A stretch of DNA of 64,000 nt from Deltaproteobacteria bacterium (lineage in GTDB: Bacteria; Desulfobacterota; Desulfomonilia; UBA1062), in assembly GCA_029547185.1 (NCBI GenBank), contig JAKPPU010000110.1, positions 1-64,000 on the forward strand. Direction: 5' to 3'. This document shows, one piece after another, positions 1 through 64,000 of the stretch. Under the pieces are notes generated by a model. The model was given only the letters and a program-made list of their open reading frames with translations, searched no databases and was not told the DNA's origin. Every line of letters begins with the position of its first letter. Within the stretch, counting starts at the first letter, position 1. Both the position numbers and the translations under genes were made by a program.

Positions 1-156
1 CTCGATCTCGTCGAGCTCCGTGTGGCAGACCCCGCAGGTCTTCACCCTGATCAGGACCTCGCCTTCATTGACCTCGGGCTCGGGCATCTCTGCGAGCCTG
101 AGAGGTCTGTCCGTTTCTTTGAGATTCACGACCCGGTCGAGCACCATGGCCTTCAT
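1..156 (-). CDS. Zinc-dependent alcohol dehydrogenase, N-terminal fragment cut by window edge
   Basis: The visible 52 codons start with MKAMVLDRVV and run to GEVLIRVKTCGVCHTELDEIE-type sequence. That is the N-terminal GroES-like fold of the medium-chain zinc alcohol dehydrogenases; the Cys in the CGVCHTE motif is the usual first catalytic-zinc ligand. The family oxidises alcohols or reduces aldehydes with NAD(P). The ATG has a purine-rich site (AAAGGGGTG) just upstream. The rest of the gene lies outside the window, so substrate and completeness cannot be judged. It is transcribed away from recQ. Confidence 0.85.
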   Translation of the reverse strand, partial: MKAMVLDRVVNLKETDRPLRLAEMPEPEVNEGEVLIRVKTCGVCHTELDEIE

Positions 157-285
157 TGCCGCACCCCTTTCATAATGCGCTGCCTTTCCCCTCCCGTAGA
201 GGTATCAGCACCCATAATAGGAGTATTGCGGATACTTCTCAAGCATATATCCTTGCTCCCTTCAGTACGAAAACCCTTGATCCGG

Positions 286-310
286 ATTCCTTTTTATATA
301 AATAAGGAAT
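286..310. promoter_or_regulatory. AT-rich dyad in the adh/recQ divergent intergenic region
   Basis: ATTCCTT (286-292) and AAGGAAT (304-310) form a 7-bp inverted repeat around an 11-base AT-only spacer containing TATATAAAT. It lies between two divergently transcribed genes, where an operator or overlapping promoters would be expected. No regulator is identified; the functional reading is inference. Confidence 0.35.
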
Positions 311-370
311 TTGTGTCAGGAACGCTGCAGTTCATGAACCGTTTCCTCACGTGAGAATGACATAGATGGA

Positions 371-2185
371 ATGATGAATGGAAATCCGCAGACAATCCTG
401 AGAACCGTGTTCGGGTATGAGTCTTTCCGGCCCCACCAGCAGGAGATCATCGAGGGGCTCATCGAGGGACGCGACGCCTTCGTCCTCATGCCCACGGGAG
501 GCGGCAAATCGCTCTGTTACCAGATCCCCGCCATGTGCCGTCAGGGCGTGGGAATCGTGGTCTCTCCGCTCATCTCGCTCATGAAGGACCAGGTCGATGC
601 CTTGCGGGCCTGCGGCGTGAGGGCGGCCTTCTACAACTCCTCACTCCAGAGTGCCGAGGCCAAGAAGGTGCTGGCAAAGCTCCACAACGCGGAGCTCGAT
701 CTCCTGTACATCGCCCCGGAGAGGCTCATGAGCGACGAGTTCCTCGAGAGGCTGAAGAACATTCCGATCGCACTTTTCGCCATCGACGAGGCGCACTGCA
801 TCTCCCAGTGGGGCCATGACTTCAGGCCGGAGTACCGGAAGCTCGGAAGGCTGAGGGGCCTGTTCCCTGAAATCCCGCTCATTGCCCTGACCGCAACGGC
901 CGAGCCCCATACCCGGCAGGACATCCTCGACCGCCTCGGCTTGCACAAGGCCAGGAACTACATCTCCGGTTTCGACCGCCCCAATATCCGCTATACGGTC
1001 GTGGAAAAGCGCAAGCCCTTCTCGCAGCTCCTCGAATACCTGCAGTCCCGGTCCGAAAGCGCCGGGATCGTCTACTGCCTCAGCCGGAGCCGCGTGGACA
1101 AGGTGGCAGGCCAGCTCGTCGAGGCCGGGTTCGAAGCGGCCCCGTACCATGCGGGGCTGTCGAGCGAGGAGCGCAAGAAAACCCAGGACGATTTCCTCAA
1201 GGACGACGTCCGGATCATCGTGGCCACGGTGGCCTTCGGCATGGGCATCGACAAGTCCAATGTCCGGTATGTCGTTCACTACGACATCCCGAAGAACATC
1301 GAGAGCTACTACCAGGAAACAGGACGTGCCGGCCGTGACGGCCTGCCTGCCGAGGCCCTGCTGATGTTCGGCTACGGCGACATCGCGGTGGCCAGGGGGC
1401 TCATCGAGAAGACGAGCAATCCGGAGCAGATGCGCATCGAGACCCACAAGCTGAGCGCCATGGTGGGCTTTGCCGAGGCCTTGAGCTGCAGGCGCCGCAT
1501 CCTGCTCGGCTATTTCGGTGAACGCCTCCAGGAAGACTGCGGCAACTGCGACACCTGCCTCCATCCCCCTAAAGCCATCGACGTCACCGAAGACGCCCGC
1601 AAGGCCCTGTCCTGCGTCTACCGGGTGGGACAGCGCTTCGGCATGGCGCACGTAATCGATATCCTCCGGGGCTCCCGCAAGGAGAGGCTGCTCAAGATGG
1701 GGCACGACAGGCTCACCACATACGGGATCGGCGCGGACAGGAGTCAGGAGTTCTGGAGCAGCCTGCTGCGCCACCTGGTCCACCACGGCTTTCTCGAGCA
1801 GGACGTGGGCAACTATTCGGTGCTCAAGCTCACTCAAGCCGCAAAACCGCTGCTCAAGGGCGAGAAGACCCTCACGATGGCCGAGCCCCGCGTCAAGGCG
1901 GCCCCGGAGCCCAAGCATGAACGCCGCAGGCCCGGAGACATCGACTACAGCAAGCCTCTCTTCGAAAGGCTCCGTGCGCTGCGCAAGCACCTGGCCGACG
2001 AGGAGGGCGTGCCTCCCTTCGTCATCTTCAGCGACGCCTCCCTGGCCGAGATGGCCGCCCTCCTTCCCACGGAAGACGAGCACTTCCTCCGCATACACGG
2101 AGTCGGCGAGTACAAGCTCAAACGCTTCGGTCCCTCCTTCCTCGACGAGATCCGCAGATTCACAGGAAGCGACTCGGTTTCATAA
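371..2185 (+). CDS. recQ: ATP-dependent DNA helicase RecQ
   Basis: A 604-residue superfamily 2 3'-5' helicase that unwinds DNA during recombination and fork repair in the cytoplasm. Walker A is GGGKS at residues 43-47 and the DEAH box is at 139-142, followed by the second RecA domain with the HAGLSSEERK and YYQETGRAGRDG motifs. A zinc-binding set of cysteines (CGNCDTC) and the winged-helix RQC region follow, and an HRDC domain occupies about the last 80 residues (PPFVIFSDASLAEMA). Length and domain order match full-length RecQ. The start is ambiguous by one codon (ATGATG); the purine-rich AGATGGA upstream suits the second ATG slightly better. It converges on fdhE. Confidence 0.96.
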   Translation: MMNGNPQTILRTVFGYESFRPHQQEIIEGLIEGRDAFVLMPTGGGKSLCYQIPAMCRQGVGIVVSPLISLMKDQVDALRACGVRAAFYNSSLQSAEAKKVLAKLHNAELDLLYIAPERLMSDEFLERLKNIPIALFAIDEAHCISQWGHDFRPEYRKLGRLRGLFPEIPLIALTATAEPHTRQDILDRLGLHKARNYISGFDRPNIRYTVVEKRKPFSQLLEYLQSRSESAGIVYCLSRSRVDKVAGQLVEAGFEAAPYHAGLSSEERKKTQDDFLKDDVRIIVATVAFGMGIDKSNVRYVVHYDIPKNIESYYQETGRAGRDGLPAEALLMFGYGDIAVARGLIEKTSNPEQMRIETHKLSAMVGFAEALSCRRRILLGYFGERLQEDCGNCDTCLHPPKAIDVTEDARKALSCVYRVGQRFGMAHVIDILRGSRKERLLKMGHDRLTTYGIGADRSQEFWSSLLRHLVHHGFLEQDVGNYSVLKLTQAAKPLLKGEKTLTMAEPRVKAAPEPKHERRRPGDIDYSKPLFERLRALRKHLADEEGVPPFVIFSDASLAEMAALLPTEDEHFLRIHGVGEYKLKRFGPSFLDEIRRFTGSDSVS

Positions 2186-2529
2186 GCGTTGCGGAAAAGC
2201 GTCGGGAGGAGTGGGAGTCGGATTTGAAAATTTGTCCGGAGGAGAGGGAGGCAGGATGAGCCCTTCCTTCACCGGAATCACTTTTCGAATGCATCCTAAG
2301 GTTTGCCTTTAAGGGCGACCCCGTAAACTCACCTTACTCGTTTGGAGGAGAGGATGACAGGGGAGAAAGCGGGAATGACACGGTGGAGAAGAATTCGCTC
2401 CATAAGTGTAAACCATCATGAACGATTCCTTAAATTAACGCCCATTCGTGAAAACGGGAATCCAGGAGATCTCGGGCTTTCTGGGAAACTCTCTTTCCCG
2501 ACTCAGGACGCCGGGAATCGGGGGTTTGT
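2186..2529. other. Intergenic region between convergent recQ and fdhE; no gene
   Basis: No credible gene is seen. The left part is purine-rich filler. The right half holds degenerate pieces of a GCGGGAATGACA / CGGGAATCCAGGAG type sequence (listed separately), the kind of interspersed repeat often found between convergent genes. No clean hairpin plus T-run was found for either gene. Confidence 0.6.
2352..2523. repeat. Degenerate interspersed-repeat fragments (GCGGGAATGACA type)
   Basis: Two pieces are visible: GGATGACAGGGGAGAAAGC followed by GGGAATGACA, and further right AACGGGAATCCAGGAG followed by TTTCCCGACTCAGGACGC and CGGGAATCGGGGG. Sequences of the form GCGGGAATGACA / GGGAATCCAG with an internal inverted repeat are a common multicopy intergenic element in many Gram-negative genomes. 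The assignment rests on recalled pattern only; copy number in this genome is unknown. Confidence 0.4.
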
Positions 2530-3243
2530 CTATGAGGGAAGGGAAAACCCTTCCTTGCCTGCGAGATCGTCCAGCTCGAGGGTGAGGGCGTCTTCCGTCT
2601 CGGGATCGGTGACGGTGCGCACCCGCGTATCGATCACCTTGAAATAATGCCTGCACACCTTGCAGAAGTATACCCGCACACCCTCGATGCCCTCGGCATC
2701 GAAATACCCCAGCGTGGCATGATCGGTATTGCTGCACGCAGGGCACCTGAGCCTCGGGAACCGCCAGGTATGTCCGCACGAAAGGCAGGCGAGCGTACGC
2801 TCGTCTTCCGCATCGAAACCGATCTTTGCAAACGACCCGCAGAAGGGACAGTCGCCTTCGTACAGTGCTTCGGGAACCAGGCGAAGGTTTTTCTCTCTGA
2901 GCATGTGGAGAAAACGGGACACGATGCTGTTTATGACTGCGCCGGTAAGCTCCCTGTCGGCTTCCGGAACGGTCGGGGGATCCTGCCCGGTGATGAATGA
3001 CGCAAGGACCTCGGCTATGTCGAACGCGGGGTCGGCGCCTGCGGTTTCTTTCCAGACAGCAGAGCAGACCGGAGCGAGGATCGGGATGAATGCGCTGAAG
3101 TCGTCCATTCCCTTTAAAGGGGCTTCAAGCTCGGGAATCGCGACGTTTGAGAGGACGCGCTCGGTGAGCTCGTGCAGGGCTTTTATTCCGAGGATTGCTT
3201 CGGTTTGGGCCGGATAAGCATTCAAGATCGAGTCCCAGTTCAT
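2530..3243 (-). CDS. fdhE: Formate dehydrogenase accessory protein FdhE
   Basis: A 237-residue cytoplasmic protein needed for maturation of respiratory formate dehydrogenase. The N-terminal half is alpha-helical. The C-terminal half carries four CxxC pairs (CPFC, CLSC, CPAC, CKVC), the rubredoxin-like iron or zinc sites typical of FdhE. E. coli FdhE is about 309 residues, so this is a shorter version as found in anaerobes. It is divergent from the formate dehydrogenase operon, which fits its role. The start has an AGGGTG site at reasonable spacing. Confidence 0.92.
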   Translation of the reverse strand: MNWDSILNAYPAQTEAILGIKALHELTERVLSNVAIPELEAPLKGMDDFSAFIPILAPVCSAVWKETAGADPAFDIAEVLASFITGQDPPTVPEADRELTGAVINSIVSRFLHMLREKNLRLVPEALYEGDCPFCGSFAKIGFDAEDERTLACLSCGHTWRFPRLRCPACSNTDHATLGYFDAEGIEGVRVYFCKVCRHYFKVIDTRVRTVTDPETEDALTLELDDLAGKEGFSLPS

Positions 3244-3309
3244 GCAGGCACCCTAGGGAAAATCGAGCCTGAAGTCAAGCCAATTCACCCGGCATTTATA
3301 TGCCTTGTT

Positions 3310-3354
3310 TTGCATAACAACGGTATTTATGTAATAAATTGCATAACATATAAT
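3310..3354 (+). promoter_or_regulatory. Promoter and direct-repeat operator of the formate dehydrogenase operon
   Basis: A perfect TATAAT (3349-3354) lies about 90 bases before the fdnG-type ATG, with a weak -35 (TTTATG, 3326-3331) at 17 bases. Two perfect copies of the 10-mer TTGCATAACA sit at 3310-3319 and 3339-3348. Their starts are 29 bases apart, close to three helical turns, which suits cooperative regulator binding. The second copy lies between -35 and -10. A small palindrome GGCAT-TTAT-ATGCC lies just upstream (3291-3304) and may serve fdhE. Which regulator binds is unknown. Confidence 0.5.
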
Positions 3355-3443
3355 GAATTGTCATTCATTTTTTCGTTGAAATACTGAGGAGATGATCGTA
3401 TATTGGAGGGGTATCAAAAAAAACCATCGTGGGAGAGTTGCTT

Positions 3444-6400
3444 ATGAATATCTCGAGGAGGAATTTCCTCAAGCTGGCAGGCGGCACCTTCGCAGCGGCC
3501 GGTATCGGGACAGGGCTCGGCATACAGCCGGCATACGCCCAGCCGAGAAAGATCCGCTATGCGCAGGAAGTCACCACGATCTGCCCGTATTGCGGGGTGG
3601 GCTGCGGCATCATCGCCCACGTCTCAAACGGCAAGGTGATCAACACGGAAGGCGATCCTGACCATCCCATCAACAAGGGGGCGCTGTGCTCCAAGGGCGG
3701 ATCTCTCTACCAGATCGCAAACAATGATAAGCGCAACCAGAAGGTTCTCTACCGCGCTCCCGGGGCTGATTCCTGGAAAGAGGTCGAGTGGGACTGGGCC
3801 CTCGACAAGATCACTGCGAACCTCAAGAAGACCAGAGACGCCGGCTTCAAGCTCGTCAACGAGAAGAACGAGGTCGTGAACCGGTGCGAGAGCATCGCCG
3901 CCATCGGTGGTGCAGCACTCGACAACGAAGAGGTTTACGCCCTGACCAAGATGAACAGGGCGCTCGGTCTGGTGTATGTCGAACACCAGGCCCGGATCTG
4001 ACACAGCGCCACGGTCGCCGGTCTGGCGGCATCTTTCGGTCGCGGTGCCATGACAAATCACTGGAACGACATCCAGCATGCGGATGCCATTCTCATCATG
4101 GGCTCCAACCCAGCGGAAAACCATCCCATCTCTTTCAAATGGGTCAACGAGGCCAGGGCCAAGAGAGGCGCCAAGCTCATCGTAGTGGACCCGAGGTTCA
4201 CCAGGTCTGCTGCAACGGCAGACTATTACGCGCGCCTCAGGCCGGGCACGGACATCGCCTTTTTGGGAGCCATGATCAACTATGCCATAGAGCATGACAG
4301 GATTCAGTGGGAGTACGTCAAGAATTACTCTGATGCCGCATACCTCGTGAATCCCGATTTCAAGGGCCCGGATGATCTGGACGGCGAATTCTCCGGGCTC
4401 AACGGAAGCAAGTACGACAAGGCAAGCTGGAGCTATCAGACCGACGAAAACGGTATCCCCAAGATGGACCCGACGCTGCAGGATCCCATGTGCGTGTTCC
4501 AGCTCCTGAAAAAACATTACTCTCGCTACACCCTGAAGAAGGTCAGCGAGTTCACCGGATGCGACATCAAGTCCCTCGAGACAGTATGTGACGAGTATAC
4601 GTCCACGTACAAGCCGGAGCTCTCGGGCACCATCATGTACGCCATGGGCACGACGCAGCACACCTACGGCTCACAGAACGTGCGGGCCTTCTCCGTGCTC
4701 CAGATCCTGCTCGGAAACATCGGGGTTGCAGGCGGCGGCATCAATGCTCTGCGCGGAGAGAGCAACGTGCAGGGCTCCACGGACCATGCCGCGCTTTTCC
4801 ACATCCTGCCCGGCTACCTCAAGTATCCCAAGGCCAACGAGCCGACCCTGGCCACGTACAACGAGAATAACACGCCGAAGTCCAAAGACCCCATGAGCAT
4901 CAACTGGTGGGGGAACACACCGAAGTACATCGCCAGCCTCCTGAAGGCATGGTGGAGAGACGTTGATCTGGAGACCGGCTACAGCTACCTTCCCAAGATC
5001 GACGATGGAAAGAACTACTCCTATCTGCCCATCTTCAGCGCCATGGCAAACGGAGACCTCAAGGGCATGTTCGTCTGGGGCATGAACCCGGCAGTGGGCG
5101 CACCGAGCTCCAAGATGATCAGGAAGGCACTCGCCCAGCTCGACTGGATGGTTGCCATCGACCTGTGGGAGACTGAAACTTCGGCCTTCTGGCAGAAAGA
5201 GGCAGGCGTGAACCCGGCCGACATCAAAACCGAGGTCTTCCTGCTCCCCGCCGCATCATCGGTCGAGAAGGAAGGTTCGATCTCCAACTCAGGCAGGCTG
5301 GGTCAGTGGCGGTACAAGGCCATCAATCCCATAGGACATTCAGAGGACGATCTGTGGATCATGAACCAGATCGTGAACCGCATCAAGACCCTCTATGCCA
5401 AGGAAGGCGGGGCATTCCCGGATCCCATCATCAATCTCAACTGGAACTACGGCAAGGTGGGGCTCGACGGCAAAATCCACAACCCGTCCCCCCGGGAGGT
5501 GGCCAAGGAGATCAACGGCTACTTCATCGTGGATAAGGAAATCGAAGACAAGGCCAAAGGAGAGATCAAGAAATTCAAGGCAGGAGATATGGTGCCGGGA
5601 TTCCCCATGCTGCAGGATGACGGCTCCACGGTAAGCGGCTGCTGGATCTACTGCGGGTCTGTCAGCGATACCGAGAACAAGATGATGAAACGCGATGCCA
5701 CGGACCCGACCGGACTGGGCATGTATCCCAACTGGGCCTGGTGCTGGCCGGTAAACCGCAGGATCATCTACAATCGCGCAAGCGTGAATGCCGAAGGCAA
5801 GCCTTTTGCCAAGGACAAGCCGGTCATCTGGTGGAGCGGCCTCAAGAAGACGTGGCTCGGAGATGTTCCGGACGGCGGAGGAGACCCCGGCACCAGGCAC
5901 CCGTTCATCATGGTTCCTCACGGCCGCGCCATGCTCTTCGCAGCAGGCATGACCGACGGTCCTTTCCCCGAGCACTACGAGCCGCTGGAATCCACGGTGA
6001 AAAACATATTCAGCTCGAAGCAGGTCTCCCCGATCGTCACCAGGTGGGACGAGAAGGCAAAGGAAAAGACCTGCAACCCGATCCTGGCAGCAGGCTGCAT
6101 CGCGGCTACATTCGGGAGCGAGGAAGCCAAGGAGTTCCCGGTCATCTGCTCGACCTATCGCCTGTCAGAGCACTGGCAGACCGGCCAGATGACCCGGTGG
6201 CTGCCATGGCTGACCGAACTGGTCCCGAACCAGTTCGTCGAGATGAGCGAAGAATTCGCCCGCGAGATGGGCATCACCTTCGGCGACAAGGTCCGCCTGA
6301 CCTCGGCACGCAACATCGAGGGCATCGAGGCCTATGCCATGATCACCAAGCGCCTCAAACCCTTCGTCATTCAGGGCAAGAAGCATCACATGGTGGGTAT

Positions 6401-6530
6401 CACCTGGCACTTCGGATACAAGGGGCTGGCCACGGGAGGCAACGCCAATGACCTCACCCCCTTCATCGGAGACAGCAACACCATGATTCCTGAATACAAA
6501 GCTTTCCTCGTGAAAGTGGAAAAGGTTTAA
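3444..6530 (+). CDS. fdnG: Formate dehydrogenase alpha subunit, selenocysteine-containing (FDH-N/O type)
   Basis: Catalytic subunit of a membrane-anchored, outward-facing formate dehydrogenase that oxidises formate to CO2 at a molybdenum or tungsten bis-MGD centre. One reading frame of 1028 residues is interrupted only by a UGA at 3999-4001 (codon 186) in the context ARI-U-HSATVAGL. This is the conserved selenocysteine position of E. coli FdnG, and the codons after it continue in frame. The N-terminus has a twin-arginine signal (SRRNFLK, then a hydrophobic stretch ending AYA-Q). The CPYCGVGC motif binds the [4Fe-4S] cluster. The ATG at 3444 is chosen over an upstream GTG because GGGAGAG lies 7 bases before it. 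It overlaps nothing and is 11 bases before the beta-subunit gene. It is not a pseudogene: the SECIS element is in place. Confidence 0.96.
3999..4040 (+). promoter_or_regulatory. Selenocysteine UGA codon with bacterial SECIS hairpin
   Basis: Downstream of UGA, CGCC (4016-4019) pairs with GGCG (4025-4028) around the loop GGTCT (4020-4024). In E. coli fdhF the apical loop is also GGUCU and begins 18 bases after the UGA; here it is likewise 18 bases after. This matches the bSECIS recognised by SelB. The comparison with E. coli is from memory of the published element. Confidence 0.9.
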
Positions 6531-6541
6531 GGGGGTGAAAA

Positions 6542-7327
6542 ATGGCTGAATATATCAAGCTTGTCGACGTAACGAAGTGCACCGGCTGCAGGGGCTGCCA
6601 GGTGGCGTGCAAACAGTGGAACGAGTTGCCTGCGGAAAAAACCGGATTCACCGGTTCTCTGCAGAACCCGAAAGACCTTTCCTACAACACCTGGTGCCTC
6701 ATCAGGTTCGACGAAGTGGAGAAGAAGGACAAACTGAACTGGCTCATGCGCCACGATGCGTGCATGCACTGTGAGACGCCCGCATGCGTCAAGGCCTGCC
6801 CTTCACCCGGCGCCCTGTTCAAGACGCCGGAAGGCGCGGTCGTGCACGACACGAATTACTGCATCGGCTGCAAATCGTGCATCGTTGCCTGCCCGTTCGA
6901 CATACCGAGGAACAATCCTGCCATCGAAAAGATGGCCAAGTGCTCGCTGTGCTACGACAGGATAACCGACGGCAAGAAGCCCGCCTGCGTGACCGCGTGC
7001 CCCACCGGGTGTCTGAGCTTCGGCTCCAAGGACGCGATGCTCATGGCGGCTGAAAAACGCGCAGAGCAGATAAAGGGCTTCATCTATCCGAACAACCCCA
7101 AGTACGAGACCCACCTCATGTATATCATGCCCGGCACAGTCGAGATCACCGACTTCTCCCACACCAATCCGAACCCGAAGATGCCGGCGACAATCCTCTG
7201 GTGGAAGAACCTCTTCAAGCCGCTGACGCTCATCGGCATCGGCGGCGTTGCAGGAGCTGCCTTCCTCCATTACATCATCAAGGGACCGCACAGAGTTCAC
7301 GAGAAGAAAGAAGAAGGGGGTGAATAA
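6542..7327 (+). CDS. fdnH: Formate dehydrogenase beta subunit (four [4Fe-4S] ferredoxin)
   Basis: Electron-transfer subunit carrying electrons from the catalytic subunit to the membrane cytochrome. Ferredoxin-type cysteine groups appear in order: CTGCRGCQVAC, CMHCETPACVKAC, CIGCKSCIVAC, and CSLCYDRITDGKKPACVTAC, enough for four [4Fe-4S] clusters. Near the C-terminus is a single membrane anchor (LTLIGIGGVAGAAFLHYII). At 261 residues it is a little shorter than E. coli FdnH (294). GGGGGTG precedes the ATG, and its stop abuts the gamma-subunit ATG directly, so translation is coupled. Confidence 0.95.
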   Translation: MAEYIKLVDVTKCTGCRGCQVACKQWNELPAEKTGFTGSLQNPKDLSYNTWCLIRFDEVEKKDKLNWLMRHDACMHCETPACVKACPSPGALFKTPEGAVVHDTNYCIGCKSCIVACPFDIPRNNPAIEKMAKCSLCYDRITDGKKPACVTACPTGCLSFGSKDAMLMAAEKRAEQIKGFIYPNNPKYETHLMYIMPGTVEITDFSHTNPNPKMPATILWWKNLFKPLTLIGIGGVAGAAFLHYIIKGPHRVHEKKEEGGE

Positions 7328-7972
7328 ATGTCCGCACATGAGAATCTGATCAAGGTAACGGATGCGGAAGAGAGGATCGTTCACTGGCTCCTCGCCGGGA
7401 GCTGCCTCTTCTGTCTCATAACGGGCCTGGGCTTCATGTTCCATTCATGGAGCTTCATCGCCACGCTCTTCGGCGGCTACTATGCCATGAAGTGGATGCA
7501 CATATTCTCGGGCATCGTTTTCATGGCATCTCTCGTCTACTCCTACTTCATGTGGAAGAAGGACTGCGAGTTCGAGCCGAGTGATCTCCAGTGGGTGCTC
7601 AAGGGCGGGGGATATCTCTGGGAAGTGAAGGACCTTCCCCCGGTCTACAAGTACAATGCCGGCCAGAAGGCATTCTTCTGGATACTCGTGGCATGCGGAG
7701 CCGTCATCGTCATCTCGGGGCTCATCATGTGGAACCCTGTCTTCTACCCCGTGATCGCCGCGCGCTTCGCATACATGCTCCATGCAGGCGCAGTGGTCGT
7801 GCTGGGCTCCTTCATCGTGGTGCACATCTACCTGGGCACGGCAGGCAATCCGGGCACGGTGACGGCAATGTTCACCGGTCAGGTCACGAGAGCCTGGTGT
7901 GAAACGCACTGCCCGCGCTGGCTCGCGGAAAGGGACAATTACAAGCCCGGCCAGGAAAAGGAAACAGCATAA
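7328..7972 (+). CDS. fdnI: Formate dehydrogenase gamma subunit, cytochrome b556
   Basis: A 214-residue di-heme b cytochrome with four predicted membrane segments (for example CLFCLITGLGFMF, MHIFSGIVFMASLVYSYFMW, AFFWILVACGAVIVISGLI and LHAGAVVVLGSFIVVHIYLG). Histidines in the first and last helices are candidate heme ligands. It passes electrons from the beta subunit to the quinone pool. The start follows GGGGGTG in the end of fdnH. It is the last gene before a strong terminator, so the operon is fdnGHI-like. Confidence 0.93.
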   Translation: MSAHENLIKVTDAEERIVHWLLAGSCLFCLITGLGFMFHSWSFIATLFGGYYAMKWMHIFSGIVFMASLVYSYFMWKKDCEFEPSDLQWVLKGGGYLWEVKDLPPVYKYNAGQKAFFWILVACGAVIVISGLIMWNPVFYPVIAARFAYMLHAGAVVVLGSFIVVHIYLGTAGNPGTVTAMFTGQVTRAWCETHCPRWLAERDNYKPGQEKETA

Positions 7973-7992
7973 TACCTGCCGGTAAAGCGTAC

Positions 7993-8039
7993 AAGGGACT
8001 GACGAGGCCCTTTCTCGAAACCTCGTCAGTCCCTTTTTC
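7993..8039 (+). terminator. Rho-independent terminator of the formate dehydrogenase operon
   Basis: A 15-bp perfect stem (AAGGGACTGACGAGG at 7993-8007 with its complement at 8021-8035) closes a 13-base loop and is followed by a T-rich tract. It lies 20 bases after the fdnI-type stop codon. Confidence 0.92.
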
Positions 8040-8113
8040 TTTGACTCCACACCTCTTCTTCTCGGTGCAGGGACATAGTGCCCTTGCCGAGCCGTCCGCC
8101 CGGGGGTATAATT

Positions 8114-8704
8114 ATGGCTATGAAAAAAATCTCCTGTCTTTCGTTGGCCTTCTTGTTCTGTGCCTGGTTTTCCTCTGCAGGCGCAGCGGTTCCCGAACAG
8201 GGATATGGCAAGGCTATTACCCGGGCCAGGCTCCAGCCGATCGATGACAAGGCGGCCGCAGCATATCTGGGAATCCCGCAGAAGAGCGGCGGGGTCTCGC
8301 TCGGCGATATCGATGCCGATATCATCATCGTCGAGATCTTCAGCATGTACTGTCCTTACTGCCAGAGGCATGCACCAGCGACCAACGAGCTCTTCGATGC
8401 CATAGAGTCGGGAAATGCTACCCGAGAAAAGATCCGGCTGATCGGTATCGGGGTCGGAAACAGCGCTCATGAAGCCGCATTCTTCAAGAAAAAATACGGT
8501 ATCCGGTTTCCCCTGTTTTCCGATGCAAACTCTGCTGTCTTGAACTCCCTTCCCGGCGTGAGAACCCCCTATTATTTCGCAATCCGGAAGAAAGGAAAAT
8601 CCCTGAACGTATTCTTGCAGCAGCAAGGCGCCTTCGACGATCCTCAGGCATTCCTCAGGACCGTCATCGAGAAGTCCGGTGCCTCTGCCCGAGGAAAACA
8701 GTGA
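8114..8704 (+). CDS. Secreted thioredoxin-fold protein with CPYC motif
   Basis: A 196-residue protein with an N-terminal signal (MAMKK, a hydrophobic stretch, then SSAGA-A), so periplasmic or lipid-anchored outside the cytoplasm. The thioredoxin-fold domain carries the redox motif CPYC in IIIVEIFSMYCPYCQRH and a cis-proline-like segment (VRTPYYFAI). The family reduces or isomerises disulfides, or reduces cytochrome c maturation partners. The ATG at 8114 is chosen because GGGGG lies 7 bases upstream; a second ATG two codons later is possible. It ends in a four-base overlap with the peroxiredoxin-like gene, suggesting joint thiol-redox work. Partner specificity is unknown. Confidence 0.82.
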   Translation: MAMKKISCLSLAFLFCAWFSSAGAAVPEQGYGKAITRARLQPIDDKAAAAYLGIPQKSGGVSLGDIDADIIIVEIFSMYCPYCQRHAPATNELFDAIESGNATREKIRLIGIGVGNSAHEAAFFKKKYGIRFPLFSDANSAVLNSLPGVRTPYYFAIRKKGKSLNVFLQQQGAFDDPQAFLRTVIEKSGASARGKQ

Positions 8705-9309
8705 AAACGTCCCTTGCCCCCGTTGTCAGCGCAATGATTCTGTCATCATGCCTGCTCCTTGTCAGCATCCCGGGCCTGTCCGCGTCTGATGCACTGAAGG
8801 AGGGGATCTACCAGACGGGGAAGCTCAAGCCCGTGGACAGCACCCTCAAGGTGAAGGTCGGCGACAGGGCCCCGGATTTCACCCTCGTGTCGCTCAGCGG
8901 CAAGAAGGTGTGTTTGAAAGACTACCGCGGAAGGAAGAACGTCATGCTCTCGTTCGTACCTGCCGCATGGACGCCGGTCTGTTCGGACCAGTGGCCGGGA
9001 TACAATATCGCCCGGGAAGAATTCGAAAAGTATGATACCGTCCTTCTCGGCATTACCGTGGACAATATCCCGACCCTGTATTCCTGGACAAAGTCCATGG
9101 GTGAGCTGTGGTTCCCGGTGCTCTCGGATTTCTGGCCGCACGGCCGCGTCGCAGAGAAATACGGGGTCCTGCGTTCGAACGGAACGACGGAGCGGGCGAT
9201 CTTCCTCATCGACAAGAAGGGAAAGATACGCTACATCGACGTCCACGACATCAACAAAAGGCCTCCCCTGGAGACCATCCTGAGCGAGCTCGAGAAATTG
9301 AGCAGGTGA
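8701..9309 (+). CDS. Exported peroxiredoxin (AhpC/TSA family)
   Basis: A 202-residue protein with a signal peptide and an AhpC/TSA domain: VKVGDRAPDFTLVSLSGKK, then the peroxidatic site PAAWTPVCSDQW, matching the family P-x-x-x-T/S-x-x-C pattern. It likely reduces peroxides in the periplasm. No obvious resolving cysteine pair is seen C-terminally, so it may be a 1-Cys type relying on an external thiol; the CPYC protein upstream is the natural candidate. Start is GTG inside GTGA, overlapping the stop of the upstream gene, with GAGGAAA ahead of it. Confidence 0.85.
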   Translation: MKTSLAPVVSAMILSSCLLLVSIPGLSASDALKEGIYQTGKLKPVDSTLKVKVGDRAPDFTLVSLSGKKVCLKDYRGRKNVMLSFVPAAWTPVCSDQWPGYNIAREEFEKYDTVLLGITVDNIPTLYSWTKSMGELWFPVLSDFWPHGRVAEKYGVLRSNGTTERAIFLIDKKGKIRYIDVHDINKRPPLETILSELEKLSR

Positions 9310-9416
9310 ATTCCCCTGCATGAGCCTTCCGTCCGAGCGCGACTGAAAAGCCGGTCAATGTCCCCAGGCGACCCGGGAACCGCCCCGCCCATGCCGGCCG
9401 GAATGCAGGAACGGTC

Positions 9417-10022
9417 TCACCCGTCGGCAAAACCCTTCTCGAGGCATGATTTCTCGTTTCCATCAGCCTTTTCAAGCCAGTCCCGTTTCCAGTAATAAAG
9501 ACAGCACCGATCACACCCTTCATTGCTGATGAGATCCTTTCCATCGCAGTATAAGCCGTCCAGAACAACAAGATCCTTACATTCCCGTATCTTTTTCCCA
9601 TCCCGGTCGAGTATGGAGCGGGGCGTTTTCAAAACCGTTGCCGTCTGACTGCAATAGCGTTTCATACCCGGAAGAAAATTCAATCCTTTGTACTTGCCCA
9701 TGGGGTTCAAGGTGCACGCTATCTGTTCGTAGGGTTTGATACGAACGCTGTCTCCACGTTTGAGCTCTGTCTTCAATGTCTTTTCTTCACCACCTCGATG
9801 ATCTCCCGTGTCGATAAGGGGCTTGTCCATACGATGGCGGAAAAGCAGCTTCGAATACTTCGACAATCTTCTCTTCAGCGCAGGGGGTATCCTCAAGGCA
9901 AGCTGCCAGTATTTCTCCATGGGGCTCAATGCATGTCCTGATCGGCCCAGGGAGGTGTATTGGCAGGTGTAAGCCTTCACGCCCTCATTTTCGTTCTGCC
10001 GTTCGGGGATTGCCTTGTCCAT
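9417..10022 (-). CDS. Small cysteine-rich protein, long paralogue of the tandem pair
   Basis: A 201-residue protein not assigned to a characterised family. The last 110 residues are clearly homologous to the neighbouring gene: GDxVRxxPYxxI, then FLPGMKRYC, VLK, a C, LDGLYCDG, and CDRCCLYYWKRDWLEK. I recall similar short proteins (pattern F-x-P-x-M-x-x-Y-C ... C-D-G ... C-x-x-x-C ... WK-x-x-W) as uncharacterised genes near polysaccharide clusters. The first 90 residues are a basic extension (ALKRRLSKYSKLLFRHR) absent from the paralogue. GGAAGGTG inside the end of the upstream gene serves as its ribosome site, with a 1-base gap. No signal peptide. Function unknown; metal binding by the conserved cysteines is only a guess. 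Confidence 0.78.
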   Translation of the reverse strand: MDKAIPERQNENEGVKAYTCQYTSLGRSGHALSPMEKYWQLALRIPPALKRRLSKYSKLLFRHRMDKPLIDTGDHRGGEEKTLKTELKRGDSVRIKPYEQIACTLNPMGKYKGLNFLPGMKRYCSQTATVLKTPRSILDRDGKKIRECKDLVVLDGLYCDGKDLISNEGCDRCCLYYWKRDWLEKADGNEKSCLEKGFADG

Positions 10023-10023
10023 A

Positions 10024-10386
10024 TTACACCTTCCTCACCCAGGCGGTTTTCCACAGAAGCGTACAGCACTGGTCGCAGTCCCTTCCGTCAAGCATGCCTG
10101 CTCCGTCGCAGACAGGGCCGCTCAATATAATGATATTCCTGCATGAGAGCATCTCTTTATGATTCTCGTCGAAAATCCACCTGACCGGTTTTAAAACCTT
10201 GTATTCCCGGTCGCAGTATTTCACCATACCGGGCATGAACAAAAGCCCGTCATGGCAGTTGCTCCCGTCAAGGGTCTTCGATATCTCATCATACGGGAGA
10301 ACTCTGACGATATCACCCGCCTTGATGCGGGCGCCATTACCGGCACGTAGACGATATCCGAGATAATTCAACAATCTCTTGATCAT
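10024..10386 (-). CDS. Small cysteine-rich protein, short paralogue of the tandem pair
   Basis: A 120-residue protein consisting almost entirely of the domain shared with the next gene: GDIVRVLPYDEI, FMPGMVKYC, VLK, a lone C, LSGPVCDG, CDQCCTLLWKTAW. Six cysteines are kept between the paralogues. The start ATG overlaps the stop of the CelD-like gene (ATGA), so the three are translationally coupled at the 3' end of the polysaccharide locus. No transmembrane segment or signal peptide is seen. No biochemical role can be named. Confidence 0.78.
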   Translation of the reverse strand: MIKRLLNYLGYRLRAGNGARIKAGDIVRVLPYDEISKTLDGSNCHDGLLFMPGMVKYCDREYKVLKPVRWIFDENHKEMLSCRNIIILSGPVCDGAGMLDGRDCDQCCTLLWKTAWVRKV

Positions 10387-11552
10387 GATCTTTGCTTCCT
10401 TACGTTATTTCGCAGGAACCTCACTGCGTGAGGCATGCCCGGAATAAGCTTCAGCCTTTGCTTGAGCAGAGACCGGCCGTACATCAGGGTGCCCCGGACA
10501 GATGTGTTGTAGAGCGTCATGAGGGTATAGAACGTCTCCTCATCGGCATAACGGTGCTTGTAGCCGTAATCGACAGGAAACATGTGGAACCTTTTCACAT
10601 CCGGATGATGAAGGATGATGTCTTCAATGATGAACAGAATGAGATTGATCGAAGGCGAGAGTGAAGAATGTTCCTCGTTATATCCTGTCTTGCAGCAATG
10701 GAAGACATCCTCGTCCCTGTAGCAGAATGCACCTGCCACTGCCTGACCGTTTATTTCCAGGAAGTACATATGGAGCCGTTCATCCTCGTACAGCATCCTT
10801 ATCAGGCTTTCATAGTACGAGCGGTAGTTCGGGGGCAGTTTCGCCAGAGACGACCCCCCCTCCCCCTTCCATCCCGAATCCTCGATGGAGAGGAACACAG
10901 GCCATGAGCCGAGGGCATCATCGCCGGTGTAATGACGGAATCTGTGTGTGGGATCTGCAGCGAGCTTTCTTTTTTTTGCATTGGCTTCCTTTCGTGTTTT
11001 TGCAGAAAGGTGGCGGTAATAGTCTTCGATGGATTCCGGAAGCAGGGCGGTATATGTAGGCTTTATCTCCGTCTCGAGACGATAGGCATCGGCATTTGCC
11101 ACCCCTGTCTGTGCGTCTTTCTGAAAAGAGTATCCGCTTCGGTACAAGAGCACATCCCAGCCGTGCTTATCCGAGAGGAGCGCTTCAATGAAGTTCCTGG
11201 AGAATGCATCTTCGCACCCTTGCGCAACCAGCACGCCGGGATGGCGGCAGTGCGGATTCGTGAGGCTCGAAAGCACACGGACGGGACCGTTTTTCTCCAG
11301 GACCAGGGGAAGAAAGCCTATGATCCTTTCCCCTTCGAATACGGGGTACACCCGGACACGGTCGGGCTCTGCAAATGATTTGTACCACAGAGCGATATAG
11401 TCAAATGAGATGAAGAAGGAGCTCGAAGATTTCTCCCTGCAGATATCTCTCCATGTTCCTTCTATCGCGGAAAGCCCGTCGAAATGAACAATGGGCCTAT
11501 GAGAGATCAGCCCATGGCTTTTTGCCTGGACAAGGGGCTGATGCATGTTCAT
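10383..11552 (-). CDS. GNAT-fold acyltransferase of the CelD/BcsL-FemAB type
   Basis: A 389-residue cytoplasmic protein of the GNAT superfamily subgroup associated with cellulose and exopolysaccharide clusters. Typical pieces are PSITFxxF-like substrate entry (SSFFISFDYIALWYKSF), IGFLPLVL, the LSAKTRKEANAKKRKL helix, and the CoA-fold region YFLEINGQAVAGAFCYRDED. Such proteins are thought to transfer acyl or aminoacyl groups onto sugar intermediates; the substrate is unknown. It overlaps the short cysteine-rich gene by four bases and lies 51 bases downstream of the acyltransferase 3 gene. Confidence 0.82.
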   Translation of the reverse strand: MNMHQPLVQAKSHGLISHRPIVHFDGLSAIEGTWRDICREKSSSSFFISFDYIALWYKSFAEPDRVRVYPVFEGERIIGFLPLVLEKNGPVRVLSSLTNPHCRHPGVLVAQGCEDAFSRNFIEALLSDKHGWDVLLYRSGYSFQKDAQTGVANADAYRLETEIKPTYTALLPESIEDYYRHLSAKTRKEANAKKRKLAADPTHRFRHYTGDDALGSWPVFLSIEDSGWKGEGGSSLAKLPPNYRSYYESLIRMLYEDERLHMYFLEINGQAVAGAFCYRDEDVFHCCKTGYNEEHSSLSPSINLILFIIEDIILHHPDVKRFHMFPVDYGYKHRYADEETFYTLMTLYNTSVRGTLMYGRSLLKQRLKLIPGMPHAVRFLRNNVRKQRS

Positions 11553-11603
11553 ACCTCCTCAATGGTAAGGGGCCATACTCGGGCAGACTGTTTGATGATG
11601 TAT

Positions 11604-12728
11604 TCAGGATAGGGGCTCTTCTCCGGGATGCGGCATCGCCTGATCACTCCCGGCGCTCAGAACCGGCCGGGCGGCCTCCACTCCGAGCAGTCTCCCGAGA
11701 AGGAGCTTGAGTCCGTCTGCGAACCTCTTTTCAATGAGCGTATTCACTGCATATGCAAAGAACATCATCCCGATGACGGTTCCCCACATGACCATATGCC
11801 TGCCGACCTTCGGAAAGAGATGGTTGAAGATCGTGTATCCGACATTCTGATGGATCAGGTAGAGGGGGTAGGTGATCGCCCCCAGGACCAGCCATCGGGG
11901 AGTTGAGATCAGTCTCGTGTACCTCAGGGAGACGAGGGAGAAGATTACAAAGAAAGATGTAATGACTGCGGAAACGATGAAGACATCGAACGGGACGCGG
12001 TAATGGGATACCAGGGCAGAAGCCTGAGAGACCCCGCCCCACAGAGCCAGAACGTAGCATACGCCAAGGATGCAGATTCTATAGGCGGTGAAGCCCGACG
12101 TATATGAGATGTAGAACATGGACCCTGCGATGAAATAATGGGCATATTCCGGCATGGCTAGGAGCGAAAGATACGGGACCTCCCACCGGGAGACCACCAG
12201 CACTGCAGCAAGCCATATGCCGAGAAGCCTTTCAGCGTGCCTGATCATGCCCAGTGCAAGCACAATACATACAAGAAGGTAGAACTGGATCTCCACGTAT
12301 AAGGACCAGTACACATCGTCGATGGAGGGGATTCCCAGGAACTTGGCCGCCATGGTCATGTTCAGGAGATACTGCCCTGCAGTCACTTGATAATTCTGCT
12401 GATTGCCCGCAAGGGCCATCACCAGGGCGCTCATCGTGCAGCACACCCAGAACGCCGGGTAGAGCCGCACGGTCCGGGAGATGATGAACTGTCTCGCTGA
12501 GCCCTGTGAAGCCGTCATGAGAATGACGAACCCGCTGATGATGAAGAACAGATGGACACCGAGATACCCATACTTCGCTGCGCCTTCCAGGGGAGGATAA
12601 TTCATGATCGACATGCCGTCTGCGGCCATGCCGCGGAAGGCATAGTGGAAGAGTACGATCATGCAGGCAGCGATGAACCGGAAAAGATCTATTTCGTAGA
12701 GCCTGTTGTGAGTCTTTCTCGAATACAT
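11604..12728 (-). CDS. Acyltransferase 3 family membrane protein (sugar O-acetyltransferase)
   Basis: A 374-residue integral membrane protein with about ten hydrophobic segments. The N-terminus EIDLFRFIAACMIVLFHY contains the R/K-F/x-x-A and H motif typical of acyltransferase 3, and GVHLFFIISGFVI follows. Members O-acetylate or succinylate exported polysaccharides using cytoplasmic acyl-CoA. It starts 14 bases after the tyrosine-kinase gene and so belongs to the same leftward operon. Which sugar it modifies cannot be told. Confidence 0.9.
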   Translation of the reverse strand: MYSRKTHNRLYEIDLFRFIAACMIVLFHYAFRGMAADGMSIMNYPPLEGAAKYGYLGVHLFFIISGFVILMTASQGSARQFIISRTVRLYPAFWVCCTMSALVMALAGNQQNYQVTAGQYLLNMTMAAKFLGIPSIDDVYWSLYVEIQFYLLVCIVLALGMIRHAERLLGIWLAAVLVVSRWEVPYLSLLAMPEYAHYFIAGSMFYISYTSGFTAYRICILGVCYVLALWGGVSQASALVSHYRVPFDVFIVSAVITSFFVIFSLVSLRYTRLISTPRWLVLGAITYPLYLIHQNVGYTIFNHLFPKVGRHMVMWGTVIGMMFFAYAVNTLIEKRFADGLKLLLGRLLGVEAARPVLSAGSDQAMPHPGEEPLS

Positions 12729-12742
12729 TCCGAGGTCTCTTC

Positions 12743-13552
12743 TCAGTAATAGTAGTACGTGCTCTTGGTGATATTGTCCCGGTTGAGCACGAAACCGAGG
12801 ATCTTTTCGCCCGGCAGGAGCTTCGTGGCCTTTATGACGTCCTTTGCCGCCGTCCTCCCGTCTTCGACCACAATGATGATGCCGTCGACCAGAGGTGCGA
12901 ATGCCAATGTGTCAGCCCCATAGAGCACAGGCGGGGTATCGAAGATGACCAGGCGGTCGGAGTACCGGTTCTTGACCTCCTCCACAAGATCGCGCATCCG
13001 GGAGGATTCGATGAGCTCAGTGCTGTTCCTGACCGTCGGCCCTCCTGATATGAGGGTGAACTTCTCGATTCCGGGCCAGATGATGAGGTCCTTTAAGGGC
13101 AAGCCGTGGGCCAGGTAGTCGACAAGGCCTCTGTCGCTCTGTATGCCCATATACTTGTGCACCTCCTGCCTTCTGAGATCGCAATCCATGAGGAGCACGG
13201 TCTGATTGAACCTCTTGGCATACGCCAGGGAGAGATTGATGGATGTCAGGGTCTTGCCTTCGCCCGGATTGACGCTGGTGATCATGACCGTCCTGAAATT
13301 CCTGGAGTTCATGAGGATATCCACCCTGGTCCGCAGCACCTTGAATGCGTCGAGGTATGGCGAGTCCCAGAGAAAGGCGATACACCTGTTCTTTGCCATG
13401 GTCTTTTCATCCAGGCTGACATATCTGGATTGTGAATAGACGGGAGAGTCCCAGTCCTCCTTGCCCAATGATCTCCGCACATCCTGATCGCGCTGCAGCT
13501 TAATCTGTTTTTGTTCCAGATCCTTCTTTTCCATGAGCTTACCTATCTTCAT
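12743..13552 (-). CDS. Bacterial tyrosine autokinase of the polysaccharide co-polymerase (CpsD/Wzc type)
   Basis: A 269-residue cytoplasmic BY-kinase with Walker A in SVNPGEGKT, Walker A' in LLMDCDLRR and Walker B in LVIFDTPPV. A C-terminal tyrosine cluster (STYYYY) is the autophosphorylation tail. It pairs with the membrane chain-length protein encoded just upstream (stop TAG, 2-base gap), a split Wzc arrangement. Phosphorylation cycles control polymer length and export. A ribosome site GGAGGGGG lies in the end of the upstream gene. Confidence 0.93.
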   Translation of the reverse strand: MKIGKLMEKKDLEQKQIKLQRDQDVRRSLGKEDWDSPVYSQSRYVSLDEKTMAKNRCIAFLWDSPYLDAFKVLRTRVDILMNSRNFRTVMITSVNPGEGKTLTSINLSLAYAKRFNQTVLLMDCDLRRQEVHKYMGIQSDRGLVDYLAHGLPLKDLIIWPGIEKFTLISGGPTVRNSTELIESSRMRDLVEEVKNRYSDRLVIFDTPPVLYGADTLAFAPLVDGIIIVVEDGRTAAKDVIKATKLLPGEKILGFVLNRDNITKSTYYYY

Positions 13553-13554
13553 CG

Positions 13555-15141
13555 CTACCCCCTCCGATAGTAGATCCCCATGCGTCTCAGCATTCTTTTC
13601 CGGAACACTTCTTTGTCCACTCCGATGAAAGGCGGGATAATGATGCTCGCAATACCAGCCTTCATCAGTGCAAATCGGTATGGCAGCCCGCCCGGATTCA
13701 GGTAATAAATCTTCCTGCCGGATGGTATCTTGGGTATTGATGCGAGTACGGGTATCGATGAGAGAGATGAGAGCATATCCACGCCCCTGACAGAGGCATC
13801 GGTGATTTCCTTCAAGGCAACGGTCCCGATGCCTGCACTGACCGACAGGATGAATCCCAGGAGCATGATGGCCAGCCGGTTCGGTTTATAAGGCTTCTCG
13901 GGCAGCTGTGCAGGATCAATGAGGGTGAACCGCTCCCCTTTCTTCTCCTTTTCAAGTCCCTGGGATACCCGGGCCTCCATGAGCTTCCGCATGAGATCGT
14001 CATACTTTCCCTGTTTGCCGGCCCGCTCCGCCATGAGGGTCTTGTACTCCGATTCAACCTGGGCTGAGGCACCGATACTGCTTTTATACTCAAGCATTCG
14101 CTGCTTCATATCCGATATCTGTCCCTTGACAGACCGCATCTCGGCCTGAACGCTCGTAAGCTCTGAAAAGAGAGCGATGTAGGTGGGGTTGCCCGCCCGT
14201 TTCCTGGCTCCCCCTGATGCGGCGGAGGGCCGTTTGATCTGCCGCTCCAGTTCAGCTATCTCGGCCTTCGTCTTGACGATGTCAGGGTATTCTTCAGAGA
14301 AGCGCTGCCTGAGGTCCACGAGCTGGACGTAGAGATCATCCAGACGCTTGACGTCAGCCTGGTTTGAATCGGGAGAAATGTTTGCGAGCTGGGCCTTCAG
14401 GGATCCCTCTTTCATCCTGAGCTGAGACAGCTGATTGGAAAGCATGTCGATGTTGCGCTCGGCTTCACGCACACTCTGCATATTGACCTGTACGAGGTCA
14501 GGAAGATCATTGATATGCTTTTTTTTGAACGCGGTGATCCTGGCGTCTATGTTCATGAGGTCGGCCCTGAGGTTGGCCAGCTCCTCCTCCAGAAACCTCG
14601 CAACCTCGCTCGCATGCTGCTCCCTTGCCTTGATGTTCTCTTCCAGAAAGAGGGAAGCGAGCACCGTGGCCACCTCGTAGATCGTCTGCGGTCTGTTGTT
14701 CCCTTCATAGGAAAGCGTAAAGGCAATGGTCGCCGTCATGGGTCTGCCGGTCCGGGGATCCATCACGTCCGCATTCACGGATTCGAGCTTGATATCCTTC
14801 CTCATCCTCTCGACGATCTCTTCGGAGGGCACCTTGTTTCTCATTTCACTGTAGAGGTTGAACCTGCCTATGATCTCGATCAGCCTCTTCGAGCTCATGA
14901 TTCTCTTTTTGATGATCTGGAGCTGGTGCTCTGCATACGTCGAGATGGTCGTCTTCACGAACTCTTCCGGTATGTCCTGCTGCTCGATGAGGATGGTCGA
15001 GGAGGACCTGTAAACCGGCGGCAAGGTCACGGCAACGATGACCGTGCCCGTGATAACGACGGAAAACGGCAGGACGAGGCTCCAGAACCTCCGTCTGGCA
15101 ATGATGACTAAATCTCCAAACGTCAAGGATGGTCTATTCAT
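13555..15141 (-). CDS. Polysaccharide chain-length determinant (Wzz/PCP family)
   Basis: A 528-residue inner-membrane protein with two membrane segments (about residues 20-40 and near 435-455, where LAIMLLGFILSVSAG is seen). A long periplasmic coiled-coil region between them is rich in E, R and K (LREAERNIDMLSNQLSQL and SVQAEMRSVKGQISDMKQR). N-terminal RRRFWSLVLPFSVVITGTVI and PPVYRSSSTILIEQQ are typical of the Wzz domain. It controls polymer length and docks the tyrosine kinase encoded immediately downstream. The kinase domain itself is absent, so this is the split PCP-2a type. GGGAGAG precedes the ATG. Confidence 0.93.
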   Translation of the reverse strand: MNRPSLTFGDLVIIARRRFWSLVLPFSVVITGTVIVAVTLPPVYRSSSTILIEQQDIPEEFVKTTISTYAEHQLQIIKKRIMSSKRLIEIIGRFNLYSEMRNKVPSEEIVERMRKDIKLESVNADVMDPRTGRPMTATIAFTLSYEGNNRPQTIYEVATVLASLFLEENIKAREQHASEVARFLEEELANLRADLMNIDARITAFKKKHINDLPDLVQVNMQSVREAERNIDMLSNQLSQLRMKEGSLKAQLANISPDSNQADVKRLDDLYVQLVDLRQRFSEEYPDIVKTKAEIAELERQIKRPSAASGGARKRAGNPTYIALFSELTSVQAEMRSVKGQISDMKQRMLEYKSSIGASAQVESEYKTLMAERAGKQGKYDDLMRKLMEARVSQGLEKEKKGERFTLIDPAQLPEKPYKPNRLAIMLLGFILSVSAGIGTVALKEITDASVRGVDMLSSLSSIPVLASIPKIPSGRKIYYLNPGGLPYRFALMKAGIASIIIPPFIGVDKEVFRKRMLRRMGIYYRRG

Positions 15142-15190
15142 ACGAACTCTCCCAATTTATTGGCTTAACGGGCAGAAACGCTGCCCGGTG

Positions 15191-16381
15191 TTAACGAGGG
15201 ACGGGATACTGCCACGTCAGATGAAGAGAATACAGGCTCTGCCTGCTGGTGCTGTCGTTCTCGTAATCGATCACCCTGACGAACCTGCCGAATGCCTCGG
15301 CGCTTAAGGATTCAGTAAAGGAATACACGATCATGGGCTGTATATACACGGTCTGATCGTCCACCTTTTCAACGGAGAGGGTTTCACCCGGGGTCTTGTT
15401 CACGATGAGTTCCATCAGGACGGTCCCGCTGAGCTTTCTGGTGAATTTCCTGGTTGTGCTGAACAGTATCGATGTCAGGCTGGTCACACCCTGGCTTTGA
15501 TCCAGGGCGCTGGCGCTGCGCTCCAGAGTGAGCAGGCTGCTGCCCTTCTCCCCCGTATAGGTGCAGGCGATCAGGGCAGTCGCCGCGTATCGGTAAGCAG
15601 ATTCGAATTCGCTCTCGCCTTTTGAACGGGAAGAAAAATATCGTTCCCCGACATCCACAGAGAGGCTGAAAAGCTCATTGAGCTGTTTGTCAACCCCTAC
15701 GGAAAGGGAATACTCATCGACGTCAACATCATCGAAATCATAATGCCCATAAGCCGAGGCAAGCCTTCCCGTCGCCTTTTGCAGAATTGAATCGAGCTTG
15801 CGGGTAAAGACGAGCTGACCACTCTGGAAAAGTGAGTCGCTCGTACCCTCGCTGTCATACGTGTCTCTCTCAAGGGCATAGCCGATACCTGCCGTCGTCT
15901 TCTCCGAGAGGGCATAATCGGTCCTCACCCTGTAGATCTCCCGGTCACGCCGCTCGGCGTTGAGCACCAGCCCGGTGACGGTTATATCCCGGTCAGGCCT
16001 CGAGTCTCTGGTAAATCCGGCCTCCGCCAATACGTCCCACCTCTCCGTGAGGCGATAGGCAATGCGGGCCAGGTGCTCCTGGTCGGTGGAATCGAGATCA
16101 TCCGAATCGCGATATTTCAGGAAAATGGCACGCGACAGGAGTGATGAATCGAGGCGCTCCGTTCTCGCAAGGAGTTTTACCCCCGGTGATATCATCGTAG
16201 TGACGTCATGGACCCGGTCGGACTCCGAATCATCGAAAAAGAGGTTGTTGTTGTATTCTTCCCCAAGGTTGATCAATGGGATGAACTTGATCTCCGCTCC
16301 CATGCCCTCCGATGAAAACAGAAAGAAGACGATGAGCGGTATGGCGCGCAAGACGCCATGGGCCATACGGAAATATCTCAC
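15191..16381 (-). CDS. Outer-membrane beta-barrel protein of the polysaccharide locus
   Basis: A 396-residue exported protein: signal peptide ending SEGMGA, then alternating polar/hydrophobic strands rich in Y, S, T, D and R to the end, closing with a terminal strand YSLHLTWQYPVPR-like. The N-terminal LINLGEEYNNNLFFDDS and the repeated strand pattern resemble the outer-membrane barrels that accompany exosortase-type polysaccharide loci (TIGR03016-like). It probably forms part of the export channel or a surface anchor. GTG start chosen because AGGGGC lies upstream; an ATG five codons later is an alternative. It follows the Wza-like gene by 9 bases. Confidence 0.78.
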   Translation of the reverse strand: MRYFRMAHGVLRAIPLIVFFLFSSEGMGAEIKFIPLINLGEEYNNNLFFDDSESDRVHDVTTMISPGVKLLARTERLDSSLLSRAIFLKYRDSDDLDSTDQEHLARIAYRLTERWDVLAEAGFTRDSRPDRDITVTGLVLNAERRDREIYRVRTDYALSEKTTAGIGYALERDTYDSEGTSDSLFQSGQLVFTRKLDSILQKATGRLASAYGHYDFDDVDVDEYSLSVGVDKQLNELFSLSVDVGERYFSSRSKGESEFESAYRYAATALIACTYTGEKGSSLLTLERSASALDQSQGVTSLTSILFSTTRKFTRKLSGTVLMELIVNKTPGETLSVEKVDDQTVYIQPMIVYSFTESLSAEAFGRFVRVIDYENDSTSRQSLYSLHLTWQYPVPR

Positions 16382-16390
16382 ACACAGCCC

Positions 16391-16969
16391 CTATGGAACT
16401 ACAATCACATCGCCCCGCTCGAGGATGATGTTCTGTTCGAGACGTTTGCCCTTTACTATGTCATTGTACCTGAACCATGTCATGCTGCTCCTTCCATTCA
16501 TGGTGCGGATGATCTTGATGTTGTTGTCGTCCGCAAACGGGTTCAGCCCCCCTGCCATGGCAAGCGCCTGCAGGACATTGGTATTGCAGTTGAGTATGTA
16601 CCTGCCGGGATTGTTGACCCTCCCTATGACATAGATGTACATGCTGTTGACATTCTTGACCTCCACGTTGAGTACGGGGTGGGGAACGTACCGCCTGATC
16701 TTGTCTTCGATGTCGGTCTTCAGGCTGCTGATCGTTTTACCCTCGGCAACGACCCTTCCGACGAGCGGAAAGGATATGGTCCCGTCAGGAAGCACGACGA
16801 CCTCTCTGGTGAGGTTTTCATCTTTCCAGATCGAGATTGCCAGCACATCACCCTCGCCTATGATATATTCGCTGCTTGCCGGTTCTCCGGCTCCCGACAC
16901 GCATGTGAGCGGGCTCAAAATGCACGCGGCCAATGCAAGGACAGCCATGCCGTATGTTCCGATTCTCAT
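16391..16969 (-). CDS. Polysaccharide export protein, Wza/SLBB family (short)
   Basis: A 192-residue exported protein with the Poly_export domain (YIIGEGDVLAISIWKDENL, VLPDGTISFPLVGRV) followed by one SLBB domain (IYVIGRVNNPGRY). The signal peptide has a Cys near its end (LSPLTCVSG), but not a clean lipobox. E. coli Wza is about 379 residues with two SLBB domains and a C-terminal amphipathic helix. This version lacks those, so the outer-membrane pore may come from the barrel protein encoded next. GGGGGGAAG precedes the ATG. Confidence 0.92.
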   Translation of the reverse strand: MRIGTYGMAVLALAACILSPLTCVSGAGEPASSEYIIGEGDVLAISIWKDENLTREVVVLPDGTISFPLVGRVVAEGKTISSLKTDIEDKIRRYVPHPVLNVEVKNVNSMYIYVIGRVNNPGRYILNCNTNVLQALAMAGGLNPFADDNNIKIIRTMNGRSSMTWFRYNDIVKGKRLEQNIILERGDVIVVP

Positions 16970-17019
16970 GATCTTCCCCCCTTTTCAAAAAATATCATGA
17001 TCGCTTTGCTTCACCTTCC

Positions 17020-18651
17020 TTAATGAATGCCTTTGAGCGCAATGATGAGGAGCGCCCCGACAGTGGTCGCTGCCACGAGCTTCTTTCCCTTTTCCTGTCC
17101 GTTGAGCATGATCTCGTACGTATAGAAAAGTATGAGGATCTGTATGAGGAACATGAGGGTCCTCCATACATCCAGGACCGACTCCAGGAGCGGCGGCACG
17201 CAGAGCGTTATGGCAATGACGAGAAAGTCCATGGGGCTGGTCCTGAAACTGGTCTCCGGTGACCTGCCCCTGACCAGGATGAACGCCGAAAGGATGCACA
17301 TCAGGCACAGGAAGATATAGATCCATCCGAGGCTCCACTCCCTCAGAGAAAACGACTGCTCCTGATTGAAGTAGATCGAAGCAGGGATCATGAAATACAG
17401 CGCCATGCGCACGATGCTGCTGAGCAGCCTGTTTCTCATGATCCACAGGCAGATGATCATCGATGCCATCACGAACGACAGCAGAGAGATGTGATACGGA
17501 AGGTCGCTTGCATAGAAGCAGTTGACGAACAGAAGTGCCGGGGGAAGCATGTAGAGGATGATCGCACAGAGGCGGACGATCTTTTTCTCGTTTTCCACGC
17601 TTAAGAATCGCCCCACCATGTCCATGAAACCGACCCTTCTTATCCTGATCCTGCGCCTGCATACCGCATGGGAAAACATGCAGATCATCCCCGAGAGGAA
17701 CAGGTAGAACGCCAGAATGGAAAGGCCGGAACGGGAGCTGAGAAAGTAAGCGGAAAGCACGTAGACGGATTGGATCAAGTAGATGATGAAAACGGCTTCT
17801 GTATGGAAAAACCCGGTACCCAGCAGCTTGTGATGAAAATGGTTGTGATCCGCGATGAAGGGGGAGTCGCCCCTTGCAATCCTTTCGATCATGACGATGG
17901 CCGTGTCGATGACGGGGAAACCTATGATGAGCAGAGGAAGAAACGGACTCAAGGACTCTCCCCCCTGTGTCAGCCTCAGCGACAGGATGATGGTGATGAA
18001 ACCTATGAACTGGCTCCCTGCGTCGCCCATGAAAACCAATGCGGGATACGTGTTGAAGCAGAGGAACCCGAACAGGGTCCCCAGCATGGAGAGGCTCATG
18101 ATGAGGACTACATCGTCCCCGGATCCGTATGATAGAACGCAGAGACAGAGGAAGATGATGAGAGCGATCCCGCCCGCAAGACCGTCAAGCCCGTCTGCGA
18201 GATTTATCGCATTGGTGATCCCTACGACAACCACGAGGGTGAGCGGGATGGATATGGTAAGGGACCATTCGGATCCGGGGAGGAAAAGCGGATCAAAGAC
18301 CGTTATCCGTATCCCTCCGTAGAGAATCACTACCAGGGCCGCAACGATCTGGGCAATGAACTTGGTTTTGTATCCGAGGCATATGATATCGTCAACGAAG
18401 CCTTCGGCAACGAGTATTGCCATTCCCACCAGGGCTGCAACCACGAAGCGGTCCGCCGGCAGCCAGATAAGGATGGAGATGCAGAACCCCAGCGACATTG
18501 CCAGGCCGCCGATCTTGGGTATGGGCCTCGAATGCACCTTCCGCTCGTCGGGGATGTCCATGATCCTCGCTTTTTGTGCCACTGCCTTGAAAATGGGCAG
18601 AAAGGCCAGCGTGATGAAGAGAGAGATGAAGAAAGAAGAGGCAAGGGTCAT
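17020..18651 (-). CDS. WecA/MraY-type polyprenyl-phosphate sugar-1-phosphate transferase with extra membrane domain
   Basis: Probable priming enzyme that loads a HexNAc-1-phosphate onto undecaprenyl phosphate at the inner membrane. It is 543 residues long. The first 310 carry the family motifs: DIPDERKVHSRPIPKIGG, the aspartates in GFVDDI, NAINLADGLDGLAGG, FMGDAGSQFIG, and the histidine motif in ADHNHFHHKLL. Family members are usually about 320-380 residues; here roughly 230 more residues add about six further membrane segments of unknown role. It is 18 bases downstream of a GT4 gene in the locus. Confidence 0.93.
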   Translation of the reverse strand: MTLASSFFISLFITLAFLPIFKAVAQKARIMDIPDERKVHSRPIPKIGGLAMSLGFCISILIWLPADRFVVAALVGMAILVAEGFVDDIICLGYKTKFIAQIVAALVVILYGGIRITVFDPLFLPGSEWSLTISIPLTLVVVVGITNAINLADGLDGLAGGIALIIFLCLCVLSYGSGDDVVLIMSLSMLGTLFGFLCFNTYPALVFMGDAGSQFIGFITIILSLRLTQGGESLSPFLPLLIIGFPVIDTAIVMIERIARGDSPFIADHNHFHHKLLGTGFFHTEAVFIIYLIQSVYVLSAYFLSSRSGLSILAFYLFLSGMICMFSHAVCRRRIRIRRVGFMDMVGRFLSVENEKKIVRLCAIILYMLPPALLFVNCFYASDLPYHISLLSFVMASMIICLWIMRNRLLSSIVRMALYFMIPASIYFNQEQSFSLREWSLGWIYIFLCLMCILSAFILVRGRSPETSFRTSPMDFLVIAITLCVPPLLESVLDVWRTLMFLIQILILFYTYEIMLNGQEKGKKLVAATTVGALLIIALKGIH

Positions 18652-18669
18652 GTTCTCAAGCCATCCCGA

Positions 18670-19851
18670 TCAACAGTGAATGTTCCGTTCAGGAGCGGCA
18701 GCGTCCTTGACCATGCCGATAGGCATCAGCTCCTGGTATACACCGATGGTCTTTTTGATGATGATCTTCTCGTCGAAATCTTCGAGCACCCGCTTTCTGC
18801 CCGCCTCTCCCATACGGGCCCGCTCTTCGGCGTTGTCGGACAGGTATCGTATGGCATCCGCGAGCCTGGCGCTGTTCTTCACGGGAACCAGCAGTCCGTT
18901 CACCATATGGGTGACGATCTCCCGGCACCCGGGAACATCTGTCGCAATGATGGGCAGGCCGCACGCCGCGGCTTCCATCAGGATCTTGGGCATCCCCTCC
19001 CGATAGCTGGGCAGAACGACCGCGTCGACCTCGCTCAGCAGAGACGGCATGTCATCGACATAGCCGAGGTAGGTAATGAGCCCTTCCCTTGCCCACTGGT
19101 CGATCTTGTTCTGCGGCACGGAAGCAGGATTGTCCCTGTCCGGTCTGCCTGCAACGAGGAACTGGATGTTTCCGGTCTCGGACTTCAGGATGCGTGCCGC
19201 CTCCACAAACTCCCTGACGCCCTTGTCCCACAAAAGCCTCGTTGCCAGAAGCACCCGTATTCGCCGATCGTGGAGGGCCTTTTCGGAATAATGCCTGAAC
19301 CTGTCGACATTGACTCCCGAACCCTGGATGAGCCTGATGTGGTTCGGCATGATAAAACGATTGTCCAGAAAGAAGAGATAGTCATCGACGTTTTGTGTGA
19401 TGAGCCGTCCGGCCTCTCCTCTGAGGGCCAGTTTGAACAGGAACCGGACTATGGGCCGTATCAGACTCGCCTGCACGCCCTTGCTCGTGAACACATACCC
19501 GAGCCCGACCACCGCATCCACCTTGTTCTGTATTCCGGCGAGCCGCGCGGCAATGGAGCCGTAGATCACCGACTTGATCGTGAAATGATGGACCAGATCG
19601 GGGCGCACGACGCTGTAGAGTGAGGCGAGCTTGAAAATGGTCTTGACCTCGGCCAGAGGATTCAGACCGCTGCGATGCATGGGCAGGGGGAGCCAGAAAA
19701 AGCCTTCATCCTGCAGCCGTGTGACGTAGTCCCCCGGCGGTGATACCAGAACGACATCAAATCCCAGATCTCTTATGGACTTGGCAAGGGCAAGCCTGAA
19801 ATTGTATAGATACCAGTCCGTATTCGCAAACAGAAGGCACTTGGGTTTCAT
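18670..19851 (-). CDS. GT4-family glycosyltransferase
   Basis: A 393-residue GT-B fold retaining glycosyltransferase. N-terminal LLFANTDWYLYNFRLALA and VVRPDLVHHFTIKSVIYG are typical of the group that includes PglA and Cap enzymes acting on HexNAc. The C-terminal nucleotide-sugar site has PSYREGMPKILMEAAACGLP with the EX7E spacing. It adds one sugar to the lipid-linked repeat unit in the cytoplasm. GGAG lies 7 bases before the ATG. Donor and acceptor are unknown. Confidence 0.92.
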   Translation of the reverse strand: MKPKCLLFANTDWYLYNFRLALAKSIRDLGFDVVLVSPPGDYVTRLQDEGFFWLPLPMHRSGLNPLAEVKTIFKLASLYSVVRPDLVHHFTIKSVIYGSIAARLAGIQNKVDAVVGLGYVFTSKGVQASLIRPIVRFLFKLALRGEAGRLITQNVDDYLFFLDNRFIMPNHIRLIQGSGVNVDRFRHYSEKALHDRRIRVLLATRLLWDKGVREFVEAARILKSETGNIQFLVAGRPDRDNPASVPQNKIDQWAREGLITYLGYVDDMPSLLSEVDAVVLPSYREGMPKILMEAAACGLPIIATDVPGCREIVTHMVNGLLVPVKNSARLADAIRYLSDNAEERARMGEAGRKRVLEDFDEKIIIKKTIGVYQELMPIGMVKDAAAPERNIHC

Positions 19852-19883
19852 TTATGAACTCCATATTTCGATGCCACCTCAGA

Positions 19884-20750
19884 TCAACAAAAGGATTCTC
19901 CATACGAACACCAGCATAGGCCTCTTTTTTCCGCTTCTTCACGCAGGGAAAAACTCGTGAGCACCTCGCGCTCCTTATCACATACCCGGGACATGAGCTG
20001 AACCGCCTCCAGTCTCTCGTCCACCCATGCCGGATGGACCATGATCTCGAAGGGAAACCCCTGGGGGATCGAGAGCAGCTCAAGATAACGCTGCTTGGTT
20101 ATGGACGAGATCCGGCCCGCGACATCCAGGATGCACCCGAACCCGCCGTTGAACCTTACCCTTCCTTTCCACCTACACACATTCCGCTTCAAGAGCAGGT
20201 TACGGGCTTTCTGCCGCAGATACATCCCGGGGACCCCCAGACACCCGCGCCTTCTCAGTCCCAGCCTCATCCGCGGCCATGGCCAGGGGGCCCTCATGGG
20301 GATGCAATGCTCGAGGCAGTAGTCTGCAACGATGTCGAAAACCTGCGGAAACAGGTGGACGTGCTGATGGCTGTCGATATGCGTCACCTTGAGGCCGAGA
20401 TCCTCGAATCTCTCCACCTGGGCGCGAAATTCACGGATGATGTCGGACCTCTTTATAGATCCCTTGAGAAGCCTCTTTTCGCATGACGATCTGCCCGGGA
20501 AACAGCCGTCGGGTCCAACCAGGGAAGGAACGGATGAAGGATCGCTCACCGGCCGGCCCAGCGTCAGATTGAAATGGAGCCCCACGCCCAATGAAGGGTG
20601 ATCACGGGCATACCCCGCTGCTTCCTCGGTCGCGGGCATATTCACCAGAAGCGTCGTGCTCGATATCGAGCCGGCGAGAAAGCAGTCCATGATCCCGCGG
20701 TTCATGCCCTGTGTAAGCCCGAAATCATCGGCGTTCACGATAATGTTCAC
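19884..20750 (-). CDS. ChbG/HpnK (YdjC) family sugar deacetylase
   Basis: A 288-residue deacetylase of the YdjC fold, which removes N-acetyl groups from HexNAc-containing substrates with a divalent metal. Metal motif NADDFG is at residues 6-11 and HIDSHQHVHL supplies the histidine ligands; HPAWVDERL is the third conserved region. The start is taken at the GTG that overlaps the upstream stop in GTGA, because it begins the protein with VNIIVNADDFG as usual for the family. A longer reading from an upstream ATG would overlap the preceding gene by about 70 bases. Confidence 0.87.
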   Translation of the reverse strand: MNIIVNADDFGLTQGMNRGIMDCFLAGSISSTTLLVNMPATEEAAGYARDHPSLGVGLHFNLTLGRPVSDPSSVPSLVGPDGCFPGRSSCEKRLLKGSIKRSDIIREFRAQVERFEDLGLKVTHIDSHQHVHLFPQVFDIVADYCLEHCIPMRAPWPWPRMRLGLRRRGCLGVPGMYLRQKARNLLLKRNVCRWKGRVRFNGGFGCILDVAGRISSITKQRYLELLSIPQGFPFEIMVHPAWVDERLEAVQLMSRVCDKEREVLTSFSLREEAEKRGLCWCSYGESFC

Positions 20751-21967
20751 GATTGCCGGCTTCCGATGTACGCACGCTGCTCCGGCAGAGCGCAGGGATG
20801 GTCGCTGCATTCCTCCCATGCCGTCCGGTAGAGCGCTTCGTATCGGTCCACAACGGATTGTAAGGAAAAGATCTTCCGTATCCTATCCCGGGCCCCGGCG
20901 CCCCGTTTCAGTCTTATATATCCGGGAGCGCTCATCAGCTCCACGATGGCCTTTGCGAGGAGATCGGACCTCCCCGGAGGAACGGCAATGCCGGTGTCTC
21001 CGATGATCTCCCGGCAATCCCCGACATCCGTGCATACGCAGGCGACGCCGCATGACATCGCCTCTCCCAGCACGTTGGGAAAGGATTCGGAAAGCGACGA
21101 AAGCACGAGCAGATCGAGACCCGGATACAGCCTCTCGAGATCGTTCCGGTGTCCGAGCAGGGTGAAAGAGTCTTCCAGTCCCAGCTCACGGATTCTCCGG
21201 GTGAGCTCCCCGTTCGAGTTATCGATGCCTTCACCGGCGAGCATGAACTTCATGCCCGGAATCAGCCGGGAGCATGCCGCTGCAGCATTCAGGAAGTCTC
21301 CATGCCCCTTTACGGGGTGGTACCGCGCCACCATGCCGACGAGAAGGTTTTCATCCCCTGCCCGGGCAAGGGAGCGTGCAGACTTCCGCACAGCCGCAGA
21401 CGGCCTGAACCGCCCGGTATCGAAGCCGTTCGGGATGATCACGGCATTGTCCCGTGAGTATCCTATGGCCTGATGCTGGCGTGCGCTCGACGAGGCATTG
21501 TAGACCACGCGCTTCACCCGCGAGGAGAAAAAGGAGCCCAGCCTGATTACGGCGGTGGTGAGCCGTTTCTCCTTTCCCATGTCCTCGAGCGAATGGCGGA
21601 CGTTCCAGAGGACGGCTGCCGGGCTCATTGCGAAAAGGCAGCCCGCGCTTGCAGCGATGTTCCCATGGTACATCCAGCCCTGTATCACATGCGGACGGAA
21701 GCCCCTGATCTCCTTCACCAGGCCGGGAAACACCGCCGGCATCTTGAGAGAGCTCGAGGCATTCAGGTACCGGATGTCGACGCCTGCGGCCTCGTATTCC
21801 TCTCCCATGCATTCCTTGGGGCCAAGGGAGATCACCTTTGACTGAAAACACGATGCATCGGTCCCTTTAAGGAGATTGAGGAGCATGGTCTCAGCACCCC
21901 CCTCGGTCGTACCGGTGATCACGTGCAGGACACGGAGAGCGGATATGGCGCTGTGGGATACGTTCAT
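20747..21967 (-). CDS. GT4-family glycosyltransferase
   Basis: A 406-residue GT-B enzyme. The N-terminal glycine loop is in LRVLHVITGTTEGGAETMLLNLL, a mid-protein strand gives PNGFDTGRF, and the donor site reads SSLSESFPNVLGEAMSCGVAC with the EX7E pattern. The ATG overlapping the upstream stop (ATGA) is preferred over one eleven codons earlier. It is strikingly similar in layout to the adjacent glycosyltransferase upstream (both have IIPNGFDT, GRxxPVKGH and a PNVxGEAM motif), so the two may be ancient duplicates. Confidence 0.92.
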   Translation of the reverse strand: MNVSHSAISALRVLHVITGTTEGGAETMLLNLLKGTDASCFQSKVISLGPKECMGEEYEAAGVDIRYLNASSSLKMPAVFPGLVKEIRGFRPHVIQGWMYHGNIAASAGCLFAMSPAAVLWNVRHSLEDMGKEKRLTTAVIRLGSFFSSRVKRVVYNASSSARQHQAIGYSRDNAVIIPNGFDTGRFRPSAAVRKSARSLARAGDENLLVGMVARYHPVKGHGDFLNAAAACSRLIPGMKFMLAGEGIDNSNGELTRRIRELGLEDSFTLLGHRNDLERLYPGLDLLVLSSLSESFPNVLGEAMSCGVACVCTDVGDCREIIGDTGIAVPPGRSDLLAKAIVELMSAPGYIRLKRGAGARDRIRKIFSLQSVVDRYEALYRTAWEECSDHPCALPEQRAYIGSRQS

Positions 21968-23208
21968 CGACGGCCTGACAGAGAACTCAAGCTCCCGCAC
22001 TCACCATTGTGTGAGATCGGCCTGACTTTGCCCGGCAGGCGCTCTTCCCGAGGCCATGATCCGACCGGGCTTCCTTTGCCTGAGGGTACGAGCCCCTCGA
22101 GCAGACGTGCCGTCCTTGCAACCATTGACTCCAGGCCGTACTCCCGGATGATCCGGTTTCGCGCATGATGTCCCAGGTCCCTGCGGCCATCCTCCGAGAG
22201 GGTCATGAGCGTATCCCAGGCGCGCGCCATCGCTTCGATGCTTCCCGGGGCGATCACCATGCCCGCATCCCCTATGATGCGGGCCGCATCACCTACATCA
22301 TGGGCGGCGCACGGTACGCTGCAGGCCATGGCCTCACCCACGACATTCGGACATCCTTCCTCCTTCGAGCAGAGAGCCAGGATGTCAAGGGCATTATAGA
22401 TATCAGCCATCTGACCGTATTCTCCCGCCCATATCATCCTCTCTGCCACTCCCAGATGCCCTGCCCTGGACTTGAGCATGTTCAGATACCGGTCGCTGCC
22501 TTTCCCCACGATGACGAAACGGGCTTCCGGATGGGACCCGGCAACCAGCGCGGCAGCCTCGAGGAACATCTCGTGGCCCTTCACCGGGTCGAGCCTGCCG
22601 ACCGATCCTATGAGAAACTCACGGTCACTGACCGACCATGAAGACCTGATCCTTTTGCCCGCCTCGGGGTTGGGGTGGAAATACGCCGTATCGAAGCCGT
22701 TGGGTATGATGAGCGCATTGTATTCCGAATAGCCGCGATTCACATAGGTCTCAAGCCCGCATAAAGAGTTGTAGACGACCTTGTCGGCCGCATAGGACAT
22801 CACCGCGCCCAGCCAGAAGAGCCCGAAGGCGAGTGCATCGTGGGTCGGGAGCTTCTTCGTGGACCGCCTGATGCCCCAGACGATCTTTGCCCTCGTCAAA
22901 CGGGCAAGAGGCAGAGCGAGAATGTTGCCCTCCTCCCGGAAGCCGTATATGACATCGGGATTCCAGGTGCGGGCAATCTCCCGGGCAGAGCTCCATACGC
23001 GGTGCAGGTCCCATCTGCCTCGTTTCCCGAGAGAGAAGAGAGAGACTCCGGGAGCCTTCTCCATCTCCTTCCAGAAGAGGCCTCCGTCGTAGAATACGGC
23101 CACCGCCACCTCGAAACAGCTCTTGTCCAGGGCATGCACGAGCTTTGTCAGCTGGCGCTGGGCGCCGCCCGAATTGAGCGATCTCGTGAGAAAGAGTATG
23201 CGTATCAT
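21964..23208 (-). CDS. GT4-family glycosyltransferase
   Basis: A 414-residue GT-B enzyme starting MIRILFLTRSLNSGGAQRQL, with IIPNGFDTAYF, VGRLDPVKGHEMFLEA and the donor-binding segment CSKEEGCPNVVGEAMACSVPC. It acts in the cytoplasm on the lipid-linked intermediate. Its stop and the next ATG share ATGA, and its own ATG overlaps the stop of the deacetylase gene upstream in the same way, so all are tightly coupled. The C-terminal 35 residues are low-complexity (GS/R rich) and may be a tail. Confidence 0.92.
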   Translation of the reverse strand: MIRILFLTRSLNSGGAQRQLTKLVHALDKSCFEVAVAVFYDGGLFWKEMEKAPGVSLFSLGKRGRWDLHRVWSSAREIARTWNPDVIYGFREEGNILALPLARLTRAKIVWGIRRSTKKLPTHDALAFGLFWLGAVMSYAADKVVYNSLCGLETYVNRGYSEYNALIIPNGFDTAYFHPNPEAGKRIRSSWSVSDREFLIGSVGRLDPVKGHEMFLEAAALVAGSHPEARFVIVGKGSDRYLNMLKSRAGHLGVAERMIWAGEYGQMADIYNALDILALCSKEEGCPNVVGEAMACSVPCAAHDVGDAARIIGDAGMVIAPGSIEAMARAWDTLMTLSEDGRRDLGHHARNRIIREYGLESMVARTARLLEGLVPSGKGSPVGSWPREERLPGKVRPISHNGECGSLSSLSGRR

Positions 23209-23993
23209 ATTCTGATGAGAGGCTTGATGAACCTGAAGAGAGTACGGCCGACAGGCCGCTTGAGCGCCAGCATTGCATGTGCCTGGAATCTGTCTGTAAT
23301 GGTCATCCGCCGTTTCTTTCCTATTGCCACTGCGTCATGGAGACGTATGGCCATGGATGAGGAACGGGAGAGGTCTTCCCGGAATCGGTCGATATCATGA
23401 GCGCTCCACTCGTTGGGGTGGTAGCATACCGTCCAGATGCCAGGGGGAGTCGTGCGGACCCTTTCCCAGAGCTGTTGAGGCACCCAGGTCATGCCTCTCC
23501 TGTCCATGTGGGGCCAGAACCATAACCCGTCGCTGATGATATGAATGCCCGCCTCGGCCAGCAGATCGACGGTTGTCCCGTCGAACGAGTGGGAGGGAGC
23601 CACCCAGCAATCGGGACGTATGCCCTCCCGTGCAAATATCTCTATCCCCTTGAGGAGCTTCTCTCTCTGCACTTCCCTTGGAAGCCCGGCAAACTCGCTC
23701 TGGGGGGTCAGGCCCATCATCCCTCTGTTCCTGTTGACGTACGTATGCTGGTACCCGTGGAGGGCGATCGACCATCCCCGATCCTGCCATCGTCTCACCC
23801 TGTCCCAGAAATCAGGAACGGGAGGCATCAGCGCCAGCGTCCGATCCCGGTTGTCCGGAACCACGGACAGAATGGGACTGATGCCGTACTGCACGAGCAG
23901 GCTTTCTATCTCTTGCCACGTGATCCAGTTCATGGTCGGACAGATGTCGTCGAACCGGAACAGATACCGCGCCATGTTCTTTTTCCTGCTCAT
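23205..23993 (-). CDS. DUF2334-type polysaccharide deacetylase-like protein
   Basis: A 262-residue NodB-fold relative. The first metal motif is FRFDDICPTMNW, then a zinc-histidine motif in GWSIALHGYQHTY, and later APSHSFDG and HPNEWSAHD. These match the DUF2334 group of carbohydrate esterase 4-like enzymes often found in polysaccharide loci. It has no signal peptide, so it would act on cytoplasmic intermediates. It starts ATG one base after the stop of the acetyltransferase gene. Confidence 0.85.
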   Translation of the reverse strand: MSRKKNMARYLFRFDDICPTMNWITWQEIESLLVQYGISPILSVVPDNRDRTLALMPPVPDFWDRVRRWQDRGWSIALHGYQHTYVNRNRGMMGLTPQSEFAGLPREVQREKLLKGIEIFAREGIRPDCWVAPSHSFDGTTVDLLAEAGIHIISDGLWFWPHMDRRGMTWVPQQLWERVRTTPPGIWTVCYHPNEWSAHDIDRFREDLSRSSSMAIRLHDAVAIGKKRRMTITDRFQAHAMLALKRPVGRTLFRFIKPLIRI

Positions 23994-23994
23994 C

Positions 23995-24519
23995 TCACCA
24001 GGGATACGGGTAGTGCCGCAGGAGCTCTTCCCTCTTGTTCCTGCGATAGTTTACCGGGTCATAGGGCGGCGTTTCATGAAGCGCCTTCTGCGCAAAGTCG
24101 TCGACCCTGCACAGGTACCGGGCCGGCACGCCTCCCCACACCTCATCAGGCGGTATGTCGCTCCTCACGACTGCCCCCGCCCCCACGATGGAGTTCGGCC
24201 CGATGCTCACCCCCGGGAGAATGACGGATTCCGTGCCGATGAAGCAGTTGTCATGGACGGTTATGCGTCCGTATCTGATCACGCCGCTGTAGCCGGGCCG
24301 GTTTCGGAATACCCAGGTGGCCCCGTCGTGGGTGATGAAGCGTACGCCGTACGAGATGATGACATGCCTTCCGATTGAAACCAGCCACGGCTCGGACCCG
24401 AAGCACGACGGCCACGCAATCAGCCGGCAGTCATCGGCTATCTGCAGTCCCCGCCTTTTCATATTCCAGAGCAGCAATCGTCGGAAAAATTTCGAGGCAC
24501 GATTCGGTATGCTCTTCAT
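23995..24519 (-). CDS. Left-handed beta-helix O-acetyltransferase
   Basis: A 174-residue hexapeptide-repeat acyltransferase: repeats such as VSIGRHVIISYGVRF, ITVHDNCFIGTESVILPG, VSIGPNSIVGAGAVVRSDIPP, and the terminal GGVPARYL. The catalytic-type His is in FITHDGATW. The family forms trimers and transfers acetyl from acetyl-CoA to sugar hydroxyls or amines. AGAGGATAGC precedes the ATG. It is 20 bases downstream of the methyltransferase gene. Confidence 0.9.
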   Translation of the reverse strand: MKSIPNRASKFFRRLLLWNMKRRGLQIADDCRLIAWPSCFGSEPWLVSIGRHVIISYGVRFITHDGATWVFRNRPGYSGVIRYGRITVHDNCFIGTESVILPGVSIGPNSIVGAGAVVRSDIPPDEVWGGVPARYLCRVDDFAQKALHETPPYDPVNYRRNKREELLRHYPYPW

Positions 24520-24538
24520 GCTATCCTCTCGACACTTA

Positions 24539-25402
24539 TCACGCAGGACGGAGGACCACGTCGAATCCTGAAATCATGAGATCGTCATCACTCAAGCCTC
24601 TGAATTCCCGGGCGAGCTTTTCCCTGGGTATGGGCAGCGTGTCCCATCGGTCCACGTGCAGCACCTCGCAGGAGAAGCCTGCCTGCTGGAAGATGTCCAG
24701 CATCTGCGAATAGCGGATACGATTCGTATAGAAACCCGAGCTCGCTATGAGCCCGGTCTCCCATATCGTCTGTGGAAACCTCAGATTATTCAGGGACTCT
24801 GCCAGCAGGTCCTTCAGATCTATCCGATGGGAGCAGACGCCGTCCGGTCGGATGATGCGGCGGAGCTCTCTGACGAAATCCATGAACTCCTGCTTCCTTA
24901 CAAGCTGAAGGACCGTATGGGACCAGATGAAATCCATCTCCTTATCGGGAAGCGTCCTCAAGGACTGGATGCCCGAGGTGAGATAGGTGCACGAGCAGGC
25001 GTCGAGGAGATCGGCAAGAGAGGTGCATCTCGAAAGCTCGGATGTGTCGAACCCCTTCTTGTGGAGGCGGCCGATCAATGCGGCATAGGTCTCGAAATCA
25101 TCTGCTGCAAAGGACCCTGCGTCCACGAGGTAGCAAGCTTTAGCCCCATGCACGTAGGCGATGGGTGCCGAAGACAGGGAATCCCCCGGACCGAGCTCCA
25201 GCATGACAAAGCCCTTTCTTTTCCCTTGGGGATCGAGCCTGGCATAATGCTTCTCGAAGACGCTCATGGCATAGTCGGGCTGCTCCATGTGCCCATGCTC
25301 GAACAGAGACACCCTCTTCCACAGGCGATAGCTCACCGGCAGTCTGGACAGAACGATCTTCGCCATCATTTTGACCTGCCATCCGACCTTTACGTTCGAC
25401 AT
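24539..25402 (-). CDS. Class I SAM-dependent methyltransferase
   Basis: A 287-residue Rossmann-fold methyltransferase. Motif I is VMLELGPGDSLS and the post-I acidic residue is in CYLVDAGSF. The motif IV region is KEMDFIWSHTVLQLV, followed by LRRIIRPDGVCSHRID. It likely methylates a sugar or a small group on the repeat unit. The ATG at 25402 has GGAG close by; a TTG three codons upstream with AAGGGAG is the alternative start. About 145 bases separate it from the asparagine-synthetase-like gene, the largest gap in this part of the locus. Confidence 0.85.
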   Translation of the reverse strand: MSNVKVGWQVKMMAKIVLSRLPVSYRLWKRVSLFEHGHMEQPDYAMSVFEKHYARLDPQGKRKGFVMLELGPGDSLSSAPIAYVHGAKACYLVDAGSFAADDFETYAALIGRLHKKGFDTSELSRCTSLADLLDACSCTYLTSGIQSLRTLPDKEMDFIWSHTVLQLVRKQEFMDFVRELRRIIRPDGVCSHRIDLKDLLAESLNNLRFPQTIWETGLIASSGFYTNRIRYSQMLDIFQQAGFSCEVLHVDRWDTLPIPREKLAREFRGLSDDDLMISGFDVVLRPA

Positions 25403-25548
25403 ATTCTCCAAGCTCCCTTCTTTGTGACTCGATTTTGAGGTTATTGTGTGAAAACCGGACCAATGCGGCCTGCCCGTTTATATGACCAGACAAGAGCTCG
25501 AATGATTTCCTGCATGGCAGGGGGCCCAAGTCATTGTTTCCATAATCA

Positions 25549-27294
25549 TCAGAGCGACAGGCATGCCTTGGGCGGCGTTTCCAGCAGGCTTCTTCCGTTT
25601 CTTTCCAGCAGGCCGGCATCTTCGTTAAAGATATCGACCAGCTCGCACACCAGCATTGCCCGCAGGGCGAGGAGGGAACGGTCGGGAACCATGTTCCGCA
25701 CCTTGCGGGATTGCTGCACAACCCATGTCGGCAACAGCCGCTTGAGAGCGACGTGCATTCGCAGCCCGGCGTGCTTCCTGCTGTCTTCCTTCACCTGCCT
25801 GCTCATCTCCTCCAGGATATGCGGAGGCAACAGTTCGGCTGCAGTCCCGCCTTCGAGCGTTGCCCTGATATGGTCCACGAAATTCCGTTCTTTCAGATAG
25901 GCGTTCATGGCGTCATCTGCCGGGAGTTTCGCAAAGGGTATCTGCGGGCTCATCTTCGAGACTACCTTTACATACAAGCTTGCATTGGCAATGAGATCGT
26001 CCGGCATGCGGCGTATCATGCCGACGATAGACCTCGAAAGCAGGGGATTCGCTGTCTCGACGTAACCCGCCTTGATGGTATTCAGGCTTGCGAGGATGAG
26101 GGGATAACAGAAAAGTGCATACATCCGCTGGGCATATGTGAGCAGCGATTCGCCGGGATACTGCCGCATGCCCTCGGGAATCTCCTGCTCGGGCAATTCG
26201 AAGCGGGCCAGATCCTTCGGCCCGTAATAATCGGAGAGCAGCACCATGCCCGAATAGATTCGCGTACGGTTTTCGGAAAGCAACCGCTGGGACCCGACCG
26301 CCTCATCTCCACGGATCGTTCCCGTGCATCCCCGGGAGTATATTTCCCTCCAGACGGAAAATCCGTCGAGGTACGCAAAGAGCGCATCAGTGCACCCCTC
26401 CCCTTCCAAAAGGAACCTCCTCGCCAGAACGCTCACGGGCAGCGGCGCGATGTCTGTCTCAAGGTAATCGTGGGGCAGACCGTAGTGCCGTGCCAGCCGG
26501 GAGGCAATATACGCATCGTTGCCCGGTACATCCTTCGAGCTTCGGAGCCCCCAGGTGACACAATGAGGCTTCAGCGACCCATGGAGGAGCATGAGAAGGC
26601 AGCGGCTGTCATAGCCGCCCGAGAGGGTAAGCCACCATGTGCCTTCATTCCAGTCGTAGGACGTAACCTCTTGCCTGAGAATGGCTGAAAGCAGACGTTC
26701 CCACTCCTCGGAGGGTCTGTTTTCAGGGGCGAACAGGACAGGTTCACTGTCCACCTTCAGGGTCCATCTGCTCCGATCCAGCACCACCCGGCTGTCCGGC
26801 GCAATCCTGCAGATCCGCTCGTCCCAGCAGGTTTCCGGCCCCGGGGTCCCCGAAGAGAGGAACCAGGCAACAGCGGACCTGTTCAGCCTGAACTCGCCGA
26901 GGAATGAGATGATGGCCCTCTGTGATGTCGAGGCTATGAGCATATTCTCATCCATTGCATACCATATCGTACGGCTGGCAAGGATATCGCTCACCAGCTC
27001 CACCTTGTCGGGGTCGCACCGGAAAAGGGCGAATGTCCCGTCCGGCACGGCCGAACCGGGCTTCCACCAGTCCCTCGAAGGCCTCAGCATCAGGCCGAGG
27101 CATGCCGAAACACCGCTGACTCTGAGTTCGGGCGGCGGATTGATGAGTATGAGACGGACACACCTGTCTGAAAGAATGACCGGGCTTCGCGGTGTTATCC
27201 CCTCCGGCGTGAGCTGGTCGGCAACCCGTAAAAAGAGAGCCTCATCGGGAAGATCGAATGGAGACCGGGAACATACGAGAACGGCTTTAGCCAT
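25549..27294 (-). CDS. Asparagine synthetase-like protein without the glutaminase cysteine
   Basis: A 581-residue protein with the asparagine synthetase domain: PP-loop LSGGYDSRCLL near residue 228, GDEAVGSQ (the acidic motif after the loop) and a degenerate Ntn/GATase-like N-terminal domain. In true AsnB the residue after Met is Cys, the glutaminase nucleophile; here the protein starts MAKAVLV, so glutamine hydrolysis is not expected. Similar proteins occur in polysaccharide loci and may amidate uronic acid carboxyls with free ammonia or another amine. AAGGAG precedes the ATG. Confidence 0.85.
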   Translation of the reverse strand: MAKAVLVCSRSPFDLPDEALFLRVADQLTPEGITPRSPVILSDRCVRLILINPPPELRVSGVSACLGLMLRPSRDWWKPGSAVPDGTFALFRCDPDKVELVSDILASRTIWYAMDENMLIASTSQRAIISFLGEFRLNRSAVAWFLSSGTPGPETCWDERICRIAPDSRVVLDRSRWTLKVDSEPVLFAPENRPSEEWERLLSAILRQEVTSYDWNEGTWWLTLSGGYDSRCLLMLLHGSLKPHCVTWGLRSSKDVPGNDAYIASRLARHYGLPHDYLETDIAPLPVSVLARRFLLEGEGCTDALFAYLDGFSVWREIYSRGCTGTIRGDEAVGSQRLLSENRTRIYSGMVLLSDYYGPKDLARFELPEQEIPEGMRQYPGESLLTYAQRMYALFCYPLILASLNTIKAGYVETANPLLSRSIVGMIRRMPDDLIANASLYVKVVSKMSPQIPFAKLPADDAMNAYLKERNFVDHIRATLEGGTAAELLPPHILEEMSRQVKEDSRKHAGLRMHVALKRLLPTWVVQQSRKVRNMVPDRSLLALRAMLVCELVDIFNEDAGLLERNGRSLLETPPKACLSL

Positions 27295-27305
27295 ACAATA
27301 TCTCC

Positions 27306-28430
27306 TTAGATACGCGTATTCAGTTCAAGCCGGCGCAAACCATTCTGTGATACGGATCGGCTTATCACCTTTTCCCACAATCCGAGCACATGGTCGAAGC
27401 TGTATCTGGCAAGCACTTCGGAGGCACGCGAGGCGAGCCTCGCCCGTTCGTCAGGATTGCTCATGAGCAGATCCATTGCTGCGGCAAGGGCATCGACATC
27501 TTCGCAGGGTACGAGAATGCCGTTCTCGCCGTGCCGGACGATCTCGTCCACAGCACCTCCGCAGTCGGTTGCCACTACAGGAAGACCGGAGACCATGGCC
27601 TCGGTGAGCGCGTTCGGAAATCCCTCGACCCGGGAAGGAAGGACAAAGAGATCGGCATGAAGCAGGTGGGTCCTCACGTCTCTCGTTGCACCAATCAGTG
27701 CGACCCGACCCGACAGGCCCGATGCCTCGATCTGATTCTCCAGAGCACTGCGCTCAGGGCCTTCACCCAGGATGACCAGCCTCCACTCCGGGTGCCTTCC
27801 GCTCAATCTGGCAAAGGCTTCGATCAGGAGATCATGGCCTTTGATCGGATACAGGCTCCCTACGGAAATGATCTTGGGGTAGCCGTTGCAGGGGATGTCC
27901 TCCTCGTTTTCCACATCACCGTCCGGGAGAGCAACCGGGTTCGGTATGACGCATGCACGGACCCTGATGGATCGGGGGAGCCACCGGTATACCCTCTGGC
28001 TCAGAACGACAACACAGGCAGCAGTAGGGTAGAGCACTCTCCTGAGGATGCCGCGCACCTTTCCTATATCACGGCGAGAGGGATCAGAGCGCTCGGACAC
28101 GATGACAGGAATTCCGAGGCCGATCGTGGCGAGCAGCACGCTGATATTTGTATTGTCAATGAACGAGATGACGACATCCGGCCTGGTCGATCTGATCGAA
28201 GACCTCAGGACACGCAAGGCCTTCGCATTCCTCCTCAGGGCTTGGAAAAGATTTGCGGACTCTGCCGCAATGTCCAGAGGCAGCAGCGTTATGGAGGGAT
28301 GAAGGGGATAAAACGATTCCTTCTCCTTATTGATGAGCAGAACCGTGATGCGATGGCCGTCCATGGACCATGCGTTCGCCAGCCGGGCAAAGACGCGCTG
28401 TGCCCCGGCTGCGCTCATATCACATATCAC
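27306..28430 (-). CDS. GT4-family glycosyltransferase
   Basis: A 374-residue GT-B enzyme close to the capsular GalNAc/amylovoran transferase group: AAGAQRVFARLANAW, PNPVALPDG, ISVGSLYPIKGHDLLIEA and PSRVEGFPNALTEAMVSGLP. The only standard start in frame is a GTG that trims the first beta strand. The codons just before it (reading FTLVICDMS) look like native protein, so a non-standard start a few codons upstream is possible; no good ribosome site sits at the GTG. A GGAG lies about 35 bases before it. Confidence 0.9.
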   Translation of the reverse strand: MICDMSAAGAQRVFARLANAWSMDGHRITVLLINKEKESFYPLHPSITLLPLDIAAESANLFQALRRNAKALRVLRSSIRSTRPDVVISFIDNTNISVLLATIGLGIPVIVSERSDPSRRDIGKVRGILRRVLYPTAACVVVLSQRVYRWLPRSIRVRACVIPNPVALPDGDVENEEDIPCNGYPKIISVGSLYPIKGHDLLIEAFARLSGRHPEWRLVILGEGPERSALENQIEASGLSGRVALIGATRDVRTHLLHADLFVLPSRVEGFPNALTEAMVSGLPVVATDCGGAVDEIVRHGENGILVPCEDVDALAAAMDLLMSNPDERARLASRASEVLARYSFDHVLGLWEKVISRSVSQNGLRRLELNTRI

Positions 28431-28481
28431 GAGAGTGAAATTGATCGGAGGTTCTCCAAAAGGATATTGAAGGATTGCGGA

Positions 28482-29258
28482 TCACTGAGCCGCCGGCATT
28501 GACCCGAGAAAGGTCCGCATGCGCCTGACCACGGGAACTGCCAGCCTCGCCCTCAAGGTCACCAGCTGCTCCCCGTTCCATCCCTGAGACGGAGTGCCCC
28601 CGAACCCCTCTTTGAAGATATTGATGCGCATGCGCTCCTTGTCGTCCGTTCCGGTGTACCACCCCCCGAAATCATAAGTGTGCACGCCTTCCGATCTGAA
28701 GCGAAGCATGTCGGTCCAGTGCAGGGTCCGGTTGGCCCCGCCTATCATGTTCCTGAATTCCGAGTCGGGGCTGCTGCGGAAGAGAGAGCCCGAATGCCAT
28801 GCCCTCGCTCTTCCGGCCATGATTATGTGCGAGTGATATACGAGAGGTCCGTGATGAGGGGTTTCGGCCCACGAGATATCGAGGGAAGAGGCCTGGGCAT
28901 ATCGTATGAGCTCTTCAGGGGATGCTTCCCCCACCCCTTTCATTCTGGCGAAGTTGTTGTAGAAGGAGCAGAACCGATCGAGCACTCCGAAGTCCTTGTG
29001 GTCCCAGCTCCTGCATATCACCCCATGAGACGACCGGGCCCTCTTTATGTCCTGGCGGGTGTTCCTGTTGAGCTTGCTCCACAGCTCGTCCTCACTCTTG
29101 CCGAGGTCGATCAGCAGGGTCCATCTCGGGGTGCAGACAGCCCCCGGAATGGATTCGGGAACATGGCGATACCGTATGATGTCAGCCTTGATTCCTGCGG
29201 GCGATTCATTGAACCAGACTTCGGCAATGCGCAGCCCGGAGGATGTGTATATCAGCAT
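28482..29258 (-). CDS. FemAB/GNAT-like acyltransferase
   Basis: A 258-residue GNAT-fold protein of the group found beside exosortase-type polysaccharide genes. Recognisable segments are WTLLIDLGKSEDELWSKL, NRNTRQDIKRARSSHGV, HIIMAGRARAWHSGSLFR, the conserved NRTLHWTDMLRF and YDFGGWYTG. Related proteins transfer aminoacyl or acyl groups; the actual acceptor is unknown. GGAGG stands ahead of the ATG, and the start overlaps the upstream stop by seven bases. Confidence 0.82.
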   Translation of the reverse strand: MLIYTSSGLRIAEVWFNESPAGIKADIIRYRHVPESIPGAVCTPRWTLLIDLGKSEDELWSKLNRNTRQDIKRARSSHGVICRSWDHKDFGVLDRFCSFYNNFARMKGVGEASPEELIRYAQASSLDISWAETPHHGPLVYHSHIIMAGRARAWHSGSLFRSSPDSEFRNMIGGANRTLHWTDMLRFRSEGVHTYDFGGWYTGTDDKERMRINIFKEGFGGTPSQGWNGEQLVTLRARLAVPVVRRMRTFLGSMPAAQ

Positions 29259-30583
29259 AACGAACCTCCGATCCGGGACGATGGAAGGATACCCGGATAT
29301 AGATATTTTGTGACAGCCCCGACAAATTCCCCGAAGGGGCCGGCGTGTTTGCGCACATCGAAATTCTCTTCAGCGCAATGCCTGGCTCGATCCCTCATTT
29401 TAAGCCTGGTCTCTGCATTCATGCCTGCGGCACGGATCATGGCCGAGGCGAGGGCCTGATCCGACAGATCGGGCACGATGATGGCATTCTGTCCATCGTG
29501 GAGGTATTCGCCCAAGTCGCTGAAGGTGTTGCAGATAAGGGGAACGCCGCAGGAGAGGTATTCAGGAACCCGTGACGGGAAGCAGGCCTTCGACCACCTG
29601 GCATCTTCACGGAAGAGGACACCGAAATCAGCATCGTCTATGATGGATCGCAGGCGGTCTTCATCTACCCAGCCGTGGAACACGACCGCACCTCCCAGCT
29701 CCTCGATCAACCGGCCCCTCGGGCCGAGGGAATAAAAGATCTCCTCTCTGGGCCGACCGACGTATTCAATGGATACGTTCACTCCCTGTGCCCTTGCACG
29801 AGCTACCGCGCCGATGATGAGATCCTGGCGGTCGCGAATGACGCTCCCGAACATAACGAGCTTCAAACGGTCCTTGCGAGGAACACTGCTCTCCACCTTT
29901 TTCCAGCGCGGATCATGGGTATCCAGCACCGGAGGGAGCCTCAGGAACCGGCAGCCGCGGCCGCGATAGTACCTCTCGAAATATCTGCTGATGCCGATCA
30001 CCCCGTCGGAGAGCGGGACTGCACACCGAATGCGCAGCTCCATGTCAAGCAGGCTGACCCATTTCAGCGTATAGGCGGAATAACGGCGATCATGCCACTC
30101 GACCTCCTCCGAGATCATGCCTATCCTCTTCCTCCGGCAGAAATCCCGCAGCCTCAGACAGAACCCTATGTGCCCTTTGAGGGAAATAACGGCACACACC
30201 CCTGAAAGATCCGCACGACGCAGCATGTCCAATACGGGCGCCCTTTTGCCTGTGTACGTCTTCAGGGTTTCCAGCTTTGATGACCCGTCGGTGGTGCAGT
30301 CGCCGGCAGGCATGTAAGGCATTCCCTTCCACGAATAGAACCTGCCGGAGACCTCGAGGTCTTCCCGCCTGCCGTCATCCGAAAAGGGAAGCAGCAGCGG
30401 AGAATACCCTGCGAAGAAGGCCACCCGTGCAACGTTGAATGCATGCTCGGCTGCGGCACCGCTTCCGGGGAGCCCGAAAGGACCGGTTATGAGAACGATG
30501 GGCCGGGATGTATTCAGGACAGACGCAAACGACAGCACGGGGCTTTCCTTAAGATTTATCAACCTATTCGCATAAGTGATCAT
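29252..30583 (-). CDS. GT4-like glycosyltransferase
   Basis: A 443-residue GT-B type protein, more divergent than its neighbours. VLITGPFGLPGSGAAAEHAF resembles the N-terminal glycine loop. DGVIGISRYFERYY, LKLVMFGSVIRDRQDLIIGA and CFPSRVPEYLSCGVPLICN mark the C-terminal donor domain. The usual EX7E motif is not clean, so the donor-binding residues may differ. AGGAAAG precedes the ATG; the gene overlaps the acetyltransferase upstream by 20 bases. Confidence 0.85.
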   Translation of the reverse strand: MITYANRLINLKESPVLSFASVLNTSRPIVLITGPFGLPGSGAAAEHAFNVARVAFFAGYSPLLLPFSDDGRREDLEVSGRFYSWKGMPYMPAGDCTTDGSSKLETLKTYTGKRAPVLDMLRRADLSGVCAVISLKGHIGFCLRLRDFCRRKRIGMISEEVEWHDRRYSAYTLKWVSLLDMELRIRCAVPLSDGVIGISRYFERYYRGRGCRFLRLPPVLDTHDPRWKKVESSVPRKDRLKLVMFGSVIRDRQDLIIGAVARARAQGVNVSIEYVGRPREEIFYSLGPRGRLIEELGGAVVFHGWVDEDRLRSIIDDADFGVLFREDARWSKACFPSRVPEYLSCGVPLICNTFSDLGEYLHDGQNAIIVPDLSDQALASAMIRAAGMNAETRLKMRDRARHCAEENFDVRKHAGPFGEFVGAVTKYLYPGILPSSRIGGSLC

Positions 30584-31262
30584 GAGCTCTTTCCTGTTTA
30601 TTGATTGGAGAAAACATCCTTAAACCCGGGCTACTGTTTGGATACACGCCCTTTGAGACCTTGCCGGTCACTCGTGCCGGATTGCCGGCAGCGACTGCAA
30701 GAGGCGGGACATCACGGGTTACCACGGCGCCTGCTCCGACCACAGAGCCATGCCCCAGGCAAACGCCCTTGAGCACAATGGCCCTGGAGCCTATGAATAC
30801 ATCATCCTCTACGACAACCGGGGCGCTCCGAGCCGGCTCCCGTCTTGATCTCTCATCAGGCGCCAGAGGGTGGGCATCCGTATCGAGTATGAGTGCCCCC
30901 GAACCTATCAGAACGCGATTGCCGATCCTGACATGGTTGCCCGCAAGTATGCTGCATCCGCTCATCCCCACATCATCCCCGATCTCCAGCAGCGCGCCCT
31001 TCCCCCATGCCGTCAGGATAACCTCCTGGAACACGCCTATGGAATTCCCTCTGCTCCGGCTGTGCGCCCTGAATCTCTCCCCTATGGAGATCCTTGCCCC
31101 CGGACCATACTGTCTGAAGGAAGGGCGCCCGTAGAGACGCCACCCGTACCTCCATCGGACCCCCTGGGAAGAGCACCAGTACCAGGCTAGAGGAATGGAG
31201 AGGATGTAGGGAAGGTCGAGGATGAGGCGCCTCGTTTCCTTGGGAATGAATGAGTACCACAT
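30564..31262 (-). CDS. Left-handed beta-helix acyltransferase (WcaF/maltose O-acetyltransferase type)
   Basis: A 232-residue hexapeptide-repeat acetyltransferase. Repeats include LEIGDDVGMSGCSILAG, VRIGNRVLIGSGALILDTD, the DAHPL active-site histidine segment, VVVEDDVFIGSRAIVLKG and GSVVGAGAVVTRDVPPLAV. An N-terminal hydrophobic stretch (LPYILSIPLAWYW) may associate with the membrane. It probably O-acetylates a sugar of the repeat unit. No strong ribosome site is seen, so it may rely on readthrough from upstream translation. Confidence 0.9.
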   Translation of the reverse strand: MWYSFIPKETRRLILDLPYILSIPLAWYWCSSQGVRWRYGWRLYGRPSFRQYGPGARISIGERFRAHSRSRGNSIGVFQEVILTAWGKGALLEIGDDVGMSGCSILAGNHVRIGNRVLIGSGALILDTDAHPLAPDERSRREPARSAPVVVEDDVFIGSRAIVLKGVCLGHGSVVGAGAVVTRDVPPLAVAAGNPARVTGKVSKGVYPNSSPGLRMFSPINKQERAHDHLCE

Positions 31263-31308
31263 AATAAGGTTAAGCGACCTGTTTCCTCAGTCTTGGATAA
31301 TCCCGATT

Positions 31309-32496
31309 TCAGGGGACGCTGCCTTCGATCGCCCTGAGATATACTTGCAGGACCTCCCTGTATCCCTGATCGTGATCCACGCCTATCGGCCCGCGCACGG
31401 CCCGGGAGCCGTTTTCCAGCGCCCTGCATATGCCCTCGAGAAACCTGTCCTGGTCGCGTGAAGGAAAAACGATCGTGCCTGCCGGTCTCGAGGCAGCGTC
31501 GCTTGCCACCACCGGCGTGCCCACTGAAAGCGATTCACGTACGGCCACGGCATCGCCGTCGGTGCTCGTGGGCCTGAGATAGACTGAGCTGGCAGCCCAC
31601 AGGGGCAATGCCTCGGGCAAAGGACGGGTGATGAACAGGACATCGTCCTTCAGGCCGAGGTCGGACACACTCCTTTTCAGCATCCGGTGATATTCCGGCA
31701 GATGCGGTTCGGGTACGCAAATGACAAGCCCCATGGACGGGAACGTGCTCCGGAGCGTATGCAGGGCTTCTATCGCCATGTCGAACCCGTACATGTCCAC
31801 CCCGTTTTCCATCCGGTAGCGGAAACCATAGATGCTCATTACCGGCCGGTGGGCGCAGCAGAAGGCATCAATATCACGCGGGAGCCGGCAGGCCGACCTC
31901 CGCTCCTCATCGAGGGGGATAAAGGCCGGGATTACCGTCACGTTATGTCTGCTCACGCCGTGCGCTGCGAGCTGCTCCTTGATATGGCTGCTTACGGCGA
32001 TCCACTGAACCTTTCTCTGCCGGGTGAAAAGCCTGCAGAAGAAGCGCAGCGGCAGGGGGGTCTCCGCCCATCGGTCTGCATCGCGCTGATCGTGCACCGT
32101 AATCACGACCCGCCTGCCCATCGCATGAAGGCGGAGAAGAGATGGAGAGAAGTACATCCATGAGTCGTGGAAGTGGACGATGCCCCTCCTTACAGGGATG
32201 CCGGGATAGAGCACGAACCACAGATAATCCAGAGGCCACCCCAGGTAGGGCCTGGGAAAGACCTCCCTGTCGTGTTCGGTCTCTCTCTGCCAGCCCGAAT
32301 GACAATATACCCGGCTCTTAATGCCGGCATGCAGAAGGCGGCTGTGAAGCCGGCGCACGTGGACGGATACGCCGCCATACGTCGGCGGGTACGGGCCGGT
32401 CAGTGTGATCGCATGGCCTCTGATCCTGTCCTCGAGCATCTCACACGTGGACAGCCCGCTTTTGGACCCGGAGAGGCAAGCGGCCCGATTATCCAT
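31309..32496 (-). CDS. GT4-family glycosyltransferase
   Basis: A 395-residue GT-B enzyme: ITLTGPYPPTYGGVSVHVRRL, VHFHDSWMYFSP, IAVSSHIKEQLAAHGV and the donor site RPTSTDGDAVAVRESLSVG, where the second Glu of EX7E aligns with RESLSVG. The ATG at 32496 overlaps the stop of the Wzy-like gene by eight bases; a GTG ten codons upstream (AGAGG ahead) is an equally possible start. The conserved domain begins well after either. Confidence 0.88.
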   Translation of the reverse strand: MDNRAACLSGSKSGLSTCEMLEDRIRGHAITLTGPYPPTYGGVSVHVRRLHSRLLHAGIKSRVYCHSGWQRETEHDREVFPRPYLGWPLDYLWFVLYPGIPVRRGIVHFHDSWMYFSPSLLRLHAMGRRVVITVHDQRDADRWAETPLPLRFFCRLFTRQRKVQWIAVSSHIKEQLAAHGVSRHNVTVIPAFIPLDEERRSACRLPRDIDAFCCAHRPVMSIYGFRYRMENGVDMYGFDMAIEALHTLRSTFPSMGLVICVPEPHLPEYHRMLKRSVSDLGLKDDVLFITRPLPEALPLWAASSVYLRPTSTDGDAVAVRESLSVGTPVVASDAASRPAGTIVFPSRDQDRFLEGICRALENGSRAVRGPIGVDHDQGYREVLQVYLRAIEGSVP

Positions 32497-33907
32497 TCTC
32501 TGAAACCTCTGCTTGAAGTTCGTCACGCGCCTCTTTCACCGGTATGACAGGGATCACCAGTGCCAGTATCTGCCATCCCCAGTTGTAGTAAAAGGGGCTG
32601 ATGCCCATGGAGGATATGACGAGGAAGACGAGCCATGCAATCGACACTGTCCGGAAATATCCTTCATGGCGAAGCGATGACCGCCATGCTATCCAGAGCA
32701 GCCCCAGAAAGGAGAACAGGCCGAACACACCGTAGTCGAGAAGCATCTCCGTGAAATTGTTGTGGGAGTGCTCTCCGTCGAGCACCACGTATGTCGATCC
32801 GGTTCCCGAGCCCAGTATTTTATTGTCAAGGGAGGTATCCATCCAATATCTGTACGCCGACTTGATGAGCTCGATCCGGTTGCCCTGTTTTTCGACCGGA
32901 ATATCGAGGAACCTGCTTTTATAGCCCGAAAGGAGCTCGGACTGCCAGAAGAGGAAAACCGATGCGACCATGGCGCCTATTACTGTGGCGGTGATCAGAT
33001 AGCGACGGGAAAACAAACCTCCGAGCAGGATGATGACAACCACTGTCAGACACAGAGCAACTGCGGCGCTCCTGGACTCGCAATAAATGAGGGCAAGACC
33101 TGCAGTGCATATGGCGGCCAGGGACCCCGCCTTCAGGATGATCTGAAGGACCCCGTGCCTGCCATGAAACAGGTATGTGAACAATGGGATGAGGCCCAGG
33201 CAAATCCAGCAGGAAAGGTAATTCGGGTCGAATAAGCCCGTTCCCCTTTCAAACCATGCAGGACCGCCTGCCATATGAGCCCTCCAGATAGTCCAGACAG
33301 AGAGGACGACCGAGCATCCCGCCAGGGTCCAGATCAGTATGCGCCGATCGAATTCAGTCCTGTATTGCCACAGGGCTAAAAAGAAGAGCGGATACGACAG
33401 AAAACGGTTCATGGAGGCGAGGTTTCTCGAGCTCGAGTTGAGCTCGGCGGATAGGACGAATCCTGCGAACAGGAGGAACATGAAAATCGCCGATGGAGGC
33501 ACGGTGAGCCGCGACGGCCTCCAGAAACGGGATATGACGTTCACCAGCATCGTTACCATGATGATCCACGGGAGATGGGTTACGATCGAGGAGCCCCTCA
33601 TCAGGATTTCCGGTGTCAGATAGGCGGCGAAGAGAAGGAGAGGCAGCACCGGAGGGTAAACCAGTCCGCATATGACCGTGACCGGCACCAATACCAGCCT
33701 GCTTGCATCCCCTGTATGGAGAAAAGACCATCCTGTCGCGAGAAGCGCCACGATGAGCATTGCCAGGATGGTCGTCCTGCCCATGTCTTCAGATGAAGGC
33801 CGATCGGCATCGGATGCCGGCACATCTTCGGGCACGGCATCAACCGGTCGTGAATAGTAATCGGAGATCACTTCCACCGAATTGTCTTGTCCTAGCCTGT
33901 CACCCAT
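32489..33907 (-). CDS. O-antigen ligase/Wzy polymerase-family membrane protein
   Basis: A 472-residue protein with about eleven membrane segments and the Wzy_C/O-antigen-ligase region. A large periplasmic loop is followed by [23 protein letters not shown], the conserved His-Asn-x-x-x-E-x-x-x-x-x-G-x-x-G signature. It either polymerises repeat units (Wzy) or ligates the finished chain to an acceptor (WaaL-like); the sequence cannot decide. It overlaps the Wzt gene by 16 bases, suggesting the ligase or terminal reading alongside ABC export. Confidence 0.87.
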
Positions 33908-35211
33908 GCTTTCTTCGGATTGCTTCTTTCACCGTCTGAGCATGCAAACTCGGCATCGAGGTGAACGCATCCCTGATTCCCCTGAATGAAGGACCTGTTG
34001 ATCCCTGCGGGATCGGAGCAGATGACTTCGAACTCGAGGATGCCGTTCTGCCAGTCAAAGGCCTTGCTCCCGCCGATGATGAGATCTATGAAATATCCTC
34101 CTTCTGCCAGGGGGAGACAGGGGATCCGGCAGGAGAGGATCGACGCCTTTTTCGGGGAGAGCTTGAATTCCATGCCGTACCGCAGCCCGCTCGGGATGAA
34201 GATTATCGGGCGGTACTGGTTGTCGCGGATGATGACCTCGAAGGTGACGGACATCTCCCGTACCGCGCAGCACGCGGCTTCGATCACGATCCCCTCTCCG
34301 TAGCTTATCCGTCCTTGGGGGGGCTCCGCGATCTTTGCCGTCAGCATGAACGCCTCCGCTGCCTTTGCATGCTCATCCCTCACATACTGCTTTCTCAAGC
34401 CGCTGCTTCCCAGGTATTCATCGACAACCCGTGAAGACCGGTCATCGATCACGATGCTTCCGTTGTGCAGAAGGATGGACCTGGGGCACAGCTGCAGGAT
34501 CGCACCCATGTTATGGCTCACGAACAGAACCGTCCTGCCGCTGCTTGCCACTTCACCCATCCTTCCGAGGCACTTTTTCTGAAATGCCGCATCTCCCACT
34601 GCCAGCACCTCATCCACCACCAGGATCTCGGGCTCCAGGTGAGCGGCTACGGCAAAGGCCAGCCTGACATACATCCCGCTCGAGTACCTCTTGACCGGTG
34701 TATCGAGGAACTTCTCCACCTCGGCGAAATGAACGATCTCATCGAACTTCCGTTGGACTTCCGCCCTGGTCATCCCGAGGATCGCCCCGTTGAGGTAGAT
34801 GTTTTCCTTTCCGGTGAGCTCGGAATGGAATCCGGTGCCCACCTCGAGCAGGCTGGCCAGCCGCCCCCGCAGACGGAACCTGCCGGTGGTCGGCTCGGTG
34901 ATCCGGCTGAGGATCTTGAGCAAGGTGCTCTTTCCCGCACCGTTCTTCCCGATGATTCCCACCGACTCACCCCGGTGTATTTCCAGAGAGATACCTTTAA
35001 GCGCCCAGAAGTCCTCGACCGAAGGAGACAGGGTTGCGGCAGGAATGCCCCTGATAAAGGGACGCCGGACTGCATTCCAGCACTGCTTGACCAGATATCC
35101 GGACCTCTCGACCACGGCCTCCCGGAGAGAGTAATACCTTTGACCGCCGAAGTGATGGTTCAAGCGATATCTCTTGCCCAGATTCTCTACGGTAATGATG
35201 GGATGTGTCAT
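33892..35211 (-). CDS. wzt: Polysaccharide ABC exporter ATPase with C-terminal carbohydrate-binding domain
   Basis: A 439-residue Wzt. The nucleotide-binding domain carries Walker [10 protein letters not shown], signature [12 protein letters not shown] and Walker [13 protein letters not shown], with SHNMG as the H-loop. Residues from about 260 onward form the Wzt C-terminal beta-sandwich ([42 protein letters not shown]) that binds the modified end of the polymer and sets substrate choice. It pairs with the Wzm permease gene, from which it is split by the radical SAM gene. Confidence 0.95.
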
Positions 35212-35287
35212 GTAATGAGCTCGCCCCTTGAGCAGGACCAGGGAACAGGGGATTCGGCGAACAGTTGGATCTGCAGAGTCAGTCGGA

Positions 35288-36304
35288 CTACCTCTTTAAT
35301 ATGCCGAGCCTGTTTATCCCTGTCTTCATGATGTGCCTGACGGTAAACTTGCCCTCGTCGAAGCGAAGATCGCATTCCCGGCAGGCCGGTATGGTTTCCG
35401 GAACCTTGTCGAGCCATGCCCTTCTGAAACGCTGATAGGCCTCTCCGTTCCATACAGAGGCAAGGTCCTCGCTCAGGAGGTTCCCCAGGACGGTCTTGTG
35501 CTGCAGATCTCTGCTGCATGCCACCACATCGCCGTTTGAAGCAATGACAAGTGAAGCCCAGGGATGGGGGCAGGTGATGAATCCGCCGTTTTTCGATTCT
35601 CTCTTCCTCTCGAGGATCCCGGGAACGAATCCCGTAGCATTGTGGAATATGCGGGATACCACGGTCAGCCTGTCTGAGTGAGGAAACAGCGATCTCAATT
35701 GAGCGAGGCTGCCCGCCGGCTGTCTGCCGTTACCCGTCTCAAAAGACGAAATATCGGTGACGCGGATCTTGACATGGCCCAGCATGCCGTCTTTGAGCAC
35801 CCTCTCGATGTTCAGTCTGACCCTTTCCCACGAGTCCGGAGTCCCCCTGATCTCCTCGAACAGGGATCTGTCGGTGCAGAAATCGATGCAGAGCGTGTAG
35901 GTGACGCCCGTCACGCTCGGCAGGCCTTTTACCCTTTCATGGGTACAGAAGTATCCGTTTGTCGAGAAGATGAAATGACGGAATCCGTGATCGATGGCAA
36001 TACTGCTTATTTCATTGATGTTCTTGTTTATAAACGGCTCGCCGTCTAAGGTCCAGTGCATGACGTTGGTTTTGACCCCTCCGTCTCTGAGCCTTCGGAT
36101 CAGAACCCTTGCCTCATCCGGCGAGAGATTCGATCGCGATACGGTCTTGAAATGCCCCGGGTCCGACTGGAGGCAGTATCTGCACCTGAAGTTGCATGTA
36201 TTCGTCAGCTCTATGGAAATGTCTTCAGGGGCATAGCCGAGAGCCGTCTTTCTTCCCATTTTCCAGTTATAGTAAATGCGGGCATAATTGATTATCTTTC
36301 CCAT
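35288..36304 (-). CDS. Radical SAM protein with SPASM-like C-terminus
   Basis: A 338-residue radical SAM protein with the cluster motif CNFRCRYC in [19 protein letters not shown], followed by [12 protein letters not shown] (glycine-rich SAM region) and [12 protein letters not shown]. The C-terminal part holds further cysteines: [23 protein letters not shown] and [10 protein letters not shown], the SPASM or twitch pattern for an auxiliary [4Fe-4S] cluster. The start ATG is preceded by GGAGGGGG. Substrate is unknown; location between wzm and wzt points to the polysaccharide or its acceptor. Confidence 0.9.
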
Positions 36305-36348
36305 TCCATACCCCCTCCGGTTATTCTTCTCCACGGGCCCAGCGAGGA

Positions 36349-37203
36349 TCAGATGATATCGGCGAATGTTCTTTCCACCTTCCTGAAATACCTGATGCCG
36401 ATGACCAGCATGACGGCAGTGATTGCGAGGGAGGTTGCCATGTTGGACCAGTTGATGGGCGGCTCTCCCCTCAGGAGGGCCCACCGGAAGCCGTCAATGA
36501 CACCCACCATCGGATTGCATGCATAGAGCCACATCCATTTTTTGGGGACAATGCTGCTGCTGAAGCCTACCGGCGAAACATAGAGGCCGAGCTGTACTAT
36601 GAAAGGCACGACGTACCGGAAATCGCGGTACTTGACATTCAGCGATGCCACGAGCAGGCCGGGGCCTGCAGCGACACAGAAGGCAAGAAATATGAACAAG
36701 GGCAATGTCAGTATCCGCCAATCCGGGCACCAGCGGTACCAGATCATGAGCACTCCCATGATCCCCCCGGCAATAAGGAAATCCACAAAACTGGTGATCA
36801 CCGTACCTGCAGGCACTATCAGCCGGGGGAAATAGATTTTTGAGATGAGGTTCGAGTTCGAGATCATGCTGTTGCTTGACTCGCTCAACGCTGAGGAGAA
36901 AAACTGCCAGGGGAGAGTGGCGGCATAAACCATGATGGCATAGGGCGCCAAGCCGTCTGCCGGCATTTTTGCAATCTTGCCGAAGATGACGGTGAAAACT
37001 ACCATCGTGATGAAAGGCCGGATTACTGCCCAGGCAATACCGATGACCGTCTGCTTGTACCTCACGAGGATATCGCGCCAGGCGAGGAACAGGAAAAGCT
37101 CCCTGTAGGCCCATAAATCGCGCCAATATTGCTGCTCGGCCCGGCCGGCCTCGATAACGAGTTCTCTCTCTTGCGCACCCATCTTGCTTATGTAATCACT
37201 CAC
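36349..37203 (-). CDS. wzm: Polysaccharide ABC exporter permease
   Basis: A 284-residue ABC-2 type permease: an amphipathic YWRDLWAYRELFLFLAWRDILVRYKQT start, about six membrane segments, and the closing LGLYVSPVGFSSSIVPKKWMW typical of Wzm. With Wzt it would move lipid-linked polymer across the inner membrane. The GTG at 37203 is chosen because it keeps the whole conserved N-terminus and clears the gene upstream; no strong ribosome site is visible, and an ATG seven codons later is possible. Confidence 0.92.
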   Translation of the reverse strand: MSDYISKMGAQERELVIEAGRAEQQYWRDLWAYRELFLFLAWRDILVRYKQTVIGIAWAVIRPFITMVVFTVIFGKIAKMPADGLAPYAIMVYAATLPWQFFSSALSESSNSMISNSNLISKIYFPRLIVPAGTVITSFVDFLIAGGIMGVLMIWYRWCPDWRILTLPLFIFLAFCVAAGPGLLVASLNVKYRDFRYVVPFIVQLGLYVSPVGFSSSIVPKKWMWLYACNPMVGVIDGFRWALLRGEPPINWSNMATSLAITAVMLVIGIRYFRKVERTFADII

Positions 37204-37229
37204 CGTTTGTGTGGTCCATGAGTCACGGA

Positions 37230-39092
37230 TCAGTAAAAAAGGCAGGAAGGATCGGTTGCGGCAAAAGGCAGGACCCCTTTCACTCCACGAAGCCATACAT
37301 CCTCCAGGGTCCTGAAGAGCATCCTGCTGAATTCAATTTTCAGATACCTGCCTCGTGGGGTGCCGATGCGCACGGACTTGACGCCGTCCACCACCCCGGA
37401 CCAGAGCTCTGTTCCCTCTTCCGAATATACAACTGCCCTGACGGCTTCCAGGCTGCTCTCGGTACGCAGCTCCAGTTCGACCTCGGATGACTTCGAGCGA
37501 TCGATAGCCAGAAACAGCGGCGGAACCTTGGCGATAAAGCCTGCTGCCCGATCGGGCGAAACGTGATAGGCAAACGGGTGCGATGCTTTCGTAATCTCGA
37601 CGGCATTGTCTCCGACTTGTATGATCATCCCGTAGATCCCTGAAGAGGGTGCTCTGTCTCTGGCCACAAAGGTATGCCCTTTTTCAGCAATACCGTATTT
37701 CAGGGCCGTATATCCCGGAGAAACGAGTGCTACCATTGCCTTGTCCTCGTAGGATCCGACCTGCTGCCATTTTACCTCGAATTCTATCCTGTCTCCCTTG
37801 CCTGCATGGAAGTAGATCCAGTTCGTTCCGCGCAGACGCGCGACAGGCAGATGCTTCGGCGTCGCCGATTTTTGTCTGAAATGATACTTCACGAACCCGG
37901 CAAGCTCAGGGGGCTGAACAAAGGTCCTGATCCTGAGGGACGTCTTGTACGTTCCGCACGATCCGAGCCTGTCGAGCTCGGCATTTGCGTTCCTGATCGC
38001 TTTCCAGTAGTTACGGGCGGGCTCGACAAGCGGATGGTACTCGGGATTCATGAAGGTTTCCATGGTATAGATCCAGTAGCCGTAGGTATCCTTGGCACAG
38101 TAGTACAGCTGCTCCGGTATGTTCGCCGACGGCCACCTGCTCTGCCAGATTCCGGGAACGATGTCCGCATGAGCACCCATGTTCTTGAAATACTCCTTAA
38201 GGGAAGAGATGTATTTCGTGAACCCGGTCGAGTATGTCTTCTCGGTCAGGCACAGCGCTGGCAGGGATCTGGTCCCGAATCCAAGCGCCGCACCCTGCTG
38301 CAGGGGAATGGCAAGGTCGAGATGCAGCGCCCCGAGCCGAAGGTTGGGCCTGAGCTCGTTCACCCTCTTTCGGCATGCCGCTGCATAAGTACGCGCTGCT
38401 TCTCGCTGTATCGACTCATATTCTGCAAGCTTGTGTGAGCGGATGAGAATCCGCTTTCGCTTGTCGGCCTCGGGAAGAGGCCCTTTCCGGCCCGTCAGAG
38501 ACATGTACCGGGCATAGCACCTGTCACAGTAGCATCCTATCTCATAGTTACAGGAATCGACACCGTACATCTCCAGATCTATGAGGATGCCGGACAGGGG
38601 AAGATCACCCACAGACCGTGCGACCCCGACTACACGCGGTGTCACCCATCTTTCCCAGAAATCTCCGGTATAGGGGCACGGCATATTTGCGGAAGCCCTG
38701 CCCGATGCCGTCACCACATGGTTGAAAGCCTTCATCCGGTCCATGTCATCAATGCTCCACCAGTTGATTACCGGCATAAAGGCGATGTTCAGCCGCCTGC
38801 ATTCCCTGGCCCAGCTCAAGAGCCTCTCTGTTTCCCATTGAGCGGGATGGGGCCCGAAGTTGTCGAATTTCGGGAAAGCGGCGTTCATACCGTTTTGCGC
38901 CATGAGAGGAAGCAGGGAAACGTTGGATGAAGCAAGATACCCGGCTCGGAGACGGGCCTTCAGGGGATGAGAGAGATCCGGCTGTTCTGCCAGGCAATCC
39001 ATACCCTCTCCCGAGACAGCGAAAAGGAATATCATGGCGGCTAACAATCGTTTGATTTGCATGGGGGACCGTCTCTTTCTCGAATCAATCAT
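37230..39092 (-). CDS. Secreted glycoside-hydrolase-like (TIM-barrel) protein, first gene of the polysaccharide locus
   Basis: A 620-residue exported protein with a long signal sequence (MIDSRKRRS..., hydrophobic AAMIFLFAVSG). The central 350 residues read like a (beta/alpha)8 barrel: LSWARECRRLNIAFMPVINWW, LSGILIDLEMYGVD, LRLGALHLDLA, and a CYCDRCYARYM cysteine cluster. The last 200 residues look like beta-sandwich domains. The barrel resembles hypothetical glycosyl-hydrolase-like families; candidate acids are the D and E in LIDLEMYGVD. No exact family can be named. GGAG lies 8 bases before the chosen ATG, just after a dyad. Confidence 0.75.
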   Translation of the reverse strand: MIDSRKRRSPMQIKRLLAAMIFLFAVSGEGMDCLAEQPDLSHPLKARLRAGYLASSNVSLLPLMAQNGMNAAFPKFDNFGPHPAQWETERLLSWARECRRLNIAFMPVINWWSIDDMDRMKAFNHVVTASGRASANMPCPYTGDFWERWVTPRVVGVARSVGDLPLSGILIDLEMYGVDSCNYEIGCYCDRCYARYMSLTGRKGPLPEADKRKRILIRSHKLAEYESIQREAARTYAAACRKRVNELRPNLRLGALHLDLAIPLQQGAALGFGTRSLPALCLTEKTYSTGFTKYISSLKEYFKNMGAHADIVPGIWQSRWPSANIPEQLYYCAKDTYGYWIYTMETFMNPEYHPLVEPARNYWKAIRNANAELDRLGSCGTYKTSLRIRTFVQPPELAGFVKYHFRQKSATPKHLPVARLRGTNWIYFHAGKGDRIEFEVKWQQVGSYEDKAMVALVSPGYTALKYGIAEKGHTFVARDRAPSSGIYGMIIQVGDNAVEITKASHPFAYHVSPDRAAGFIAKVPPLFLAIDRSKSSEVELELRTESSLEAVRAVVYSEEGTELWSGVVDGVKSVRIGTPRGRYLKIEFSRMLFRTLEDVWLRGVKGVLPFAATDPSCLFY

Positions 39093-39108
39093 TCGCAAAG
39101 CTCCGCCA

Positions 39109-39131
39109 ATTATGGTGAAAATAACCATAAT
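39109..39131. promoter_or_regulatory. Operator-like inverted repeat at the head of the polysaccharide locus
   Basis: ATTATGGT (39109-39116) and ACCATAAT (39124-39131) form a perfect 8-bp inverted repeat around GAAAATA. It sits 17 bases before the first start codon of the leftward locus and just before its ribosome site, with AT-rich sequence (CTATAAAAG on the minus strand) further upstream. An operator or a 5'-UTR hairpin is the natural reading; the regulator is unknown. Confidence 0.45.
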
Positions 39132-39435
39132 AACTTTTATAGGAAATTGATTTTCTTAGTTGTTTTTTATCTCTCGATGAACAGTCGAATTTACTGTGCT
39201 CATAGAGACCATTCTGGGATGGAGCTCTCCGGGAGGATCTCTGTTACCTGAACTGTAACCCTCTGGCCTCTAACTGCAGGTGTCCTGGGCACCCTGATTC
39301 ATAAGAGTATTATGGCAACACAGTAATATTTCCTGCCATGCAGGCACGGTGCTGCTCCTGTTCATCTCCAAGAGCTTACGATGCATCGCGGCATCCGACC
39401 TGTGCCTGCTCTTTTCTTCCCTTATGCCGTTAAAG
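39132..39435. other. Intergenic stretch without a recognisable gene
   Basis: Upstream of the polysaccharide locus and downstream of the small exported protein gene. The left part is AT-rich and probably carries the locus promoter. The remainder shows only short palindromes (for example CCTGC-AT-GCAGG near 39340) and no codon pattern that I trust. Confidence 0.5.
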
Positions 39436-39816
39436 TCATAAACCGTTTCTGCTTCTCGACTGATGAATACCCAAAAAGCCCAGCAGCCCTGATACCAGTA
39501 TCCATATGCTCGCCGTCTTGTTGATCGATCCGAGGTAATCCATGGGAATATATGAGCTCCAACGGGATGCATCCTGATGATTACCGGAGTTGATCATTTC
39601 TCCCCTGAGGAAATCTTGATCGAAGGACAGATTCTGCGGAGCCGAAGATGTCCGCTCTGCTGTGGCGAAAAAATCCTTCCCCGTGTTATCCGGAGGTACC
39701 CCGCTGAAATCGTAATCTGCAAAATTATCCTTATCTATGCTTGTTGCCTGAAAGCGGGATGGAAGGAAGAGAATTGAGAGCGGAATGATCATCAGGGCAA
39801 CCCATATCCTCGCCAT
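39436..39816 (-). CDS. Small exported protein with PEP-CTERM-like C-terminal sorting signal
   Basis: A 126-residue protein: signal peptide MARIWVALMIIPLSILF, a polar Asp/Ser/Asn-rich middle, and a C-terminal tail NKTASIWILVSGLLGFLGI followed by HQSRSR. The tail has the three parts of exosortase substrates: a short motif, a transmembrane helix with the SGLLGFLG pattern, and a basic end. It lacks the literal Pro-Glu-Pro. A strong ribosome site (GAGGAGG) supports expression. If real, it would be cut and attached at the surface by an exosortase located elsewhere. No further homology is recognised. Confidence 0.65.
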   Translation of the reverse strand: MARIWVALMIIPLSILFLPSRFQATSIDKDNFADYDFSGVPPDNTGKDFFATAERTSSAPQNLSFDQDFLRGEMINSGNHQDASRWSSYIPMDYLGSINKTASIWILVSGLLGFLGIHQSRSRNGL

Positions 39817-40101
39817 ACAAGATCCTCCTCATTTATTGTTTTTCATTCCAGCCCTTTCCCCGTTGATGACATCAGCAGATCAGAACCATTATCACTGCAC
39901 TCATACCGGCGGCGAATAGTCGATGACGTTCCCGTTGAACGGCATGAGCAATAGCACCCGGAAGCTCCCATGCCGTCTCCCTTCTCTTCGTGTAGACGTA
40001 TCTTGACACGGAGAACAGGATTTTTGTGATCACAAGAGGCAGAAAGCTGTGTATGCAGAGATTTGTTTCCCGGTGTCAATCGCCTAGGACGCCGCCATCC
40101 G

Positions 40102-40158
40102 TTCCATGCATCTTGTCATCCGCAATCTAGTAGTGAGATTGCAGCACGATGCATGGAA
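40102..40158. repeat. Two-part inverted repeat able to form a long hairpin
   Basis: Outer arms TTCCATGCATC (40102-40112) and GATGCATGGAA (40148-40158) are perfect 11-bp complements. Inner arms GCAATCT (40122-40128) and AGATTGC (40136-40142) are perfect 7-bp complements, giving a 7-base loop and an asymmetric internal bulge. No T-run follows, so it is not an intrinsic terminator. It could be a structured RNA, a protein site or a remnant of a mobile-element end. Confidence 0.6.
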
Positions 40159-40458
40159 ACAATTCAAGAAAGATGCTTTTGAAACTCCCGATAATGATGA
40201 TCGACATTCGCATACTACAAAAACCTCCTCAATATCGCATCGAGGAAACAGATTTACCGAGCAAATCATGCTTCCCCATCTTGTTCCGCATACTCGAGGG
40301 ACAAATGTTTCACCATGAACTCTGCTGTAAACGCCTGTCCGGCAGCCGCCTGATAGGACAGGAGACAGAGCTTCTTGCCGTATTGTCCCCATTACTCCTT
40401 TGATGCCTGGAAACCCTCTTAAAAGCTTGTCTGAGAGCCATTCCCATCGTTAAATTCC

Positions 40459-40487
40459 ATTATCAATTTTATCTTATAATTGATAAT
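40459..40487. promoter_or_regulatory. Perfect AT-rich inverted repeat (operator-like)
   Basis: ATTATCAATT (40459-40468) and AATTGATAAT (40478-40487) are perfect 10-bp complements around the spacer TTATCTTAT. The composition and spacing suit a dimeric regulator site overlapping an AT-rich promoter. It is about 445 bases before the amidotransferase start. Confidence 0.45.
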
Positions 40488-40931
40488 AGATTATCGGTTT
40501 TCTTTCTCAATCCCCTTCCCCAAACTTTTTAAAAAAGATCCGGCCTCTTATGGCGGACACCTTTATAATCTGAGAGGCGCTCTAAGCAAGTCTCGAATTT
40601 CCATCACCTTTGAGACTGCATCCCGGACGATACCAGAGGATGAGAAGACATGCGAAGATAAGCTTATTGAGTTTGATAAAAATTGAATTATTTATGTATT
40701 GCAGTTATCAAACGATCATGAAATCACTGCACGATACACGAAGATAACGTGCGCATTCCCGCTCCTGATACGCCGTTTCCGGGAAAGAGGGGATCTCTTG
40801 AAGGATATGGTTTTTTTCTTTTGTCGAGGATAAGGACGCCACCGGGCAAAGTCCCATATCCGGCAAAGCACAGGCCAGGCAGACCCGGCTGCCTCTGATC
40901 GGCATGTGCAATCAGTTGGAGGTAGGATCTC

Positions 40932-41996
40932 ATGGAACGTTGCAATTCCTGTATTATGCCGAAAACTCATCACTCCGTCCGCTTCGACGGCGACACATGC
41001 AGTCTTTGCGCAGCCCACACGGGCAAGGTTATGGTCAGAAGCCCCTCGAACGATGTGGACTGCCATATCGAACGGATAAGAAAAGCCGGTGAGGGGCTGG
41101 CGTTTGATTGTCTGGTCGGCATCAGCGGAGGAAGGGATAGTACGTATCTTCTCCACCAGTTGGTCAGAAGGCACGGCCTCCGCTGCCTTGCAGCCTATCA
41201 CAGAACCCCGTTTACCCCCGATATCATCGACGCAAACGTGAGGCGGCTGGTGGAGAGGCTCAACGTGCCCCTGGTCGAAATGGATATCCCCATGGATTAC
41301 CATCGGAGAATAGCCAGAGCGGTTGTCCTCCTCTGGCTCAAAAAGCCTTTGCCCGTCATCGCAAACCTGGCATGCGCACCGTGCAAGAGCCACAACAGGG
41401 AAATTCTGAAGATCGCCAAGAAGCACGGCATCAAATACCTTGTAATGGGAAGCAATAAGTATGAATTGTTTCAGCTCAACTCGGGATACCATGACGCCCT
41501 CGCCGACAGGATCTCGTTCGCCGCCAAGCTCAAGCAGCTGCTCATGCTGATGAAAAAAGGAGGCCTTGTACTGACCCAATCCGTCGGGATTTGGAGGTTT
41601 CTCTGGGTAGGCATCAGATCCGTCTTGTACATCTCGCCCGAGTCTCCTTTCTTACGATGCTGCTATGGAGACATCAATACCTTCAACTATTTCTTTCATA
41701 CGGAGTGGAGTGAGGCTGAGTGTGAAAAATCCTTGTCCGAGCTCGGCTGGGAAATACCGCCCAACTGCAATTCTTCCTGGCGCGCCGACTGTGTGTTCGC
41801 CGAAGTCAAGAACTACATGTTCGGCAAGATGAATGGAATCAGTTACGTGGATGCCTTGTTCAGCAATCTCATCCGAGCAGGTATACTAAGCAGGGATGAA
41901 GCGCTGAAGCGGGTGGATACCGAGGGGAAATTTTCCCGCGACCGATTTGCCGAGGCATGCAGAATCATGAACCTGCATACCGACATTTTCAACTGA
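40932..41996 (+). CDS. N-acetyl sugar amidotransferase (WbpG/PseA type)
   Basis: A 354-residue PP-loop ATPase of the family that converts sugar acetamido groups to acetamidino groups during O-antigen and flagellin glycan synthesis. N-terminal zinc-type cysteines (CNSCIMPKTHHS, CSLC) are followed by the ATP pyrophosphatase loop GISGGRDSTYLL and a later CAPCKSHN motif. Family partners are usually HisH/HisF-like proteins that supply ammonia, but none is encoded beside it. The ATG follows GGAGGTAGGATC. It is alone on the plus strand after the gene-poor region. Confidence 0.92.
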   Translation: MERCNSCIMPKTHHSVRFDGDTCSLCAAHTGKVMVRSPSNDVDCHIERIRKAGEGLAFDCLVGISGGRDSTYLLHQLVRRHGLRCLAAYHRTPFTPDIIDANVRRLVERLNVPLVEMDIPMDYHRRIARAVVLLWLKKPLPVIANLACAPCKSHNREILKIAKKHGIKYLVMGSNKYELFQLNSGYHDALADRISFAAKLKQLLMLMKKGGLVLTQSVGIWRFLWVGIRSVLYISPESPFLRCCYGDINTFNYFFHTEWSEAECEKSLSELGWEIPPNCNSSWRADCVFAEVKNYMFGKMNGISYVDALFSNLIRAGILSRDEALKRVDTEGKFSRDRFAEACRIMNLHTDIFN

Positions 41997-42157
41997 ACGC
42001 CGCTTGTATCCTGCATGGGGAAGACAGGCTAACCTTCCCTCCTCCGCATCTCGAATGAGCAGAGTGTCCGCACCCGTAAGGTGAGGATGCTTTCCCGGAG
42101 AGCCGAAGGTCTATGTCCTCTCAAAGGAAAACAGACTTGGGCCGGGTCAGGTGATCG

Positions 42158-43471
42158 TCACAACTCGGTGATCCATCCCTTGCCCTGCAGTGCTGCCCCC
42201 TTTTTCATGAAGCTCAGGAACGATGACCTGAGCATATCGCTCAGCAGCGCCTTTTTTACCGGCTCAAGCCTGAGGAAAGCGCCCACGAACGTCCTCATGA
42301 ACTCCTGTGTGACGCTCTGGGGGTTGTCGAAAAGCTGGTTCTGGAGGTTTCCCCTTTCGAGGGCGGCAAGCAGAGTAGCCTCAAACAAGGTCTCGGGAGG
42401 GATCGTCCTCTTTTCGCGGCGCACCATCCGAACCGCCTGAGAAGGGCATTTCATCGAGCATACACCGCACCCTATGCAGATGTTCCGATTGACACGGGCC
42501 TTCTTTTTCTTCTTTGCACCGGGAGAGTCGTCCAGCGGCAGGAGGCTCGCGGCATTCATCGGGCACGCCTTGATGCACTTGCCGCATCCCGTGCAGAGGC
42601 CCTCATCGACCGTTGCCATGAAGTTCGATGTGATCACGGCATTCGTATATCCGAACGTGCCCAAGCCCGAGAGATAGTTGCAGCAGCACTTGCAGCAATG
42701 GCAGACGGCTATGGGGCTGCTCTTCGTGTTGTAGGCGCACAGAACGAGCCCATGCTCCTTCGAGCGGGCGAAGTTATCGAACATCTCAGACTTCGAAACC
42801 TCTCTGGCAAGGCCGTGCCTGATCATGTAATCCGCCCCGATGCCGAACATGCTGCACCCCTCGACGGGCGCGTCGCACTCCTTTTTTCCGATATGCAGCT
42901 TCTCGTTCCTGCAGGAGCACAGGCCGATCGCATATCGTTTCGAGTCTTCGATGATCGATGTGGCCTTCTCGAAGTCCAGGAACTCCGTCCCTGCATCAAC
43001 CCGTATGGTCTCCTCGACCGGGATCACCCTCAATATGGATGCCTTCTCGCCCTTCGAGAAGTTGGCCGGAAACACCGAGCTGAAATAGTCGTGGAAGAGC
43101 TCCGCCCACCGTTTTGTGCCCAGACCGCTGCCGGTTCTCATCATGGTGAACTCGAATATCCCGATGACCAGGGGGCATGGCATGTAGCAATACCGGTTGT
43201 CCCTCTCGTTCCAGATATCCAGGACAAGGCCCTTGCTGCAGAGCCCCTCGAGGATATTCCTCAGCCGTACCTCCTCGACGCCGGTCGTTTTCGAGATCCT
43301 CTCGACAGAAGAGAGGGTGAAGGGCATCCTGGCAACGATATCCGCCTCTTCAGGGGTATACAGCTCCTTGAGAATGGCATGGAATGTCTCGTTCCACGGG
43401 GTGCGGGCAGTCAGGCCGTCGATCTTTTCTCCGAGCCTGCGGTATATGTCCCGTCCGGGTCCTTTTCTCAC
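42158..43471 (-). CDS. Iron-sulfur protein with winged-helix-like N-terminus and two ferredoxin clusters
   Basis: A 437-residue protein. Residues about 30-90 resemble a winged helix (ADIVARMPFTLSSVERISKTTGVEEVRLRNILE). A central region has ICSCR-type cysteines (IGLCSCRNEKLHIGKKEC) and an unusual run CHCCKCCC. Two C-terminal ferredoxin motifs, CTGCGKCIKACP and CIGCGVCSMKCP, bind [4Fe-4S] clusters. Proteins of this layout occur in strict anaerobes and likely transfer electrons; the partner is unknown. GTG start with AAGGAGG ahead. It is divergent from the LysE-type gene. Confidence 0.87.
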   Translation of the reverse strand: MRKGPGRDIYRRLGEKIDGLTARTPWNETFHAILKELYTPEEADIVARMPFTLSSVERISKTTGVEEVRLRNILEGLCSKGLVLDIWNERDNRYCYMPCPLVIGIFEFTMMRTGSGLGTKRWAELFHDYFSSVFPANFSKGEKASILRVIPVEETIRVDAGTEFLDFEKATSIIEDSKRYAIGLCSCRNEKLHIGKKECDAPVEGCSMFGIGADYMIRHGLAREVSKSEMFDNFARSKEHGLVLCAYNTKSSPIAVCHCCKCCCNYLSGLGTFGYTNAVITSNFMATVDEGLCTGCGKCIKACPMNAASLLPLDDSPGAKKKKKARVNRNICIGCGVCSMKCPSQAVRMVRREKRTIPPETLFEATLLAALERGNLQNQLFDNPQSVTQEFMRTFVGAFLRLEPVKKALLSDMLRSSFLSFMKKGAALQGKGWITEL

Positions 43472-43642
43472 GATCAGCCTCCTTAAAACAAGGAATCTTC
43501 AGAAGTACGCACTATCATTGCAGCAAACGGACTTATAAAATGCCCGGCGTCATTATACCTTTTATAATAACCGGAAATCAACGTGACCCCGCAGCATTCC
43601 GTCGAACTTGAGAATCGCCTTCCCGCTATCCTTATTATTTAA

Positions 43643-44269
43643 ATGATACAGATAGATTCCGTCGTCTTCATCAAGGGGATCATGATCGGGTTCCTAGCCG
43701 CGGTCCCCATAGGTCCGGTCAATGTTCTCTGCATCCAGCGCACCTTGAGCCAGGGCAGGATCACAGGCCTCATCTCGGGCCTGGGTGCAGCCACCATCGA
43801 TGCCTTTTATGGAGGAATAGCCTGGCTCGGCATAAGCGTGATCTCTCACACCCTGGCCGGCTATCGGGCATGGATCAATCTTTTCAGCGGGGTATTCCTT
43901 CTCTCCTTGGGCATCCGGATCATTATCGCAAGGTCGGGAGAGGATATCCCTCCCGATCACCGCGTGAAAGGCTACATGTCTGCATACAGCTCGACGCTCC
44001 TCCTGACGCTTGCGAACCCCTCGACCATCTTTTCCTATGGCCTCCTGTTCGCAGTATTCGGAGGGGAGCACCTCCATCGCGGCATCGGGTCCGCATCTCT
44101 TATCGTTCCCGGCGTCTTCATAGGCTCGACCGTATGGTGGGCTTTCCTGAGCGGCTTTGTGGACACGATACGGCCGAGGATGAACGCATCCGGATTGAAG
44201 TGGATCAACCGGGTATCCGGGGCAATCATCGCAGGATTCGGCCTCTTCATCCTCACGAAGATGCTGTGA
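43643..44269 (+). CDS. LysE/RhtB-family exporter
   Basis: A 208-residue inner-membrane protein with six predicted segments. Near the N-terminus is the family signature GFLAAVPIGPVNVLCIQRTLSQGR, followed by GLGAATIDAFYG. Members export amino acids or related small molecules. No good ribosome site precedes the ATG. It converges on the thiolase gene with a 31-base gap and shows no tie to it. Confidence 0.9.
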   Translation: MIQIDSVVFIKGIMIGFLAAVPIGPVNVLCIQRTLSQGRITGLISGLGAATIDAFYGGIAWLGISVISHTLAGYRAWINLFSGVFLLSLGIRIIIARSGEDIPPDHRVKGYMSAYSSTLLLTLANPSTIFSYGLLFAVFGGEHLHRGIGSASLIVPGVFIGSTVWWAFLSGFVDTIRPRMNASGLKWINRVSGAIIAGFGLFILTKML

Positions 44270-44300
44270 GCTCAACAGCTTCGAGGTGAATGCCGCAGGG

Positions 44301-45473
44301 CTATACCCGCTCGAAAATGGTTGCCGGCGCCTGGCCTCCGCCCGTGCAGAGCGTGACCAGGGCATACCTTCCGCCGCGCCTTCTGAGCTCGTGGATGGCG
44401 CTTACGCTGAGTCTGCATCCGCTGTTTCCCACCGGGTGGCCCAGAGCAAGGGCACCGCCGTTGACGTTGAGCCTGTCCATATCGGCATGGAGCTCGCGGG
44501 CCCATGCGAGCGGAATCGGCGCGAACGCCTCGTTGACCTCGAAGATATCGATGTCTTTCATGGCGAGGCCCGCCTTGGCAAGCACCTTGGGCGTGGCTGT
44601 GATGGGACCGGTAAGCATGAGCAGGGGGTCGGAGCCCACGACGGCATTGGCGACTATGCGTGCCAGAGGGGTAATGCCCAGGGCCTTGACCTTCTCTTCG
44701 CTCATGAGGACCATCGCCGACGCGCCGTCGGTGACCGTGCTCGAAAGGCCTGCCGTCATCCAGTCCGTACCGGGGAGGACCTTCAAGGTGTCGAGCGTCT
44801 CCCGGCTCGTACCCGGGCGCACGGGCTCGTCGGTCGTACACTCGATCCTGTTTCCGTCCTTGTCGAGGCCCGGAATGGCGAAGATCTCGTTCCTGAAGCG
44901 TCCCTCGATCGTTGCTGCGTGGGCCTTCGCATGGCTTGCCACCGCGAAGTCCTGGCACTCCTCCTTGGTGATGCCCCATTTGTTCGCTATTGCCTGGGCA
45001 GATGTGATCTGGCTGGGGATGCCGTATTTGTCGAGGTAGTACTTCCCGATGGGGTGCCCTGCATTCTGGCCGTTGGCCAGGGTGCAGTTCATGTCGGATG
45101 CGATGCCGTACTTCGACATGAGCTCGCAGCCGCTTGCAATGACCACGTCGTTCATGCCCGAGGCTATCATCCCGGACGCGATCTGGATGGCGGACAGAGA
45201 GCTTCCGCACTGGCGGTTCACCGAGATGCCGGCCAGGGTCTCCGGCAGCTTCGATGCAAGGACGCCCATACGGGCCAGGTTGAACCCCTGCTCGCCTATC
45301 TGGTATACGCACCCGGTGACCACGTCATCCACAAGGGCGGGGTCGAGACCGATACGGGCCACAGACTCATCCAGCGCGCCAGCCAGGAGCTCGGGCGCCA
45401 TGTACTCACGGTAATATCCTCTCTGCTTTCCGACCGCTGTTCTTACTGCACTGACGACGAATACATCTTTCAT
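44301..45473 (-). CDS. Acetyl-CoA C-acetyltransferase (thiolase)
   Basis: A 390-residue thiolase II. The nucleophilic cysteine is Cys89 in NRQCGSSLSA, the catalytic histidine is in NGGALALGHPVGNSG, and the second cysteine is in TLCTGGGQ. It condenses or splits acetyl-CoA and acyl-CoA in butyrate-type or fatty-acid metabolism in the cytoplasm. GAGGAGG precedes the ATG. Its neighbours give no pathway context, so the direction and chain length are open. Confidence 0.95.
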   Translation of the reverse strand: MKDVFVVSAVRTAVGKQRGYYREYMAPELLAGALDESVARIGLDPALVDDVVTGCVYQIGEQGFNLARMGVLASKLPETLAGISVNRQCGSSLSAIQIASGMIASGMNDVVIASGCELMSKYGIASDMNCTLANGQNAGHPIGKYYLDKYGIPSQITSAQAIANKWGITKEECQDFAVASHAKAHAATIEGRFRNEIFAIPGLDKDGNRIECTTDEPVRPGTSRETLDTLKVLPGTDWMTAGLSSTVTDGASAMVLMSEEKVKALGITPLARIVANAVVGSDPLLMLTGPITATPKVLAKAGLAMKDIDIFEVNEAFAPIPLAWARELHADMDRLNVNGGALALGHPVGNSGCRLSVSAIHELRRRGGRYALVTLCTGGGQAPATIFERV

Positions 45474-45684
45474 TTAAGAGAGCCTCCTCAAGATTATGAT
45501 TTCCGCATAGGGCAGCCGACGGACAAGAGCACCCATGCCGGATACGTTCCTGCAAGATCTTATTGTATTACCATATGTCATTAACCGGACATGTGAATTC
45601 TGTCAATGCTTATGTAGGCCGCTGCCTGGTGACCGGCAGGAAAACATGAAGACCGCCTGCAGATCCCGAGCCCGTGCTCAGGGT
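45474..45684. other. Intergenic stretch between the divergent thiolase gene and the GtrA cassette
   Basis: It probably carries the thiolase promoter. No gene, terminator or repeat was recognised before the hairpin element begins. Together with the element and promoter listed separately it makes up a 476-base interval without a large gene. Confidence 0.5.
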
Positions 45685-45782
45685 AAAAAAAAGGATGGCG
45701 GTTAGGGCATAGGACGCGCCATCCTTAAAGAGGAGGTTATTATGTTTAATATAAGATGCACCGCGATGAAAAAGGATTCATG
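45685..45782 (+). repeat. Hairpin/Shine-Dalgarno element, left copy
   Basis: The parts in order are: an eight-A run, the stem AAGGATGGCG (45691-45700) with its perfect complement CGCCATCCTT (45717-45726), and AAAGAGGAGGTTATTATG with a strong ribosome site, leading into a small ORF. The same element recurs at 50621-50727 with only a few differences through the hairpin, the ribosome site and a downstream AAAAAGGATTCATG. Read on the minus strand, the hairpin plus the T-run resembles a terminator. Confidence 0.8.
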
Positions 45783-45846
45783 TGGAGCGGAACCGATTCC
45801 TGCCTGCTTTTCCCTGCTTCCTGCTGCAATTGCTGCCATGAATTGA
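45742..45846 (+). CDS. Candidate 34-residue peptide
   Basis: A short ORF beginning MFNIRCTAMKKDSCG and ending SLLPAAIAAMN. AGAGGAGG lies 6 bases before the ATG, an ideal ribosome site, directly after the conserved hairpin. It has three cysteines and an Ala/Leu-rich end. The corresponding ORF of the right-hand copy is destroyed. It could be a leader peptide, a small secreted or modified peptide, or a chance frame. Nothing similar is recognised. It ends exactly where the -35 of the next promoter begins. Confidence 0.45.
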   Translation: MFNIRCTAMKKDSCGAEPIPACFSLLPAAIAAMN

Positions 45847-45870
45847 GATAATTTTGAGGGATCTTATAAT
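45843..45870 (+). promoter_or_regulatory. Sigma-70-type promoter of the GtrA cassette
   Basis: TTGAGA (45843-45848), a 16-base spacer and a perfect TATAAT (45865-45870) lie about 80 bases before the GtrA start codon. It is the best promoter match in this stretch and would drive the four-gene cassette. Confidence 0.65.
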
Positions 45871-45949
45871 ACCTGTAGAGTATATCAAAAAACATCTTAG
45901 AATTTCAGATAATTAGTATTCGATTATATAGCCTGGAGGTTTTTTGTCG

Positions 45950-46456
45950 ATGGACCAGCTTTCTCCGGCTTCCGGTTTTCCCAGCAGGAGGTTGATCGAA
46001 CGCATATTAATCAGCAAGACCGACAGCATCTTCATACAGTTGTTCCGTTACGGCATAGTCGGCGGGCTGGCCGCCGGGGTCGACATCGGCTCCTTCACCT
46101 TTTTCTTCTACGTTCTTTCGATAGATTACCGGATAGCGGTTTTCCTGAGCTTCACCCTCGGGACCCTCACCAACTTCTGCATCAGCAACGTGTTTGTTTT
46201 CGACAGAAAATCCCTTTCAGTATGGCGGGCTTGCGCCAGGCACTATACGTCGAGCCTCGGAGGGCTCGCCACCAATGAAGTGGTGATGATCGTCCTCGTC
46301 GAGGTGCTCATCTTCTCGAACATGTTCATTGCGAAGCTCATCGCAACGGCCAGCGCATTCTTCGTCAACTTCACCCTGATGAGGATATACGCATTCAATC
46401 AGAACATAAGCTTAAGCCAGAAGTTACTCTCCATGAGAAACAAGATCAAGGAGTAG
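45950..46456 (+). CDS. GtrA-family membrane protein
   Basis: A 168-residue protein with four membrane segments: LFRYGIVGGLAAGVDIGSF, AVFLSFTLGTLTNFCISN, ATNEVVMIVLVEVL and a last helix before RIYAFN. Members of the GtrA/DPMS group carry or flip polyprenyl-phosphate-linked sugars to the outer face of the membrane. GGAGGT lies 9 bases before this ATG; a TTG two codons earlier is too close to it. First of four tightly spaced genes. Confidence 0.9.
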   Translation: MDQLSPASGFPSRRLIERILISKTDSIFIQLFRYGIVGGLAAGVDIGSFTFFFYVLSIDYRIAVFLSFTLGTLTNFCISNVFVFDRKSLSVWRACARHYTSSLGGLATNEVVMIVLVEVLIFSNMFIAKLIATASAFFVNFTLMRIYAFNQNISLSQKLLSMRNKIKE

Positions 46457-46460
46457 ACCG

Positions 46461-47498
46461 ATGAGAAATGCATTGATTACCGGCGGATCGGGTTTTTTCG
46501 GAGAACTCTTGAAGAAGAAGCTCCTCGATCAGGATTTCTTCTGCGTCAATATCGACCTCGAAGCGGACAGCTTCACGCATCCCAATCTTGTGTCCGTTCA
46601 GGGCGACATCAGGAATATCGCCACACTCGAAGCAATATTCTCAAAATACAAATTCGATGTGGTGTATCACTGCGCGGCGATCCTGGCCCATGCCGTGAAG
46701 GATGAAAACTTTCTCTGGACATCGAATGTTGACGGCACCCGTAACGTTGCCGATTTTGCTAAGAGATATAAGACACCTCGGGTCGTATACACATCATCGA
46801 ACTGTCTCTGGGCAGAAAATTTTCACCGCCCGGTCAGGGAAGACGACGTGCCGAATCCCGTGGAGATTTACGGCAGGTCGAAGCTGGAAGGCGAGCGGAT
46901 ACTGCTCGGATTCAGGGACGCCTTCGACGTTGTCGTTTTCCGCTGCCCCACGATCGTCGATGCCGGAAGGCTCGGCCTGCTGGGGATTCTCTTCGAGTTT
47001 ATCGACGAGGGGCGCAAGGTGTGGGTCGTAGGGGGCGGGAAGAACGTCTATCAATTCATATACGCGGACGACCTTATCGATGCCTGTCTGAAATCTCTCG
47101 ATTACAGGGGATCGGATATCTTCAACATCGGGTCCGACGACGTGAAGAGCTTCAAGGAAGTCTATGAATACGTCATCAGGAAGGCCGGCTCGGAATCGAG
47201 GGTCGCGGTCCTGCCGAGGGGCCCGGCGATCCTGGCGATGAAGATAGCGTATGCCCTGAAATTATCGCCGCTGGGCCCTTATCAGTACAAGATGATCGCA
47301 GAGGATTTCATCTTCGACAACACAAAGATAAAAGAGAAGCTGAACTGGAAGCCCACCCTGACGAACGAGGAGATGCTGTTCAAATCCTACCAGTACTATC
47401 ACCAGAACATTGCGGAAATCAGATCGCGCAAGGACGTCTCAGCGCACAAGCAGGTGGCTGACATGGGCATCATACGACTCCTCAAATGGATGTCGTGA
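46461..47498 (+). CDS. NAD-dependent sugar epimerase/dehydratase
   Basis: A 345-residue extended short-chain dehydrogenase. The NAD loop is TGGSGFFG at the N-terminus, and the active-site motif YGRSK follows the Ser of YTSSN. YADDLIDACL and FNIGSDD are typical of nucleotide-sugar epimerases. It would supply or reshape the sugar handled by the neighbouring GtrA and glycosyltransferase proteins. AAGGAGT precedes the ATG, 4 bases after the GtrA stop. Confidence 0.92.
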   Translation: MRNALITGGSGFFGELLKKKLLDQDFFCVNIDLEADSFTHPNLVSVQGDIRNIATLEAIFSKYKFDVVYHCAAILAHAVKDENFLWTSNVDGTRNVADFAKRYKTPRVVYTSSNCLWAENFHRPVREDDVPNPVEIYGRSKLEGERILLGFRDAFDVVVFRCPTIVDAGRLGLLGILFEFIDEGRKVWVVGGGKNVYQFIYADDLIDACLKSLDYRGSDIFNIGSDDVKSFKEVYEYVIRKAGSESRVAVLPRGPAILAMKIAYALKLSPLGPYQYKMIAEDFIFDNTKIKEKLNWKPTLTNEEMLFKSYQYYHQNIAEIRSRKDVSAHKQVADMGIIRLLKWMS

Positions 47499-47518
47499 TG
47501 CAAGCGAGGTGAGTGACC

Positions 47519-49099
47519 ATGGGTGACAAAACGGCCATCATTATCGGAGCCGGACCGGCCGGACTCACTGCGGGATACGAGCTCCTCACAAAGACGGACA
47601 TCAAACCGGTGATCTTCGAGATGACGGGAGACATCGGCGGCATATCGAAGACGGTCGACTACAAAGGCAACCGAATCGACATCGGCGGCCACAGGTTCTT
47701 CTCGAAGTCGGACGCCGTCATGGAGTGGTGGCAGAGCATCCTGCCCGTCCAAGGCGCTCCCTCGAGGGACGACATTCGTCTCGGGCGCAAGATCAACCTC
47801 TCCCCGAGGATAGGTGCACCCGATCCCGAGCAGACCGACAAGGTCATGCTGATCAGGAACCGGGTCTCGAGAATCTTCTTCTTGAGGGCGTTCTTCGATT
47901 ATCCGATCTCATTGAAACTCGACACCTTCAAAAACCTCGGGCTCACGCGGACGGCAAAGGCCGGACTGAGCTACGTGAAAACGGCAGTGTTCCCCATCAG
48001 GCAGGAAAAATCTCTCGAAGACTTCTTTATCAACAGGTTCGGCCGTGAGCTCTACGAGACCTTTTTCAAGGACTATACGGAGAAGGTCTGGGGCGTGCCC
48101 TGCACGGAGATCCAGCCCGACTGGGGAGCTCAGCGGGTTAAGGGGCTCTCGATCACGAAGGCGATCGCCCATTCGCTGAAGAATGCCCTCATCAAGGACA
48201 CCTCCATCCACCAGAAGGGCACGGAAACCTCCCTGATCGAGCAGTTCATGTATCCCAAGCTGGGGCCCGGCCAGCTGTGGGAGGAGGTCGCATCGCGGAT
48301 AAGAAGCATGGGCGGCTCCATCCATCTGGGCCGGAAGGTCGTCGGGATCGAGACTGCAGGCAGGAGGGTGGAAGCCATCAGGGTTCTCGACGGAGGGACG
48401 AACACCCTTACCTCGCTCCGAGGAGACTATTTCCTGTCAACGATGCCCGTCAAGGAGCTCATCGAAGGCATGGTCCCGGCAGCGCCTGCAGAGGTGAGAG
48501 AGGTCGCGGACGGCCTGATCTACCGTGATTTCATAACCGTGGGCCTGCTTCTGAAAAAAATGAAGATCAGGAACAAGGCAGCCGGCACGGCAGCGGACGG
48601 CAATATCACCGACAACTGGATCTACATTCAGGAGAGGGACGTAAGGCTCGGGAGGCTCCAGATCTTCAACAACTGGAGCCCCTACATGGTAAAAGACCAG
48701 GACACGGTATGGCTCGGCCTGGAATACTTCTGCAACGAAGGGGATTCCTTGTGGAGCAAACCCGATGACCAATTCGCCGAATTTGCCATCGATGAGCTGG
48801 CAAAGATCGGGATGATCGACAAGGCCGACGTCCTCGACAGCATCGTCATCAGGATGCCCAAGACCTACCCTGCCTATTTCGGCACCTATACAAGATTTCA
48901 TGTCATCAGAGACTTCGTCGATGGATTCGAGAACCTCTTCCTCATAGGGAGAAACGGCATGCACAAATACAACAACGCCGATCACTCCATGCTCACGGCA
49001 ATGACGGCGGTGGACAATATACGGGAAAACAATCCCTCGAAAGAGAATATCTGGGAGATCAATACCGAAGAAGAATACCATGAATCGAGGCAGGGATAA
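47519..49099 (+). CDS. FAD-dependent amine-oxidase/protoporphyrinogen-oxidase-like protein
   Basis: A 526-residue flavoprotein. The dinucleotide motif is [18 protein letters not shown], followed by [22 protein letters not shown] and a C-terminal FAD segment [18 protein letters not shown]. It belongs to the COG1232 group that includes UDP-galactopyranose-mutase-like proteins. In sugar clusters such proteins are candidates for redox or isomerase steps, but the substrate is unknown. The ATG at 47519 with GAGGTGAG upstream is preferred to a GTG two codons earlier. Confidence 0.88.
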
Positions 49100-50642
49100 C
49101 GATCTTTTACCCGTTCTCGTTATCCTCATAGCACTGCTTGCCGTCAATACCATCAGCTACAGAAACGGGCATGAGTGGGGAGACGACTTTTCCCAGTACA
49201 TCTACCAGGCAAAGAGTCTCGTAGACGGGACGACCGACGAACTCCTGGAGATCTCCAGATACCGATACGACAACTCCGAGACCAAAAGGATCGGGCCCAT
49301 TCTCTATCCCTGGGGGTTCCCCATCATCCTGAGCCCGGTCTACTACCTCTTCGGCCTCGACCTTTTGCCCATGAAGGCGTTCACCAATCTCTTCTTCCTG
49401 TTTTCCTTGGGGCTGATCTTTCTGCTCTTCAAGGGCAGGCTCGGCAGATTCGAGAATTACCTCGTCCTCATCATCCTGGGGCTCAACCCGGCCTTCTTCG
49501 AGTTTAAAGACAGCATCCTCTCGGACATTCCGTTCATGTTCTTTTCTCTGGCATCGATCTTCTTCATGCAGCGCTTCATCATGGAGAAGAAGCCCTTCCT
49601 GAACGAAGCGGCAAGCAATGTGCTCATAGGCATCTCGATCTTCATCTCGTACGCAATCCGCAGCAACGGGATCATCCTGATACCGACCCTGTTCGCCGTT
49701 CAGATCGTCGAAGGTCTGCGCACCATGAAGAGAACGGATATCCTGCCCTTGCGCAGTGTCAGGTATCTCATTCCCTACGGTGTTTTCGCCCTGTCGGTCG
49801 TAGCCATGGGGGTTTTCCTGCCAACAGCGAGCTCGGGCTCTTATTCCGAGCAGCTCAGCATGATGAGCACCGAAACGGTTGCAATGAACATAATCTATTA
49901 TATGATCCTGCCTTCAGGATTTTTCACCAGGAACGTCCCCGTGCCTTTCGACACCATCGGCACGGTCCTGTTTCTTTTATTCGTCCCCCCGACCCTGATC
50001 GGCCTGGCAAGATATTTCAAGGACAGCTATCACTATTTCGTCTTCTCTTTCCTGACGGTCCTCCTCTATATCTTCTGGCCGGGCACCCAGGGTTTGAGGT
50101 TCATTTTCCCGGTCATTCCGTTTTATCTCTTCTTCCTGTTTGCAGGTCTCGGCAGGATGAAGCTGACCCTCTCCCTGAAAAGGCATACGGCCCTGCCTCT
50201 TACAGCCGTGTTCGGCACAGTAGTGATCGTCTTCTTCGGACTGATCATATCGTCCCAGGTATATGCCGTCCTCACTTCATCCGAGCAGGATGTTCTGGAA
50301 GGACCGTATACGAAGGACAGCATCGAGCTCTTCAGATACATCTCGGAGCACACCCGGAGCAGCGATATCGTCATCTTCTACAAACCGAGGGCAATGGCGC
50401 TCTATACCCAGAGAAAATCGATAGAGCTGACGAAGATCGAAGGCATCCTCTCATCGCCGGCAAGGTATATCGCATGCCAGAAAGACGGGCTGGTGGCCCT
50501 GCAGCTTCAGCACCGCAGAGCTGCAGTAAGCAAGGTGTTCGAAAACGGGAAGTTCATCCTCTACCGGAAGCAGGAGATTCGGGCATCGACCGATTCGAAG
50601 AAGGGCGCCGTCAAACAGGCAAAAAAAAAGGATGGCGGCTAG
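49080..50642 (+). CDS. Membrane glycosyltransferase, GT39/ArnT-like
   Basis: A 520-residue protein with about eleven membrane segments and the acidic first periplasmic loop expected of polyprenyl-phosphate-sugar-using GT-C enzymes ([17 protein letters not shown]; the Asp-Asp is a candidate catalytic pair). A second conserved region is [11 protein letters not shown]. It probably transfers the sugar presented by the GtrA protein. It overlaps the flavoprotein gene by 20 bases. Its last codons (KQAKKKDGG) and stop lie inside the right copy of the hairpin element. Confidence 0.85.
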
Positions 50643-50727
50643 GGCATTGAACGCGCCATCCCAAAGAGGAGGTTAATAACCTTTGTTTGAATACATATAG
50701 ATGATCTTCCGCGAAAAAGGATTCATG
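50621..50727 (+). repeat. Hairpin/Shine-Dalgarno element, right copy (decayed)
   Basis: Nine As, GGATGGCG (50630-50637) and CGCCATCC (50654-50661), then CAAAGAGGAGGTTAATAA and, further on, GAAAAAGGATTCATG. It aligns with 45685-45782, but the start codon after the ribosome site is lost and the reading frame is broken (KKDS then TGA). The stop of the membrane glycosyltransferase lies in the hairpin loop. Confidence 0.8.
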
Positions 50728-50828
50728 ATAAAATAATCCCAGCCATCACCGGGGCATGAATGATCCATGGCCGACCTGCCGATGGCTTGCTGAAGATATC
50801 GCTTGCGAGGAGAGACGCGGCCCCGCAT

Positions 50829-51836
50829 CTATTCCCCGCCGAAGAACCTTCCCTCTTCCCAGGCGACCTTGTGCTCCATGATGACCTGGAACTGGTGGCC
50901 CAGATCGGCGATCTCGCGCTGCCAGAAGGTCTCGGTGCCCCAGTCGGGGTGATTCGACCTGAAGGCGTAATCGCCTGCCTGCCTCGCCACCCAGGCGAGG
51001 AAATAGATGATCCGCATGAAGCGCAGGGGTTCGATGAGCCTGATCGAGGAGTAGTCGAACTCCCGGAACTGCTCGTAGCCCTCCAGGAGGAGATCGATCT
51101 CCCGGCGCGACCGGCCCGCATGGTCGGGCAGGAGCAGCCAGAGGTCCTGGACAGGGGGGCCTGTCATCATGTCGTCGAAGTCGATCACCATGAGCCCTTC
51201 TCCGGGCCTGTCGAGGAGGTTTCCCCTGTGGCAGTCCCCGTGGATGCGGATGAGCTCGGTCCCCTTAAAGAGCCCTGCGATATTTTCCACGATACGCTCG
51301 GTGAGGTCTTCGAACGCGGATCTGAGCTCCGGGACGACGAACCCTCCCTCTGCGAGGAAGATCAGATCGTTCCTGGTGGATTCGGTCGGAAGCAGGGTGA
51401 TCCTCGCGTGTGGCATGCGCTGCTCGCCCGCGAGGTGGATGCGCGCCACGAGCCTGCCCACCCTCCTCCAGTCTTCGTCGTGCCCAAGCTCGAACTCGCG
51501 GCCCGATTTCTTCGGAAAGAGCGCAAAGTACATCCCGTCCGCCTCTCCGAGCGTGCTGCCGCTCGCAAGCGTGAGGGGGCATACGACGGGGATCTCCATG
51601 CCTGCGCAGTCGGCGAGGAAGAGATGCTCGTCGAGGATCGCCTCCCTGCTCCACCGGCCCGGCCGGTAGAACTTGGCGATGAGCCGCTCGCCTGCCCTGG
51701 TCTGGATCTCGTATACCCGGTTGATGTAGCTCGGGAGCGGTACGGTCAGACCGGTCATCCGGATGCCGGTCGCATTCTCCACCGCATCGAGCAGGGTTTC
51801 GGGTGTGAGGTGATCGTAATCCGGGTTTCTGCTCAT
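50829..51836 (-). CDS. srkA: SrkA/YihE-type serine/threonine kinase
   Basis: A 335-residue aminoglycoside-phosphotransferase-fold kinase. The catalytic loop is IRIHGDCHRGNLL, the metal Asp is in MVIDFDDMMTGPPVQDLWLLL and the ATP lysine is in ERLIAKFYRPGRWS. The closest known relative by these motifs is E. coli SrkA, a stress-related protein kinase. The ATG after AAGG is chosen because it clears the prfC stop; a longer reading would overlap it. It is downstream of prfC on the same strand. Confidence 0.88.
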   Translation of the reverse strand: MSRNPDYDHLTPETLLDAVENATGIRMTGLTVPLPSYINRVYEIQTRAGERLIAKFYRPGRWSREAILDEHLFLADCAGMEIPVVCPLTLASGSTLGEADGMYFALFPKKSGREFELGHDEDWRRVGRLVARIHLAGEQRMPHARITLLPTESTRNDLIFLAEGGFVVPELRSAFEDLTERIVENIAGLFKGTELIRIHGDCHRGNLLDRPGEGLMVIDFDDMMTGPPVQDLWLLLPDHAGRSRREIDLLLEGYEQFREFDYSSIRLIEPLRFMRIIYFLAWVARQAGDYAFRSNHPDWGTETFWQREIADLGHQFQVIMEHKVAWEEGRFFGGE

Positions 51837-51846
51837 GACAACCTTA

Positions 51847-53496
51847 TCAGGTATGCTCCCTCGTTTTGAGGAACCTGATCTCGGGCCATTCTTCCATGGC
51901 ATTCTTCAGCCTCCACTGGTTCGGTGCGAGGTACGTGAGGTAGCCGCCCGAGTCACGGGCCAGGGATCCCTGGTAGGCCTTCTCGAACGCCCGGAGCACC
52001 TTGCCGTCCTCGCATTCGAGCCAGCGGGCGGCGACGTAATCGATGGGCTCATAGGTTGCCTCCACCCCATACTCATCCTTGAGCCTCTCCATGACCACGT
52101 CGAACTGGAGCACACCGACCGCGCCCAGGATATAGTTGTTGCCGACGAGGGGCTTGAACACCTGCACGGCGCCCTCTTCGCTCAGCTGGCTCAAACCCTT
52201 CTGGAGCTGCTTGAACTTCATGGGGTTCCTGAGGATGGCCCGCCTGAAATGCTCGGGGGCAAAATACGGGATGCCGGTGAACTTGAGCGGCTCCTTGTCG
52301 GTGAAGGTGTCCCCGATGCTGATGGTCCCGTGGTTGTGGATGCCGATGATGTCGCCGGGATATGCCTCCTCGACATTCGCCCGGTCCTGGGCCATGAAGA
52401 TGGTGGCATTCGACAGGATGACCTCCTTGCCGATCCTGTGGTGCATGACCTTCATTCCCCGGGTGAACTTGCCCGAGCAGATCCTCAGAAAGGCGATCCG
52501 GTCGCGGTGGCTGGGGTCCATGTTCGCCTGGATCTTGAAGGTGAAGCCTGAGAACGGCTCCTCGTAGGGAGAAACCAGCCGGCTCTCTGACGGCCTTGAA
52601 TCCGGGCACGGGGCCATCTCCACGAACACGTCGAGCATTTCCCTGACCCCGAAGTTGTTGATGGCACTGCCGAAGAAGACCGGGGTCTGGTTTCCCTTGA
52701 GGTATTCCTCACGGTCGAAACGGGGGAGGAGTCCCTCGATGAGCTCGATATCCTCTCGCAGCTGGCCTGCCCGGCTTCCCAGGAGCTCATCGAGCTTCGG
52801 ATCGCCGATATCGGTGATGAGAATCCCGTCCTGCTCTCTTGTCGCCTTTCCGGGTGTGAAGAGGTTGAGCTCTTTGCGATAGAGATCATAGACCCCGAGG
52901 AAGCCTCTTCCCATGCCGATGGGCCAGCTCAAGGGCACGCACTCGATTTGCAGCTTGTCCTCGATGTCGCTTAAGAGATCGAGTGGCGGGAGCCCGTCCC
53001 GGTCGAGCTTGTTGATGAAGGTCATGATGGGGGTATTGCGCATCCGGCATACCTCCATGAGCTTCTCCGTTTGAGGCTCCACCCCTTTTGCGCTGTCGAT
53101 GACCATGAGGGCCGAGTCGACTGCCGTGAGCACCCGGTAGGTGTCTTCGGAGAAGTCCTGGTGGCCCGGGGTGTCGAGGAGGTTGATCTCGCGGTCCCGG
53201 TACGTGAACTTCATGACGGAGGTCGTGACCGATATCCCGCGCTCCTGCTCGATCTTCATCCAGTCGCTCGTGGCGTAACGGGCGGCCTTTCTGGCCTTGA
53301 TGGTGCCTGCGAGCTGGATCGCCCCTCCGAAGAGCAGGAGCTTTTCGGTCAGCGTGGTTTTGCCTGCATCCGGATGGCTGATGATCCCGAAGGTGCGCCG
53401 CCTGGCTACCTCCCTCTCGTTGCATCTCGCCTTACCCAGGAGGCTGCCTTCGCCTTCCAGTTCCTCGATTTCCCTGCATTCCTCTAGCGCTTTCAT
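51847..53496 (-). CDS. prfC: Peptide chain release factor 3
   Basis: A 549-residue GTPase that recycles RF1 and RF2 from the ribosome after termination. G1 is [10 protein letters not shown]3 is [10 protein letters not shown] and G4 is [24 protein letters not shown] is diagnostic for RF3. Domain II/III regions ([25 protein letters not shown]) are present and the length is normal for the family. The N-terminus carries about 30 extra residues. The ATG at 53496 with AGGA upstream is preferred to one nine codons earlier. Confidence 0.95.
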
Positions 53497-53616
53497 TCCT
53501 GCTGTCCTGCTCTTTTCAAACATTGCTCAAAGCCATGCGGGTATATATCCCTGCCTCTTACTCCCGCAGGCTTCGAAAAGGTTGGTCAGTATCTGATAAC
53601 CTCTCTGAAACAATAC

Positions 53617-53659
53617 GCTTTAATGTGCAATACCCGCTGTGTCAATGGAATAATTGACA
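53617..53659 (-). promoter_or_regulatory. Candidate prfC promoter with overlapping operator-like dyad
   Basis: On the minus strand TTGACA (53645-53640) is followed after 17 bases by TAAAGC, a weak -10, about 120 bases before the prfC start. The -35 lies within a perfect inverted repeat, TGTCAAT (53640-53646) and ATTGACA (53653-53659), separated by GGAATA. A repressor bound there would block the -35. Confidence 0.4.
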
Positions 53660-54144
53660 TGAATTCAGATGCAACCCGGCACCAAAAGGATTCAGGGCTT
53701 ATATCCGGCAATCGGGGGCCATGATAAAGCAGCGAGAGAGCAGATCTCATCATGGATTCCTTTGGGCTCGAGGTGCCTGTGCATGGTGGGGAACATGGCC
53801 CCACGGACAAAGGTAAAACACCCCGCATGAACAGCTGCCTCATCGATGGGATTCCTGTAAGCTCATGATAATCCATATGCAATGTTTGCAGCATCGGCGT
53901 TGCTGTCACCCATCCATACGTTTCAGCCGAGAGTGCTCGCGTTTCACGAAATGAACCCATGCGGAGGGATCGAGATCGGCACTGCCGTCGCCTTCGGAAA
54001 AGAGCTTTCCCTCTCCCTTGAAAGATGCCTGGCAAGCCTCATTGCAGGGCGGCAAGGCAGACACAGCCTCCCTCACGGGTCTGCGGCGGGCCGGGGCTGA
54101 GCCTTTGCCGGATTTCTCGGAAAGGATCGTCGCTCAGGGAACGG
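53660..54144. other. Intergenic region without a recognisable gene
   Basis: Between trmI and prfC, both leftward, leaving about 650 bases in all. Short frames exist on both strands (for example 53882-54100 plus, 53586-54035 minus), but none has a ribosome site, conserved motif or convincing composition. It may be gene debris. No clean terminator for trmI was seen. Confidence 0.45.
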
Positions 54145-54978
54145 TCATCCGGCATCGGGCTCGTCGTCTTCTTCGAAGACCGGAACATCCTTCTGAAAGG
54201 GTTTGTAGGACCCCGGTCGAAGCTTCCGAGCGAAGATGAGATATCCGGTGTGGGCGACCATCCGGTCGAGCGGTCGGAGCCTTCCGGGCACGTGCTTGTA
54301 GCTCCTCAGGAATATCTCCGTAACCTCGGTGACGAGGATGTCGTAGAGGTTCAAGCCCTGCAGCATCCTGCTCACCTGGTTGGTCGTGGGGACCAGGACG
54401 CCCAGGTGTCCGCTGGGTTTCAGCGCGTCATAAACCGTTTTCAAGACCTTCCAGGGCTCTCGTACGTCGAGGAAGAACGCATCGAGGTCCTGCTCGTCGA
54501 TGCCCTCTTCGAGGGCTCTGTGATGGATCACGATGTTGGTGTCACCGTCACCGAGCCCGAGGGTCGAGATGGCATGGTTGACGAGGCCGATGTCGTGCTC
54601 ATAGGTATAGAGCCTGCCCTCATCCCCGATCGCCCTCGAGAACACGGCGGTAAGTGCTCCCGAGCCCGTCCCGGCCTCCCCGATTCTCTTCCCCGGGGCT
54701 ATGTCCATTTTCATGAGGATGTATCCTGCATCCTTGGGATAGACGATCTGGGTGTTGCGTTTGAGCCCGTCGAGGATGAAATCGTGCATGTCGCAGGAAA
54801 GGATGTAGTAACGCTTGTCCCTGACCTCGAACGATCCGCCGGGAGGGATCTTCCTGAGCTCGTCCGAGTGGATATGCCCGGAAGGCAGGCCGACGAGCTT
54901 CGAGTCGGAGAGGTCGATGACCTTCCTGAACCTCGCCAGATCTGTGACCACTACCCGTGTAGCGAGAAGGTCACCCAT
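54145..54978 (-). CDS. trmI: tRNA (adenine58-N1)-methyltransferase
   Basis: A 277-residue Rossmann-fold methyltransferase. The SAM motif is RIGEAGTGSGALT, followed by YTYEHDIGLVNHA and the substrate-side DAFFLDVREPWKVL. QIVYPKDAGYILMKMDI is characteristic of TrmI, which methylates A58 in the T-loop of tRNA. It overlaps the upstream thiolation gene by eight bases. In Thermus, m1A58 is reported to promote 2-thiolation of T54, which fits this pairing. Confidence 0.92.
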   Translation of the reverse strand: MGDLLATRVVVTDLARFRKVIDLSDSKLVGLPSGHIHSDELRKIPPGGSFEVRDKRYYILSCDMHDFILDGLKRNTQIVYPKDAGYILMKMDIAPGKRIGEAGTGSGALTAVFSRAIGDEGRLYTYEHDIGLVNHAISTLGLGDGDTNIVIHHRALEEGIDEQDLDAFFLDVREPWKVLKTVYDALKPSGHLGVLVPTTNQVSRMLQGLNLYDILVTEVTEIFLRSYKHVPGRLRPLDRMVAHTGYLIFARKLRPGSYKPFQKDVPVFEEDDEPDAG

Positions 54979-55879
54979 GAGACGCTCTTTCTTTCAGCAT
55001 GCACACGAAACACAGATCCTTTCTGAGAGTTCTATACCCGCAGCATGGGCAGCGGCCGGCCTCGATCCGCTCGCCTGCTCCTGCCGGGGTAAACCGGGCC
55101 TTGGCCCTCTTCAGATATCCGGAATAAAAATGGGCCTTGGTCCCTGTCATCTCCCTCTCGAGGGCATCGAGCAGCCTCTTGTAGGCGATACCCGCAGCAC
55201 CCCTCGCATGGGGACACACGCCATTCATCAGGGGGATATCATTGAGATCTGCATACATGTGCACCTCGGGGTCTGTCAACCTGACAAGTGGCTTTGCCCT
55301 GCGCACCATGCCTTTTTCCTCAGGCATGAGAGGTCCCTTTGAGCCGAGGTCATCCATATGCCAGCGGAGCATGTTCCCGAGAAAGGCAGAGGTCTCGTCA
55401 TCGAGGTTGTGGCCGGTGACGATAACGTCGCATTCATGGTCGAGGGCGAGCCTGTTGAGAAAGTATCTCCGTACAGCACTGCAGACAGGGCATGCACTTC
55501 TTTTCGCATATCGAAGCGCATGAGCGAAATCGAAGCCGAGGAGCTCCTGGAAAGAATACACACGGAGAGGAATGCTGTATCTCTGGGCGAAATCCCTGAC
55601 AAGATCCTCGGAGCTCTGGGAATATTCGCCGAAGCCGTTGTTTATATGGACAGCCTGGACATCATAGCGCATCCGCGTGAGGATCTCGCCCAGCACCATG
55701 CTGTCTTTGCCGCCTGACAGGGCGAGCATGATGCTCTTGTCATGCCCGAACAGGTGATACCTTTCGATGGCGTATGTCACCTGACTCAGGACGTATTCCT
55801 GGAAATGGAACGGGCAGAAGGCGCTCGTATGCCGGGGAATCTTTATTGTGGCAGGCCCTCCGCACACTGTGCACTTCAT
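54971..55879 (-). CDS. ttuA: tRNA 2-thiouridine synthetase, TtuA/TtcA-like
   Basis: A 302-residue PP-loop sulfurtransferase. The ATP loop is ALSGGKDSMVL. Zinc-finger-type cysteines lie at both ends (CTVCGG...C at the N-terminus, CPCCGY...CFVC at the C-terminus), and catalytic CPVC is followed by GHNLDDE. The N- and C-terminal zinc fingers point to TtuA (2-thiolation of ribothymidine 54) rather than TtcA. AAGGGAATG precedes the ATG. The sulfur donor (TtuB-like) is not in this window. Confidence 0.85.
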   Translation of the reverse strand: MKCTVCGGPATIKIPRHTSAFCPFHFQEYVLSQVTYAIERYHLFGHDKSIMLALSGGKDSMVLGEILTRMRYDVQAVHINNGFGEYSQSSEDLVRDFAQRYSIPLRVYSFQELLGFDFAHALRYAKRSACPVCSAVRRYFLNRLALDHECDVIVTGHNLDDETSAFLGNMLRWHMDDLGSKGPLMPEEKGMVRRAKPLVRLTDPEVHMYADLNDIPLMNGVCPHARGAAGIAYKRLLDALEREMTGTKAHFYSGYLKRAKARFTPAGAGERIEAGRCPCCGYRTLRKDLCFVCMLKERASHG

Positions 55880-56193
55880 GCTTCACATTCCCTTAAGGAG
55901 TGCAGGGATGAGGTTTTGAAGGTTATTCCCCGGAGGATCTGAATCTGGTTCTTATCCGATTTGGAGACGAAGGCGCGATAATGAGGGCCCTTCACATGGA
56001 GGGAAGGCGTTCCTGGTATGCGATGCATTGGGAAGCACATAGTATAATAATAGTTGTCTGTGCTGGTTCATCCCAATGATCCTGACTTCCACATTCCGGT
56101 TTTCAATGCCTTTGAAACCGGGTCCTCTCGGCAAAGAGGCTCTTTGCCGGGCAATACGAACATTATTCGACTTCTTATATGAAAATCCCGATC
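55880..56193. other. Intergenic region with two hairpins, no gene
   Basis: Between the KAS III-like pair and ttuA, both leftward. CGGCAAAG (56129-56136) pairs with CTTTGCCG (56142-56149) around AGGCT, and CCGGTTT (56096-56102) with AAACCGG (56115-56121). Neither is followed by a T-run, so factor-independent termination is doubtful. The AT-rich stretch GTATAATAATAG near 56042 may hold the ttuA promoter. Confidence 0.5.
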
Positions 56194-57096
56194 TCAGCAG
56201 TAGTACATCGCGCAGCCCACGGTGATTCCCTGCCCTACGGTGATGAACGCGGCTTTCATGCCGGGTTTGATCATATTGTTCCGCATGGCGTAATCGAAGG
56301 CGATGAAAGGAGATGAGGTCAGGGTGACGCCGTTTAAGATACCGGTTACGTCTATAACCATTTCTTCGGGCAATCCCAGGCCCCGTGCAAGCCGGACCAT
56401 GAAATTCGGGGATATCTGCGTGGCGAAAACGAAATCCACGGCATTGTACGTGGACAGAATCCTTTCTTTCTTGAGGAGCTTTTCATAGGTGATGGCAGCG
56501 CATTCGACGTAGATCTCTTCCAGCTCGTCGTTTTCCCAGCCGCATGTCTTTCTGCTTTCATTGTCCACGTCCAGGTACCGGCAGGGCAGGTCGGAGTAGA
56601 TATCGAAGGTTTTGAACAAGAAGGAACCGAATCCCTTGTCCGGATTGGGAGAAATATCCACGATAACCGCTGAACCGCTTGCCGAGCAAGCATTCATGCC
56701 CATATTCATATTGGCAACCTCCATATTTGTATTCATATCGCCCGCGATCATCATTCCAACCCGGGCTGCCCCGCCCTTTATGGCCGAGATGATCACCTTT
56801 ATCCCGGTAAGCCCTCCGGAAGCCCCATTCATCAGGTCGAAGGAAAACGTGCCCTTTCCGCCGACACCGGTGTTCATATCGAGCGAATCCTGTATCGAGA
56901 CCGCGTTTGCCGGCTCAAAGACGTGGCTGGGATGACGGGTCTTGGCATTCACCAGGTAGCTGATGTTATACACCGGATGGCTTGAAGTGCTCAGGCAAGC
57001 CCTTGCCGCTTCCACGGCAGGATCTACCGAGCCTTCTCCATTCACCCTGCTTCGCGGCCGCATCGCTGCTCCCACGCTTTCTATCCTGCATCTCAT
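56194..57096 (-). CDS. KAS III-fold protein lacking catalytic residues (second of pair)
   Basis: A 300-residue thiolase-fold protein aligned by eye with FabH. The stretch FSFDLMNGASGG matches FDVAAACAGF of FabH, with Ala92 where the nucleophilic Cys should be. FVFATQISPNF matches LVPHQANLRII with Thr for the catalytic His, and ILNGVTLTSSP matches RHGNTSAAS with Val for Asn. The C-terminal GQGITVGCAMYY keeps the glycine loop. So the fold appears intact but Claisen chemistry is not expected. The ATG six bases into the overlap is chosen; a TTG at 57102 overlapping the upstream stop is possible. It probably pairs with the preceding gene product. Confidence 0.8.
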   Translation of the reverse strand: MRCRIESVGAAMRPRSRVNGEGSVDPAVEAARACLSTSSHPVYNISYLVNAKTRHPSHVFEPANAVSIQDSLDMNTGVGGKGTFSFDLMNGASGGLTGIKVIISAIKGGAARVGMMIAGDMNTNMEVANMNMGMNACSASGSAVIVDISPNPDKGFGSFLFKTFDIYSDLPCRYLDVDNESRKTCGWENDELEEIYVECAAITYEKLLKKERILSTYNAVDFVFATQISPNFMVRLARGLGLPEEMVIDVTGILNGVTLTSSPFIAFDYAMRNNMIKPGMKAAFITVGQGITVGCAMYYC

Positions 57097-57098
57097 GT

Positions 57099-58229
57099 TC
57101 AATACCCCACAGCGTACCGGCCCCTGTAGCGGACCGGCAGGTCATCCATTGTGTACGTCGCCATGCCCATGATATAACCGGGGGCCGAGAGATCGAAGAC
57201 GATCCTGCTGCCCTGATCGATCCTGCCGCTCAGGATGCTTTCATGCAGGGCTATGAAGCTGGAAGCGGATGCGGTATGCCCGTATCTCTCGACGTTCTCG
57301 ACAAAAATCCGATCAAGCTTTTCATTGAACCCTCTCTCGATAACCTGCTTGCCCTTCCTGATGAGGTGCCTCGAGGCCTGATAGGGTATGAAGACATCCA
57401 CATCGGCGAGCGACCATTCGGTTCTATCGAGGGCCTCCTTGAATACCGGCCATGTCAGGTCGTATGACCTGCAGTGATGGGTAACCGAGTTCGAGATGAT
57501 CTCTTCGAGGGCCGTGTGACTGGGCATCCTCATCATTCCGGCATTGAAGGCCTTTGCACCGGTGAAGATCGAGAGGTAGTGGAGCCCCTGGTCCCTGTGG
57601 GCTCCCCCGTCGAGGATGAGCGCTGCCCCTGCATCACCGAAGGTCAGGTCGAGCAGGTCATCAACGAATTCTCCGCTTTTATTTCTTCGGGAAAGCCAGG
57701 AGAGCCGGGATGGAGTATCCCCGCTGGCCACCAGTCCCACCCTGACCTCGCCGCTCTTTATCATGCTGTCCACTATCGCGATTGCCGAGAACATTCCCGC
57801 ACCGGCATTGGCGACATCGAAGTGCATCGCATTTCGGGCATTGAGGTCGTTCATGATCCTGGCACTCAGGCAGGGCTCCCCGCTGTGCTTGTTTCCGTTT
57901 TCATACCCCGGGAATCCCGTACTGACGATTATCTCTATATCTTCCGGACGGTACCGCGAATCCTTGAGGGCATTCTGCGCAGCTGAGAGGGCGATATCGG
58001 ATGCTGACTCCCCCTCGGCAACACGGCGTTCCCGTATACCGGTTATTTTCTCCAGATCCCTGTCTCCCGGCCTGTTCAACCGGGCAAGCAGCTCGGACGT
58101 CGTCAAAATCTTCTTCGGAAGGTACACGCCCAGGCTCTCAAATCTCGTTTTCCTTGCCCCGGCCCCCCTTGCCTGTGCAATCGGCAAGTGAAGGATCCGT
58201 GCTCTTCTCCTCTCTTGGAGATTGTTCAT
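57099..58229 (-). CDS. KAS III-fold protein lacking catalytic residues (first of pair)
   Basis: A 376-residue FabH-like protein. ITGIRERRVAEGE and TFGDAGAALIL are typical KAS III motifs. At the three catalytic places, HFDVANAGAGM has Gly143 for Cys, FIPYQASRHLI has Tyr283 for His, and VERYGHTASASS has His318 for Asn. About 28 basic residues precede the fold. GGGAGGG lies before the ATG. Possible roles are a structural partner, an acyl carrier or acyl-CoA sensor, or an acyltransferase with a changed active site, as in other Cys-less KAS III relatives. Confidence 0.82.
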   Translation of the reverse strand: MNNLQERRRARILHLPIAQARGAGARKTRFESLGVYLPKKILTTSELLARLNRPGDRDLEKITGIRERRVAEGESASDIALSAAQNALKDSRYRPEDIEIIVSTGFPGYENGNKHSGEPCLSARIMNDLNARNAMHFDVANAGAGMFSAIAIVDSMIKSGEVRVGLVASGDTPSRLSWLSRRNKSGEFVDDLLDLTFGDAGAALILDGGAHRDQGLHYLSIFTGAKAFNAGMMRMPSHTALEEIISNSVTHHCRSYDLTWPVFKEALDRTEWSLADVDVFIPYQASRHLIRKGKQVIERGFNEKLDRIFVENVERYGHTASASSFIALHESILSGRIDQGSRIVFDLSAPGYIMGMATYTMDDLPVRYRGRYAVGY

Positions 58230-58608
58230 TCCGTCACCCTCCCGGAATAGTCTCCAGACATGTTCGTGTGCGATGACATGGCTGCGATTATAACCAAAAG
58301 GGTTTACAGATAGGTTACAGATTACACGATTACAAAAATAATGATGAGCTCATGTTTTTTACATGTGAATACAATATCTTATCAGACTGGGACCTGCTGT
58401 ATGCATGCAAACGGGGCATGCCTTTAAAAGGTTATCCCTCTGTAAATCCAGAAGAATTCATGGTGGAGTGAGGGAAATGGGATGAAAAAGGGAGTGCGAC
58501 AGGAAATGACTGATTGGTTTACGGATTCGCTAGAAATTTGAGTTCGACCTGAAGATATCTATTTTGAATCAAAGAGCCCTTAAACAAATATCTGAAAGGA
58601 AGGTGCCC
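58230..58608. promoter_or_regulatory. Divergent promoter region of the KAS III-like pair and the alpha/beta hydrolase
   Basis: Contains four TTACA boxes at 58304, 58315, 58322 and 58330 (steps of 11, 7 and 8 bases) and an inverted repeat CATGT (58351-58355) / ACATG (58361-58365) across TTTTT. The cluster suits a regulator site. No gene is seen, and no clear -35/-10 pair was fixed. Confidence 0.4.
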
Positions 58609-59430
58609 ATGAGCGCTATCACGACCAAAGACGGCACTCGGATCTATTATAAAGACTGGGGGACGGGCCAGCCTGTTGTCTTCAGCCACGGCTGGCCGCT
58701 CAGTGCAGACGCCTGGGAAGATCAGATGTTCTTTCTGGCCTCCCGCGGATATCGATGCATTGCCCATGACCGGCGGGGTCATGGCCGATCGAGCCAGACA
58801 TGGGACGGCAACGACATGAACACGTACGCAGACGATCTCGCAACACTCGTTGAAGCACTCGATCTTAAGGATGCAATTCATGTCGGCCACTCTACCGGTG
58901 GCGGCGAGGTCGTCCGGTATCTAGGCCGCCACGGCACAAAGCGTGCTGCCAAGGCTGTGCTGATCGACGCAGTGCCGCCGCTGCTGCTCAAGACCGCTTC
59001 CAATCCGGGGGGATTGCCTATTGAAGTCTTCGATAATCTCCGCGCCAGCGTCCATGCCGATCGCTCGCAGTTTTTCTATGACTTTTCCCTGCCGTTTTAC
59101 GGCTACAACAGACCGGATGCCAAGGTCTCGGATGGAGTCCGCCGGTCGTTCTGGCTCCAGGCAATGCTGGCCGGGTTCCCGGCAGTGTACCTCTGTATCA
59201 AGGCATTTTCTGAAACTGACTTTACCGATGATCTGAAGAAGATAGATATTCCGACCCTGATCCTGCACGGGGATGACGATCAGATCGTGCCTATTGCCGA
59301 CTCCTCCCTGCTCACGGTCAAGCTGGTGAAGAATGCGCAGCTGAAGGTTTATGAGGGCGCGCCGCACGGCTTGTGCACGACCCACAAGGATCAGGTCAAT
59401 TCGGATCTGCTGGAGTTTATCAAAGGCTAG
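58609..59430 (+). CDS. Alpha/beta hydrolase (non-heme chloroperoxidase-like)
   Basis: A 273-residue alpha/beta hydrolase. The oxyanion region is [12 protein letters not shown], the nucleophile Ser is in [18 protein letters not shown], the acid is in [11 protein letters not shown] and the His is in [10 protein letters not shown]. The GHSTGG version and [16 protein letters not shown] are typical of cofactor-free haloperoxidases/esterases of the bromoperoxidase family. The ATG follows AAGGAAGGTG. It converges on the regulator gene with an 8-base gap. Confidence 0.93.
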
Positions 59431-59438
59431 TCGGCTCT

Positions 59439-62400
59439 TTAAGCGCTCTCTGATCGGATGGATTTAGCGATGGCTTCTGTCTGGGGCGAAGGATCGGCAT
59501 CGAGCTTGGCTTCGAGCATCCTCTTGCATCTCTTGAAGACGGAGATCGCCTCGGGCTTCTTCCCCAGGTGCGTCAGGCATGCCATCAGCCTCCGGTAGCA
59601 TCCCTCGTCGCAGTCATCCACCCCGAGTCCTGCCTCGAGATACTCCCTCGCCTTCTCCCACTGTCCTTTCTCAGATAAATGATCGCTCAGCTGGTAGAGC
59701 GAGCGGAAATACCTCTCCTTCATACGCTCGCCCATCGATACTGCATCCGGGTTCCAGACCTCCTCCTCAAAGTACGGGCCCCGGTAGAGCTCCAATGCCC
59801 TGGCTGTCATCTCACAGGCCGCATTGTTCACTTCCTTCCCATGCGCCTTCTTCCAGAGGTCATCCGCCTTGTCGAGAACCCTCTCAAATGCCCAGGCGTC
59901 CACCCAGCACAGATTCCTGTTCAGGGACAGCGTCCCTGCCTGCACCTGCACCGCCTCGTGATCCCCAAGGAGCTTCCTCAGGCGGTGAAGCGTGGTTGCC
60001 AGAGACTTCATGGCAAGATCTCCCTCTGCTGCAGGCCAGAGTATGTCCGCTATGTGCGTGTCGCTTACCGGCGCTCCCCCTGCACTCACCAGCGCCTTCA
60101 AAAGCTCGAGCGGCATCTTTTGCGCCTTTCGCGCAAACTGGACCGGCTCACCGTCCCGTACGATCTCGAACCTGCCCATTGTGTATATCTTAAGCGGCCA
60201 CGGCCACGCCTCCAATGTCAAAGGCGCCTCCTCGGGCATCAGATTCCTCCGGCCTATCATCTCCTTCACGTATTCTACTTCTATTCCTACCTCCAATGCC
60301 CTCGCACACAACGACCCTGCACTGGAGGGATGGTCGAGCGCAAAAACATAGAATCCCGATTCCCTTCCTGCTTCCAGGGCTTCCTGCAGACAGGAGATGC
60401 CCTGGTTGACTTTGCCCTGCTCGAGTGCGATGGCTGCCTCGACAGCCTTTGCAGAGAACCAGACCAGCCTGCTCGGCGTGTTCCTCGTAATGGCTTCGAT
60501 CTCGGAGAGAATCATGCGAGTCTTTTCGTGATCTCCGAGATAGTGTGTGACCCATGCGTGCAAGAGGGAGCAGAGGGAAACCTGGAAGGGCATGGCATAA
60601 TCCTTCGCAAGCTTGACTGAGTGCTCGGCCAGGAGCAGGGCCTCTGCGTACTTTCCGCAAATCATCGCCTGCCTCGATCTCACGGCGAGAATGAGATGTC
60701 TCCACGGTCTAGGCTCTTCCTCATATTGAGCGAGCATTTTCAGGTAATGCTCTGCGCGCTTGTAATCCCGGACATCCTGGCAGCTCATGGCTGCCATGCC
60801 CATGAATGGGACATCGCCCAGACGTATACCGCTGGCGTTGAGTATTTCCAGGCCTTTCTCCGCTGCCTGTATGCATCTCTCATGAAGGCCCGAATACTCG
60901 CTGTATATCATGTCCGCAAATGCCTGAATGACCTGTCTCATCTCTGTCATTGGGCCTTCGCGGGCCATTTTATTGAGTTTTTCAATGTCTTGGGCAACTT
61001 CGTGCAACGATCCGGCATTGAGGTGGAAGTAGGCATAAAAGAATAAGGTCGAGGCAATCGTATCGATGTCACCGGCCTTCCGTGCCAGATCCAATGCCAG
61101 ACCCGCCCACTCCTCGACTTCGGGGCTCGCACGATGCTTGATAGCCAGGATGGCGAACATGGCTCCGGCTACGTTGGACCTGATTTCGTCAAGAGGCATG
61201 GCATCGAAGTCTTCCCTGTGATTGCTCAGGTCTTCCAGGAGGTCGTCGAGTCTTGAATACGCCAGGTTGCCGAAAATAATGGCCTTGGCGATGCCCGTCC
61301 AGGAGAGAAAAAATCCGAAGAGGTCGTTCTTTTCCTTGAACTGGCGGTAGGCATCCTCGAAGTGCTCCTTGCTCGCGACCGGGTCAAAGGGAAACCGGCT
61401 CGCCCCAAGCCAGAACAGAAGCCAGGGCGAGGAATCCAGGACCTCTTGCGGTATGGCCGTGATCCACTGCTCCAGTGTCCGGTGCCTGCCGTGGTCCAGC
61501 ATGTCCTTGGCATGCTGCATGATGAACACGGACATGGTTTCCCATCCCCCTGCCTCGATCATCAGGTTCAGCGCATCCTCCACCTGCCCGTCCATCTCCA
61601 AAAGCAGAGCGGCCTTGTTGATCAGCTCGAGGATCTCTTCCCTGCTGAATCTCTCCTTTGACCGGTCGAGGAGAAACTGTCTGAAAAGAGGATGGTATGA
61701 GTATACGGCATCGTCGTGGAACCTCCGCTCGATGAAGTAGTTGTATCGCCTCAACGAGGAGAGAATCTTCCTCGCATCAGAGATCCCCGTGAGGTCTTCA
61801 GCGAGCTTGATGCTCATTCTCGGCAGGTAGACACTCTTGAGGAGGAAATCCTGCACCGGCTCGCCCAAGGTATTGAAAGCTTCGCTCACGAAGTAGTCGA
61901 ACACCGCCTCGGGAGACTGGCGGAAGAATACGTGGGGGTCTGCCCCCTCCATCTGGGATTTCTGCACCATGAGCACCACCCCCGCTGCCCATCCGCCGGT
62001 CAGGTAGTGGAAGTCGTGGACCTTCTTGTCGGAAAAATACCCGGGTGCGAGGAGCTCGGCAATCTTCTCGGTCTCCTCGGGGTCGAGCCTGAGGTCGTTC
62101 CATCCGATGATCGACATCTGCTGGCATGCATCCAGGCGGGAGAACTCGCTGGGAGGCAGTTTCCTGCTGATGAAGATCACCCGGCTCCCCCCCGGGATCA
62201 CCGACATGCCCTTCGAGAGGACTGCATGGATCATCGACTGCTCCGGAGCCTCCTGATAGTTGTCGAAGACGAGCACCATGTCTTCGGGAATGCTTTCGAA
62301 GAGTTCTTCGAACCAGCGCAGCGCAAAAGTCATGAGCCCGGGTTGATACTCGGGTGTGAGCAGAGGGAACGAATCGGCCTGAGGGATGGATATGCCCTTG

Positions 62401-62657
62401 ATTGCCTGCTTGAGGTAGTAGAAAAGGGTTGCAGGGTCGGCATCCCCTTCGTCTATCTGGTACCACAGGCATTGCAGCCCGTGCTCCTTCAGATAGCTGT
62501 TCACCAGGGTGGTCTTGCCGGACCCTGCCGGGCCCGCCACCCAGGTGACAGGATATTCCCCCGCCCTCTCGAGGAGATCGTATACCCGCTTGCGCGGATA
62601 GTACCTCGGTAAGAGAGGCTGAGTTACCTTTGCAAGAGATCTCGCCCTCTTCTCCAT
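59439..62657 (-). CDS. MalT/STAND-type transcriptional activator with C-terminal BTAD
   Basis: A 1072-residue regulator. The N-terminal STAND ATPase has Walker A AGPAGSGKTT at residues 41-50 and the Walker B-like MVLVFDNYQ. A winged-helix region and a long TPR-like helical solenoid follow from about residue 380 to 830. The C-terminus has an OmpR-type DNA-binding domain (PLELLKALVSAGGAPVSD, TTLHRLRKLLGD) and a bacterial transcriptional activation domain. Such proteins sense a ligand and bind DNA as oligomers. The ATG with GGAGGAG upstream is preferred over a TTG two codons earlier. Target genes are unknown; the adjacent alpha/beta hydrolase is a candidate. Confidence 0.9.
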   Translation of the reverse strand: MEKRARSLAKVTQPLLPRYYPRKRVYDLLERAGEYPVTWVAGPAGSGKTTLVNSYLKEHGLQCLWYQIDEGDADPATLFYYLKQAIKGISIPQADSFPLLTPEYQPGLMTFALRWFEELFESIPEDMVLVFDNYQEAPEQSMIHAVLSKGMSVIPGGSRVIFISRKLPPSEFSRLDACQQMSIIGWNDLRLDPEETEKIAELLAPGYFSDKKVHDFHYLTGGWAAGVVLMVQKSQMEGADPHVFFRQSPEAVFDYFVSEAFNTLGEPVQDFLLKSVYLPRMSIKLAEDLTGISDARKILSSLRRYNYFIERRFHDDAVYSYHPLFRQFLLDRSKERFSREEILELINKAALLLEMDGQVEDALNLMIEAGGWETMSVFIMQHAKDMLDHGRHRTLEQWITAIPQEVLDSSPWLLFWLGASRFPFDPVASKEHFEDAYRQFKEKNDLFGFFLSWTGIAKAIIFGNLAYSRLDDLLEDLSNHREDFDAMPLDEIRSNVAGAMFAILAIKHRASPEVEEWAGLALDLARKAGDIDTIASTLFFYAYFHLNAGSLHEVAQDIEKLNKMAREGPMTEMRQVIQAFADMIYSEYSGLHERCIQAAEKGLEILNASGIRLGDVPFMGMAAMSCQDVRDYKRAEHYLKMLAQYEEEPRPWRHLILAVRSRQAMICGKYAEALLLAEHSVKLAKDYAMPFQVSLCSLLHAWVTHYLGDHEKTRMILSEIEAITRNTPSRLVWFSAKAVEAAIALEQGKVNQGISCLQEALEAGRESGFYVFALDHPSSAGSLCARALEVGIEVEYVKEMIGRRNLMPEEAPLTLEAWPWPLKIYTMGRFEIVRDGEPVQFARKAQKMPLELLKALVSAGGAPVSDTHIADILWPAAEGDLAMKSLATTLHRLRKLLGDHEAVQVQAGTLSLNRNLCWVDAWAFERVLDKADDLWKKAHGKEVNNAACEMTARALELYRGPYFEEEVWNPDAVSMGERMKERYFRSLYQLSDHLSEKGQWEKAREYLEAGLGVDDCDEGCYRRLMACLTHLGKKPEAISVFKRCKRMLEAKLDADPSPQTEAIAKSIRSESA

Positions 62658-62780
62658 CTGCAATCACTCCTCCCGTCAGGTGCGAGGATGGACGAGAATG
62701 CAGATGAAGGTAGTATGCAGATAGCGCAAATCCCTTGCTGGAAAGCTACTGCCATCGCCCTTGTTCATAACATACCTCAA

Positions 62781-62822
62781 TGGAATGGCTCCCCTCTCAA
62801 TGCTTGGGGGAAAAGCATTCCA
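62781..62822. promoter_or_regulatory. Nested hairpin upstream of the MalT-like regulator
   Basis: TGGAATG (62781-62787) pairs with CATTCCA (62816-62822), and CCCC (62791-62794) can pair with GGGG (62806-62809) inside. It lies about 125 bases before the start codon in the 473-base gap that otherwise shows only AT-rich sequence. It may be an operator or a 5'-UTR structure. Confidence 0.4.
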
Positions 62823-63080
62823 TACAATAAAACATCAATATACCATAAGCATTAAATTATGTTACTCTTAATAATAACACTAATTACTGGGCTTTTCAAG
62901 CCTAATTTACAGTTAAATTCATTATGTGTCGGATTTATTGCTGTTTGCTGAGAATATGCTTTTGATTTTAATAGCTTGAATGACACGCGATTAGGAGCAG
63001 GACCAGGATATGTAAGTCATGTGTAAGCTGCCTTCGAATTGCGATGTCCATAGGAAAGCGAGCTGCTCGAGATCAGTCAT
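62823..63080. other. AT-rich spacer between the regulator gene and the rRNA operon end
   Basis: No gene or tRNA is seen. The left part, with runs such as TTAATAATAACAC, probably carries the regulator promoter on the minus strand. The right part leads into the rRNA terminator. Confidence 0.5.
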
Positions 63081-63117
63081 AAAAAAAGCCCCTCAAACAT
63101 CGTTTGAGAGGCTTTTT
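63081..63117 (-). terminator. Terminator of the rRNA operon
   Basis: CTCAAAC (63092-63098) pairs with GTTTGAG (63102-63108), extended past a mismatch by GCC/GGC and A/T tracts. On the minus strand it ends in seven Ts, right after the 5S gene. The T5 on the other side could also end rightward transcripts. Confidence 0.9.
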
Positions 63118-63130
63118 GGATATATAAATG

Positions 63131-63250
<120 letters not shown>

Positions 63251-63312
63251 CATTGTCTAAATATCGTATCCCGAATGATTGCGAAAGAAAATAAAAGGAA
63301 GAGAGTGATTAG

Positions 63313-64000
<688 letters not shown>

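Follow-up and report, generated by a model that had tools for sequence, protein, structure and literature searches.

A KAS III-type gene pair of apparent LstAB ancestry with the catalytic triad replaced in both subunits

The gene pair and its catalytic positions

Two adjacent KAS III-type genes, termed A and B, lie on the minus strand of the window—the whole 64,000-nucleotide stretch of contig JAKPPU010000110.1 that was analysed. The genes, their key codons (those at the catalytic places of A being assigned by FabH alignment and codon reading) and the nearest divergent neighbours are as follows:

57099..58229, minus strand: gene A, LstA-like KAS III subunit of 376 amino acids, ATG start, triad replaced (G143, Y283, H318)
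57876..57878, minus strand: Glu118 of A, in the Glu-Pro motif (other distinct A sequences: Glu in 83 of 85, Lys in 2 of 85)
57801..57803, minus strand: codon 143 of A, GGT (Gly), place of the nucleophilic Cys
57381..57383, minus strand: codon 283 of A, TAT (Tyr), place of the catalytic His
57276..57278, minus strand: codon 318 of A, CAT (His), place of the catalytic Asn
56194..57102, minus strand: gene B, LstB-like KAS III subunit of 302 amino acids, TTG start, without the triad as in its family
56914..56916, minus strand: Glu63 of B, in the Glu-Pro motif (Glu in 86 of 86 B rows)
56821..56823, minus strand: Ala94 of B, codon GCT, aligned with the FabH Cys
56419..56421, minus strand: Thr228 of B, codon ACG, aligned with the FabH His
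56326..56328, minus strand: Val259 of B, codon GTC, aligned with the FabH Asn
58564-59430: alpha/beta hydrolase gene, divergent from the A-B pair
59439-62663: gene for a BTAD-type regulator of 1074 amino acids, beyond the alpha/beta hydrolase gene

The two genes overlap by 4 bp and a GGGAGGG stretch lies immediately 5' of gene A, in agreement with the overlapping or abutting arrangement and the ribosome site described in a sequence-only reading of this DNA; the coordinates and the A residues Gly143, Tyr283 and His318 given there proved exact against the frames, the FabH alignment and the codons. Gene B has an alternative start at an in-frame ATG at 57096, two codons later, which would yield 300 amino acids, and the residue earlier numbered Ala92 is Ala94 when counted from the TTG. 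Together, the A and B frames remain open over 678 codons, with neither a stop nor a frameshift.

Pfam, AlphaFold and structure matches place both proteins in the KAS III (ACP_syn_III) fold. Above the Pfam cut-offs, A matched ACP_syn_III_C and ACP_syn_III, and B matched ACP_syn_III_C. AlphaFold modeling of each protein, a check proposed in the sequence-only reading, returned confident KAS III folds for A (pLDDT 85.4, pTM 0.88) and for B (pLDDT 87.4, pTM 0.89), and the structure matches of both single-chain models include FabH and OleA. In pairwise alignments with solved FabH chains, the catalytic Cys, His and Asn fall on G143, Y283 and H318 in A and on A94, T228 and V259 in B, which bears out the Ala, Thr and Val earlier assigned to B. 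No member of the triad stands at its FabH-aligned place in either protein, and inspection of the alignments by eye revealed no shifted triad elsewhere in A or B. FabH itself has the same fold and provides the top sequence and structure matches among solved proteins, but it is a triad-bearing homodimer, and its condensation with malonyl-ACP is decarboxylative.

The closest precedent for the pair is LstAB/OleA rather than PqsBC, because the Glu-Pro motif is kept in both window subunits. According to the available text of the review PMC12141560, the lipstatin pathway contains a KAS III heterodimer, LstAB, with C128, H271 and N305 in LstA and E60 in LstB, in which the LstA C128A, LstA H271A and LstB E60A substitutions abolished activity and LstA N305A gave no soluble complex with LstB. 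In OleA, the Glu of the Glu117-Pro motif of one subunit is the base in the active site of the other and is needed for activity (available text of PMC7064751; the base role also in that of PMC4578411). The window pair resembles LstAB in its adjacent KAS III genes, in keeping Glu63 in B where LstB has an essential Glu, and in the spacing of the triad places (128/271/305 in LstA, 143/283/318 in A); it differs in that LstA carries Cys-His-Asn and condenses two acyl-CoAs, whereas A has none of these residues, and in that no lst-like genes were recognised beside the pair. With OleA the pair shares the KAS III fold and the Glu-Pro motif, which in OleA reaches the partner's active site; however, OleA is a homodimer with an intact triad, while the window pair is a presumed heteromer without one, in a genome without a clear oleD orthologue. 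From its motif and its place in the chain, Glu63 of B can be taken as the putative counterpart of LstB E60 and OleA E117.

PqsBC, the precedent named in the sequence-only reading, is also a heteromeric KAS III pair with one triad-less subunit; in the available text of PMC4807248, PqsB lacks all three triad residues and PqsC the Asn only. A similar division into an active and an inactive member, one of them using a Cys-His dyad, is very improbable for the window pair: PqsC keeps Cys129 and His269, but neither A nor B holds a Cys or a His at the dyad's catalytic places, which refutes the dyad. Moreover, PqsC entries were missing when solved structures were searched with the A profile down to 1e-20, and appeared at about 1e-13 in the corresponding search with the B profile. 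Among the literature matches listed, none described a KAS III heteromer whose two subunits both lack the triad.

Distribution of the pair and changes at conserved positions

To place the pair among its relatives, genomes were sampled at several taxonomic depths. Among 60 related genomes, including that of the window, only two others (G011 and G017) matched both proteins (A at E<=1e-30, B at E<=1e-10), and the seven other genomes of the genus gave no match to A or B at these thresholds. The first of the two carries two A-B pairs about 11 kb apart, and in the second, two A genes and a single B were seen on two contigs, the pairs being truncated at the contig ends; in both genomes, the A proteins have an intact triad and the B proteins do not. 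These were also the only matches besides the window's own genome in a class sample of 42 genomes, and in a phylum sample of 395 genomes—each sample again including the window's—the same five other genomes matched A (E<=1e-60) and B (E<=1e-30), with A and B adjacent in all five. A wider scan of species-representative genomes, queried with a five-row A alignment, gave 100 relatives, of which the best 80 were examined and found to span at least ten phyla; a scan of named genomes queried with the window protein alone gave none. These 80 loci and nine from earlier searches make up 89 A rows. Three scan loci (L055, L061 and L072) were records already found and were dropped as duplicates, leaving 85 other distinct A sequences; the 86 B rows comprise 82 distinct sequences.

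The pairing of A with B is widespread. A B match above 100 bits occurs within the same locus for 85 of the 89 A rows, which, together with the adjacency in five other genomes of the phylum, answers the earlier proposal to look for a conserved neighbourhood of the pair. That count includes L016 and L055 (one record), where the contig's B does not adjoin that A. The two are separate genes in 32 of these 85 rows, the window included, and share one frame in 53; 45 of the 53 single frames exceed 1000 amino acids from stop to stop, although that of L044 is long only by this measure and is an A-B fusion of 682 amino acids from its start codon. Adjacent KAS III genes, one mark of an LstAB-type heterodimer, are thus present in the window and its relatives with four exceptions: L017 and L070, which both stop at a contig end, L114, with a weak downstream B match (56 bits, profile 20-186), and L045, where B is absent from the 504 bases after A and from the rest of the contig. 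The A gene of L045 (5093-6763) has an intact triad and, with no recognisable B on its contig, is a real or apparent exception to the pairing.

A second mark of an LstAB-type heterodimer, the Cys-His-Asn triad in A, is missing from the window's A. Cys/His/Asn occupies the catalytic places in 85 of the 85 other distinct A sequences, a set drawn beyond the own phylum by pattern scan only, with one of the two scan patterns requiring Cys or Gly at the nucleophile (present in 38 of the 89 A rows, absent in 51); the window alone has Gly/Tyr/His. In B, the situation is reversed. All 86 B rows, the window's included, combine the Glu of the Glu-Pro motif with the absence of Cys and His from the catalytic places: the Cys place holds Ala (49), Gly (23), Ser (8), Glu (4), Asn (1) or Thr (1), and the His place Pro (53), Ser (17), Ala (6), Gln (5), Thr (3), Asn (1) or Val (1), while the Asn place holds Asp in 76 rows, Asn in five and Val in the window. 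A triad-less B is therefore normal for the family. The residue after the Cys column is Cys in 18 of the 86 B rows, eight of which come from the nine loci nearest the window's A, and Ser in the window's B; the relatives' B is thus Cys-free at the aligned place but not always across the loop. Rows with this neighbouring Cys include L038, L041 and L067.

Judged from these alignments, the window's A is the abnormal member of the pair, descended from triad-bearing enzymes. The sequence-only reading had called a pair stripped in both members unusual, and this holds for A, where the triad is missing from one of 86 distinct sequences; the same loss in B is ordinary, being shared by the whole family. 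That reading had also regarded an active KAS III gene always fused or adjacent in relatives as evidence against it, and in a sense such a gene exists, as the relatives' own A is a triad-bearing KAS III. No second triad-less A was found among the 85 other sequences, and the state is known from one assembly.

The loss in A is pointed at the catalytic residues, and the change in B is milder. The window keeps 17 of the 21 A columns that are invariant in the other 85 sequences and loses C143, H283, N318 and A180; the chance that four random losses would cover all three catalytic columns is 0.003, or 0.011 when computed on ten losses in 41 columns. With duplicates dropped, 11 of the 43 A columns at 95% conservation are changed in the window—the triad and eight others, including T322A and H324S, close to the Asn place, and S350P, which adjoins the glycine of the C-terminal loop. 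Keeping duplicates gives 10 of 41, the highest loss of any A row; next come L114 (7 of 43, triad intact) and L102 (4 of 41). At lower thresholds, A keeps 42 of 57 columns (90%) and 58 of 89 (80%). The window's B retains 7 of 7 invariant columns, 14 of 15 at 95%, 21 of 25 at 90% and 29 of 37 at 80%. The spread of these changes also bears on whether the triad replacements could be sequencing or assembly errors. The source assembly is split into 215 contigs, with an estimated contamination of 5.31%; error is nonetheless hard to credit for three distant codons that each now read as sense, accompanied by eight further changed columns at 95%.

Our phylogenetic tree groups the window's A with the nine loci L036-L044 (support 97/88) on a branch of length 3.11, a length that makes the placement unsure. 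At matched B identity, A identity was lower for pairs involving the window than for other pairs (0.302 vs 0.335 and 0.303 vs 0.354, and in two further B-identity bands 0.347 vs 0.391 and 0.367 vs 0.509, the last from two window pairs), in a comparison of non-independent pairs that omitted duplicates, L016, L070, L114 and loci without B. The lower A identity at a given B identity implies that the window's A has moved faster than its B. Relaxed constraint fits the long branch, the high losses and the acceleration of A as well as a new job does.

Genomic neighbourhoods and Ole-type genes

Downstream of A-B in the window lie a TtuA-like gene, a GCD14-like methyltransferase gene and an RF3 gene; as none of the neighbours names a substrate, they point to no particular one. 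The oleB, oleC and oleD genes expected beside a pair in an Ole pathway were not found in the window by the searches made here. The alpha/beta hydrolase at 58564-59430 was rejected as OleB, its NCBIfam matches being led by 3-oxoadipate enol-lactonase at 82 bits, below the cut-off. Searched against the window genome, the OleD-type gene of L040 gave a best match by E-value of 29% identity, with shorter matches at no more than 38%, and a 44% ligase match in the same genome was not accepted as OleC.

We also ran tblastn with the L038 genes against the nine loci nearest the window's A. Six of the nine contain an OleD-type gene (L038 itself and, at 43-79% identity, L036, L037, L040, L041 and L044) and three a similar ligase (L038 itself, L037 at 85% and L044 at 62%); neither was detected at 1e-10 in L039, L042, L043 or the window. 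Pfam was consistent with these results for the frames scanned. The L038 reductase has OleD as its top match (222 bits vs a cut-off of 580). The ligase upstream of A-B in L037 was rejected as OleC: its top matches are ordinary long-chain fatty-acid ligases, and olefin beta-lactone synthetase is absent from the best 25 of 103 families.

Two further loci displayed a fuller Ole-like arrangement. In L032 (9436-14975), A and B are followed by a haloalkane-dehalogenase-like hydrolase (158 bits, cut-off 466), a ligase (698 bits to PRK09274, above its cut-off of 478, and 598 bits to olefin beta-lactone synthetase, cut-off 900) and an OleD-like reductase (411 bits, cut-off 580). In L067 (10031-15693), the order is A, B, a hydrolase-ligase fusion (ligase at 706 bits, above the cut-off of 478) and an OleD-like reductase (451 bits, cut-off 580). 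From this gene order A-B seems to replace oleA, and the A-B proteins of both loci are likely a heteromeric OleA. A different architecture occurs in L046 (Mycobacterium, 6650-12007) and L102 (Ktedonosporobacter, 6554-12004)—the two large frames scanned of the 45 exceeding 1000 amino acids—where Condensation, AMP-binding and PP-binding domains precede A and B in proteins of about 1800 amino acids; this NRPS-type fusion suggests that in an LstAB-type condensation one partner is an aminoacyl or acyl-amino acid thioester. Finally, the loci of G011 and G017 (L014 and L015, L016 and L017, respectively) have as neighbours genes for a thiamine-diphosphate enzyme, an alcohol dehydrogenase and an epimerase, and further genes for a B12-binding radical SAM protein, an aldehyde:ferredoxin oxidoreductase and a class II aldolase.

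Possible roles of the pair and other KAS III-type genes

By descent and architecture, A-B is best described as an LstAB-type (heteromeric OleA-like) KAS III heterodimer. By analogy with the known systems, the ancestral LstA-like A would have held an acyl group on its Cys, helped by His and Asn, with the Glu of B reaching across the interface to serve as base in a non-decarboxylative Claisen condensation that joins two acyl-CoAs. The window copy has retained the fold and Glu63 of B while A lost its Cys, His and Asn—a loss that would preclude an acyl-enzyme on that Cys and with it the condensation, so that the pair most likely neither forms an acyl-enzyme nor condenses. Our leading, if tentative, reading is that a once-active heterodimer, no longer condensing, has been kept as an acyl-thioester-binding or Cys-free complex. 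Such a heterodimer might still take acyl thioesters into the pocket of A without covalent capture, and A-B would then be a binder or modulator of acyl-CoA or acyl-ACP, the presumed substrate class. Heterodimer formation in the window is likely by descent, but the missing soluble complex of LstA N305A indicates that loss of the Asn alone may hinder it, which renders dimer formation uncertain.

A more novel reading is that the heterodimer has turned into a Cys-free enzyme or an acyl-thioester sensor, with Glu63 of B projecting into a remodelled pocket of A in which Tyr283 and His318 take the places of His and Asn, and serving non-covalent chemistry or acyl-CoA sensing. We regard this as rather doubtful; if true, it would provide a KAS III heteromer with the nucleophile missing from both subunits. 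The purely enzymatic variant—Glu63 acting as the base in the pocket of A, with Tyr283 and His318 as new polar groups, in a non-covalent acyl-thioester reaction such as alpha-proton removal or an aldol-type or retro-Claisen step—seems distinctly unlikely. Both Glu63 of B and Glu118 of A are retained, of the three A replacements two are polar groups able to exchange protons, and the T322A, H324S and S350P changes resemble a remodelled site; however, the Glu residues may be retained for structural reasons, the new residues occur in no homologue and the neighbours suggest no substrate.

Alternatively, the pair could be a relic: a working LstAB-type pair would have been acquired, the rest of its pathway either lost or never gained, and the triad eroded, with the frames open only for now. 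We consider this unlikely, albeit deserving weight. It would explain why the triad-less state was seen once and why seven other genomes of the genus have no match, and it agrees with the lack of a clear OleD orthologue in the genome, with the faster change of A than of B and the many conserved columns altered in A, and with the failure of LstA N305A to yield a soluble complex (available text of PMC12141560). On the other hand, the uninterrupted 678 codons, the loss of a single 95% column of 15 in B and the coverage of all three catalytic residues by the invariant-column losses in A argue against decay. In a selection-free drift simulation on gene A alone, without insertions or deletions, the runs that still had no stop numbered 113, 76, 28 and 4 of 150 at amino-acid changes of 2, 5, 10 and 24%, respectively. 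Stops are thus expected in a long-dead gene but not necessarily in a recently dead one: about half of the runs remain open at 5% change, and hardly any at 24%.

The window pair offers a natural test of the role of the LstB-like half when the catalytic half is dead, and, if functional, it would show a carbon-joining enzyme pair turning into something else. More broadly, the survey reveals the A-B module to be widespread, located beside oleB/C/D-like genes in at least two loci and fused to preceding NRPS-type domains in the two large proteins scanned.

The search for other KAS III-type genes of the window genome with the A profile at 1e-5 returned the window's A and B only. The remaining PF08541 matches in that genome are two HMG-CoA-synthase-like proteins, with no FabH seen among them. 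Across 24 genomes of the window's family, the PF08541 matches apart from A-B number 26, of which 25 lie in frames of 479-530 amino acids—as long as the HMG-CoA-synthase-like proteins—and the remaining one in a frame of 303. In this family, FabH may not be what initiates fatty acid synthesis. A-B was considered as a substitute for FabH but, since the family's other genomes show a similar picture, the lack of a FabH match says little about the A-B pair. The two HMG-CoA-synthase-like genes of the window genome (L003:847-2319 and L004:850-2307) encode proteins that are 71% identical; the Cys of a Ser-Ser-Cys motif in one is replaced by Ser in the other, which may be a second case of nucleophile loss in the genome.
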